A stretch of DNA of 41,742 nucleotides from Candidatus Oleimmundimicrobium sp. (GTDB lineage: Bacteria > Actinomycetota > Aquicultoria > UBA3085 > Oleimmundimicrobiaceae): the NCBI RefSeq assembly GCF_030651595.1, contig NZ_JAUSCH010000138.1, positions 1 to 41,742 of the forward strand, in the 5' to 3' direction. Under the pieces are notes generated by a model. It worked only from the letters and a program-made list of their open reading frames with translations. It was not told the DNA's origin and did not search any database. Below are positions 1 to 41,742 of this stretch, one piece after another; within the stretch, counting starts at the first letter, position 1, and each line of letters starts with the position of its first letter. The translations under genes were made by a program, and so were the position numbers.

Positions 1-51
1 TAAAAATAAAATCAACCAGGCGGCAAAATAAGCAGCGTAAAAAAAGGACAT
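1..51 (-). CDS. ccmD: CcmD-like small membrane protein (partial, N-terminus only)
   Basis: Only the first 17 codons are in the window; the gene runs off the left edge. The visible peptide reads M-S-F-F-Y-A-A-Y-F-A-A-W-L-I-L-F-L, a hydrophobic single-pass start with the Y-A-A-Y and A-W-L pattern typical of CcmD. CcmD is the small membrane protein that helps release holo-CcmE from the CcmABC haem exporter. The ATG lies two bases after the ccmC stop, as expected for the last gene of a ccmEFABCD-type operon. The call rests on 17 residues plus position. Confidence 0.7.
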   Translation of the reverse strand, partial: MSFFYAAYFAAWLILFL

Positions 52-53
52 AA

Positions 54-737
54 CTAACCTCCAATCTCATCTTTTAAATCTTGAATTTCTTCTTGTAAGT
101 TAATCATTCTTATCCTCTGTCCTAAAAGGTATAGATAAAAAAGCGTCATAGACGCCAAAAAAACTAAGGTTGTTATCCACATTGGAGTATCAAGCGCGAT
201 ATTTTTAGGCGCCAGCATTAACGGATGAGCGCTCCTCCACCACCTAATTGACATAAATGAGATGGGAACGCTTATAAAAGCAACTATACCAAATACCGCG
301 GTAAGGCGAGATTTACGTTCAATATCATCAACCGAGTAGTAAAGCATAAGGTAACCGGCGTAAAGCAACCACATAATTAATGAAGTGGTAAGCCTCGGCT
401 CCCAAACCCACCAAACTCCCCAAGTAGGTTTAACAAAAATGGTGCCCGTTACCAAAAGCGCCGTATCAATAACCAGCCCTATCTCCGCCGAAGCATAGGC
501 AATCTTGTCCCACTTTCTATCTCTGGTCTTTAGATAAATAATACTGCAGATAAAGACCACCAAGAAAGCAAAATAAGGAACAATTGCAACCGGAAAATGG
601 ATATAAAATATCTTTTGAACGACTCCAAGGTTCTTGTCGAGAGGAGCATAAAAAAAGGCCATATAAAGAGATATAAAAATTCCAATAAATGAGGCCATCC
701 CCAGAAATCCCCTGACAATCTTATTTTTCAACCACAT
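54..737 (-). CDS. ccmC: Haem exporter / cytochrome c biogenesis protein CcmC
   Basis: CcmC is the membrane protein that loads haem onto CcmE in system I cytochrome c maturation. It is about 227 residues with six hydrophobic segments. The tryptophan-rich (WWD) signature W-G-V-W-W-V-W-E-P-R-L-T lies near residues 106-117, and likely haem-ligand histidines sit near residue 47 (Y-I-H-F-P) and in the S-A-H-P-L stretch near 169. The usual Asp of the signature is Glu here. I chose the ATG at 737; a GTG one codon upstream (740) is also possible because the ribosome site GAGGAG is very close. The gene overlaps the ccmB stop. Length and order fit the family. Confidence 0.93.
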   Translation of the reverse strand: MWLKNKIVRGFLGMASFIGIFISLYMAFFYAPLDKNLGVVQKIFYIHFPVAIVPYFAFLVVFICSIIYLKTRDRKWDKIAYASAEIGLVIDTALLVTGTIFVKPTWGVWWVWEPRLTTSLIMWLLYAGYLMLYYSVDDIERKSRLTAVFGIVAFISVPISFMSIRWWRSAHPLMLAPKNIALDTPMWITTLVFLASMTLFYLYLLGQRIRMINLQEEIQDLKDEIGG

Positions 738-1432
738 CACTCCTCTATAACATATTCAAAGGTTAGAAAACCAACCAATGCAAAAATAATATCATAAATA
801 GCAAGCATTCTCAGCCATACGATAATATCTATCCAAAACTGCTGAGCATCAATTGAAGAAAACATTAAGACCAACTCGGTTGACTTCACTGCCGCCACCA
901 ATATCGGTACAATTACAGGTAAGAAGAGCACCGGCAACATAAGGTCTCTGGCTTTTGTATTGATTGAGATAGCGGATAGAAGCGTTCCAACTGCCGATAC
1001 CCCCACGTCACTTAAGATTAAAATAATGATTAAAAGCCACAAATGAGAAAGAAAGCTTTCTTGTATAAAAAATATCGTAAAAATAGGAAGCGCTATTATC
1101 TCAACCAAAAAAAGAAAAATGAAACTGGATATAACCTTGCCAAAATAAATTGCCGAACGGTCTATAGGGCAGAGCATCAGCCCATCAAAACAATTTTCAT
1201 CCTTCTCGTGAACAAAAATTCGATTTAAGCCCAAAATAGCCGCGAACAAGAAGGCAACCCAAAGAAGACCCGAAGAAACAGCTCTCATTGCAGAGCCGCT
1301 TCCGAAAGCAAAGTTGAACATAACCATGGTAAGCAAAGCAAAGATTAACATCGAATTAAGCATCTCTTTGGTTCTAAGCTCGGCAATTATATCTTTTTGG
1401 ACCAGCGTCAATATGTGCCTCAAGTAGCTCAT
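737..1432 (-). CDS. ccmB: Haem exporter ABC permease CcmB
   Basis: CcmB is the membrane subunit of the CcmABCD complex, which releases haem-loaded CcmE using ATP. The 231-residue protein begins with a short basic amphipathic stretch (L-V-Q-K-D-I-I-A-E-L-R-T-K-E) followed by six membrane segments, as in CcmB. It overlaps ccmA by an ATGA junction and runs into ccmC, so translation is probably coupled. Nothing looks truncated. Confidence 0.92.
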   Translation of the reverse strand: MSYLRHILTLVQKDIIAELRTKEMLNSMLIFALLTMVMFNFAFGSGSAMRAVSSGLLWVAFLFAAILGLNRIFVHEKDENCFDGLMLCPIDRSAIYFGKVISSFIFLFLVEIIALPIFTIFFIQESFLSHLWLLIIILILSDVGVSAVGTLLSAISINTKARDLMLPVLFLPVIVPILVAAVKSTELVLMFSSIDAQQFWIDIIVWLRMLAIYDIIFALVGFLTFEYVIEE

Positions 1433-2154
1433 ATCTTGTCTCCCGCATGCTCATGATATATTCTTTTAAAACTATCTAAATCAGGTAAATTCCCTCTTTG
1501 AGAATAAACTATTTTGCCTCCGCTTAATATTGCTAAGCTATTTGCATGAACAAGGCCTTTTTCAATATCATGAGTGGCCATAATTAAAGTATGACTACCC
1601 TCTTTTTTTAAACCCTCCAACATATCATCAAGAATGCCACGAGCATGGACATCCAGTCCGCTGAAAGGCTCATCTAAAAAAATTATTTCGGGATTGTGCA
1701 ATAGAGCTCTGGCTATCGAAAGTCTCTGTTGCATTCCTCGGGAAAAAGTTCTTACAACATCAAATTTACGGTGGTCAAGCTCGACTTTTTGCAAAAGTTC
1801 AGAAATCCTATCATCCAGTGCCGGAACGTTGTACATTTTGCCGTAAAAACGCAAATTTTCGTAGGCATTAAGGTCCTTATAAAGAATAAGGTTGTGGGAG
1901 ATAAGACCAATTTTTTCTCTAATCTCGATAGAATTTTCTTTTATCTCAAAGCCATTAATTGTAATTGACCCGGACGAAAATCCGGAAAGCGTAGCCAGTA
2001 TTCTCAAAAGAGTAGTTTTTCCCGCGCCGTTAGAACCAAATATAGCTAAGAAATCACCTTTACAAACGTCTAAATTGAGCTCTTTTAATACTTTGCGCCT
2101 TCCAAAGTCTTTGCTCAGGGAATTTATGCAAATAAAAGGAGAACTTTTCAACAA
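1429..2154 (-). CDS. ccmA: Haem exporter ATP-binding protein CcmA
   Basis: This is the 241-residue ABC ATPase of the CcmAB(C)D complex. Walker A reads G-S-N-G-A-G-K-T-T (near residues 40-48), the ABC signature is S-R-G-M-Q-Q-R, and Walker B is I-I-F-L-D-E-P-F-S-G-L-D, followed by the switch His in A-T-H-D. The start appears to be TTG directly after the ccmF stop, with an AGGT-like ribosome site inside the end of ccmF. It lies between ccmF and ccmB, which together with its length separates it from other ABC ATPases. Confidence 0.93.
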   Translation of the reverse strand: MLKSSPFICINSLSKDFGRRKVLKELNLDVCKGDFLAIFGSNGAGKTTLLRILATLSGFSSGSITINGFEIKENSIEIREKIGLISHNLILYKDLNAYENLRFYGKMYNVPALDDRISELLQKVELDHRKFDVVRTFSRGMQQRLSIARALLHNPEIIFLDEPFSGLDVHARGILDDMLEGLKKEGSHTLIMATHDIEKGLVHANSLAILSGGKIVYSQRGNLPDLDSFKRIYHEHAGDKI

Positions 2155-2155
2155 C

Positions 2156-4093
2156 CTATTTTACCTCTTTCAACCATACTTTAGATTTATCGGGCCAAAA
2201 AGCAATAACCGTCCCCGCAAAAAGAACAATGGCTCCCATCCAAATCCAAGACATAAGAGGGATGAGTTTAAATTGAATACGCGCAGATTCATCCTGATCG
2301 TAACTCGATAAAATAACGAATATATCTCTTGTAACCCCGCTCTTTATATTAACCTTTGAGGTCATAGTATCTTGTTTAAGATGGTAAATTAACTTAGGGC
2401 TAAGCCGCCCTTTATGTTCTCCGTCCGCCTTTAGCGCCAAATTTACTCCAATTATTTCCTTGGAAAAATCGCTATTATCGACAAATAACCCTTCGTTTGT
2501 AACAGTTGCATCCTTAACTGTTAAACTCTCCCCTTTTTTCAAAGTTGCTTCACTTTCTGTTAAGTAAAAAGTGGAGCCAATGAGTCCAACAAAAATTATC
2601 ACAATTCCAATATGAGAGAGCAGCCCGCCATACCTTACCCTATTTGCCTTCATCTTATGCCATAAATTTCCACCGTGTTTCATTCCCGCCAATAATTCCC
2701 TATATGTAACCTGAAGCGTAGTGGTGCCCGCAAATATGCAGAAGAAGAAACCGATACTCCCCCACAAGTTTTTGTCCCAGAAAAAGAAGGTAGCTAAAGC
2801 ACCTACTAAACTTAAAATTGACGGAAGTGTAATTTTTTTAATAAATCTTGAGGTATCAGTCGTTTTCCAACCCAAAAGAGGGCATATACCGATAAAAAAT
2901 AGATATATATATCCTAGTGGAGAAGCAAGTTTATTGTAAAAAGAGGGACCCAGAGATATTTGGTTACCAATCAGCAACTCCGTTATTACAGGATAAAAAG
3001 TTCCAATGGTAACTATCGCCGTAAAGAAAAGCAAAACTATATTATTTAAATAAAAACCGTAATCTTTAGATATTAAAGAGTGAATTTCTTCTCCCTTAAA
3101 AGATTTTCGACGATATATGACTAAGAAGATAAATCCCAAGGTAAACAATATCATAAACCAAAAGAAGTAAACAGCAATTGATGACCTTCCAAAAGCGTGA
3201 ACCGACTCTATTATGCCGCTTCTGGTTATAAAGGTACCAAGAATACACATCAAAAAAGTTACCATTGCCAAGATTAACGTCCATATCTTAAACAATTTCC
3301 TCTTTTTGTAAACAGCCAATGAGTGAAGAAGAGCTGTACCGGTAAGCCAAGGAAGAAGAGAGGCGTTCTCAACCGGATCCCAGGCCCAATATCCACCGAA
3401 AGCAAGCTCGTCATAGGCCCAAAGAGAACCTAAAAAGATACCGATTCCTAAAAATAACCAAGCAAATAAAGTCCATCTTCTACATCTCGATACCCAAGGA
3501 CCATCGGGTTGATTAGTTATTAATGCTGCAGCGCTCAACGCGAAAGGAACGGTAAAGGCCGCATATCCTATAAATAAAGCCGGCGGATGAAAAACCATTT
3601 GGGGATGTAAAAGTAAAGGATTTAACCCTATCCCATCGGCAAGAAACATTGGCGCCGTTTCAAAAGGATTAGCCGGTAAAGCTAAAAGCAAAAGAAAGAA
3701 AGACTGAGCAATAACCAGTATCGCCAAAGCATACTGGGTTAATCTGCCTTTTCTGTTTGCCAAGAGAAAAATGAGCGTAAACAAAGAAAGTAACAACTGC
3801 CAAAGAAGAAGAGAACCCTCCTGCCCTCCCCAAAAAGCAGTTATTGTATAGAGAAGCGGCAAATCCCTGCTGGAATAACTGAAAACATAGAGAATAGAAA
3901 AATCTCTTACAAGAAAAGCCCTCAAAAGAATTAACGAAGCAGTGCTCGACAAAATGAACAAAATCCATATGCTAATGTGGCCTGCTTTAATAACCTTGCC
4001 GTTCTTAGTTTTAAGGCCGTATATAAAAAGAATAGCAGCTGTAACTGCCACTGCCAATGAAAGCCAAATTGTAACCTCTCCAAACTTAGCCAC
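2156..4093 (-). CDS. ccmF: Cytochrome c haem lyase subunit CcmF
   Basis: CcmF joins haem from CcmE to the CXXCH motifs of apocytochromes on the outer face of the membrane. The protein is 645 residues with about 15 membrane segments. The WWD domain W-A-Y-D-E-L-A-F-G-G-Y-W-A-W-D-P-V-E-N is clear near residues 225-243, as is an earlier W-G-G-Q-E-G-S-L-L-L-W-Q. A periplasmic domain near the C-terminus is followed by a last membrane segment. The start is GTG with an AGAGGG ribosome site. No ccmH or ccmG is in the window, which matches CXXXY-CcmE operons where CcmH is often absent. Confidence 0.95.
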   Translation of the reverse strand: MAKFGEVTIWLSLAVAVTAAILFIYGLKTKNGKVIKAGHISIWILFILSSTASLILLRAFLVRDFSILYVFSYSSRDLPLLYTITAFWGGQEGSLLLWQLLLSLFTLIFLLANRKGRLTQYALAILVIAQSFFLLLLALPANPFETAPMFLADGIGLNPLLLHPQMVFHPPALFIGYAAFTVPFALSAAALITNQPDGPWVSRCRRWTLFAWLFLGIGIFLGSLWAYDELAFGGYWAWDPVENASLLPWLTGTALLHSLAVYKKRKLFKIWTLILAMVTFLMCILGTFITRSGIIESVHAFGRSSIAVYFFWFMILFTLGFIFLVIYRRKSFKGEEIHSLISKDYGFYLNNIVLLFFTAIVTIGTFYPVITELLIGNQISLGPSFYNKLASPLGYIYLFFIGICPLLGWKTTDTSRFIKKITLPSILSLVGALATFFFWDKNLWGSIGFFFCIFAGTTTLQVTYRELLAGMKHGGNLWHKMKANRVRYGGLLSHIGIVIIFVGLIGSTFYLTESEATLKKGESLTVKDATVTNEGLFVDNSDFSKEIIGVNLALKADGEHKGRLSPKLIYHLKQDTMTSKVNIKSGVTRDIFVILSSYDQDESARIQFKLIPLMSWIWMGAIVLFAGTVIAFWPDKSKVWLKEVK

Positions 4094-4102
4094 ACTATCC
4101 CT

Positions 4103-4483
4103 CTATTCTTCTGATGTATATTTTGATGGGCATTTAGCTAATAAACTGTCAGCCTTAATACCTGAATTCGGCTCATAGACACCCTCAACAATCACTTCTG
4201 CCCCTTTTTTTAACGCACTTGGTAAAACACCTGAGTAAACAACTGCAACCGAATTTTCTTCATCAGCAATCATAAACTTATAAACGCCCTCGTTCTCCTC
4301 GACAATATCACCCACAACTTTTCCCGACACCTTAACGGATTTACCATGTAAAGATTCATCCGAAACAACCTCACCGGGAGTCCGGTAATACAAAAAAGAA
4401 CTGCCGGCAGTATATAAAAGAATCCCGAAGAAAATTATTATTATGACACTGGTAATAACAATACGTTTACGTTTTGCTTTCAT
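4103..4483 (-). CDS. ccmE: Haem chaperone CcmE, CXXXY variant
   Basis: CcmE carries haem from CcmABCD to CcmF. The 126-residue protein has an N-terminal anchor (residues 8-28) and an OB-fold domain. In the usual family a histidine (H-X-X-X-Y) binds haem covalently; here the motif is L-A-K-C-P-S-K-Y, with Cys118 and Tyr122. This is the CXXXY type known from archaea, Desulfovibrio and some Gram-positives. The ribosome site GGAGG lies five bases before the ATG. It is the first gene of the ccm operon, set off from the upstream gene by about 270 bases. Confidence 0.94.
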   Translation of the reverse strand: MKAKRKRIVITSVIIIIFFGILLYTAGSSFLYYRTPGEVVSDESLHGKSVKVSGKVVGDIVEENEGVYKFMIADEENSVAVVYSGVLPSALKKGAEVIVEGVYEPNSGIKADSLLAKCPSKYTSEE

Positions 4484-4564
4484 ATTGACCTCCTGTCTCT
4501 AAATTAAGCTGATTCATTATACAAAAAAAAATTATTTTAAACAAACCAGTCGCTTGGTCACTAC

Positions 4565-4586
4565 CCCTGCCTGACGGCAGGCAGGG
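4565..4586. repeat. Short perfect palindrome in the ccmE upstream gap
   Basis: Nine-base arms CCCTGCCTG and CAGGCAGGG flank an ACGG loop. The hairpin is GC-rich inside an AT-rich gap (4484-4752). The same gap holds AAAAACAGCCTTT..CCCTTAAG.CAGCCC (about 4634-4670), which recurs before fdhD (about 22768-22804). This looks like part of a dispersed intergenic repeat set and not a terminator, as there is no T-tract. Confidence 0.6.
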
Positions 4587-4752
4587 CTCCTTTGGAAAAT
4601 GCAAAATGTAAATTAAAAAGATAAGCGCGGCCTTTAAAAACAGCCTTTTGGTTCAACCCTTAAGCCAGCCCTTGGCCAATAGCTATTACCGCCATATCAT
4701 TTTTAGGCGCCGTGCCTGCCGGCCCGGATAAACCGGTGGCTTATAACACTAA

Positions 4753-5373
4753 TTAATCAGCTTCTTTTATCAACCAAGTTAAAATTAAAGCAGCTATAAA
4801 TAAAAGGCCGTTGATTGAGAAAAAACTTAGCCGAATAAGTAAATTTGATGAAGAGCGCGCCGGGCCACTTGGATGAAAAATAGCCGAACCAGCAGTTGAA
4901 TAAAGCCAGACTACAAAAGATGCAAGAATTATATTTAAAGCAGATGTAATTTTCTTATCATCAACCCAAAGGGAGAAAAGATAAAAAAGAGGCGCCACCA
5001 CTAAAATAAAGATGGTAATTTTAAAACGGGGTTCCGCTAAAAAAACCCACTTTCCCCAAATCATCTTGGTAACAAAGATTGATAGCACTCCATTGAAAAC
5101 CCAGATCAAGAGAGCAATTTTCTGTGAAGAAACAGCCCATTTGCCAAGAGAATCCTTTTTAAAAATAAGATGAAGGGCTCCAAAAATACCGGCTAATATA
5201 AATATCATTATGCCGACTATAGCAAGACCGGCATGAATATATAAAACTTTAATCCAATTCCCTAATGTGCTTTCGGCCGGGGAAAAAATAGAAATAATTA
5301 AAATAAAAAAACAAATCAGCCCGATAAGATAAGTGCCATTTCTCTTACTTAACAGCGCACTCTCCACCTTCAC
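4753..5373 (-). CDS. Divergent CcmC-like membrane protein
   Basis: A 206-residue protein with six hydrophobic segments that follows the CcmC plan: L-G-N-W-I-K-V-L-Y-I-H (His47) mirrors L-G-V-V-Q-K-I-F-Y-I-H of the true CcmC at 54-737; W-G-K-W-V-F-L-A-E-P-R (106-116) mirrors W-G-V-W-W-V-W-E-P-R; a second His (167) lies in I-F-H-P-S-G-P. The two probable haem-ligand histidines remain but the tryptophan-rich signature is eroded. The start is GTG and overlaps the end of mogA by 29 bases. It may be a specialised haem-handling paralogue, for example for unusual haem sites; function is inferred only from similarity. The start codon is uncertain. Confidence 0.65.
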   Translation of the reverse strand: MKVESALLSKRNGTYLIGLICFFILIISIFSPAESTLGNWIKVLYIHAGLAIVGIMIFILAGIFGALHLIFKKDSLGKWAVSSQKIALLIWVFNGVLSIFVTKMIWGKWVFLAEPRFKITIFILVVAPLFYLFSLWVDDKKITSALNIILASFVVWLYSTAGSAIFHPSGPARSSSNLLIRLSFFSINGLLFIAALILTWLIKEAD

Positions 5374-5833
5374 CTCTTAGAATTTTAATCCCGTGAGGAA
5401 TAGCAGGAAGCACAACTTCCAAACACTCTTTTGCCGCCTTGGGGCTGCCGGGAAGATTTATTATAAGTGTTCTACCCCGCATACCACTCACCGCTCGAGA
5501 AAGCATGGCGTTTGGTGTAATTTTTAAACTTTCCGCACGCATCGCTTCCGCAAAACCGGGAACCTCTTTATCTATCACCGATATTGTAGCCTCAGGCGTC
5601 ACATCTCTGGGAGATAACCCCGTACCACCGGTCGTAAGAACCAAATCCACTTTCTCGTAATCAGCTAAAATTCTTAAATCTTTGGCGATGAGTCTTTTTT
5701 CGTCGGGTATTATTTGATAGGAAACAATTTCAGCTCCATTCTTTTCCATTATTTCCTGGAGAATTTTGCCACTTTCATCAACCCGTTCTCCTTTTGAGCC
5801 CTTGTCACTTATGGTTAAGATTGCGACTTTCAT
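5345..5833 (-). CDS. mogA: Molybdopterin adenylyltransferase (MogA/MoaB family)
   Basis: The enzyme adenylates molybdopterin before metal insertion. The protein is 162 residues when started at the ATG preceded by GGAGG (5840-5844); reading ten codons further upstream adds nothing family-like. Family motifs are visible: S-D-K-G-S-K-G-E-R-V-D-E-S-G near the N-terminus and T-T-G-G-T-G-L-S-P-R-D-V-T-P-E-A-T in the middle (substrate binding), then I-I-N-L-P-G-S-P-K-A-A. MogA and MoaB cannot be told apart reliably here. It is the last clear cofactor gene of the moeA-moaA-moaC-mogA run. Confidence 0.9.
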   Translation of the reverse strand: MKVAILTISDKGSKGERVDESGKILQEIMEKNGAEIVSYQIIPDEKRLIAKDLRILADYEKVDLVLTTGGTGLSPRDVTPEATISVIDKEVPGFAEAMRAESLKITPNAMLSRAVSGMRGRTLIINLPGSPKAAKECLEVVLPAIPHGIKILRGEGGECAVK

Positions 5834-5863
5834 AACACACCTCCATATATCATTGGTAGCCAC

Positions 5864-6255
5864 TGATATCTGCTATCTAGCTGATAGCCCGTTCCCCGCC
5901 AGTGACGGGTCACTTGATAGCCGATAGCCCGTTCCTCCATCAACAATGGAGTCACTCAATGGCAAAAACAAAAACCTCCTGCTTAATTGCTAAATAGCCC
6001 GGCCTACGGCCTCGATGGCCGATGGCTCGCTCACTACTGTTCGCTCAATAGCCCATAGCTCAAACCATCAGTCCGAAATTAGTTAGCTTGTTGGTTGGTT
6101 TGTTTTCCATGCTCCATACTCTATACTCCATCTACCATAAGCCATTTAGTCGGTAGTCTCTTAGTTGAGAGTCCCACCAAAGGCGGGCAAGCGGGTGTTT
6201 GTTGGTTTTTTTCCTTTACCCTCTCAACTTTCTATCTGCTATCTGCTATCTGCCA
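5864..6255. repeat. Non-coding gap filled with short interspersed repeats and hairpins
   Basis: The 420-base gap between moaC and mogA shows no credible gene. It is built of low-complexity words such as CTGATAGC and ATCTGCTATC. Two cassettes share the same flanks, GATAGCCCGTTC and TCACT, but enclose different hairpins (5892-5906 and 5932-5948). From about 6148 to 6243 it shares long stretches with 8985-9090, including TTTGTTGG followed by a T-run and CCTTTACCCTCTCAACTTTC. A small GC palindrome (about 6172-6192) sits inside this copy and is missing at the matching place near wtpC. Confidence 0.7.
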
Positions 6256-6747
6256 TCAGCCATCTGTCCTCACAAAAGTTCCGCTTCTGCCCCCGCTCTT
6301 CTTCACAAGTTTTATCTCTTTGATTTCCATCGTCTTATCAACAGACTTACACATATCATAAATTGTCAAAGCGGCAATTGCTACCGCGGTAAGCGCCTCC
6401 ATCTCTATGCCTGTTCTGTCCATAGTCTTGGTAGTCGCTAAAATTTCAATTGATGAATTTTTTTCATCAATTTTAAAATCAATGTCCACCCCCGTTATTT
6501 GAATGGGATGACACATGGGAATAATGTCACAAGTTTTTTTCGCTCCCATAATTCCCGCAACCTGGGCAACAGCAAGAACATCCCCTTTTTTCACACCACT
6601 GGTTTTAATTAGGTCAAGAGTTTCTTTTTCCATTTTAATTAAGCCCTTGGCAACTGCTTCACGAACCGTTATTTTCTTTTCGCTGACATCAACCATCTTT
6701 GCTCTCCCATGTTTGCCAAGGTGAGTTAGGTTACGTTTATTTTCCAT
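6256..6747 (-). CDS. moaC: Cyclic pyranopterin monophosphate synthase MoaC
   Basis: MoaC converts the MoaA product to cyclic pyranopterin monophosphate, the second half of Moco step one. The protein is 163 residues from the ATG at 6747, which has GGAGG five bases upstream; a TTG four codons earlier is less likely. Family motifs are present: M-V-D-V-S-E-K near the start, P-M-C-H-P-I-Q-I-T-G-V-D in the middle, and the active-site stretch T-G-I-E-M-E-A-L-T-A-V. The stop of moaA lies one base upstream of this start, so the two are likely coupled. Confidence 0.95.
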   Translation of the reverse strand: MENKRNLTHLGKHGRAKMVDVSEKKITVREAVAKGLIKMEKETLDLIKTSGVKKGDVLAVAQVAGIMGAKKTCDIIPMCHPIQITGVDIDFKIDEKNSSIEILATTKTMDRTGIEMEALTAVAIAALTIYDMCKSVDKTMEIKEIKLVKKSGGRSGTFVRTDG

Positions 6748-6748
6748 T

Positions 6749-7735
6749 TTATCCTCCAATTTGAGACATTGTCCTCACAAAATCCTTTTTAAGAGCAGAT
6801 GAATGATCTTTTGGTTTCTCCTTTAATGCCCTGCTTAAAACCTCTTTAACCGCTTCTTCCGGATGATTGTTTCTCATAGGTCCAATTATATCTATCTCGT
6901 CGTTTGAAAAAAGACATGTCTTGAGTTTCCCGTCAGCCGTAAGTCTCAATCGGTTGCATTCGGGGCAAAAGTGGTTGCTCATCGGAGAAATAAAACCAAC
7001 TGTTCCAAGAGCACCTTTAAACTTCATGTACCTTGCCGGACCAGACCCCCGCGGAGAATCAACCTTATTAAGTGAACCAAATGTTTTTAACTTTTCGGCT
7101 ATCTCGGAGCAAGTAAGACCTGCCTTAAAACCTACCTCCTTGCTAAAAGGCATATACTCTATGAACCTTACATGCAGCGGGTAATCAAAGGTAAGTTTGG
7201 CAAAGTCCTTTAAATCACTCAAACCGTCGTTTATTCCTTTTAAAATGACAGCATTGATTTTTAACGGCTTAAACCCAACATCTAATGCTTTTTGAATCCC
7301 TTTCTTCACAATATTTAAATCTCCAACTCGCGTTATTTGTTTAAATTTCTCGGAATTTAGAGAATCAATACTTACATTGATGCGTTCAAGCCCCGCTTTA
7401 TATAACTCTTCAGCAAAATCAGCCAAAAGAACTCCGTTTGTGGTAAGCGACATATCATGAAGCTCGGGTATGCCGGATAAACTTCTTATTAAATCCACTA
7501 CGTCCCTTCTTACGAGGGGTTCTCCTCCAGTGAGCCTAACCTTTGAAATGCCCTGCTTTATCGCGTGAGATACAAATAACTCAATCTCCTCATATGTGAG
7601 AATATCCCTATGTTTCTTAAAATCCGAAAGACCTTCTTTAGGCATACAATATATGCAACGTAAATTACATTTATCGGTAATTGAAACTCTAAGATAGTCT
7701 ATCCGCCTATTATGATTATCAAATAATTCCGGCAA
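6749..7735 (-). CDS. moaA: GTP 3',8-cyclase MoaA (radical SAM)
   Basis: MoaA begins molybdopterin synthesis from GTP. The 328-residue protein has the radical-SAM motif C-N-L-R-C-I-Y-C (Cys23, 27, 30) and a C-terminal second iron-sulfur site F-C-P-E-C-N-R-L-R-L-T-A-D-G-K-L-K-T-C-L-F. It ends in the Gly-Gly tail (S-Q-I-G-G) needed for activity in the family. The start is TTG with AAGGAG seven bases upstream. It lies 11 bases after moeA. Confidence 0.96.
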   Translation of the reverse strand: MPELFDNHNRRIDYLRVSITDKCNLRCIYCMPKEGLSDFKKHRDILTYEEIELFVSHAIKQGISKVRLTGGEPLVRRDVVDLIRSLSGIPELHDMSLTTNGVLLADFAEELYKAGLERINVSIDSLNSEKFKQITRVGDLNIVKKGIQKALDVGFKPLKINAVILKGINDGLSDLKDFAKLTFDYPLHVRFIEYMPFSKEVGFKAGLTCSEIAEKLKTFGSLNKVDSPRGSGPARYMKFKGALGTVGFISPMSNHFCPECNRLRLTADGKLKTCLFSNDEIDIIGPMRNNHPEEAVKEVLSRALKEKPKDHSSALKKDFVRTMSQIGG

Positions 7736-7746
7736 CTGTCTTCTCC

Positions 7747-8970
7747 TTAATGATCTTCGGGTAAGTTAATCAAATGAACCTTAACTTTATCCCCGGTTTT
7801 AACTAAAGTTGTTTCTGCGGGAATCACCGCTATTCCGTTGGCCAAAGACATTGATTTCAAGATACCTGAACCCTGAGGCCCGGTTAAAGAAACGTAAAAC
7901 TCCCCGTTTTTTCTCCTAACATTAACCCTAACAAAAAACGCTCTGCCTGGTTTTTTCTTTAAGTCATGTTCAAATATAGCATCCACTTCGGGACGAAAGA
8001 TATGATTCTTTCCCATCATCTTTAAAATTGCCGGCCGAACATACTCCTCAAAACAGACCACCGTCGAAACTGGATTCCCCGGAAGACCAAAGATAAGCTT
8101 GTCGCCTAAACGCCAAAAGGCCAAAGGCATGCCCGGCTTTTGAGCTACTTTCCAAAATTTAAGCTCAGCTCCCAGCCCAGTTAAAACATCTTTAACCACA
8201 TCATAATCACCCATAGAAACTCCACCGGTAGTTAACAGGATATCCGAAATGTTTAACCCCTTCTCAATTAACTTTCTTGTAGCATCCATGTTATCGCGAG
8301 CTACCTCTAAAGGGACGGGTTTAGCCCCACACGATATTACTTGAGCCGTAAGAGAATAGGTGTTGCTGTTTCTAATCTTCCCCGGTGCCAGCGGCTCATT
8401 AATCTCAACTAATTCATCACCGGTACTAATTATTGCAATGGTGGGCGGTTTAAAGATTTTAAGCTCACTTTTCCCCAAGGAAGCAAGCAAACCTATCTCC
8501 TGAGGCCTTATATCGAGCCCACAAGGGAAAACCTTTTCACCTTCAGTTACATCTTCTCCCGTCAAGCGAACGTTATCCCCTTTTTTTGCTTCACAATAAA
8601 TCAACACTTCTTCATTATTTAAAGAGGTATCTTCTTTTTTAACTACTGAATCGGCACCTTGGGGAACAGGAGCACCCGTCATAATCTTTAACGCGGACCC
8701 GGAAGTAACTTGAAAATCAGACACATCTCCCGCTTTTAAATCCCCTAGAACCTTTAACTTACAAGGAGACTCTTTAGATGCCCCAACGGTATCGGAAGCA
8801 ATGATCGCAAAACCATCCATAGCTGAATTATCAAAGGGAGGTATGTTCATATCAGAAACTACATCCTCTGCAAGGACATACCCTAAAGAATCCATGAGAT
8901 TGACTTTTTCAACAGGTTGAAGTCTCACTTCATCTAAAATTATTTTTAATGCTTCTTCTGGTTTAATCAT
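7747..8970 (-). CDS. moeA: Molybdopterin molybdenumtransferase MoeA
   Basis: MoeA inserts molybdate (or tungstate) into adenylated molybdopterin. The protein is 407 residues from the ATG at 8970, preceded by GGTGAG. Seen motifs are P-P-F-D-N-S-A-M-D-G-F-A, M-T-G-A-P-V-P-Q-G-A-D-S-V-V, the MoCF-domain T-T-G-G-V-S-M-G-D-Y-D and F-G-L-P-G-N-P-V-S. Domain order and length are normal. There is a single moeA in the window; if both Mo and W are used, a second copy might exist elsewhere. Confidence 0.95.
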   Translation of the reverse strand: MIKPEEALKIILDEVRLQPVEKVNLMDSLGYVLAEDVVSDMNIPPFDNSAMDGFAIIASDTVGASKESPCKLKVLGDLKAGDVSDFQVTSGSALKIMTGAPVPQGADSVVKKEDTSLNNEEVLIYCEAKKGDNVRLTGEDVTEGEKVFPCGLDIRPQEIGLLASLGKSELKIFKPPTIAIISTGDELVEINEPLAPGKIRNSNTYSLTAQVISCGAKPVPLEVARDNMDATRKLIEKGLNISDILLTTGGVSMGDYDVVKDVLTGLGAELKFWKVAQKPGMPLAFWRLGDKLIFGLPGNPVSTVVCFEEYVRPAILKMMGKNHIFRPEVDAIFEHDLKKKPGRAFFVRVNVRRKNGEFYVSLTGPQGSGILKSMSLANGIAVIPAETTLVKTGDKVKVHLINLPEDH

Positions 8971-8984
8971 CAAATCTCACCCGT

Positions 8985-9205
8985 TAGTCGGTAGTCTGTT
9001 AGTCGAGAGTTGGGAGTTTGTTGGTTTTTTCCTTTACCCTCTCAACTTTCTATCAGCCCCGCCAGAGGCGGGCGGGCATCTGCTATCACAACTTTACCCT
9101 ATACCCTATGCTTTTCACTATAATTTCTCTATTCATTTTTGTCTTGCTGAAAGCTGGAGGCTGACGGCTGGGGGCTGAACTCTGTTACCCTTCACTTTTT
9201 TCCCT
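8985..9205. repeat. Dispersed intergenic repeat, copy B
   Basis: The wtpC-moeA gap contains no gene. Its left part (8985-9085) matches the moaC-mogA gap. Its right part (9116-9180) matches 40042-40106 in inverted orientation with 2 differences in 65 bases. A GC-rich palindromic insert (about 9055-9078, core CCGCC..GGCGG) splits the word CTATC-ATCTGCTATC. A weaker copy of GCTGAAAGCTGGAGGCTG lies at 36032-36062. Confidence 0.75.
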
Positions 9206-9207
9206 AA

Positions 9208-10266
9208 TTACTTTCTAATCACATGAACCGCTGTCGATTTAAAACTTGCCGTCACTTCTCCGCCTTCCTTTAACCCTATTTCCTCAGCAGATTGCTTGGT
9301 AATAAGAGCAATTAACGGAAAACCACAATTAAGATTAACTTTAATCACCGCGCCGAGCGATGTCAACTTCACAATCTTGGCATTAAAATTATTTCTTGCG
9401 CTTGAGCTTTTCTTTTCTTTACTGATACTTACGGTAACATTTTCCGGCCTTATCCCTAAAAGAACTTTTTCTCCAATGGAAACATTGGAAATAACCTCAA
9501 CTTTGGCTCCATTTACGTCAACAACAGCTAACTCGTTGAGACGAGAGACAACCTTTCCCTCCAAAACCGTTTCAACCCCCACAAAATCAGCAACAAATTC
9601 ATTAACGGGAGAGTTGAATATCTCATCCGGTTTGCCAACCTGGACAATTTTTCCGTCACGCATAATTGCAATTCTATCAGCAATTACAAGCGCCTCTGTT
9701 TGATCGTGGGTAACAAAAAGTGATGTTTGATTCATTCTCTTTAAAATAATCCTGAGCTCTTCCCTTAAATTTTCTCTGACTTTTTTATCAAGAGAACTGA
9801 GGGGTTCGTCAAAAAGAAGAAGTCTGGGCTCCATAATTAAGGCTCTCGCAAGGCTTACCCGTTGCTGCTCTCCTCCACTTAAAGTTTGCGGTCTTCTATG
9901 CAGAATATTTTCAATGTTTAAAGTGGCAACAATCTTTTTAAATTTATTCTCAACGTCGTCAATTTGTCGGTAGCGCACCCCAAAAAGAATGTTCTCTCTT
10001 ACGGTAAGATGGGGAAATAAAACATAGTCTTGATAAATAAACCCTATGTTCCGCTTCTCGGGGGGTAAATCGTTTGCAAAATTTCCATCCAAAATTATGC
10101 TACCTTTTTTAGGCGGAAAAAACCCGGCAATCGCTTCAAGAAGAACAGTTTTGCCTGCTCCACTGGGGCCAAGAATAACAAAAACTTCGTCTTCTTTTAT
10201 GGAGAGATTTATATCTCTTAGTTTAAATTCACCTAAATCAATGTCCAAATTCTCTATTTCTATCAT
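9208..10266 (-). CDS. wtpC: Tungstate/molybdate ABC transporter ATPase with C-terminal TOBE domain
   Basis: This is the ATPase of the WtpABC-type importer. It is 352 residues from the ATG at 10266, which overlaps the permease stop by ATGA; 22 upstream codons belong to permease shadow sequence. Walker A is L-G-P-S-G-A-G-K-T, the signature L-S-G-G-E-Q-Q-R-V-S, Walker B R-L-L-L-F-D-E-P-L-S-S-L-D, switch F-V-T-H-D. After about residue 235 a TOBE-like region follows (E-G-K-V-V-S-R-L-N-E-L-A, then I-V-K-L-T-S-L-G-A-V-I-K-V), which may bind oxyanion and feed back on uptake. ModC is an alternative name; the WtpA-like binding protein favours Wtp. Confidence 0.88.
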   Translation of the reverse strand: MIEIENLDIDLGEFKLRDINLSIKEDEVFVILGPSGAGKTVLLEAIAGFFPPKKGSIILDGNFANDLPPEKRNIGFIYQDYVLFPHLTVRENILFGVRYRQIDDVENKFKKIVATLNIENILHRRPQTLSGGEQQRVSLARALIMEPRLLLFDEPLSSLDKKVRENLREELRIILKRMNQTSLFVTHDQTEALVIADRIAIMRDGKIVQVGKPDEIFNSPVNEFVADFVGVETVLEGKVVSRLNELAVVDVNGAKVEVISNVSIGEKVLLGIRPENVTVSISKEKKSSSARNNFNAKIVKLTSLGAVIKVNLNCGFPLIALITKQSAEEIGLKEGGEVTASFKSTAVHVIRK

Positions 10267-11066
10267 TTCTTGTTGCCCATTCCCATTCCGCCATAAGCAA
10301 GCAATCGAAATACCACAAAACCAATCAAACAAAAGACCAAAAGAAGAACGGACACCGCCGAGGAATGCTTTAAATCAAGCTGTGAATAAACATCATAAAC
10401 TTTTACCGGGGCAGTCATGGGATAATAAGCCAGGATTATAACCGCTCCAAATTCACTTATTGCCCGTGCCCAAGTAAGAACCCAACCAGTTAACACTCCT
10501 CTTATTGCAAGCGGGAGAGATACTCTACGAAAAACTTCGGAAGGGGTGGCTCCTAAAGTTCTTGCCACCTGTTCCATCCTTACATCCACCGACTCAAACC
10601 CTTCTCTTGCGGAATTAACCATAAAGGGCAAACTCACAAAAAGCATAGCCACTACTATTCCCAACTTTGTGCCCACAAACCTTAAGCTAAAAAATCTTTC
10701 AAAAAGAGCGCCCACCATTCCATACCGTCCGAAAACAAACAACAACAAAATACCGGCCACCGTATGCGGAATTGCCAGCGGTAAATCAACTATTGATTCG
10801 ACGAGCGATTTCCCAAAAAATCTTGCTCTGGCAAGAATATAGGCTAAAGGAACTCCAAAAAGAGCGGCGATGGTTGCCGTAACCGCCGCCAGGGAAATGC
10901 TGTTAAATATCGCTTCCTGAACACTTTTGTCACCCGCCTCTTCAATTAAGATGGCTGGAGATTGAGCTAATATTGAGCGGGCAAGAGGAAGCAATATAAA
11001 TAAAATTAACAATCCACCCATTAGAGAAAAAACATAATACATCAGGTTGGTCTTTTTAAACCTCAT
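10263..11066 (-). CDS. wtpB: Tungstate/molybdate ABC transporter permease
   Basis: The 267-residue permease has six membrane segments and the inner-membrane component signature E-Q-V-A-R-T-L-G-A-T-P-S-E-V-F-R-R-V-S-L-P-L-A, which couples to the ATPase. The ATG is preceded by AAGGGGAA. It lies between the molbindin gene and wtpC; the 180-base gap upstream holds two competing hairpins. Sequence alone does not separate WtpB from ModB. Confidence 0.88.
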   Translation of the reverse strand: MRFKKTNLMYYVFSLMGGLLILFILLPLARSILAQSPAILIEEAGDKSVQEAIFNSISLAAVTATIAALFGVPLAYILARARFFGKSLVESIVDLPLAIPHTVAGILLLFVFGRYGMVGALFERFFSLRFVGTKLGIVVAMLFVSLPFMVNSAREGFESVDVRMEQVARTLGATPSEVFRRVSLPLAIRGVLTGWVLTWARAISEFGAVIILAYYPMTAPVKVYDVYSQLDLKHSSAVSVLLLVFCLIGFVVFRLLAYGGMGMGNKK

Positions 11067-11163
11067 GATTTCCCCTTAAATAAACTAAACAAATTTAAAT
11101 TTTACGAAAACAATAATAGCTTAGCGATAGTTTAAATATCAATCAAGTTAAAAGATCGTTTCT

Positions 11164-11230
11164 GGTTAAGGGGCCTATGCCCCTTAACCCTTATGTATAA
11201 TAATAGCCGGGAGATAGGCACAGGCCCCTT
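11164..11230 (-). promoter_or_regulatory. Two mutually exclusive hairpins between mop and wtpB
   Basis: An 11-bp perfect stem (11164-11174 with 11179-11189, four-base loop) overlaps a nine-base stretch (11168-11176) that can instead pair perfectly with 11222-11230. In the minus-strand transcript the distal arm is made first, so one of two folds must win. No T-tract follows, so this could be an RNA-processing or translation switch, or a terminator remnant. The pairing is seen; the role is inferred. Confidence 0.45.
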
Positions 11231-11246
11231 CAGCCAAGTATTAGAC

Positions 11247-11462
11247 CTAAAACTGTTCGGTAGCCACCATCACAGACGACGCCTTGATGACAGCACAGAC
11301 CTGTTTCCCCTTCTCCAAGCCAAGTTTCTCAGCAGATTCCTTGGTGATGATAGAGACAACCTGAGTTCCTCCTGGCAGTTCAATAACAACTTCGGAATTG
11401 ACAGCACCATTAGTAACCTCGACCACTTTGCCCGATAAGACGTTTCTTGCACTGACCTTCAT
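11247..11462 (-). CDS. mop: Molbindin (single TOBE/Mop-domain oxyanion-binding protein)
   Basis: A 71-residue cytoplasmic protein formed of one TOBE domain: S-A-R-N-V-L-S-G-K-V-V-E-V-T-N-G-A-V-N-S-E-V-V-I at the start and I-T-K-E-S-A-E-K-L-G-L-E-K-G-K-Q-V-C-A-V-I-K-A-S-S-V-M-V-A at the end. Molbindins bind molybdate or tungstate as oligomers and act as a store or buffer. I chose the ATG at 11462, eight bases after AGGAGG; a GTG three codons upstream overlaps the ribosome site. It sits between wtpA and wtpB, so it belongs to the uptake operon. Confidence 0.9.
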   Translation of the reverse strand: MKVSARNVLSGKVVEVTNGAVNSEVVIELPGGTQVVSIITKESAEKLGLEKGKQVCAVIKASSVMVATEQF

Positions 11463-11502
11463 CTTCTTCACCTCCTTTCTTCTTTAAGTCTAATATAGGA
11501 AA

Positions 11503-11528
11503 TACAGGGGGGATTAACCCCCCCTGTA
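11503..11528 (-). terminator. GC-rich hairpin between wtpA and mop
   Basis: Ten-base perfect arms TACAGGGGGG / CCCCCCTGTA with a six-base loop lie between the wtpA stop and the mop ribosome site. The downstream T content on the minus strand is weak (TATTTCC), so it may be a partial terminator or an mRNA-stabilising hairpin that sets wtpA above mop. Confidence 0.55.
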
Positions 11529-11563
11529 TAGCAAACTTCTTGCGCTACAACAAAATCCTAAAA

Positions 11564-12586
11564 TTAACTTTCAATCTTTACAATATCTTCTAATTCCGAA
11601 GGCAATGTATCCGCATCCTTCGTAAGTGGTGGATTGTAAGCAGGTTGACCTGAATCATTCATAATTTTCTGACCCTTCTCGCTCAGAAGCATCTTTATGA
11701 AGGCCATGGCAACCTCAGGATTTTCTGAATTTTTGGGAATCGTTACACCGTAGATGATAAATTTGCCTTTTTGAGCTTTACCATCCGCCAACGTTATTGA
11801 CGCCTGAGCATAAAAATCCGCCAACTCCTCCTTCTCGAGGTTTATCTCTTCAGGCAACTCCAAGATCTTCAAACCGTGCTGTTTCGCGACGGAAAGATAT
11901 TCAAACGCGTAATCCAAATCGCCGGATTGAAGAAGAGATACAAGCTCAACCGACTTGGGTCTTATATTTTCCTTAGGACAGTGGTCAATTAATGCTTGGT
12001 TTAAGCCATCAATGCCGTAATGCTTCTCGGCCAATTGAAAGACTTGACGAGCCCTGTAACCGCAAGGGTCGGAGTCGGGATCCGAATGACCGTACATTAC
12101 ACCATCTCTCTGAAATATTTCATACCAGTTGTCTTTAGTTATTTCATCCGCGTATTTGCTTTTATCGGTATAGGCGATGACCATTCTGTTGCTCGCAAAT
12201 TTTACATTCCAGTTAGCATAATCCGGCTTAAGAAGTTCATCTATGACCGTATAATCGGCTGAAGCCATAACATCACAGTTCTTCTTTAGTTCACATATCT
12301 TTTTAGCACAGTCGCGACTTCCGGCACCCTCAAGAAGAACCTTCACATTGGGATGCTCTTTTTCAAACTCGGTCTTAAGCGTTTCAAATGGCTCCTTAAG
12401 ACTCCCGGCATGAAATACAATTAAATCGCCCTTTAGTGTATCTTTTTCCTCAACCTTTTCCATAACTTTCTCTTCCGGCTTTTCTTCTGTTTTCTGACAG
12501 CCAACCACCCCAAAAGTTAGCGCGGCAATAAGCAGTAATGAAAACAAAATAACTATTGCATTCTTAAATCGACTTTTTCCAAACAT
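11564..12586 (-). CDS. wtpA: Tungstate/molybdate-binding lipoprotein WtpA-type
   Basis: This is the extracytoplasmic binding protein of the importer. It is 340 residues from the ATG at 12586 (GGAG eight bases upstream). An N-terminal membrane stretch ends in V-V-G-C, a lipobox, so the mature protein is a lipoprotein. A Lys/Glu-rich linker follows. WtpA-family landmarks are D-L-I-V-F-H-A-G-S-L, A-G-S-R-D-C-A-K-K-I, M-A-S-A-D-Y, F-A-S-N-R-M-V-I-A-Y-T, S-D-P-D-S-D-P-C-G-Y-R and D-Y-A-F-E-Y. The Asp in the S-D-P stretch and the Glu in F-E-Y correspond to carboxylates that give six-fold metal coordination in archaeal WtpA/ModA. It is preceded by a Moco-type riboswitch and terminator. Confidence 0.92.
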   Translation of the reverse strand: MFGKSRFKNAIVILFSLLLIAALTFGVVGCQKTEEKPEEKVMEKVEEKDTLKGDLIVFHAGSLKEPFETLKTEFEKEHPNVKVLLEGAGSRDCAKKICELKKNCDVMASADYTVIDELLKPDYANWNVKFASNRMVIAYTDKSKYADEITKDNWYEIFQRDGVMYGHSDPDSDPCGYRARQVFQLAEKHYGIDGLNQALIDHCPKENIRPKSVELVSLLQSGDLDYAFEYLSVAKQHGLKILELPEEINLEKEELADFYAQASITLADGKAQKGKFIIYGVTIPKNSENPEVAMAFIKMLLSEKGQKIMNDSGQPAYNPPLTKDADTLPSELEDIVKIES

Positions 12587-12675
12587 AACTTGCACTCCTT
12601 TTTATATAGTTTACTTAGTAAAATCAAACAACTACTCTTTATTTCCCTTAATGAAATCACCTCCTTTTAAAAAAA

Positions 12676-12708
12676 TAAAAAACCGGCATCTAAGTGACTA
12701 CCGGTCTT
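12676..12708 (-). terminator. Intrinsic terminator in the wtpA leader
   Basis: In the minus-strand transcript ACCGG (12705-12701) pairs with CCGGT (12686-12682), extended by A-U and G-U pairs, and is followed by a run of T (TTTTTTATTTTTTT). The loop contains GTCAC (12698-12694), which is complementary to GTGAC in the upstream aptamer (12775-12771), suggesting an antiterminator pairing. It is placed between the riboswitch and the wtpA ribosome site, as expected for attenuation. Confidence 0.8.
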
Positions 12709-12721
12709 TTTGTAAAACCAG

Positions 12722-12826
12722 TCTCCTTTCCGTCACGGGAGGCAGTACCGTTTCCGGTAAAACCCTATCGGTCACATTCCTTGCCTCGCAAAAGTTTTGC
12801 GAGGTTTAGGTCAAGCGACTCGGAGA
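12722..12826 (-). ncRNA. Moco-type riboswitch upstream of wtpA
   Basis: Reading the minus strand: TCTCCGAG opens (closing stem TCTCC/GGAGA, 12826-12822 with 12726-12722); then CGCTTGACC, a hairpin CCTCGC..GCGAGG (12804-12784), CAAGGAATGTGACCGA, a GNRA hairpin ACCGGAAACGGT (about 12758-12747), CTGCCTCCCG and GGAAAGGAGA. This order and these words match my recollection of the Moco RNA motif. Its place before a Mo/W transporter and the terminator just downstream fit. The separate terminator suggests that ligand binding stops transcription, so uptake falls when cofactor is plentiful. The ligand (Mo or W cofactor) is inferred. Confidence 0.85.
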
Positions 12827-12839
12827 AAAAACATATTTA

Positions 12840-12868
12840 ATTAAATTATTAAAAACTATTAAAAACAA
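12840..12868 (-). promoter_or_regulatory. Candidate promoter for the riboswitch-wtpA transcript
   Basis: TTGTTT (12868-12863), a 17-base spacer and TTTAAT (12845-12840) on the minus strand overlap the stop codon of the small HTH gene and end just before the aptamer. The match is weak and the region is AT-rich, so read-through from the HTH gene is the alternative. Confidence 0.35.
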
Positions 12869-13047
12869 CCGAGTTGGCAACCATAGAGCTTTATCTCAAG
12901 CTCGTTTACAACGTCGCCAACCACTTTTGGGGATACGCCCAACTCCTTTGCTATTTTATGAGCCATCGGGCAGGAAATTTTCCCCTCTTTAGCTTTCTCT
13001 TTAACTATTTTCTTAATTTTATTTAAATCACAAGATTCAGATGACAT
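12859..13047 (-). CDS. Small helix-turn-helix-like protein with terminal cysteines
   Basis: A 62-residue protein with a strong ribosome site (AAGGAGGG). It begins M-S-S-E-S-C-D-L-N-K-I-K-K-I; residues 26-50 (C-P-M-A-H-K-I-A-K-E-L-G-V-S-P-K-V-V-G-D-V-V-N-E-L) look like a helix-turn-helix; the tail is Y-G-C-Q-L-G-C-F. The four cysteines (residues 6, 26, 57, 61) could bind a metal or cluster. It stands between two Moco/Tuco-like riboswitches, just before wtpA, so a Mo/W or redox regulator is a fair guess. I do not recognise a named family; no function is claimed. Confidence 0.7.
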   Translation of the reverse strand: MSSESCDLNKIKKIVKEKAKEGKISCPMAHKIAKELGVSPKVVGDVVNELEIKLYGCQLGCF

Positions 13048-13065
13048 CTATAAAACCCTCCTTTT

Positions 13066-13140
13066 ATAGTCAGGAGTCTGTTAGTCGGTAGTTTGTTGGT
13101 TTGCTTGTTGGCTTGTTGTTTGTTTTTTGACTCTAAGCTC
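13066..13140. repeat. Dispersed intergenic repeat fragment
   Basis: GTCTGTTAGTCGGTAGT and GTTTGTTGGTTTGCTTGTTGG here echo words at 6148-6210, 8985-9020 and 6085-6100. The gap 13048-13458 holds no gene. It consists of this fragment, an AT-rich spacer, a terminator (13221-13251) and a riboswitch-like region (13264-13390). Confidence 0.6.
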
Positions 13141-13220
13141 TCCGATTTACGCTCCGTGCTCTTAGTTTTACCATACTCCACACCCTACACTCTTTTAACT
13201 TTCCATTTTTTGCTTTCAAC

Positions 13221-13251
13221 TAAAAACGCCATTCCCAAATATGGAAATAGC
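13221..13251 (-). terminator. Terminator-like hairpin downstream of the variant riboswitch
   Basis: Minus strand: GCTATTTCC (13251-13243) pairs with GGGAATGGC (13236-13228) over nine positions with a six-base loop ATATTT, followed by GTTTTTAG. It lies 13-36 bases after the closing stem of the riboswitch-like region and upstream of the small HTH gene. Confidence 0.6.
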
Positions 13252-13263
13252 ATCATCTTAAGA

Positions 13264-13390
13264 CACTCCTTTCCAAATACGAGAGGCATAAAAATTTCTT
13301 TTTACACCCTATGAGCCCTAAACTTAAAGAACCCTGCGGTTACTTCCCCTGCTTTGCTTTTGCAAAGTTTAGTAAAAGTAACTCGGAGCA
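13264..13390 (-). ncRNA. Variant Moco/Tuco-type riboswitch upstream of the small HTH gene
   Basis: Minus strand: TGCTCCGAG opens and GGAAAGGAGTG closes (stem UGCUCC/GGAGUG). Between them are GTTACTT..AAGTAAC (second stem), a nested hairpin CTTTGC..GCAAAG, and GGTGTAAAAA..TTTTTATGCC followed by CTCTCGTATTTGGAAAGG. The last part matches the riboswitch before the formate dehydrogenase (TATACCTGCCGTATTTGCAAAGG) and more loosely the canonical copy at 12722-12826. The GNRA hairpin of the canonical copy is replaced here, a change I recall as being linked to tungsten-cofactor sensing. Ligand and function are inferred. Confidence 0.6.
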
Positions 13391-13458
13391 CACATATTAA
13401 ATTTACCTTTTATATTCTATCTAATTTACCCTTTCCCTTTAAATTTTAAAAAAATTTT

Positions 13459-14325
13459 TTAGCTGGCTACACAAGTTTTATTTCTGCCACTTTCTTTTGC
13501 CTCGTAAAGTGCCTCATCAGCTTTTACAACCAATCCGGAAGCATCTTTCGCATCGTGGGGATACGTTGCAACCCCGCCACTTATGGTCTTCTTCACAACC
13601 GGCTGTTCTCTGTTCCCCGGAAATTCAAGAGATTCAACTGCTTTCCGTATTCTTTCAGCAACAACAACCGCCTGTTCTTTCGAGGCACGTGGCAATAAAA
13701 CTACAAATTCCTCCCCACCGTATCTAGAAACAATATCGATATCCCTGGTATTTTCTCTAATTGTCTTGGCTATCTTTTTCAGTACTACGTTCCCCTGTTC
13801 ATGACCATAAGTATCGTTATAATGTTTAAAATGATCTATGTCCATCATAATAAATGACAGTTCTTTTTCATACCTATCCGCCCTCTTCTTTTCCTCCTCC
13901 ATTCTATCGAGAAAATAACTATAGTTGAATAGTCCCGTAAGACGATCATGGACAGAGAGCAACTCTAAAGCCATCTGTTGCTTCTTCTGCTTCTTGGAAA
14001 GAACTCCTAAAATTGAACCTACAAGTAAAAAAATTGACACGCCTACAACTATTTCTACAATAGTACTTTTCACGCTCAAAGCTTGGTAAAACTCAGGAGA
14101 ATTCACGCTCGAGTAAAGCCACCATGAAATAGCCCCAATGCTCATCAATCCAATGGATATCACTCCATAAATATCATAAACCATAGCGGCAATAACCAGG
14201 GGCACCACGTAGAGCGTCCAATAAGTTAAAACACCATGAGGAAAAGAAAAATAAATTACAAGATTTGCAAAAGCAAATGTCAATACAATAACTAACACAC
14301 TACGTAAGTATTTACCTCGCTTCAC
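13459..14325 (-). CDS. Membrane-bound diguanylate cyclase
   Basis: The 288-residue protein has four or five membrane segments (residues 8-107), a short Lys/Gln-rich coil and a GGDEF domain. The active site is R-Y-G-G-E-E-F (GGEEF, 203-207), and R-D-I-D (194-197) forms the RXXD product-inhibition site five residues upstream, so it should make c-di-GMP and be feedback-inhibited. No sensory domain other than the membrane bundle is seen. It follows the last antiporter gene by 12 bases in the same direction, so it may be cotranscribed, which is unusual for such operons. Confidence 0.93.
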   Translation of the reverse strand: MKRGKYLRSVLVIVLTFAFANLVIYFSFPHGVLTYWTLYVVPLVIAAMVYDIYGVISIGLMSIGAISWWLYSSVNSPEFYQALSVKSTIVEIVVGVSIFLLVGSILGVLSKKQKKQQMALELLSVHDRLTGLFNYSYFLDRMEEEKKRADRYEKELSFIMMDIDHFKHYNDTYGHEQGNVVLKKIAKTIRENTRDIDIVSRYGGEEFVVLLPRASKEQAVVVAERIRKAVESLEFPGNREQPVVKKTISGGVATYPHDAKDASGLVVKADEALYEAKESGRNKTCVAS

Positions 14326-14337
14326 AGTTCCCCCCTT

Positions 14338-16380
14338 TTAATTAATTAGTTTAATAGAAATGAAACACAATACCAATAAAAATAAAACTAAAAGCATGCT
14401 AAAATTTAAATCCTCAACATATAATCTGAATTCTTTTTTAGTTTCACTTGCGGATAGATCACGATACACTTCAGCCAAAAAGCTATCACATAAGTATTTA
14501 ATAATCCGATTGGCTTTTATTACGCCAAAATCTTTAATCTTTAAGCAATTTCTCCTTACATACCTTTTAAAAACAAAAACCAACAATCTCAGAACATGTG
14601 TTTCCTCATCAAAAAACACACCAGCCGCATCATGGTCCTTCTCAATTCTTTCTTTTACTTTTTCCAAAGTTTCTGTTTTTATTAATTGACTCTCTCTGTG
14701 CAATAAGAAATAAAAACCAAAAGTAAACTGTTCGGACCAGTAATTAATTCCAAACCACCGCGGAAAACGAATGTGGAAAAGACCGTATTTCATGCCTGCA
14801 ACAAACATAAATATGCCTGCAGTTAACGAAAGGACCAGGCCTTGAAAATCGTGTAACGTTAAAATACTAAACGTTTTCACGCTATTTAAGGCAGCCGTTG
14901 TATACCCAAGATTTTTTAAAGCCGGCAATATAAAGAGGACCCAAAAACGGCTGGGCAGAACGCCTAAAAGAAAAATCATAAAGACCAATGGCACAATTCC
15001 AATAATCATGAAAGATGGCGCGTCTTTAACTGTTTCATATTTCTTCGGCGTCTTACCTAAAAAAACAAGAGTAAACAACTTGGTAAAAGAGGCGATGGTT
15101 CCCCCGCAAGTTAGTATGAAAAAAATATTGGCCAAACCAGTCCATCTGCAATACTCCAAATGAGTTAGAGCTTGATGAATAAGCGTCTTGCTGGCATATC
15201 CGTTAAAAGGAGGAATACCGCTAATTCCCAATGAGGCAACAAGCGTGCAAAAAGCAATGAGAGGCATCTTCTTAATTAAACCACCAAGCTTATACATATT
15301 AAGCTCGCCGGTTCGATAATAAACAGCCCCCACAGTCAAAAAGAGACATGATTTAAAGAGAGCGTGGTTAACTATGTGATACAAACTGCCACCAATAGCT
15401 ATAGCCCCTTCGGCTCCCAAATATATTGCGCAGCCAATTCCTAAAATAATATAACCCATTTGGCTGATACTATGATAAGCTAACATTTTTTTAGCATTTT
15501 CTTGTAGCAAAGCCATTAGCACCGCAACAAACATGCTTACAATGCCCACCCAAATCACAATAAACCCAATAGCAATAGAACTTTGTTCCGGCCCGAAGAT
15601 TGAAAACAAGGACCTGATGATTCCATAAGCTCCGGCTTTTATCATCACACCGGAAAGAAGAGCACTCGCAGGAGTTGGAGCAACAGAGTGAGCGTCAGGA
15701 AGCCAGATATGAAGAGGCATCACCCCCGCTTTAATGCCAAAACCAATCCCCATAAACGCAAAGATAATAAATTTGGTATAATCGGAAACTCCTTTTATTC
15801 CTGTAGCAAAATTAACGTTTCCTGTAATGTTGCAATAGAGAAGAACCCCTATTAAAAGAGCCACATCACCCAATAACACCATGACAAGATATTTTGTGCC
15901 CGCCTTAAATGCTTTCTTTTCCTCAGCGTGCACTATTAAAGGATAGGCCGATATCCCCAAGATTTCAAAGAAGACAAACAAAGTTAAAAAGTTTCCCGCT
16001 AAAAAAACTCCTAAATTAGCTGAAAAAGTCAGCAATAAAAAAGCATAAAATTTCTTCTGTTTGCCAACATCATTCATATAAAAAATAGAATAAACAGCAA
16101 CAGCCGTCCAAATAAAAGCAGTCAAAAAAGCCAGCAAAGCGCTTAACGGGTTAATAGACAGTTCCATTTTAGAGAAAGGAAGAAAGGGATACTTAACTAC
16201 AATCTCGTTACTCTTGGCCATAAAATAAGAAACAGCAATCAAAACCAATGTAACCAAGTTAATTAAAGCCGTTAAATAACCTCGTGACGTCTTGAATTTA
16301 GGGCTCATCCAACAAACTAAGCCCGATCCTAAAACCGGTAATAATATTATCGCTGCCGGCAAAATAAGATAAAAATTCAC
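14338..16380 (-). CDS. Mrp/NuoL-type proton-pumping subunit, last in operon
   Basis: A 680-residue antiporter-like membrane protein (proton_antipo_M family). F-F-E-I-L-G-I-S-A-Y-P-L carries the conserved Glu of membrane helix 5, and G-F-G-I-K-A-G-V-M-P-L-H-I-W-L-P-D-A-H-S-V-A-P-T-P carries the helix-7 Lys. After about residue 530 a 140-residue, partly soluble, charged extension ends in a final membrane segment. I prefer the GTG at 16380, four bases after GGAGGG and one base after the upstream stop; a TTG four codons earlier overlaps the ribosome site. It is the third large pumping subunit of the operon. Confidence 0.85.
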   Translation of the reverse strand: MNFYLILPAAIILLPVLGSGLVCWMSPKFKTSRGYLTALINLVTLVLIAVSYFMAKSNEIVVKYPFLPFSKMELSINPLSALLAFLTAFIWTAVAVYSIFYMNDVGKQKKFYAFLLLTFSANLGVFLAGNFLTLFVFFEILGISAYPLIVHAEEKKAFKAGTKYLVMVLLGDVALLIGVLLYCNITGNVNFATGIKGVSDYTKFIIFAFMGIGFGIKAGVMPLHIWLPDAHSVAPTPASALLSGVMIKAGAYGIIRSLFSIFGPEQSSIAIGFIVIWVGIVSMFVAVLMALLQENAKKMLAYHSISQMGYIILGIGCAIYLGAEGAIAIGGSLYHIVNHALFKSCLFLTVGAVYYRTGELNMYKLGGLIKKMPLIAFCTLVASLGISGIPPFNGYASKTLIHQALTHLEYCRWTGLANIFFILTCGGTIASFTKLFTLVFLGKTPKKYETVKDAPSFMIIGIVPLVFMIFLLGVLPSRFWVLFILPALKNLGYTTAALNSVKTFSILTLHDFQGLVLSLTAGIFMFVAGMKYGLFHIRFPRWFGINYWSEQFTFGFYFLLHRESQLIKTETLEKVKERIEKDHDAAGVFFDEETHVLRLLVFVFKRYVRRNCLKIKDFGVIKANRIIKYLCDSFLAEVYRDLSASETKKEFRLYVEDLNFSMLLVLFLLVLCFISIKLIN

Positions 16381-16381
16381 T

Positions 16382-17863
16382 TTACCCTCCAAAATAACAC
16401 GTAATTATTGGTTTAATCAGCAAGAACAATGGTTTGGGAAATATGCCAAAAAACAAATTTCCAAAAATCCCCACTCCTATTGGCAGATAAACCGGCCAAT
16501 TCAACTGCAAATCGCAAACTAAATCAACATCGGCTTGCTTAAAAAAGAGCATATAAACTACATATAATAAATAGAAAGCACACAAAACAGAACCAGCAAT
16601 AAGAACAGCCATCACACTTAACTGGCCGGTCTCCATCGGCCCACGCCAGAGATACCACTTACCTACAAAGCCTAAGGTCAAAGGCATTCCAATTAAACCA
16701 AATGAGCAAATCGCGAAACAAGTTGATATAAAAGGAAGTTTGCGACCTACACCAGAAAGTTCGCTAACTTTTGTCTTTCCTGTTTTAATGTCAATAATTC
16801 CCGCGCATAAGAAAAGGGAGAGCTTCAAAAAAGCATGACTTATCAAAAAAACAAGACCTCCAATGAATGCAGTAGGATTTAGAAGGGACACTCCTAAAAT
16901 GGAGTAAGAAAGATGTTCAACGGTAGAAAATGCCAATCTCTTTTTAAGATTATTTTGATTAAGCGCTTGAAGTGAGCCATAAATAATGGTTGCACAAGAT
17001 ATAAAAACCAGCAAAGTTCCGCCCCTAATGCTCCGAGTTAACTTTAAACCAAATACATTTAAAATCACCCGCATAATCCCAAAAAGTCCTACATTTACCA
17101 CCGCAACAGCATGCAAAAGAGCAGTCACAGGAGTTGGCGCCACCGATACAGAGGGCAACCAATCTCCAAGAGGGAAAACCGCCGCCTTGATTCCAAAACC
17201 TACAATATAACAACAAAATATTAAAAAAAGCATTTTTAATCCAATTCCAGAAGACATCGTTCCGATTTTTGAAAAAGCATCTAACTGCTCAAACGCAGGC
17301 GTAGACAACACCGCGAACAGCAATAACATTTCCCCCACTAAAAGATAGACCAAATATTTCTTGGCTGCTTTTAACACCACCGGAGTTTCAGTGTGGGCCA
17401 CCAAAGGATAAGTAAAGATGGTCAACAACTCATATAAAGCAAATAAGGTGAGCATATTCCCGGCCATTGCTACCCCTATAGCCGCCGCCACACTCAAAGT
17501 AAGAAAACCAAAAAACCTATTTTCGTTGCCGGGGAACTTTATCTCCATATACCTTATGAAATAAGGAACACTCACCAACCATAAAAGAGAAGTTGTGCCG
17601 GCAAAAAATAGACCCAGCCAATCTGCCCTTAAACAAAAGGTAAAGCCGTAACCTAAACAAAGGGGACAACATATACTACCCTTCCCCCCTTGCCCCAATG
17701 CAAAATATAACGCAACCACAAGTAAGAAACTCAAAATGGCAGCAATTAAACTTAAAGATTCCCTTAATTTTCTATTATTACCAGTAAAAAAAATTATTAA
17801 CCCGGCTAAAGCGGGTAACACAACAACAGCAACTGGTAAAAACATGCTAATCGATTGATTCAT
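16382..17863 (-). CDS. Mrp/NuoN-type proton-pumping subunit
   Basis: A 493-residue membrane protein of the same family. It has A-L-Y-E-L-L-T-I-F-T-Y-P-L-V-A-H-T-E (helix-5 Glu) and G-F-G-I-K-A-A-V-F-P-L-G-D-W-L-P (helix-7 Lys), then S-V-A-P-T-P-V-T-A-L-L-H. The ATG follows GGTGATAA and begins four bases after the neighbour's stop. Two such subunits with both key charges flank a third that lacks the Lys (17867-19345). Confidence 0.87.
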   Translation of the reverse strand: MNQSISMFLPVAVVVLPALAGLIIFFTGNNRKLRESLSLIAAILSFLLVVALYFALGQGGKGSICCPLCLGYGFTFCLRADWLGLFFAGTTSLLWLVSVPYFIRYMEIKFPGNENRFFGFLTLSVAAAIGVAMAGNMLTLFALYELLTIFTYPLVAHTETPVVLKAAKKYLVYLLVGEMLLLFAVLSTPAFEQLDAFSKIGTMSSGIGLKMLFLIFCCYIVGFGIKAAVFPLGDWLPSVSVAPTPVTALLHAVAVVNVGLFGIMRVILNVFGLKLTRSIRGGTLLVFISCATIIYGSLQALNQNNLKKRLAFSTVEHLSYSILGVSLLNPTAFIGGLVFLISHAFLKLSLFLCAGIIDIKTGKTKVSELSGVGRKLPFISTCFAICSFGLIGMPLTLGFVGKWYLWRGPMETGQLSVMAVLIAGSVLCAFYLLYVVYMLFFKQADVDLVCDLQLNWPVYLPIGVGIFGNLFFGIFPKPLFLLIKPIITCYFGG

Positions 17864-17866
17864 TTA

Positions 17867-19345
17867 TCACCTCAAAAAACCTAAAAGTTCTTTTACACCA
17901 GGTTCTATTAAAACAAAAACAGTTTTAGGAAATATACCAAAGAAAATAGTCAAAAAGACCAACGCTCCAATGGGAAAAAGCATCTTTAGAGGAACCTCTT
18001 TCACTTCCATCTCAAAATCCGGCTTTTCAAAAAAGATATAATTTATAATTCGAAAACAGTACAACAAGGAAAGAAAACTTCCCAACAAAATCGCGCTAAC
18101 TGACCCCCACAACCCTTGCTTAATGGCTGCAAGACATAGATAATATTTGCTTACAAAACCACACGTTAAAGGAATGCTGGCAATTGATGCCAAACTTACC
18201 GTAAAAAATCCCATCGTAATGGGCATTTTTTTCCCAATTCCTTTTATTTCGTCAAGTTTTCTAAACCCGGTTTTATAAATTACTGCTCCAACACAGAGAA
18301 AAAGAGCAGACTTGGCAAGAGCATGATTTAATATTTGCAACATACTTCCCGTTAAACCCAGATAAGAAAATAAAAACACTCCGAGAGCTGCAAATCCAAT
18401 TTGGCTTATGCTTGATTGAGCCAAAAGGAGCTTTAAGTCTTTTTCAAATAAAGCGAAGGCAGCACCGAGAATTATCCCAATAGACGCCAAACTTCTGAAG
18501 ACAATCACAAATCCGGCGGAATTGATGACGGGCACAATATAATAAATCACCTTAATTATCCCAAAGACCCCCGTCCCTATCACCACACCGGACAAAACTG
18601 CACTTACAGGAGCGATTGCCTTCCCATGGGCTTGCGGCAACCATACATGTAGCGGAAATATAGCTGCCTCTATAACAAACGCAATTATCAACAACAACGC
18701 GCCCGTATAAATAACCGTTAAATCGGGGAGTTGTTTTACTTGAAATGCTATTTGAGTAAAGTTGATGGTTCCTGTCACAGAATATATAAAACCTAAACCT
18801 AACAAAATAAAGAGTGAAGAAATTGTCCCCATTATTAAATATCTAAAACCAGCTCTTAATGCCTCTTTATCCCCTGATATTGCAACTAACGAATAACTGC
18901 TCAATGAAAGAATCTCAAAAAATATAAACATATTAAAAATATCACCGGATATAACAAAGCCAATCAATGAGCCTGTAAGAAAAAGAAACAGTATGTAATA
19001 AAATTGGATTTTTTCCTGATTAAGCACCTTTTTAATATAAAGTTCAGAATAAACAATCGAAGCTAAGCCAACAAAAGTTATCAAGAGAACCATGAATATT
19101 GAAAGATTATCTATAAATATCTCTATTCCCCACGGAGAAGCCCAATCGCTTACATAATACACAAAAGGACCCCCGGTTATTACTTTTACTGCTAAAAAAA
19201 GAGAAGAAATAAAAGTAAACATCATCGCCAAAACCGATAAAACAAAGGCGTTATCTCTTTTAAAAACCAGTGAAACATAGATTAAAGTACCAACCGCTAT
19301 AGGCACTATCGCCATTAATATTGGCAGATGGGAAAGAAAACTCAT
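17867..19345 (-). CDS. mrpD: MrpD-type antiporter subunit with Lys-to-Glu change
   Basis: A 492-residue, about 14-helix protein of the MrpD/NuoN family, immediately after mrpC, as in classical Mrp operons. The helix-5 Glu is present (F-F-E-I-L-S-L-S-S-Y-S-L-V-A). At the helix-7 site the usual K-A-A-I-F-P-L-H reads I-E-A-A-I-F-P-L-H-V-W-L-P-Q-A-H, so the pumping Lys is Glu (codon GAG). The start overlaps mrpC by ATGA. Function as an Na+/H+ or H+ channel subunit follows the family; the changed residue leaves its pumping role open. Confidence 0.88.
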   Translation of the reverse strand: MSFLSHLPILMAIVPIAVGTLIYVSLVFKRDNAFVLSVLAMMFTFISSLFLAVKVITGGPFVYYVSDWASPWGIEIFIDNLSIFMVLLITFVGLASIVYSELYIKKVLNQEKIQFYYILFLFLTGSLIGFVISGDIFNMFIFFEILSLSSYSLVAISGDKEALRAGFRYLIMGTISSLFILLGLGFIYSVTGTINFTQIAFQVKQLPDLTVIYTGALLLIIAFVIEAAIFPLHVWLPQAHGKAIAPVSAVLSGVVIGTGVFGIIKVIYYIVPVINSAGFVIVFRSLASIGIILGAAFALFEKDLKLLLAQSSISQIGFAALGVFLFSYLGLTGSMLQILNHALAKSALFLCVGAVIYKTGFRKLDEIKGIGKKMPITMGFFTVSLASIASIPLTCGFVSKYYLCLAAIKQGLWGSVSAILLGSFLSLLYCFRIINYIFFEKPDFEMEVKEVPLKMLFPIGALVFLTIFFGIFPKTVFVLIEPGVKELLGFLR

Positions 19346-19674
19346 CTCTTCCCCTCGCTTTCAGATTCGAACAATCTAACAGCCAAAATCAAAGCAAGAG
19401 AAGTAGTCCCTATCCCCACCACTAAAGCCATGAGAACAATAGCCTGAGGAAAAGGATTAATATAGCTTTTAACTCCCTCAGCAACAATCGGTACTGCCCC
19501 GCCCTCTTTGCTGCCAATGCCAACTAAAAAAAGAAAGACGGCTGTTTCCATGATGTTTATCCCGATAATTTTCTTAATTAAATTTGATCTCACCGCAACC
19601 GCATAAAATCCAATGAAAAAAAGAATTATGGAAGCTGTATAAATTAAATTTAAAAAGTTCGCTTTAAACATCAT
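19342..19674 (-). CDS. mrpC: Mrp antiporter subunit C (NuoK-like)
   Basis: A 110-residue protein with three membrane segments and the NuoK-like pattern K-K-I-I-G-I-N-I-M-E-T-A-V-F-L-F, including the conserved membrane Glu, and N-P-F-P-Q-A-I-V-L-M-A-L-V-V-G-I. There are two consecutive ATG codons; the first overlaps the previous stop by four bases and has GGAGGGG upstream. It sits between mrpB and mrpD as expected. Confidence 0.93.
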   Translation of the reverse strand: MMFKANFLNLIYTASIILFFIGFYAVAVRSNLIKKIIGINIMETAVFLFLVGIGSKEGGAVPIVAEGVKSYINPFPQAIVLMALVVGIGTTSLALILAVRLFESESEGKR

Positions 19675-20381
19675 TTCCCCTCCGTCTTCTTCAAAATAAA
19701 AAATAAGGAGGAGATTACCGCGCCACTGGTGAGAGCAATACTAACTTCCAATATCAAAATAAGAAACCTCCGAAAATTTGGTATGTCTAAAAAATTTAAA
19801 TTCAAAAAACTTTTCCCTGCTAATATGGATATAAGGCCTAAAGTTGCAAAACAAAGAGGGGCCAGGCACTCAAGAAATACTCTTTTCCTAACCGGAAATT
19901 TTTTCACTGCTTCATCAAACCCAAAGATGAGAGTATAAATAATTACAACGGAGGCCAAAACAATACCTCCCTGAAAACCTCCGCCGATGGAATTAAAACC
20001 ATTAATTGCCACATAAAAAGAAAAAATTATGAAGAAGGGAATATAAATTATCATGGCCGTACTCACCAAAGGACTTGGGCTAACCTTTAATGAATAACTT
20101 CCTTCCCTCGCTTTTTCTCTTCCCAGAATAGCCAACGCTGCAACCAGAGTTACAAAAATTACCGTCACTTCTCCAAATGTGTCATATATCCGATAGTTTA
20201 ATATGATAGCGGAAACCAAATTATTACAACCGGTCTCCTGAGGTTCTTTAGTTATATATTGAGAAGCAGCCATTTTGTTCGTAGGATTATCAGGGTCTCC
20301 CATGATTGGCATTTTGGAAACCGTTGACAATAAAAAGAGGGTAGCCAACACCAAAAAAACGAGAACAATAAATTTTCTCAT
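19671..20381 (-). CDS. mrpB: MbhE-MrpB fusion subunit
   Basis: A 236-residue membrane protein joining two modules. Residues 1-95 are MbhE-like: one N-terminal helix, a soluble loop, then Y-R-I-Y-D-T-F-G-E-V-T-V-I-F-V-T-L-V-A-A. Residues 105-236 are MrpB/MnhB-like with G-F-N-S-I-G-G-G-F-Q-G-G-I-V-L-A-S. In bacterial Mrp the MbhE-like part is normally the C-terminus of MrpA; here it is joined to MrpB. It overlaps neighbours on both sides by four bases. Confidence 0.88.
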   Translation of the reverse strand: MRKFIVLVFLVLATLFLLSTVSKMPIMGDPDNPTNKMAASQYITKEPQETGCNNLVSAIILNYRIYDTFGEVTVIFVTLVAALAILGREKAREGSYSLKVSPSPLVSTAMIIYIPFFIIFSFYVAINGFNSIGGGFQGGIVLASVVIIYTLIFGFDEAVKKFPVRKRVFLECLAPLCFATLGLISILAGKSFLNLNFLDIPNFRRFLILILEVSIALTSGAVISSLFFILKKTEGK

Positions 20382-20620
20382 TCCACATCATCCTTAGAAA
20401 TCCGAAAAACCGAAACTACAAAAAGAACTGAAATTATCCCCGATTCAATTACTACTTCCGCTAAAGCAAGCATAGGTGCCCCAAGTCGTTGCCACAGTAA
20501 GGCCATAATCAATCCGTAAGCAGAAAAAAGAACGACAGACGCAAGCATGTTTCTACTCATGACCACAAATACGGCCAAAACAATCAAACATAAAACTAAT
20601 AAAACGTTGAGCACTGTCAT
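20378..20620 (-). CDS. MbhD-like (DUF4040-type) antiporter subunit
   Basis: An 80-residue three-helix protein with the pattern L-G-A-P-M-L-A-L-A-E-V-V-I-E-S-G-I-I-S-V-L-F, matching the MbhD module that in bacterial Mrp lies in the MrpA tail. It overlaps mrpG and the MbhE-MrpB gene by four bases each. Its presence as a separate gene makes the operon more like archaeal Mbh/Mrp modules. Confidence 0.82.
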   Translation of the reverse strand: MTVLNVLLVLCLIVLAVFVVMSRNMLASVVLFSAYGLIMALLWQRLGAPMLALAEVVIESGIISVLFVVSVFRISKDDVE

Positions 20621-20982
20621 ACTTTGAAAATCTCCCTAAATAATTTCTCTTTCTCCATCATAATTTTTTCCTCACGATTTTCATGCCAAGGCACCAAATC
20701 CGTCCGTCGGGCTGCTCTTGCAATAGCATGCCCTATAACCAAACTCGAACTTAAAAGAAGCGCCGCAATAACTAAAAGTTTTAGCGCGTTAAAAGAAAAC
20801 CCCTCATAAATTACAAGTCCCGTGAGCGTCAAGCCCGCTCCTAAAATGTCACATTTGGTAGCAGCATGAAGACGAGAATAGACATCGGGAAGCCTTACGA
20901 TTCCAATAATACCCACCCACAAAAAAAAGACTCCGGTGCTTAAAAATAAAACTACCAAAGAGTTAACGGTTACTTCAAACAT
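20617..20982 (-). CDS. mrpG: Mrp antiporter subunit G
   Basis: A 121-residue protein with three membrane segments and the MrpG signature G-I-V-R-L-P-D-V-Y-S-R-L-H-A-A-T-K-C-D followed by G-A-G-L-T-L-T-G. The C-terminal tail (about 35 residues) is charged and cytoplasmic. It starts directly after the mrpF stop. Confidence 0.94.
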   Translation of the reverse strand: MFEVTVNSLVVLFLSTGVFFLWVGIIGIVRLPDVYSRLHAATKCDILGAGLTLTGLVIYEGFSFNALKLLVIAALLLSSSLVIGHAIARAARRTDLVPWHENREEKIMMEKEKLFREIFKV

Positions 20983-21243
20983 TTAAAATTTCCCCTTACT
21001 TTCAATATATCTTGCCATAACAACTATCGAGATAAAACTCAATAAAGCATAAGCCAAAGCTACATCAAGAAAACAATATTCATAGATATAGCTAATTAAT
21101 ATTAAAGCAACCAAGGTATTTGTACCGATAAGACTTACAGTTAAAACTCTGTCCAAAATATTGGGGCCCCTGAAAGCTCTATACAATGCGGTAAAAACCC
21201 CCAATAATAAAAGAATACTCATGCCAAGAAAAAAAGGAGTCAT
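20983..21243 (-). CDS. mrpF: Mrp antiporter subunit F
   Basis: An 86-residue three-helix protein with the MrpF pattern Y-R-A-F-R-G-P-N-I-L-D-R-V-L-T-V-S-L-I-G-T-N and D-V-A-L-A-Y-A-L-L-S-F. It is packed between mrpE and mrpG with no spacing. Confidence 0.94.
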   Translation of the reverse strand: MTPFFLGMSILLLLGVFTALYRAFRGPNILDRVLTVSLIGTNTLVALILISYIYEYCFLDVALAYALLSFISIVVMARYIESKGKF

Positions 21244-21738
21244 CTATTGAGCCTCCTCAAATATCCACTTAACTAAATTTTCCAATTTTCTTTCCATAAG
21301 CTCTTTAGCAAACTCATCCGCAATGCAATGGACATATATAACATCACCTTCAAAATCCACCGCTAATGTTCCCGGCCTCAAAGTAATAAAAGTTGCTAAA
21401 ACAACTCTTGGCAATAACCCCGGGAGATCTGATTTGAATTTAACCACTGCGGGGCTGATAGGCATTTGTGGGTCCATAACCCTCTCTCCCACATCAGTAT
21501 TCGCAAGAAAAATACCTTTCACAATTTGCACAGTACATATACAAAAACGCCATAATTTTCGAAAATTAAGATTTTCCATAGATGACCAATGCTTTTTAAG
21601 CAGTAAATAAGAAATATAAGAAACAATTAAGGCAACCAAAACCCCCAGAAGTAGATTCAAAAAAGCAATGTTGCCTGTTAAAATAATCCAAAAAATTAGG
21701 AGAGTTAATATTATTGTTTTATTATCAGCCCAATTCAT
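21244..21738 (-). CDS. mrpE: Mrp antiporter subunit E
   Basis: The protein is 164 residues from the ATG at 21738, nine bases after AAGGGG; twelve upstream codons are open but would give a tail unlike MrpE. Two N-terminal helices are followed by the MrpE pattern A-T-F-I-T-L-R-P-G-T-L-A-V-D-F-E-G-D-V-I-Y-V-H-C-I. It is the first gene of the antiporter operon, after the tatA terminator. Its 158-170 residue family length is matched. Confidence 0.93.
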   Translation of the reverse strand: MNWADNKTIILTLLIFWIILTGNIAFLNLLLGVLVALIVSYISYLLLKKHWSSMENLNFRKLWRFCICTVQIVKGIFLANTDVGERVMDPQMPISPAVVKFKSDLPGLLPRVVLATFITLRPGTLAVDFEGDVIYVHCIADEFAKELMERKLENLVKWIFEEAQ

Positions 21739-21834
21739 ACAAAAGTACCCCTTCTTAGAAAAAGCTACCATCAATAATATATTTAAGTATTAATTACTAT
21801 TATCGGTTTAACTAAACGCTTGCTTTAGTAAATA

Positions 21835-21869
21835 ATAAAAAAAGACCGGAAAAATCCGGTCTTTTTTTA
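21835..21869 (-). terminator. Terminator after tatA
   Basis: GACCGG/CCGGTC arms flanked by an A-run and a T-run with a six-base loop form a symmetric intrinsic terminator. On the minus strand it ends the fdhE-mobA-fdhD-mobB-tatA unit and separates it from mrpE. Confidence 0.9.
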
Positions 21870-21892
21870 TAAAATATATTTAGAAAATCAAA

Positions 21893-22132
21893 TTACTCTT
21901 CTTCTTTTTTGGCTTCTTTGGTTTCTTTTGCTTCCTCTTTGCTTTTCTCGTTAGTCTTTGCAGGTTCCTCATCTTTGCCTTCTGCCCCTTTTTTTAACTC
22001 TCTGATACCAGAGCCAATTGCCTTACCAATTTCGGGCAACTTTTTGGGGCCAAAAAGTAAAAGAACTATAGCTAAAATTATTATAAGTTCAGTTGGACCC
22101 AAACCAAATAATCCCGTACCTAATACCATCAT
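21893..22132 (-). CDS. tatA: Twin-arginine translocase TatA
   Basis: A 79-residue protein with one short membrane helix ([17 protein letters not shown]), the [14 protein letters not shown] hinge and amphipathic helix, and a highly charged Lys/Glu tail, as in TatA/TatE. It probably serves export of FdnG, whose twin-arginine signal is in the same locus. No tatC is in the window. Confidence 0.93.
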
Positions 22133-22223
22133 TTACATCACTTTCCTCCATAATTAATTTACTAAACAATTAAAACATATACACGAAAAACAAGTTTATG
22201 TCAAAGAAAGGGCTCAGGCAAAA

Positions 22224-22727
22224 CTATTGTTTTTTGACCATGAACTCCCTCTCAATATAATCTGCCAATTTTTCAATTTCTTTGAAACCAAACTGTGCCA
22301 CTTTAACATCAACTTCATCGTCGCTTACAATTGCCACAAGTTCATCGTTTAAATTTAAAGGAGTTTTATGAACCGCCTCCCTAAATACTTCTATCTTTGG
22401 CTTATTTTGCTTCTTAAATCCCTCAGTAATTACAATATCAACATCACTTAGATAGCGAGTAGCTATCTCGTCCAAAGAGAGCTCGGCCTCCAGTTTTTTT
22501 ATTACTGCTATCTTGCCGGCCGACGAAACAACTACGCTGTCAACTCCTGCTTGAGCATGCTTCCAAGAATCTTTACCCGGAACATCTATATCAAACCCGT
22601 GAACATCATGCTTAATAGTGGCAATTTTATAACCACGCTTTTTAATTTCGGGCACAAGTTTCTCAATTAAAGTAGTTTTTCCACTATTTGATTTGCCCAC
22701 AATCGATATAATTGGCGGTTTTTTCAA
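22224..22727 (-). CDS. mobB: Molybdopterin-guanine dinucleotide biosynthesis protein MobB
   Basis: A 167-residue P-loop GTPase-like protein: G-K-S-N-S-G-K-T-T (Walker A), T-I-K-H-D-V-H-G-F-D-I-D, K-D-S-W-K-H-A-Q-A-G and V-I-T-E-G-F-K-K-Q are MobB hallmarks. It helps form the bis-MGD cofactor with MobA. The start is TTG with GGAGG nine bases upstream. It belongs with mobA and fdhD in the FDH maturation cluster. Confidence 0.93.
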   Translation of the reverse strand: MKKPPIISIVGKSNSGKTTLIEKLVPEIKKRGYKIATIKHDVHGFDIDVPGKDSWKHAQAGVDSVVVSSAGKIAVIKKLEAELSLDEIATRYLSDVDIVITEGFKKQNKPKIEVFREAVHKTPLNLNDELVAIVSDDEVDVKVAQFGFKEIEKLADYIEREFMVKKQ

Positions 22728-22765
22728 TATTTATAACCTCCAGCTATTGCAAATTAAGAAATAAA

Positions 22766-22850
22766 TGTTAAAAACAGCCTTTAAAAGCAGCCCTTAAGTT
22801 CAGCCCCTAACTATTTGCCATAAGCCATCTGCTATCAGCTATCAGCCATT
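22766..22850. repeat. Short dispersed repeat before the fdhD stop
   Basis: AAAAACAGCCTTT..CCCTTAAG..CAGCCCC resembles the ccmE upstream gap (about 4634-4670), and GCCATCTGCTATCAGCTATCAGCC resembles 6236-6262. The repeat runs into the last codons of fdhD (stop at 22842), so the end of that protein may have been shaped by it. Confidence 0.5.
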
Positions 22851-23615
22851 CTTATCCATCCCTATCCTTTTGGGATGGGTATAAACATACATCTTTCCGG
22901 CCCTAACATAACCTATTACAGAAACCCCAAATTTTTTTCCAACTTCAATTGAGATATCTGTCGGAGTAGAACGAGAAGCTGCAACCGGTATCCCCATCTT
23001 CACCAATTTGTTAAGCATCTCTGAAGAGATTCGCCCGGTTGTAAAAACCATTTTATCCTCAGCGGGAACATTATTCAGTAACATATATCCCAAAACTTTA
23101 TCGATAGTATTATGACGCCCAATATCCTCTTGGATGGAAAAAATATCATTTTCACTACAGAGAGCTGAACAATGAACCCCTCCGGTTGAACGATGAATCT
23201 CCGTGGACCGCAAAAATTTTCCCATTAAACTGATAATCTTATTAGCAGAAAAACTTTTAGAGCAACCAACAACTTTCAAATTCCCCTCTTTTAAGGGATT
23301 CGAAAAAGTTATTCCTTTACCAAAACCAGACGTAAATATCTTATTTTTTGGTTTCCGTAAAACTGAATCAACTTCCACCCTTACTGTTCCACTCTTTTCA
23401 TCAGACGATATTGCCTTTATGCCCTTTACCCCATTAATAAAACCCTCGCTGTAAAGAAAACCTACAGCTAATTCATTAAGGTTTTTGGGGGTCCCCATTA
23501 GTGTAACCAGATTTTCATCATTTAATATGATAGTGATAGGTTTCTCTTTGGGAGCTGACATAATTACTTTTGATAGATTTCCATCATATTTAATTACATT
23601 AAACTTAGTTGACAT
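22842..23615 (-). CDS. fdhD: Formate dehydrogenase accessory sulfurtransferase FdhD, catalytic Cys missing
   Basis: FdhD passes sulfur to the Mo/W cofactor of formate dehydrogenase. The 257-residue protein matches the family: L-N-E-L-A-V-G-F-L-Y-S-E-G-F-I, S-T-G-G-V-H-C-S-A-L, Q-E-D-I-G-R-H-N-T-I-D-K-V-L-G, T-T-G-R-I-S-S-E-M and A-A-S-R-S-T-P-T. Where homologues have the sulfur-carrying cysteine loop (CXXC in E. coli, single Cys in many others), this one reads T-S-G-F-G-K-G, with Phe98 (codon TTT at 23324-23322). Other cysteines (118, 148, 152) exist. It starts next to the mobA stop. Confidence 0.93.
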   Translation of the reverse strand: MSTKFNVIKYDGNLSKVIMSAPKEKPITIILNDENLVTLMGTPKNLNELAVGFLYSEGFINGVKGIKAISSDEKSGTVRVEVDSVLRKPKNKIFTSGFGKGITFSNPLKEGNLKVVGCSKSFSANKIISLMGKFLRSTEIHRSTGGVHCSALCSENDIFSIQEDIGRHNTIDKVLGYMLLNNVPAEDKMVFTTGRISSEMLNKLVKMGIPVAASRSTPTDISIEVGKKFGVSVIGYVRAGKMYVYTHPKRIGMDKNG

Positions 23616-24215
23616 TTATTTCTCCAACTCAACATAAATTTCTTTTGCTCGCTCAAAATCCTCAAAAGTGTTTATATTGTAAAAAGAAAGAAGTCTTGAA
23701 TCAAATTCGATAACCTTATCTTCTTTTATCTTCTTAACTTTAACATCTTTAAAAAAAGAAATTATTTTAAAATCTTGATTCCTCAACCTCTCTTCAATAT
23801 ATCCTACACAATTTTTAGAATATATGGCTTGAAGCGGCTCCGGCCCAGATTTTGATTCGGGAATAACCACATCAAAATCCTTCGCCTCCGCAATCAAATG
23901 TTTAGCAAGGTTTAGGTTGAGAAACGGGGTATCGCAAGAAACAATAAAATTGTGAAAATGATTTGATGCCTTAAGACCGGCCAGCATTCCACCTAACGGC
24001 CCTTGATGTGGAATTTCGTCCTGAGCAACCTCCACCCCGCTCATCTTATGAAGTTCAGGAGTATTTGAAACTAAAATAACTTCTTCACACAACAAATAAA
24101 GCTTGCCAACTAAATCTTCCAAAATTGTCTTAGCCCCAAGCTTTAAAAGACATTTATCCGTGCCCAATCTTGAACTTTTACCACCTGTAAGAATAATTCC
24201 GGCTATCTTTTCCAT
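23616..24215 (-). CDS. mobA: Molybdenum cofactor guanylyltransferase MobA
   Basis: MobA adds GMP to Mo/W-molybdopterin. The 199-residue protein has G-I-I-L-T-G-G-K-S-S-R-L-G-T-D-K (nucleotide binding), D-E-I-P-H-Q-G-P-L-G-G-M-L-A-G-L, V-S-C-D-T-P-F-L-N and E-P-L-Q-A-I-Y-S. ATG start. Together with mobB, fdhD and fdhE it forms the maturation set for the bis-MGD formate dehydrogenase. Confidence 0.95.
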   Translation of the reverse strand: MEKIAGIILTGGKSSRLGTDKCLLKLGAKTILEDLVGKLYLLCEEVILVSNTPELHKMSGVEVAQDEIPHQGPLGGMLAGLKASNHFHNFIVSCDTPFLNLNLAKHLIAEAKDFDVVIPESKSGPEPLQAIYSKNCVGYIEERLRNQDFKIISFFKDVKVKKIKEDKVIEFDSRLLSFYNINTFEDFERAKEIYVELEK

Positions 24216-24222
24216 CTGTTGT

Positions 24223-25134
24223 TTAATTCATTTCAATAGGTGATTGTGTTATGGGAGAATAACCTTTCTTCTTGGCAACCGCGTCAAGATGAATAGTCGC
24301 CACATCTTCCACCCTTAAGATAACATCTCTTCCCAATTCTTTTTCGTTTGACAATTTTCCATATCTTTTGCACTTATCACAAAGCTCAACCTGGTGACCT
24401 TTATCGTCTTCCGGATAAAAAATTGAGAGCAATTTGTTATTAACATTACCGCAAAAAGCACAGCGGATTCGCTGTGTCCACCATTCAGTTTTGCAAACAG
24501 AGCAACTTTGAAGTTTTAATCCATCTTTTTTTCGCAGTTTCATTATATAAGGACGATTGCCGCATATTGGACAAAACTCTTTACCCCAATGATGATGATT
24601 AATCTTTGATCTTAACCCCAGAGAATATGCTTCATAAAAAGGACTGAGTGTATTGGTAATCATAAACAAAAGAACATCTTTATTGATATTTTTTTCTTTA
24701 CATAAATTCTCAAAAAAAGAGTTGTCCCCCTCCTCAAATTTTTCAATAAGCACTCCGATATTCTTAGTTTTTAATTCATCAGCCTCCAAAATTTTATCTA
24801 GCGCAATGGGTTTTTGAAGACTTTTTTCTTTAACTATCTCAACTAATTTAGTAAGTAGCTCTCTAAACAACTCTGAAGAAATTTCTCCTCTTTTTGTTGA
24901 TAAAAGGGGAGTCCCTCCTTTTAAAATTTTTGCTATTTCGTCCTCTGAAAAATCAAATCCGGAAACATCGATTTTATTAACATATTCAAGCTGTAATTCA
25001 AAAATCGACCCAAATAAATTAAGAATTCTCTCCAAAGTCGGAAATTTCTTTTTGTAAAAGTTTATTTCCTCTTCGATATCCTTTTTCGAAGGTATTTTTT
25101 GTTCTAATTTAAGAATTGCAAACACTCCTTTCAA
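24223..25134 (-). CDS. fdhE: Formate dehydrogenase accessory protein FdhE
   Basis: A 303-residue protein with an alpha-helical N-terminal half and rubredoxin-like CXXC knuckles: C-P-I-C-G-N-R-P, C-S-V-C-K-T-E-W, C-A-F-C-G-N, C-D-K-C-K-R-Y, then H-L-D-A-V-A near the end. FdhE is needed for assembly of exported formate dehydrogenases. The start is uncertain: the TTG at 25134 has no clear ribosome site, while AAAGGAG lies just inside it and could serve an ATT codon six codons on. A promoter lies immediately upstream. Confidence 0.9.
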   Translation of the reverse strand: MKGVFAILKLEQKIPSKKDIEEEINFYKKKFPTLERILNLFGSIFELQLEYVNKIDVSGFDFSEDEIAKILKGGTPLLSTKRGEISSELFRELLTKLVEIVKEKSLQKPIALDKILEADELKTKNIGVLIEKFEEGDNSFFENLCKEKNINKDVLLFMITNTLSPFYEAYSLGLRSKINHHHWGKEFCPICGNRPYIMKLRKKDGLKLQSCSVCKTEWWTQRIRCAFCGNVNNKLLSIFYPEDDKGHQVELCDKCKRYGKLSNEKELGRDVILRVEDVATIHLDAVAKKKGYSPITQSPIEMN

Positions 25135-25172
25135 TACATAAAATTGAGTTTTTATCTTCTTTAACTTTTGCG

Positions 25173-25201
25173 ATTATATCTCAAATTTTAAAGCTTGGCA
25201 A
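25173..25201 (-). promoter_or_regulatory. Promoter for fdhE-mobA-fdhD-mobB
   Basis: TTGCCA (25201-25196), 17-base spacer and a consensus TATAAT (25178-25173) on the minus strand. The -35 overlaps the T-tract of the preceding terminator, so the maturation genes can be expressed independently of the structural genes. Confidence 0.7.
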
Positions 25202-25233
25202 AAAAAACAGCCCCCCGAAACGGGGGGCTGTTT
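25197..25233 (-). terminator. Terminator of the formate dehydrogenase structural operon
   Basis: Thirteen-base perfect arms (25205-25217 and 25221-25233, six consecutive C against six G) with a three-base loop, followed by a T-run on the minus strand. It lies about 25 bases after the stop of the NrfD-type gene. Confidence 0.92.
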
Positions 25234-25255
25234 AGTCTTACTTTAACTCAACTTC

Positions 25256-26095
25256 TTAGTGAAGGGGAATTCCTCCGTAAAGAGCTATATATTTCCAGAG
25301 AAATACGCCTAGAAGTGCGAGTACAGATGATACAGCGCCCATGTTCTTGGCAGCGAAGCCCACAACTATCGGAGCAACAATGCCTATTGCAACAACACCG
25401 AGCCAGAAAGCGAGGGCATAGCTACCACTTATTAAGATGGCGCCAGCGTCTCCTGAGCTAAATGCGAAGATTAAAATCGCAATTGCTGCAATAATTAAAG
25501 CCATCGTGAGAGCTTTTGAGAGCGCTCCTTCGGCCTCTTCATCCTTCTCCGATGAAAGAGAGAGAATGAGTCTAATTAAGGCAATGCCGCTTACAACAGA
25601 TACGGCAACCCAAGTAGCCGGAAGGAAGATACTCGTCCCCCAAAGAGACACAGCTTTGTCGGCAAGAATTACTCCGGAATATCCCATAACACCTACGCCA
25701 AGGATTATTCCGATAACCGACAAGACTTTCCTTAGTCCCTCTTTACCTTTAAGGAAGGGAAGTATTCCCTTATCTTCAGCTAAGAAGATAGCGGGAATCA
25801 ACACCCCTGCCACAACGGTAAAGGGAATAAGAATCCAAACCCCCATATTCATCGATGAGAGTGGCTTTATTATCATGAAGTGCCAGAAGTAAATAACTCG
25901 AGTTAACGGAAGGTCAAGTAGCAAAAATATCATCGTTACCGCAACCAAGGGAAGCACACAGAAGGAGCCAATTTTGGCAAGTCTTCTGTATTTACCCTTG
26001 CTGAAGAAGTCGGCCAGAGCGCCAACAAAGAAACAGGCTCCCGCCATACCTCCTAGAAACATTTCGACTACAAGCATCCAATTCCAGTGATGCAT
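25256..26095 (-). CDS. NrfD/PsrC-type membrane anchor subunit of formate dehydrogenase
   Basis: A 279-residue membrane protein with about eight helices, opening M-H-H-W-N-W-M-L-V-V-E-M-F-L-G-G-M-A-G-A-C-F-F, the usual NrfD start. Such subunits exchange electrons with the quinone pool and replace the cytochrome b gamma subunit of FdnGHI. The ATG directly follows the fdnH stop. The final residues include short hydrophobic A/G-rich helices. Quinone use is inferred. Confidence 0.9.
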   Translation of the reverse strand: MHHWNWMLVVEMFLGGMAGACFFVGALADFFSKGKYRRLAKIGSFCVLPLVAVTMIFLLLDLPLTRVIYFWHFMIIKPLSSMNMGVWILIPFTVVAGVLIPAIFLAEDKGILPFLKGKEGLRKVLSVIGIILGVGVMGYSGVILADKAVSLWGTSIFLPATWVAVSVVSGIALIRLILSLSSEKDEEAEGALSKALTMALIIAAIAILIFAFSSGDAGAILISGSYALAFWLGVVAIGIVAPIVVGFAAKNMGAVSSVLALLGVFLWKYIALYGGIPLH

Positions 26096-26929
26096 TTACT
26101 TACCCCCCTTTCCTTCGGCTTCCGCGGCTTTAAATACCATCCAAAACGGAACGATGGTAAGTATGCCCGCGGTGATGAGGCCGGTTAGCCACTTGGTAAC
26201 CATATCAGCCGTAGATACTTTTGGATCTGCCGGCAGACCGTAAACTTCCGGATCATCAGTTAGAACGTAAATTACACCCGTTCCACCAACGCCAGCAGGA
26301 TTATAGACCTGAGCTTTAACTTCGCCGCGTTCTTGAAGAAGCGCTACGCGGGTATTGGCAACATCAAGCATTTCTTCTTTGTCTCCGAATTGAAGAGCAT
26401 CCGGAGGACAAGTTGTAACACATGCCGGCTCAAGGCCATTTTGAACTCTGTCGATACAGCCGCGACATTTAAACATGGTGCCCGCAATTCTCTTTCCGGG
26501 TACCTCATTCCCATGTTCCATCCATTCTTTTTCTGACTCGGAAATTTCCTCTCTAAACTTAGGAACTCCCCCCCAGAATGGACAGGCATAGTGACAATTC
26601 TTGCAACCTATGCAGACGTCATTGTCGATTAAGACAAAACCCGTTTCTTCATCTTTCTTGATAGCTCCTGCAGCACAAACGTTTGCACAACTGGGTTCTC
26701 CACAGTGCATACATCTTTGGCTGATAAAGTGCCATCTGAAACGATCCGGGTCGTCCTTCTCGATGAAGTCAATCAGGTTCCAGGTAGTTCCGTCGAGAGT
26801 CAAAGCATTGTAATAAGTTCCCATCGTCTTGTTCTCGGCTGCTGACAATACATTCCACTGCTTACAAGCAACATAACAAGCTCGACATGCGGTGCACTTT
26901 GATGCATCGTAAAGTATCGCTTTTGCCAT
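26096..26929 (-). CDS. fdnH: Formate dehydrogenase iron-sulfur subunit
   Basis: A 277-residue subunit with four [4Fe-4S] binding regions: C-T-A-C-R-A-C-Y-V-A-C, C-M-H-C-G-E-P-S-C-A-N-V-C, C-I-G-C-K-N-C-H-Y-A-C and C-R-G-C-I..C-V-T-T-C. A single C-terminal membrane helix (W-L-T-G-L-I-T-A-G-I-L-T-I-V-P-F-W) anchors it, as in FdnH. There is no own Tat signal, so it is probably exported with FdnG. It starts one base after the fdnG stop region. Confidence 0.95.
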   Translation of the reverse strand: MAKAILYDASKCTACRACYVACKQWNVLSAAENKTMGTYYNALTLDGTTWNLIDFIEKDDPDRFRWHFISQRCMHCGEPSCANVCAAGAIKKDEETGFVLIDNDVCIGCKNCHYACPFWGGVPKFREEISESEKEWMEHGNEVPGKRIAGTMFKCRGCIDRVQNGLEPACVTTCPPDALQFGDKEEMLDVANTRVALLQERGEVKAQVYNPAGVGGTGVIYVLTDDPEVYGLPADPKVSTADMVTKWLTGLITAGILTIVPFWMVFKAAEAEGKGGK

Positions 26930-26930
26930 C

Positions 26931-29900
26931 TTACTTCACCTTCCTTATATCCACGAGGAACGCTTTATACTCAGGAATCATTGTGTTGGCATCGCCCACA
27001 TGTGGAGTAAGTTGGTTAGCGGAATAGTTCATTGTCGGACACGCACCACCGGTACAAAGTCCGGCGTAACCGTAACACCAGGGAAGACCGGCAAAATGAA
27101 CCGTCTTACCATTGATGTCCATTGGTTTTACACGCCCGGTAACTATGGCTACCGCTTGCACAACTCCTCGAACATTAAACACCTCGACTGTTTCTCCGGG
27201 CTCAATACCCTTCTCATTAGCAAGTTCCTTGCTGATTTCCACGAACATCTCAGGCATTAAGTCTACCAACCACGGTTGGTTTCTGGTCATAATACCGGTC
27301 TGCCAATGCTCAGTAACTCTGTAAGTGGAAGCAACAATTGGATATTCGTCAGCCGTTCCAATCTTGGTATCCGGATTAATTTCATGCCAGAGCTTGACGC
27401 ATGGGTTACTTTGCTGACCGGACATGATGTTGTCAACGGGGCTTTCAATCGGCTCGTAGTGCTCAGGTAATGGGCCTTCGGTACACGGAGCAAATAGTTT
27501 GAAAACTCCCTCGTTTAACATGATGGCCGGCAAATCTCCACCAAGAGCACTCGGTGCTTTGGTTCCACCGAAGTCGGGAACGTCGTTACCCGTCCACATG
27601 CCAGGTTCGCCCGTTTTTGGATCAACCTTATTCGGGTCCCACCAAATCTCGGGAATTTCCGGATTCCACGGTTTTCCGTTGAGGTCGCAGGAAGCACGAT
27701 TGTACACGATTCTTCTGTTGACCGGCCAAGCAAACGCCCACTCGAGGTTATTTCCGATACCCTCAGCCTCCGGGATTCTTCTCTTCATGAGATTTTCACC
27801 ATCGGGAGTAAACGTACCGGAGAAGAGCCAGTTACCGCAGGCTGTTGACCCGTCTTTTTGAAGAGCAACGAAGTTTTTGTCGACAAGTTTATTCCTATTT
27901 GGCCATTCGTAACCGTGACAGGCCTTGGCCACTTCCTCAACATCAGGATCCCCGTTAGGCCCGGAGTAATCCCAGTTGACGTTGGTAATAATTTCAGCGC
28001 CAGCACCGCCTTCGGCTGCATAGAGTTTCTTGAGCTCTTTGACAACTAAGTCAACGATTTCAAGGTCTGTCTTGCAGTCGCCAAGCGGTTCGCAACCTTT
28101 CCAACGCCACTGAATCCAACGACCGGAATTACTGATGGAACCTTCTTTTTCGCAAGAGTCAGCTGCCGGAAGTCTCCAAACCTCGGTCTGAATTTCTTCA
28201 GTATTACATCCCGGGCGTTTCCAAAAGCTGTTTGTCTCGGTTTCCCAGAGGTTTAAATCAACCAGCCATTCGAGGTTGTCCATAGCAGCAGTTTCAATGT
28301 TGGAATTGGGGCCACCGATAGCCGGATTTTGACCCAAAACTATCATGCCTTTAATTTCTCCGGCATACATCGCTTCAAATAAAGCTATGTGGGAATACCC
28401 TCCACCTTGGAAGCCTTTTCCAATCTTTGGCAAATAGTCGAAGCGAAAATCATTATCGGCAGTTGCCGCGTCTCCCCACCATTCCTTGAGAAGAGATACG
28501 AGATACTTCTCGCCATTTCTCCACCAGGAAGTTGACCCGGGAAGAACATTTTGGGTAGCTTTGCCGACTGTGTATCCGTCTGCATAATCTCTAAAAGTCT
28601 CTCCCGCCTTCGGAATCGCTAGATAAGCTGGGAGTATGTGGAACAAGAGAGCGTGGTCAGTTGAACCTTGAACATTCGGTTCTCCCCTTAGAGCGTTAAC
28701 GCCGCCGCCAGGCCTTCCCATGTTACCTAAAAGTAACTGAAGCATAGAAAAGGAGCGAATATTTTCCACTCCGACTGTATGCTGAGTCCAACCCATAGCG
28801 TAGCAGATAGTCCCCGCTTTCTCAGGAGCACTCGTCTTTGAATACTCCTCGCAGATTTCCAAGAACTTATCCTTTGGAGTCCCGCAGATTTTCTCAACCA
28901 TCTCGGGAGTATAGCGAGCAACATGTTTCTTGAGAAGTTGCCATACGCAATTTGGATCAGACATGCTCATATCCCTTTTTGGAGAATGGAGGACCCCACC
29001 CGGGGCTTTTTCGTCCGGGATATCCTCTAATTGATAGCCCCAAGATGCCGTATCGTATTTTCTTGCCGTAGCATCATATCCGCTAAAGAGGCCGTTTAAA
29101 TCTCCCGGCAACTTAAACTCGGGATTAATCAATAAAGTAGCATTGGTGTAATACTTCACATAATCCTCATGATACTTCTTGTTTTGGATTACGTAGTTGA
29201 TCATAGCCATGATAAAGGCAATATCCGTACCTGAACGAATGGGCGCGTAAATATCAGCCTTTGCGGCAGAGCGGGTAAACCTCGGATCTACACAAATTAA
29301 TTTGGCTCCCCTCTCCTCCATGGCCTTGGTTATCCACTTGAAAGCCATTGGATGATTTTCTGCGGCATTGCCGCCCATAATAACGATACAATCACTGTTC
29401 TTCAAATCAACCCAGTGATTAGTCATACAACCTCTACCAAACGTCGGTCCCAAAGCTGCGACCGTGGCAGAGTGTCATATACGTGCTTGATGCTCAACAT
29501 AAACAAGTCCGAGAGTCCTCATCATTTTTATCCAAAGATAACACTCTTCGTTGTTTACAGCTGCGCCACCCAAAGCTGCGATAGCTTCAACGCGGTTAAC
29601 GAGATTTCCGTCCGCGTCTTTCTCCATGAAATACTTATCCCTGGTATCTTTTATTTTGCGAGCAATGTCGGGAATAGCATCTTCCCAGGTTCTTTCCTCC
29701 CAGTCACAGCCACCAGGTCCACGATAAAGCACTTTTTTGTTTCGTTTGCCAGCTACATCAGCTGCTATTTGAAATATCGAAGAACCCTTGGAACACAAGC
29801 TACCAAGATTTGTAGGATGGTCAGGATCACCATCTACGGCAATTGGATGACCGTGCTCATCTGAGTAAATAACAGCACCACAACCACAGGAACAGAAAGG

Positions 29901-30050
29901 ACAAATGGTATAAGCTATATTAGCGCCAGCCGTCCTGAGCTCTTCCGCCTCAGCCGCAACCGCTGCCATATCATAACCAAACTCCATAAGAGCAGTTGTC
30001 GCTACTGACGCGCCTGTAAGTTTTAAAAAACTTCTTCGTGTGAGCTTCAC
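26931..30050 (-). CDS. fdnG: Formate dehydrogenase catalytic subunit, selenocysteine-containing, Tat-exported
   Basis: One gene of 1039 residues, read through TGA at 29477-29475 as Sec192: Q-A-R-I-U-H-S-A-T-V-A-A-L-G-P-T-F-G-R-G, matching the FdnG active site. The N-terminus has the twin-arginine signal L-T-R-R-S-F-L-K-L. The [4Fe-4S] motif C-P-F-C-S-C-G-C with a later Cys (S-L-C-S-K-G) and the bis-MGD domains follow. The last part holds E-H-W-Q-T-G-I-M-T-R-N and the cap typical of Fdh alpha. The start is GTG at 30050, 12 bases after AAAGGAG. It oxidises formate on the outer face, passing electrons to FdnH and the NrfD subunit. Mo or W is not decided. Confidence 0.95.
29432..29474 (-). promoter_or_regulatory. 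SECIS hairpin for fdnG
   Basis: Directly after the TGA, CTCTGCCA (29472-29465) pairs with TGGTAGAG (29439-29432), eight pairs. Inside, CGGTC (29464-29460) pairs with GACCG (29449-29445) around a ten-base loop GCAGCTTTGG. The distance from the UGA and the G-containing apical loop fit bacterial SECIS elements. Confidence 0.8.
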
Positions 30051-30322
30051 GTTTATGGCTCACTCCTTTCTAAAATAGTTTATGACTTGCATGAAACCAA
30101 CTAACTTTCGGAACCCCCTGTAATGGATTAAAACAAAATAATTACTAACCCAAAATAATTTGGATTAATTTTGCAAGTCTAATTGATATCATTAGGGTTT
30201 CCGATTCTTTCCTCTTCTCTTCTGGCCTCACCCCCTTCTCTTTGATTTTTTACTCAAGCTTATCTATTTAATTAACCATGCTAACCTTGAGTAAAAAAGA
30301 TATGTATATTACAAATTAAAAT
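30051..30322 (-). other. Formate dehydrogenase 5' leader after the terminator, with a 13-bp inverted repeat
   Basis: This 270-base stretch between the riboswitch terminator and fdnG holds no gene. It contains a perfect inverted repeat TTTTTTACTCAAG (30246-30258) / CTTGAGTAAAAAA (30286-30298) separated by 27 bases. It also has a pyrimidine-rich tract near 30200-30245 and the AAAGGAG ribosome site of fdnG at 30062-30068. The inverted repeat could be an operator or an mRNA hairpin. Confidence 0.5.
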
Positions 30323-30361
30323 AAAAAAAGGAAACCCATGACAAATATGCCAAGGATCTCC
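30323..30361 (-). terminator. Terminator overlapping the riboswitch closing stem before fdnG
   Basis: Minus strand: GGAGAT (30361-30356) pairs with GTTTCC (30335-30330) over six positions, continued by CCTTGGCA with TGTCATGGG (one bulge), and followed by seven T. The 5' arm GGAGAT is the same strand that closes the riboswitch with ATCTCC (30443-30438), so the two folds exclude each other. Confidence 0.8.
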
Positions 30362-30443
30362 TTTGCAAATACGGCAGGTATAAAAATTGCTTCTTATACC
30401 TTATCGCTCACAATCTCCTCGAGGGAGAAAGTAAGTCGGAGAT
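30356..30443 (-). ncRNA. Variant Moco/Tuco-type riboswitch upstream of formate dehydrogenase
   Basis: Minus strand: ATCTCCGA opens and GCAAAGGAGAT closes. Inside are CUUAC..GUGAG enclosing a TCTCC..GGAGA hairpin, then GGTATAA..TTATACC and TGCCGTATTTGCAAAGG. Sequence and order follow the copy at 13264-13390 and, more loosely, the canonical one at 12722-12826; the GNRA hairpin is missing. It controls a Mo/W enzyme, the expected kind of target. Ligand binding should hold the closing stem and block the terminator, an ON switch. Identity is by pattern only. Confidence 0.65.
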
Positions 30444-30482
30444 TCTTTCAAAAAAATTCTCCACTTAGCCAAATTAAATTGT

Positions 30483-30511
30483 AAAATAATCCAGTTATTA
30501 ACTATTAACAA
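30483..30511 (-). promoter_or_regulatory. Candidate FDH promoter with overlapping Rex-like operator
   Basis: On the minus strand TTGTTA (30511-30506), 17 bases and TATTTT (30488-30483) form a promoter 40 bases before the riboswitch. The -35 lies in an inverted repeat TTGTTAA-TAG-TTAATAA (30511-30495), which resembles the Rex consensus half-site TTGTTAA but with a 3-base instead of a 4-base centre. rex lies next door. Binding is inferred. Confidence 0.45.
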
Positions 30512-30597
30512 TAATACGCTATATTATATTCCAAAAAAATGCAACAAAGAAAATCATAAAATTTATTTTTAAAAACAATTAATTATATTTATCAAAA

Positions 30598-31236
30598 CTA
30601 AGTTTCTTTATTGCCTGCTCCTGACAGATAGTAGAGAGTATATAATAACTCTTTGACGGGATTAGTATTGTGAACTTTAACCGCATCGGGAACCGTAACT
30701 ATAACCGGAGTATAATTGAGAACAATTTTTACTCCCGCTTCTACTAATAAGTTAGCGATATTTTGGGCCTCCGCAGCAGGAACCGCGATAACCCCAATAG
30801 TTATATTTTTTTCTTTAATTATTTTTTTTAAACTTTTAATGTCACTGACTTCAAGTTTACCGATTTTTTTCCCGGTTTTGGTTGCATCATTATCAAATAC
30901 AGCAGATACAGAAAAACCGTGTATCGCAAACCCATCATAACCCACAATTGCCGAACCTAAATTGCCGGCTCCAACAACGGCAATTCTATGATGTTCGTCG
31001 GACCCTAATATATGCTTAATTTTTAAGATAAGAATATCTGTGTTGTAGCCTACCCCTTTCTTCCCAAAAGTGCCAAAACGAGCTAAATCACGTCGTATTT
31101 CGGCAGGATTTATTTCTGTAAACTCTCCGAGTCTTTTTGAGGAAACGGTAACGCAACCATCTTGTTTGAGCTCCATTAAACAGTTTAAATACACAGGCAA
31201 TCTTTCTATTACTCCTTCAGGAATCTTTTTGCTCAT
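30598..31236 (-). CDS. rex: Redox-sensing transcriptional repressor Rex
   Basis: A 212-residue NADH/NAD+-sensing repressor. The winged-helix domain (residues 1-80) contains S-S-K-R-L-G-E-F-T-E-I-N-P-A-E-I-R-R-D-L-A-R-F-G. The Rossmann domain has V-G-A-G-N-L-G-S-A-I-V-G-Y, A-V-F-D-N-D and P-A-A-E-A-Q-N-I-A. The ATG is preceded by GTGAGG. It is oriented toward the FDH operon and diverges from the selenoprotein operon, so either or both may be targets. Confidence 0.96.
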   Translation of the reverse strand: MSKKIPEGVIERLPVYLNCLMELKQDGCVTVSSKRLGEFTEINPAEIRRDLARFGTFGKKGVGYNTDILILKIKHILGSDEHHRIAVVGAGNLGSAIVGYDGFAIHGFSVSAVFDNDATKTGKKIGKLEVSDIKSLKKIIKEKNITIGVIAVPAAEAQNIANLLVEAGVKIVLNYTPVIVTVPDAVKVHNTNPVKELLYTLYYLSGAGNKET

Positions 31237-31279
31237 CCATCCTCACTCCGATGTTTATCTGTACTTAAAATTTATTTTA

Positions 31280-31301
31280 TTTTAACACTCGTCTGTTAAA
31301 A
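31280..31301. promoter_or_regulatory. Palindrome in the rex upstream region
   Basis: TTTTAACA and TGTTAAAA are perfect eight-base arms with a six-base centre CTCGTC, 44 bases before the rex start. Half-sites point outward compared with the usual Rex box, so it may be an autoregulatory operator of another form or the site of another regulator. The 305-base gap 31237-31542 otherwise holds the plus-strand promoter below and an AT-rich leader. Confidence 0.45.
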
Positions 31302-31353
31302 TTACTGCTCTTTTAATGTTATGAGCGAAAGACAAATATTACTATAAAAAGAT

Positions 31354-31383
31354 TTGACATTTGTGTTATTCTTTTATTAGATT
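31354..31383 (+). promoter_or_regulatory. Promoter of the selenoprotein operon
   Basis: A perfect TTGACA (31354-31359), 18-base spacer and TAGATT (31378-31383) on the plus strand lie about 160 bases before the first selenoprotein gene. It is the best sigma-70 match in the divergent gap. The leader between it and the gene shows no clear structure. Confidence 0.6.
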
Positions 31384-31542
31384 AGGCGATTTTGGAAAAA
31401 TTTCAGCATAAAAAAACATTTTTTTAAACGCTCGCGGACAAAGTCACAACAACATACTAAAAAATTTTCTTCAAACATTTTATCAACCATCTAAATAATT
31501 TTTTTAAAATGCAATCATAAAGAGATTAGGGGGGTGATTAAA

Positions 31543-31911
31543 ATGCGTAAGCTTGTTTTTTTGATTGCAATACCCATCATCTTAACCATCGCTATCAGCA
31601 CAATATCCTGCGGCCCACCCGCCAAAGAACCTTCCGAAAGACCAACCGTCATCGAGTTTTTCAGTGAGACCTGACCAATCTGCGGCGAGCAGAAGCCCAT
31701 CGTTGATGAGCTAGAGAAAAAATATGAAAAAAGCATAAACTTAACGAGGATTGAGCTTAAATCCTCCGATTGGAGAACAGAGTCAGAAAAGTACAATATA
31801 ACGTCGGTACCTGCCTTTGTCTTTCTTACTCCTGAAGGGAAACTCGTTGAAAAAATTGAAGGCCTGCAAGAAAAAGGAACACTCGAGAAAAAAATAAAAG
31901 ATCTTTTGTAA
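31543..31911 (+). CDS. Thioredoxin-like selenoprotein lipoprotein (U-P-I-C active site)
   Basis: Read through TGA at 31672-31674, this is a 122-residue protein. A membrane start ends in T-I-S-C-G (lipobox-like, Cys23). It continues V-I-E-F-F-S-E-T-U-P-I-C-G-E-Q-K-P-I-V-D-E-L, with Sec44 at the nucleophile position of a thioredoxin CXXC, and later has the cis-Pro motif T-S-V-P-A-F-V-F-L-T-P-E-G. Start ATG with GGGGGGTGAT. Codons on both sides of the TGA keep the thioredoxin pattern, which argues against a stop. A small hairpin TCTGC/GCAGA (31679-31693) follows the TGA but is close to it. Likely an outward-facing, membrane-tethered oxidoreductase. It is 17 bases before the cytochrome gene. Confidence 0.88.
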
Positions 31912-31928
31912 CCCATGAGGTGATAACG

Positions 31929-33266
31929 GTGAGAAAGATAATTTATCGCTCAATTACCTTGCTTATAATCTTAATCGTAATTTTTAGTATTGCCTCTTGT
32001 GCCAAAAAACAAGAAGAGAAATTTGAGCCGGGGGAAATTATGTCAAATACCCCTGTTAAAAGCAAAGGCTTTACGGAGCCCGAAGGATGTACTTGACACG
32101 CCCAAAATTACGAGCACTGGACGGGCTCGATGCTTAGCCGGGCATATGAGGATGAACTGTTTAGAAAACTCTATCTTCTCGGAAGCAAAGAAACAGAAGG
32201 ATTGACGGATGAGTTTTGCATGCGGTGTCACTCCCCCATTGGAGTTTACCTCAAAGAAATCCCGCCCGCCGACGGCTCAAAATTAAGCGAGGTAGCAAAA
32301 AGAGGCGTATCTTGTGATTTCTGTCATACAGTCTCCGGTTATGAAAAGATTGGAAATGGCAATTACGAGCTTTCACCCGGCATAGTAAAGCTGGGCCCTT
32401 TCGAAGAGTCAAAATCCCCCGGCCATGAAACTGCATATTCGGAGTTACACACAAAGTCAGAGTTCTGCGGGATATGTCATAACCTGTATCACCCGACAAA
32501 TAACATACCTTTAGAATTAACTTATACCGAGTGGAAAGAAGGACCATACGCCGAAAAAGGTGTCCAGTGTCAGGATTGTCATATGAGGCAGAGCCCAGGC
32601 ATCCCGGCTACTGGAACAACTGAGAGACCCGACTATCCGGGTATAGCCGGCGCGGGAGGAGGAAAGAGGCCCCATCTTTACACGCACTACTTTATAGGAG
32701 GTAATACAATTTCTCAGATACAGACCGATGATGGATATACGCAGATGGCAATAGAACGTTTACAAGCAGCTGCGACTCTCGAAATAACCCCTCCCACAAA
32801 TGTAATAGCGGGCACGGAAAATACTGTCAAAGTCAAAATTACAAATGCCGGAGCCGGTCATTATCTTCCAACCGGCCTTACCGAACTCAGGCAGATGTGG
32901 TTATACGTGAAAGTAACCGACGACTCCGGAAAGGTAATATATGAATCGGGAACTCTGAACAATGAGGGAAATATAGATAAGACATCCACCATATACCACT
33001 CGGTTTTTGCGGACAAGGATGGTAATCCAACCGAAAAGGTGTGGGAGATAGAGAGTCCTATTTCAGATAATCGCATCCCACCCAAAGAATCGGTCACCGA
33101 AGAGCACTCATTTGCCATTCCCGCCGGAGCCAACTTGCTCCTTAATGTCGAAGCCACTTTAAAATACCGTTCCGCTCCACAGCATTTGGTCGATGAGCTA
33201 TTTGGAGAAGGCAAAATAACCCCTTTAATAGTCGACATGGTGACGGAAAAGAGCCAAATTAAATAG
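31929..33266 (+). CDS. Multiheme cytochrome c lipoprotein with selenocysteine in a haem motif
   Basis: Read from GTG (31929, GAGG eight bases upstream) through TGA at 32094-32096, the protein has 445 residues. The signal ends in S-I-A-S-C (lipobox, Cys24). The region G-C-T-U-H-A-Q-N-Y-E-H-W-T-G-S-M follows cytochrome c-554-like haem-1 sequence, with Sec56 before His57. Four normal haem motifs follow: C-M-R-C-H (97), C-D-F-C-H (129), C-G-I-C-H (180), C-Q-D-C-H (214). From about 255 a beta-rich domain begins, with N-A-G-A-G-H-Y-L-P-T-G typical of multiheme cytochromes. Starting at the later ATG (32130) would lose signal and first site. It is probably an outer-face electron carrier; substrate unknown. 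Confidence 0.88.
32097..32129 (+). promoter_or_regulatory. Candidate SECIS hairpin in the cytochrome gene
   Basis: CGAGC (32111-32115) pairs with GCTCG (32125-32129) around a nine-base loop ACTGGACGG, starting 14 bases after the UGA. The distance and the GG in the loop resemble bacterial SECIS elements, though the stem is short. Confidence 0.55.
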
Positions 33267-33316
33267 AAAATCCATCTTGCTAAAGATTCACTAAAGATAA
33301 GGGGATAAGGAGAGCC

Positions 33317-33697
33317 GTGAACAAAGCCTTTATAAAACTTGCGGTCATTTTAACATTATGCTTTATAACAATAATTGCTTTAAGCTCCTGTACTTCGGCA
33401 CCAAAAGAACCCGTTGGCGAGCCCTCCGACAAACCCTTAGTGATAATGATTTCCTCTCCCACGTGACCAACGTGCAAAGAGATGGAGCCCATCGTCGATG
33501 AGCTAAGTAAGAAATACCAAGATGACATCGATTTTAAAATAATGGACATAAACAGTGAGGGAACTTCAAAATATGGGGTTTCATATGTTCCCACGTTTAT
33601 TTTTCAGAAGACAGACGGCGAAATAAAAGATAAAATAGTTGGCTCAACTGGAAGAGAAGCTCTTGAAAACAAGATAATTGAGTTGAAGAAGGATTAA
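33317..33697 (+). CDS. Second thioredoxin-like selenoprotein lipoprotein (U-P-T-C active site)
   Basis: A 126-residue protein from GTG (AAGGAG upstream) through TGA at 33464-33466. A signal ends in L-S-S-C-T (Cys25). Then L-V-I-M-I-S-S-P-T-U-P-T-C-K-E-M-E-P-I-V-D-E-L-S-K-K-Y, with Sec50 at the thioredoxin nucleophile site, and Y-G-V-S-Y-V-P-T-F-I-F-Q-K-T-D-G with the cis-Pro. It is a clear paralogue of the protein at 31543-31911 (shared P-I-V-D-E-L). Hairpin GATGG/CCATC (33481-33493) starts 14 bases after the UGA. The stop abuts the convergent protease gene. Confidence 0.88.
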
Positions 33698-34819
33698 TTA
33701 CATGCCCAACTCGGTTTTAACCTTAATAAGACGAATTATATCGGTTCGGGTTACAATCCCAACCAATTTCTTTTTCTTGTCAATTACCAATAAATGCCCC
33801 ACTTCTTCTTTAACCATTTGCATCAAAGCATGAACGGCATCATTGCCGGGACTTATCGTAAAAGGTTTCTTCGAGAACTGTAAAATCTCGCTAACCTTTG
33901 TGAAAGGCCACTTTTCGCGAGGAATTTCTTTCACGTCGTGAATGGTAATAACTCCAAAGAACTTATCGTCCTCAACAACCGGAAAACGCCCGAATCTATG
34001 TTTGAGAAAATAGTCGTTCACTATTTCGTCAAGAGTAAGTGAGGGAACAACAGTTAAAACATTTCCCGTCATTATTTCCGATACTCTTACCCCCGAAAGA
34101 GCTTTTTGAAGAACAATCTGTCGATAACCCCCTTGAGCAGCTTGATTTAAAAACCAGCCAATCAAAATAAACCAAATTCCTCCAATTATGCCTTGTATAA
34201 CCGACAAGAAACCCACAAGAATCAATAAGTAAGCAAAACCTTGTCCGGCAAGAGAAGCTATCTTTGTCGCCGGCTTTATATCTTTTAAAAAAAACCAGAG
34301 AATTGCCCTAAAAATACGTCCCCCGTCAAGAGGGAAACCCGGCACAAGATTAAAAATCGCCAACATAAGATTTATTAAGGCAAGGTAAGATAGGGGAACG
34401 GTAACAGGAAGGCCGAAGTTAAAAAATCCGGCCAGCAGGAAAAGACCATAAAAAATCCCCGATAAAAAAAGGCTCGCGAGAGGCCCCGCAATGGCCATCT
34501 TTAATTCTATCGCCGGTGTTGGAGGCTCTTTAGTCATCTCCGCCACCCCGCCAAAGATAAACAAGGTAATTTTTCTTATTGGAATACTGTTTAACCTGGC
34601 AATATAAGAATGACAAAGTTCGTGAAATAAAAGTGAGGAAAAAAATAAAAGAGTAGTTACCACACTAACTAATATGCTCATTGGATAAGGGGAAATCTCC
34701 ACATTAAAAATGAGACTGAATTGAAATAGTATAATTAAAAAAATGATAAACCAAGTGTAGTTTATCTCTATATCAAACCCTAGTATTTTACCAATCTTGA
34801 TTGATGGAAGAGAAAACAT
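33698..34819 (-). CDS. Site-2 protease family membrane metalloprotease with CBS pair
   Basis: A 373-residue Rip3/SpoIVFB-like intramembrane protease. H-E-L-C-H (66-70) is the zinc motif, and N-L-V-P-G-F-P-L-D-G-G-R-I gives the second zinc ligand. Six membrane segments span residues 18-215. Two CBS motifs follow (about 240-295 and 305-370: V-S-E-I-M-T-G-N-V, then G-I-V-T-R-T-D-I), which in homologues bind nucleotides and gate the protease. It lies tail to tail with the selenoprotein operon with no spacing. Substrate unknown. Confidence 0.93.
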   Translation of the reverse strand: MFSLPSIKIGKILGFDIEINYTWFIIFLIILFQFSLIFNVEISPYPMSILVSVVTTLLFFSSLLFHELCHSYIARLNSIPIRKITLFIFGGVAEMTKEPPTPAIELKMAIAGPLASLFLSGIFYGLFLLAGFFNFGLPVTVPLSYLALINLMLAIFNLVPGFPLDGGRIFRAILWFFLKDIKPATKIASLAGQGFAYLLILVGFLSVIQGIIGGIWFILIGWFLNQAAQGGYRQIVLQKALSGVRVSEIMTGNVLTVVPSLTLDEIVNDYFLKHRFGRFPVVEDDKFFGVITIHDVKEIPREKWPFTKVSEILQFSKKPFTISPGNDAVHALMQMVKEEVGHLLVIDKKKKLVGIVTRTDIIRLIKVKTELGM

Positions 34820-34930
34820 CTTTTCCCCTTTATCCGAGTCTCAAAAAACTATAACACATTCTAATTAAATTGTAATTTAGCAAAAGTCTTCAATTAAGAA
34901 GAGCATAGATATAAAAAGATACATCCCTAA

Positions 34931-35872
34931 CTATAAAATATTAACAATCATTAATTTTCTCTCTTTACCGGGATGCCAGCACCAAACTTCAACCCGAGCC
35001 ACATTCTTTGCCTTACCATATTTAACAGTAAGATGTGCTGCCATTTCCACCGCTTTTTCACTTGCTTTTCCTCTTAGAATAGTCTTTGGGCCAGGATAGT
35101 CTCTAACTTGAAAAAAGAGGTCATCATCTTTTGCCAACTCAATTAACTTATTATTTTCGTCCTGATTTCGAGAAACAATAATTAGGGCTTCTTTAGTTGG
35201 AAAATGGCGGCCGTACTTCAATAACTCCAGGTCATTTACATCAGGTTTCAAATTTAGTTCAAGCAAATCCCTTAAACGATTAGAAAAAGAGCCATCTGTT
35301 AAAAGACATCCGCCTGCCGGAGTGGGAAAGTTTTGCAAATTATACTTTTTTGCCAGTTCAAGCTGAACTTTTCGGGAACGGCCACTAATGGAGAGCAACT
35401 TTTCTCTATCAACCCAACCCTTCTCTTCCGGTATGGTCGGAGAAAGTAACCTGGCTGAAAGCGGGCGAAGGACGTAACCATCGTAACCGGATTCTTTATC
35501 GACAACCCTTAAAGCGGCCTTATTTTGCGACATTGGGCGCTCTCCGAGAACTTCCCCTGAAATAATAAAAGAGGCTCCCTTTTTACGCATAAAATCCCCT
35601 GCTTTTTTAGCCATAAGAACATGGCAATCGATGCAAGGATTCATATTTTTTCCATGTCCGTGTTTTGGATTTTTCACAATTTTAAGATGTTCATCAGTAA
35701 TATCCTGAACAGTTAAAGGGAGACTTATTTTTTTGGCCATTACTTCCGCGTCTTTAGAGCCAAAAAAAGGAGTTGTAAAAGTAATCCCTACCACTTTTAT
35801 CCCCTGCTCTTGTATTAACCTAACGGCCAAAATGCTGTCCAGGCCACCCGAAAAAAGTGCAACTACCTTCAA
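34931..35872 (-). CDS. PP-loop ATPase of the ThiI/MnmA-like tRNA thiolation group
   Basis: The protein is 313 residues from the TTG at 35872, with GGAG six bases upstream; twelve more open codons upstream are repeat-derived. The PP-loop A-L-F-S-G-G-L-D-S-I-L-A opens the protein and should adenylate a nucleobase or similar substrate. C-I-D-C-H (near 86-90) and A-G-G-C-L-L-T-D (near 185) give cysteines suited to sulfur transfer or a cluster. The C-terminal 100 residues look like a separate domain. Homologues are often annotated as tRNA thiouridine synthases; the exact substrate is not clear. Confidence 0.75.
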   Translation of the reverse strand: MKVVALFSGGLDSILAVRLIQEQGIKVVGITFTTPFFGSKDAEVMAKKISLPLTVQDITDEHLKIVKNPKHGHGKNMNPCIDCHVLMAKKAGDFMRKKGASFIISGEVLGERPMSQNKAALRVVDKESGYDGYVLRPLSARLLSPTIPEEKGWVDREKLLSISGRSRKVQLELAKKYNLQNFPTPAGGCLLTDGSFSNRLRDLLELNLKPDVNDLELLKYGRHFPTKEALIIVSRNQDENNKLIELAKDDDLFFQVRDYPGPKTILRGKASEKAVEMAAHLTVKYGKAKNVARVEVWCWHPGKERKLMIVNIL

Positions 35873-36027
35873 ATTAGTCTCCAGTCTCCAGCTTACAGTC
35901 ACCAGCAATTAAAAATCACAAAACCGAAAAATAAAAAAGCGTTTTAATAAAAATTTATAATTTAAAATTTGCAATTTTCATTTCCCCACTCTCTTAACCA
36001 CACTCACAACCCCATACTTTTTTGGTT

Positions 36028-36075
36028 TCGCTGAAAGCTGATGGCTGGAGGCTGGGAGCTGAACTTCACCCTTTA
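36028..36075. repeat. Degenerate copy of the dispersed repeat
   Basis: GCTGAAAGCTGATGGCTGGAGGCTGGGAGCTGAAC (shown in pieces at 36032-36065) followed by TTCACCCTTTACCC resembles 9149-9195, but with several changes. It lies between the PP-loop gene and the DUF523 gene. The short gap 35880-35900 repeats CAGTCTCCAGC words of the same flavour. Confidence 0.55.
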
Positions 36076-36077
36076 CC

Positions 36078-36524
36078 CTAATTTTCGGTTTCTACTTCAA
36101 TTCCTTCCCTTAAAAAAAGAGCGGCTGTTACTCCATTGCCTTCTTTAAGTCCACCATTAAAATTACCATCATATATTTTGCCACATCCGCAGGACGGACT
36201 CCTCGATTTTAAAATAGCTTTCTTTGCATTTACAAGTTTTGCTAATTTCAAGGACTCCTGTGCCCCTTTTATAAATTGAGGGGTTACTTCAAAATAATCT
36301 CTCGCGATCACTCTCGCTTTGCCGTCTAAAACATCTTCGCCGGAACCGCCCACTATTTCAATAAACTTGCGGGGCGTGGGCAATCCTCCTAACTGCTCAG
36401 GACAAATTGGGATTGCTTTACCGGTTTTCACTAATCGCGCTACCCTCTCGCTCGTTTTACATTTTCCCTCATAATTACATTCCAATCCGGCAAGACACGC
36501 GCTTACAACATACTCGATTCCCAT
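36078..36524 (-). CDS. DUF523 protein (TudS-like thiouracil desulfidase family)
   Basis: A 148-residue protein of DUF523: V-S-A-C-L-A-G (Cys9), C-N-Y-E-G-K-C-K, P-I-C-P-E-Q-L-G-G-L-P-T-P-R and K-S-R-S-P-S-C-G-C-G-K-I-Y-D-G. A member of this family, TudS, is a [4Fe-4S] enzyme that removes sulfur from thiouracil; three of the visible cysteines match that use. Its neighbour at 34931-35872 is a probable tRNA thiolation enzyme. The activity here is inferred from the family. Confidence 0.85.
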   Translation of the reverse strand: MGIEYVVSACLAGLECNYEGKCKTSERVARLVKTGKAIPICPEQLGGLPTPRKFIEIVGGSGEDVLDGKARVIARDYFEVTPQFIKGAQESLKLAKLVNAKKAILKSRSPSCGCGKIYDGNFNGGLKEGNGVTAALFLREGIEVETEN

Positions 36525-36610
36525 TTACTCACTCACCTATTAAAACTCGGCCAACTCTCAATTAATTTTATCTAAGTCAAATAATACAACATTAAAGTTC
36601 ATTCGTTAAA

Positions 36611-36639
36611 TTGACGATATACGATATAATATAAATAAT
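36611..36639 (+). promoter_or_regulatory. Candidate promoter of the GGDEF/EAL gene
   Basis: TTGACG (36611-36616), 17 bases and AATAAT (36634-36639), 25 bases before the TTG start. A TATAAT at 36625-36630 lacks a well-spaced -35. Confidence 0.45.
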
Positions 36640-36664
36640 ATTCCACTTTTAATAGGAGGCAAGT

Positions 36665-38014
36665 TTGAAAAGAACAGATTCTGCAACCTTAAAATCTTGG
36701 ATTGAACTAAACCAACTAGTAAAAGAGAAAAAAAATCTGGAGATATTGCTCCACGATAAAGTTACCGGCCTTCCAACTATCCCCCTTCTTTTTAATGACA
36801 TCGAAAAAATATTGAAAAAACATAATCAAATTGGCCTCCTCTGCATAGACATTGTTAAATACAGCAAAATTGAAGAAATTTATGGATATAAAGCGTTCGA
36901 TGAAGTTATAAAAATGGTAGCAGAAACATTAAAGTCCCTCCTTGGAGAAACTCTTAGGGAAGCGGATATAGTCTCCCAACTTATGATAAGCGGGAACACC
37001 TTTACCGTTCTGCTTTCTCCGCCCCGCAAAAAAACTGAACTTACAAAAGAAGATCTCACAAAAATTAAAAAAAGAGTAAGCTTAAAAATAACCGAAACCA
37101 TTCGCAACTCCCTTGATTACGCGTTGTTTAAAAAATTTGGCTGCTATGTCGGGTGCGCAATTTTAAATTATAATAAAAACATTCGACTCGAGCGCCAACT
37201 TTACACTACTTTGGAAGAAGCGCTTAAAGATTCAGCAACGACACAACAAAAAGATATTAAAAGAAGAATGACAAAGTTAAAAAAGATAATCGAAAATGAG
37301 GAAATTTATAGTCTATTTCAACCAATAGTAAAGCTTCCTGAATACAAAATCATCGGTTACGAAGCTTTAAGTAGAGGGCCCGGCGGAGAATTTGAAAGAC
37401 CTGATAAATTATTTACGATAGCTTGTGCAAGCGAACTGGTTATCGAGCTTGAGAGACTCTGTAGAAAAAAGGCTTTAAGCGCGGCCAGCAATATAAACCC
37501 AAAACACCTGCTTTTTTTAAATGTTGAACCCGACTCTGTAAATGATCCTGAACTAAGACAAATAGCAGCCTCCCACCTCTTAATGGATTCATCTTTAAAT
37601 TCCAACCACATTGTTTTAGAAGTTACAGAACGCGCGGCCATAGAAAACTTTTCAGTTTTTAAAAACGCTCTCGAATACTTCCGAGCCTTGGGTTTTAAAA
37701 TAGCAATTGATGATGGAGGAGCAGGTTACGCAACCCTTGAATCAATGGTTGAACTAAAACCCGACTTTATAAAAATCGACATGTCTCTGATTAGAAACAT
37801 CGATACAGATAGTGTAAAACAACAGTTGGTAAAAGCACTGATTAACTTCGGAAAAGAAACCAATATAAAAATGATAGCTGAAGGCATAGAAACCAAAGCG
37901 GAATTAAAAACCTTGTTAGAACTGGATATTCATTTAGGCCAAGGTTATGTTTTTGCATATCCCAGTGAACCATTTCCAAAAATTAGAAAACAAAAGCTTA
38001 CTCAATCCACTTAA
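36665..38014 (+). CDS. c-di-GMP phosphodiesterase (degenerate GGDEF plus EAL)
   Basis: A 449-residue soluble protein. Residues 30-170 form a GGDEF fold whose active-site motif is S-G-N-T-F (109-113), so it should not make c-di-GMP. Residues 205-440 are an EAL domain with Y-E-A-L-S-R (EAL 233-235), L-N-V-E-P, L-E-V-T-E-R, I-D-D-G-G-A-G-Y, F-I-K-I-D-M, A-E-G-I-E-T and G-Q-G-Y, so the catalytic set looks nearly complete. The start is TTG after AGGAGG. Its 3' end overlaps the convergent mgtC-like gene by 17 bases. It opposes the cyclase at 13459-14325. Confidence 0.92.
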   Translation: MKRTDSATLKSWIELNQLVKEKKNLEILLHDKVTGLPTIPLLFNDIEKILKKHNQIGLLCIDIVKYSKIEEIYGYKAFDEVIKMVAETLKSLLGETLREADIVSQLMISGNTFTVLLSPPRKKTELTKEDLTKIKKRVSLKITETIRNSLDYALFKKFGCYVGCAILNYNKNIRLERQLYTTLEEALKDSATTQQKDIKRRMTKLKKIIENEEIYSLFQPIVKLPEYKIIGYEALSRGPGGEFERPDKLFTIACASELVIELERLCRKKALSAASNINPKHLLFLNVEPDSVNDPELRQIAASHLLMDSSLNSNHIVLEVTERAAIENFSVFKNALEYFRALGFKIAIDDGGAGYATLESMVELKPDFIKIDMSLIRNIDTDSVKQQLVKALINFGKETNIKMIAEGIETKAELKTLLELDIHLGQGYVFAYPSEPFPKIRKQKLTQST

Positions 38015-38651
38015 GTCCGTTAATCCCTTTTATCTTTAAAACTTTTTTTATTACATCTTCTTTATGCACGGTATGGGGCAAATCCAAAGCCATTCTGGTA
38101 GTGCACATCTTTAACTCTTCGTCACATTTTAAATCAACACGCTTTATGCCTACATGTAAAGAACCCAGAGAAGATGCAACTTCACCAAGCTTCCCGGGAC
38201 GGTCTTCCAAAATAAACTCCAAATTACAATAACCTCCCAAAAGACTCATCTCGAGGGTTTTAAAAAAAGTGAGGATTAATAAGGTTAAAGTGGTTCCAAC
38301 CAAGGCCGGAACATAAAGACCAATCCCAACAACAAAACCTATTGCCGCCATAATCCAAATGCTAGCCGCAGTAGTTAAACCCTTTACTATCCCACCTTGA
38401 CTTATAATCGCGCCGGCACCCAAAAACCCTATACCCGTAATTGCCCCGGCAGCTATCCGAGACGGGTCGGCATTGCCCATATTAAAAAACGGATAATACG
38501 ATACAAGCATCAGGAGCGCCGAACCCATACAGACTAAGGCATGAGTTCTAAAACCCGCCGGTTTTTCAGACCTTTCTCGTTGATATCCAATAATTCCTCC
38601 CAAAAAAGCCGCTAAAACTAGTCTAACTAAGATTGTTTCCCAGCCAATCAT
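37998..38651 (-). CDS. MgtC/SapB family membrane protein with C-terminal ACT-like domain
   Basis: The protein is 217 residues from the ATG at 38651 (GGGGAG upstream; a TTG six codons earlier is less likely). Four or five helices carry the MgtC signature L-G-G-I-I-G-Y-Q-R-E-R-S-E-K-P-A-G-F-R-T-H-A-L-V-C-M-G-S and G-I-G-F-L-G-A-G-A-I-I. From about residue 140 an ACT-like domain follows (L-E-F-I-L-E-D-R-P-G-K-L-G-E-V-A). Members affect magnesium homeostasis and ATP synthase activity in other bacteria; the role here is open. Confidence 0.92.
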   Translation of the reverse strand: MIGWETILVRLVLAAFLGGIIGYQRERSEKPAGFRTHALVCMGSALLMLVSYYPFFNMGNADPSRIAAGAITGIGFLGAGAIISQGGIVKGLTTAASIWIMAAIGFVVGIGLYVPALVGTTLTLLILTFFKTLEMSLLGGYCNLEFILEDRPGKLGEVASSLGSLHVGIKRVDLKCDEELKMCTTRMALDLPHTVHKEDVIKKVLKIKGINGLKWIE

Positions 38652-38922
38652 AGATATCACTCTCCCCAATCACGCTTTAAACATTTTTTATAAATAATAC
38701 ACTAAATGACATAATACTTCTTCTGCTCAATTTCCTTCAACTCAAACAAAAATCAAATTAAATTGTCTCTAATTTCTTTTAATTGCCATCCAAATCAATT
38801 ATTCTTATAACTAAAACTAACCACAACGTACAAAATATAAGAAGCTTATTTGCTCTTTAGGAATTGTACAAAAATTAAAGATAAATCTGCCAAACAACAA
38901 ACTGATTATATGGTGGGGGCCA

Positions 38923-39975
38923 ATGATTTCCATAGACAAACATTTAGAAAACAAACTTAAAGAAAGCGCAAAATTCATAAAAAAAATTCTAACTGAAGCC
39001 CCTTCGTACATTAAGTTTGAGTTAAAAGATGAGGGCAATGAGCCCCTTTCGATAGACAAAAACATAGATGAAAAATCTTTCGAGTCTATTTCAAAAAATT
39101 TAAGTTTTAAAAAGAAGATAGCGGCAATTGACGGCGGCTCGGTAAAAATTGCCAATGGGCACTCTTTTAACGTGGGGGCATATAGGTACGGATACGTTCT
39201 CTTTAGTTCAAATAATTTAATTAAAGAAGAGATATGTTCCCCAATTATTGAAACACTTTCCGCCACAAACGCGGGCAAAAAATTTTCAAAACTTTATCTG
39301 GAAATAGCCCAAGAAATTCCAGAAGAACTTCCCAAATGGAACAAAACACTCGATTGCCTAAGAGAGTTGAAAGAATGGACTATTGCGGAAAAACTTCTCA
39401 ATGAACTCGATGACGGAGACCTTCTTTTAATTGATGGCTCTCTGCGCTCAAGCAAATCGCTCCCAGGCGCTTTAATTGAAAGAATTTGCAAAAAAGCAGC
39501 TGAGAAAAAAATTAACTTGGTTGGCATAACAAAAAGAAGCACATTTAGTTGGGGCAAACACTCCCCTCTTTTACCAATGATTTATCAGATAGGAGAAAGA
39601 GCTTACCCCAAAAAAAGCTGGTTTTGCCCCTTAAGTAATTTTAAAGAAAATACCATTGCAACCCGCTGGTTTGGTAATATTTATGCGGCAAAATTCTCCC
39701 CAACTTCAAAATTCGTCTTTAGAGTCGATATAAACCGGTTTGATTCAACAAATCCTAAAAAAATTATGGACAAGCTGGCTGCCATAAGCGATGACCCGGT
39801 TTACATGGGATATCCTTACCCATTAGCAGCCATTCATAACCGCGTAAGGATAGAACCGCATGAGAAAGAGGACTTATACTATCATTTACAAGGTCTTACC
39901 TTAAAAGAAGGCGTCAAAATGGAGGAGTGGGAAGCTCTATTTTCAGACTTTCATGATTTACTCGATATAAATTAA
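38923..39975 (+). CDS. nurA: DNA end-processing nuclease NurA
   Basis: A 350-residue NurA-fold nuclease. The two metal-binding aspartates are in K-I-A-A-I-D-G-G-S (Asp70) and L-L-L-I-D-G-S-L-R-S (Asp171), and a C-terminal Y-P-Y-P-L-A-A-I-H-N-R-V motif is visible. NurA works with HerA, which follows 277 bases later in the same direction. The start ATG has a G-rich but non-ideal ribosome site. The 270-base gap upstream (38652-38922) is AT-rich with nothing I can name. Confidence 0.9.
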   Translation: MISIDKHLENKLKESAKFIKKILTEAPSYIKFELKDEGNEPLSIDKNIDEKSFESISKNLSFKKKIAAIDGGSVKIANGHSFNVGAYRYGYVLFSSNNLIKEEICSPIIETLSATNAGKKFSKLYLEIAQEIPEELPKWNKTLDCLRELKEWTIAEKLLNELDDGDLLLIDGSLRSSKSLPGALIERICKKAAEKKINLVGITKRSTFSWGKHSPLLPMIYQIGERAYPKKSWFCPLSNFKENTIATRWFGNIYAAKFSPTSKFVFRVDINRFDSTNPKKIMDKLAAISDDPVYMGYPYPLAAIHNRVRIEPHEKEDLYYHLQGLTLKEGVKMEEWEALFSDFHDLLDIN

Positions 39976-40018
39976 CATAGAGACATAGTGATATAGTAGA
40001 AAGCAAATGACTGATGAA

Positions 40019-40110
40019 AAAAAGGGTAAGGGGGTAGAGAAGTTCAGCCCCCAGCCGTCAGCCTCCAGCTTTCAACAAGACAAAAATGAACAGAGAAATT
40101 ATAGTGGAGA
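40019..40110. repeat. Dispersed intergenic repeat, inverted copy of 9116-9205
   Basis: Positions 40042-40106 match 9116-9180 in inverted orientation at 63 of 65 bases; similarity fades through the GGGTAA-rich end. It fills part of the nurA-herA gap and has no gene. Confidence 0.85.
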
Positions 40111-40151
40111 GTGTTAGAGCATGAGGTATGGAAAAACAAATTATTAAAAAA

Positions 40152-40180
40152 GTCATTGCGAACGAAATGAAGCAGTCTCA
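40152..40180. repeat. Fragment of a common CATTGCGA-type intergenic repeat
   Basis: GTCATTGCGAACGAAATGAAGCAGTCTCA (as pieces GTCATTGCGA, ACGAAATGAAGCAG, TCTCA) resembles a short repeat seen between genes in many bacterial genomes. A single partial copy is seen here. Confidence 0.45.
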
Positions 40181-40252
40181 TAAGTAGCAGGATAACAAAG
40201 CCGAATTACGAACAATAAACAACAAACTAGAACTGGCAATTAAGGAGAGGGC

Positions 40253-41742
40253 ATGTATAAAGGCAGAATAACCGGAAAAAGCGTTCTGGAGATAGAATTT
40301 AGGGCATATTATTCAGAAAATTTATCCTTGGGCGATATCTTAATTGCCGAAGATATAGAAGATAAAACCAAGTATCTTTTAAGAATAGTTGATATAAAAT
40401 ACGGAGTCGAAGCAAGTGACCCCGATTGGCCAAATCGAACAGCCGGAAACATGATGCTTATGGATTCCATGAAACGGCCGTTCGAGCTTCACGACAAAGA
40501 ACGCAGACTATATAAGATAGGCCAGTGTGTCCCTCTCGGTTGCATAAAAAAAGGGTCTTTTCGAAAAGCAAAAAGTCTCCCTTCACACTTTTCGATGGTT
40601 TCCGCACCAAGCACAAGAGATTTTGAGTTCTTAAAGAAGTTTATGGGCGATATCGAAATTGGAAATTTGAGAAGCGGCGAAAGTGTGCTCGATTTCAACA
40701 TCGGAATAAACGGAAGTTTATTCCCATATCACGTAGGAGTGTTTGCCACAACTGGCATGGGCAAAAGCAATCTCATGAAAGTTTTGGCGGGTTCAACCCT
40801 AATCTCTAAAAAATATGGGATGCTGATATTTGATCCTCACGGAGAATATTACGATGGAGGCGGGGACCGTGAACGAAAAGGCCTTATGGATGCCCCTTTT
40901 GCTCAGGAACGATTGCGCGTTTATAGCACCCGGTCTCTTTCGGGCCCTTATAATCAATTAAAGATAAGCGCTCAAGAGATACAAATCGATGACCTCCAAC
41001 AAATATACAACTTTTCAGGCCCCCAAATAGAGGCCTTATATTCAATAACCTACCATTATAAGAAGAATTGGCTTCTTGCTTTGGCAAGCGAAGAACCGGA
41101 GACTATTCTCGACAACATAGGCGGTAATGCTTTTCATATTGGCACCATCTCGGTTTTAAAGAGACGAGCCGAACATATAGCAAGACTTCCTTTTGTTCAC
41201 GGAGACCAGACTGTTTCCATTACCAAAAATATCATTTCCGACTTAAGAAATGGTTATCTGGTCCTTGTAGACACTTCCAACATGCGACAGGATGAAGAAC
41301 TTCTAACGAGCGCCATCATAGCGAGAGCAGTTTTTGAAACAAATAAAGAAGCGTACCAAAAACCAAGTCAATTTAAAAAGGTTCCTCCTACCCTAATAGT
41401 ACTTGAGGAAGCACAGCGAGTTTTAGGTAAGGGAAGTGAAAGAAATTTGGGAGTATTTGCTCAGATAGCCAGAGAAGGAAGAAAATTTAAGACGGGATTA
41501 TGCGCTATCACCCAGCAACCAAAACTCATAGACGAAGAGCTTCTTTCTCAATTTAACACTTTATTTATTTTAGGTCTCGCAGACGAAAGAGACAGATCAA
41601 TCCTGAGAAATTCAGCTAAACATGATATCTCTGCCCTTGGCAACGAAATACAAACATTGATGGCTGGCGAGGCCTTAATAACGGCTCCTGAAAATCCCTT
41701 TGCTTTACCCGCAAAGATATTTTTGTATGAAGATTGGATTAA
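40253..41742 (+). CDS. herA: DNA translocase HerA (partial, runs off right edge)
   Basis: At least 496 residues, open to the window end. AAGGAGAGG lies before the ATG. The N-terminal HAS-barrel is followed by Walker A T-T-G-M-G-K-S-N (about 165-172), F-D-P-H-G-E-Y, Walker B P-T-L-I-V-L-E-E-A-Q-R-V-L and the arginine-containing I-A-R-E-G-R-K-F and T-Q-Q-P motifs. HerA is a hexameric ATPase that works with NurA on DNA ends. No frame breaks are seen. Confidence 0.93.
   Translation, partial: MYKGRITGKSVLEIEFRAYYSENLSLGDILIAEDIEDKTKYLLRIVDIKYGVEASDPDWPNRTAGNMMLMDSMKRPFELHDKERRLYKIGQCVPLGCIKKGSFRKAKSLPSHFSMVSAPSTRDFEFLKKFMGDIEIGNLRSGESVLDFNIGINGSLFPYHVGVFATTGMGKSNLMKVLAGSTLISKKYGMLIFDPHGEYYDGGGDRERKGLMDAPFAQERLRVYSTRSLSGPYNQLKISAQEIQIDDLQQIYNFSGPQIEALYSITYHYKKNWLLALASEEPETILDNIGGNAFHIGTISVLKRRAEHIARLPFVHGDQTVSITKNIISDLRNGYLVLVDTSNMRQDEELLTSAIIARAVFETNKEAYQKPSQFKKVPPTLIVLEEAQRVLGKGSERNLGVFAQIAREGRKFKTGLCAITQQPKLIDEELLSQFNTLFILGLADERDRSILRNSAKHDISALGNEIQTLMAGEALITAPENPFALPAKIFLYEDWI

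Follow-up and report, generated by a model that had tools for sequence, protein, structure and literature searches.

In the pbuE adenine riboswitch, a P1 helix held by the ligand prevents formation of a terminator, which results in ON control. This riboswitch of B. subtilis goes back to Mandal and Breaker 2004, as cited in PMC9481103. More closely related to the locus described below is the Moco RNA motif (RF01055; Regulski 2008, PMC2408646), which folds into helices P1, P2, P4 and P5 with a core that includes CUCCGA and AAAGGAG and precedes molybdenum and tungsten genes. Measurements of this RNA family exist for one member only, E. coli moaA, an OFF switch that works at the ribosome site, and direct ligand binding has not been demonstrated for the class, the cofactor being unstable (Regulski 2008, PMC2408646). 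The tungsten subtype (Tuco, known also as Wco) is recognised, by correlation, from its missing P3; deletion of P3 in E. coli abolished regulation and did not switch specificity (Regulski 2008, PMC2408646). Members with a GCAA loop are a minority of the family and lack the tetraloop receptor as a set (Regulski 2008, PMC2408646). In measurements the class is known solely for turning cofactor synthesis OFF, and correlation underlies the tungsten subtype.

We analysed a stretch of 41,742 nucleotides of Candidatus Oleimmundimicrobium sp. (the window). The fdnG leader in this window probably acts as a Moco/Tuco riboswitch that turns transcription ON, presumably in response to the tungsten cofactor. 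It shares helices, core and gene context with the Moco RNA motif. In contrast to the measured OFF member, P1 of the fdnG leader excludes a terminator, which predicts ON control, and in contrast to typical members its aptamer is compact, with a GCAA loop and no receptor. According to the best-supported reading, expression platform and compact aptamer appear to be new, while the riboswitch class is already known. Among the open literature covered, no description of a Moco/Tuco switch of ON type came up.

A compact Moco/Tuco aptamer upstream of the fdn operon

A covariance-model search with the Moco RNA family, proposed as a check in an earlier sequence-only reading of this DNA, returned an RF01055 match on the minus strand at 30453-30342 with 53.4 bits (E 3.9e-10; gathering score 36). 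The aptamer of 112 nt is located approximately 145 nt past rex and 291 nt ahead of fdnG. The sequence-only reading had placed the element at 30323-30443, the limits of which are exactly the last T of the U tract and the outer base of P1; the aptamer modelled by Rfam reaches slightly beyond the latter. The 5′ strand of P1 (AUCUCC, 30438-30443) was assigned from sequence, alignment and folding. Covariation supports P2 (30407-30435) and P4 (30376-30401). A GAAA loop on P4 and an 11-nt receptor in P2 are typical of RF01055 and not obligatory; inspection of loop and receptor showed a GCAA loop on P4 and a plain P2 without receptor. P3 is absent from the covariance-model alignment, as in the Tuco subtype.

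The downstream genes, all on the minus strand, form an operon for formate dehydrogenase. fdnG (26931-30050) encodes the alpha subunit of formate dehydrogenase-N (TIGR01553, 982 bits versus a cut-off of 814; Pfam) in an open frame with a GTG start, a TAT-like signal and a single in-frame TGA at 29477-29475, predicted to encode Sec. It is followed by genes for an fdnH-like 4Fe-4S iron-sulfur subunit (26096-26929, Pfam) and an NrfD-like membrane subunit (25256-26095, profile matches), and then by an fdhE-like accessory gene (24223-25134) and a mobA-like guanylyltransferase gene (23616-24215), whose profile matches lie under the curated cut-offs, and by fdhD (22842-23615; TIGR00129, 190.8 versus 140.9). 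The predicted target, fdnG in the earlier reading, is widened to an operon that also holds fdhE-, mobA- and fdhD-like genes.

The closing strand of P1 is part of an intrinsic terminator

The 3′ strand of P1, GGAGAU (30356-30361), is also the start of the 5′ arm of an intrinsic terminator, as had been read from the sequence: the hairpin opens with 30361-30356 and extends over 30361-30330, with exactly seven T directly behind it (30329-30323). Folding of the hairpin gave -16.8 kcal/mol (z -4.8), a value equalled by none of 200 dinucleotide shuffles. An RNA ending at 30350 adopted the aptamer fold, in which P1 had its full six pairs (-33.5, z -4.9), whereas the RNA reaching 30316 adopted the terminator fold without P1 (-47.5, z -6.5). 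The two folds cannot coexist, exactly as the sequence-only reading stated, and the terminator state lies 8.3 kcal/mol below the P1 state. Moreover, the invariant aptamer core AAAGG can also join the terminator stem. A simple terminator scan did not list this hairpin under its stem criteria, and a second, separate terminator was not found in the fdnG leader. Since the terminator uses the 3′ strand of P1 itself, a P1 held by ligand would remove it.

Conservation and covariation in compact relatives

RF01055 matches were gathered from the class and the phylum (Actinomycetota), which gave a set of 159 classified leaders. Ten of the aptamers stand apart as a compact group: they measure 110-114 nt, lack both the GAAA loop and its receptor, and score lower with RF01055 than other members. 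They precede fdnG in six cases, AOR (aldehyde:ferredoxin oxidoreductase) in two and an operon of ferredoxin and Mo-oxidoreductase in one, the remaining aptamer being located at a contig end; where the gene lies on the contig, it thus encodes a molybdenum or tungsten enzyme. In the alignment of these aptamers 97.9% of cells were paired, and 12 of 29 pairs had changed on both sides, compared to 5.3 in shuffles, none of 500 of which was as good. P1, P2, P4 and P5 were all present, P5 being invariant, and the core bases were invariant as well. The sequence-only reading, which had named missing covariance support in homologous leaders as grounds for its refutation, withstood this comparison.

The overlap of P1 and terminator is conserved as well. 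All ten terminators start within GGAG, at its first or second base. Despite sequence changes, 80 of 80 pairs of the lower terminator and 58 of 60 pairs of P1 remained intact; at one position, the P1 5′, shared and terminator 3′ bases read U-A-U, U-G-U, U-G-C, C-G-U or C-G-C across leaders. Each of the ten hairpins outperformed dinucleotide shuffles in which the P1 strand was kept (0-1 of 1000). The compact leaders are related, so that these counts are not independent events.

A covariance model (R1) built from the ten compact aptamers was run over 397 genomes of the phylum. It recovered two new compact matches, one of 83 and one of 80 bits, compared to 72 for the highest-scoring non-compact match. 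Both originate from a different class, and both carry a hairpin at +0 on GGAG with an identical overlap and AOR genes downstream, the products of which share 54% and 35% identity with the AOR of a sister genome of the window's (G001). In all 12 compact leaders the P1 3′ strand doubles as terminator 5′ arm in mutually exclusive folds. P1 was at least partly formed in the nascent RNA of 11 of the 12, and the terminator state was favoured over the P1 state by 4.4-12.9 kcal/mol. Like the described Tuco (Wco) subtype, compact members lack P3 and are linked to tungsten genes; unlike it, they have a shorter P2, and RF01055 at E 0.01 reported neither of the new switches, missing 2 of 12. We lean towards the view that compact aptamers without P3 and receptor are a distinct Moco/Tuco subclass, a tungsten-cofactor ON switch for tungsten oxidoreductases of deep-branching anaerobic Actinomycetota that is paired with OFF switches on metal import within one and the same genome and under-annotated because the Rfam model misses some members.

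Expression platform and gene type

In a table of 161 leaders, the shared strand was associated with enzyme genes. Among leaders with a terminator, 11 enzyme leaders shared the strand and four did not, compared to one and 86 transport or biosynthesis leaders (Fisher 9e-11, uncorrected for phylogeny). The terminator began at least 9 nt past GGAG in 84 of these 87 transport or biosynthesis leaders; two were intermediate and one overlap was doubtful. This last leader (G102), a long AT-rich hairpin behind a likely start codon, was retained as an exception. Most RF01055 relatives in the set are OFF-type, and folding showed that their separate terminator can coexist with P1. Pairing of the OFF-type terminator 5′ arm with the P1 3′ region averaged -9.7 kcal/mol versus -7.2 kcal/mol for shuffled arms.

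Four formate dehydrogenase leaders outside the compact group had no plain overlap. In two of them (L165 and L167, genomes G186 and G156 of another family), 80 nt separate P1 of the RF01055 aptamer from the terminator; the other two (G066, G052) exhibit an ambiguous long hairpin starting inside P1. OFF-type leaders are furthermore found upstream of secreted Oxidored_molyb-like genes of other orders (L111, L116, L124, L145 and similar).

Tandem OFF-type switches and a probable natural deletion

From the folds, both platform kinds are predicted to occur in the window: the ON type before fdnG and a tandem of OFF type before wtpABC, all on the minus strand. The first tandem aptamer (13250-13400, 61.4 bits) contains a P3-like stem (Moco type); its terminator (13228-13251) is separate from P1 and competes with an antiterminator at 13274-13243. 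The second aptamer (12707-12837, 64.5 bits) lacks P3 (Tuco type); its terminator (12681-12706) competes with an antiterminator at 12722-12700, formed in part by the end of the P1 3′ strand. Platform analysis and folding, respectively, support these assignments. The tandem is possibly a two-input gate for molybdenum and tungsten cofactors. The first gene of the transporter, wtpA (11564-12595), encodes a tungstate-binding protein (NF003196, 397 versus 355; TIGR03730, 343 versus 243). Genes for transport and use of tungsten, as expected for the Tuco subtype, are thus present in this genome as a WtpA equivalog and an AOR.

The latter shares 96.5% identity with the AOR of G001, which does carry the switch. 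In its own leader (L188, G000:C4), P2 and all that follows up to and including the terminator hairpin are missing, while the 5′ region of P1 and the U tract are still in place; this fossil compact switch is located on the minus strand about 100 nt ahead of the AOR start. Loss of the aptamer alone would lock the gene off under an ON model; here, aptamer and hairpin were lost together. The joint loss fits the ON model and is no proof of it, an assembly error in the MAG being another possible cause. AOR and the other Mo-oxidoreductases of this genome have no switch, so that the cofactor rule is not genome-wide.

Proposed mechanism, ligand and alternatives

In the proposed mechanism, P1 (AUCUCC/GGAGAU) would pair first, once the polymerase has cleared the aptamer. 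A pyranopterin cofactor, probably the tungsten form, would then bind and hold P1 with its 3′ strand occupied; the terminator would be unable to nucleate, and the polymerase would read through to the fdn operon (fdnGHI-like, fdhE-, mobA- and fdhD-like genes). If no ligand is bound, GGAGAU would be captured by the terminator and transcription would stop at the seven U. In the same genome, ample cofactor would lead the OFF-type relatives to switch off the tungstate importer, and by this combined logic cofactor would be spent when present and metal imported when absent. As in pbuE, a P1 held by ligand would block a terminator; aptamer and ligand, however, are unrelated. If true, the class would also exert feed-forward control on tungsten enzymes, and a natural pair of opposite switches for one ligand would exist in one genome. 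Furthermore, the leader, whose read-through would rise with cofactor, would offer a robust reporter for a ligand that is not stable enough for the usual binding assays.

Tungsten appears likelier than molybdenum as the sensed metal because P3 is absent, the genome encodes a tungstate-specific WtpA and AOR genes lie behind four compact switches. The earlier claim of an ON switch for formate dehydrogenase came through the covariance test, and the same overlap recurs in both held-out switches; as to the metal, it is refined from Mo/W in favour of tungsten. Formate dehydrogenase-N-type enzymes can carry molybdenum. It is conceivable, if a good deal less probable, that the same ON mechanism responds to the molybdenum cofactor, to metal-free molybdopterin or to a dinucleotide form: the P3 rule is correlative, and deletion of P3 in E. 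coli ended regulation without a switch in specificity (PMC2408646), while the three observations in favour of tungsten argue against it.

It is improbable that the compact aptamer, having lost GAAA loop, receptor and P3, has ceased to bind ligand and that the hairpin merely sets a fixed level of expression. The loss of tetraloop and receptor and the lower RF01055 scores would agree with such a ligand-blind attenuator, but the core bases are invariant, the helices covary, absence of the receptor is a shared trait of GCAA members (Regulski 2008, PMC2408646) and at AOR aptamer and terminator vanished together. Even less probable is an OFF switch in which ligand promotes termination, as in transport and biosynthesis relatives, via an antiterminator not recognised here. 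E. coli moaA (PMC2408646) and the majority of relatives in the leader set are OFF-type, whereas the fdnG terminator is built on the P1 3′ strand, so that a ligand-held P1 abolishes it, and the leader contains no second terminator that we could find. That a cofactor-sensing protein binds the leader RNA and drives the switch is equally hard to sustain: direct binding by the unstable cofactor has not been demonstrated for the class (PMC2408646), but the large conserved fold is typical of aptamers and the gene context suggests no RNA-binding partner.

Additional observations

Translational control of fdnG via P1 was rejected, the start codon lying about 305 nt past GGAGAU. A second RNA element in the spacer was likewise discarded, as conservation among more distant relatives is confined to the start region and a promoter-like block; a sigma-70 scan of the leader gave promoter hits at chance level, this conserved upstream block being the only promoter-like feature seen. 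The leader also contains an inverted repeat at 30244-30296 (TTTTTTACTCAAG ... CTTGAGTAAAAAA) without a U-rich tail. A GGAGA at 30458-30462 (minus strand) can pair with the P1 5′ strand; it is common only to the window and its closest relative, and we do not claim it as a third element trapping that strand.

Elsewhere in the family, the leaders of Oxidored_molyb-like genes named above often carry two successive terminators, both with CUUUCC. RF01055 leaders L108, L147, L112 and L131 precede genes for [NiFe] hydrogenase, aldehyde dehydrogenase and pyruvate kinase, which are not Mo/W enzymes, and possibly reflect isozyme control. Between the tandem switches of the window lies an ORF of 62 aa (12859-13047, minus strand) that is Cys-bearing and HTH-like and for which NCBIfam gave no match and Pfam none above its cut-off. 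Small ORFs similar to it sit beside related switches in other genomes.
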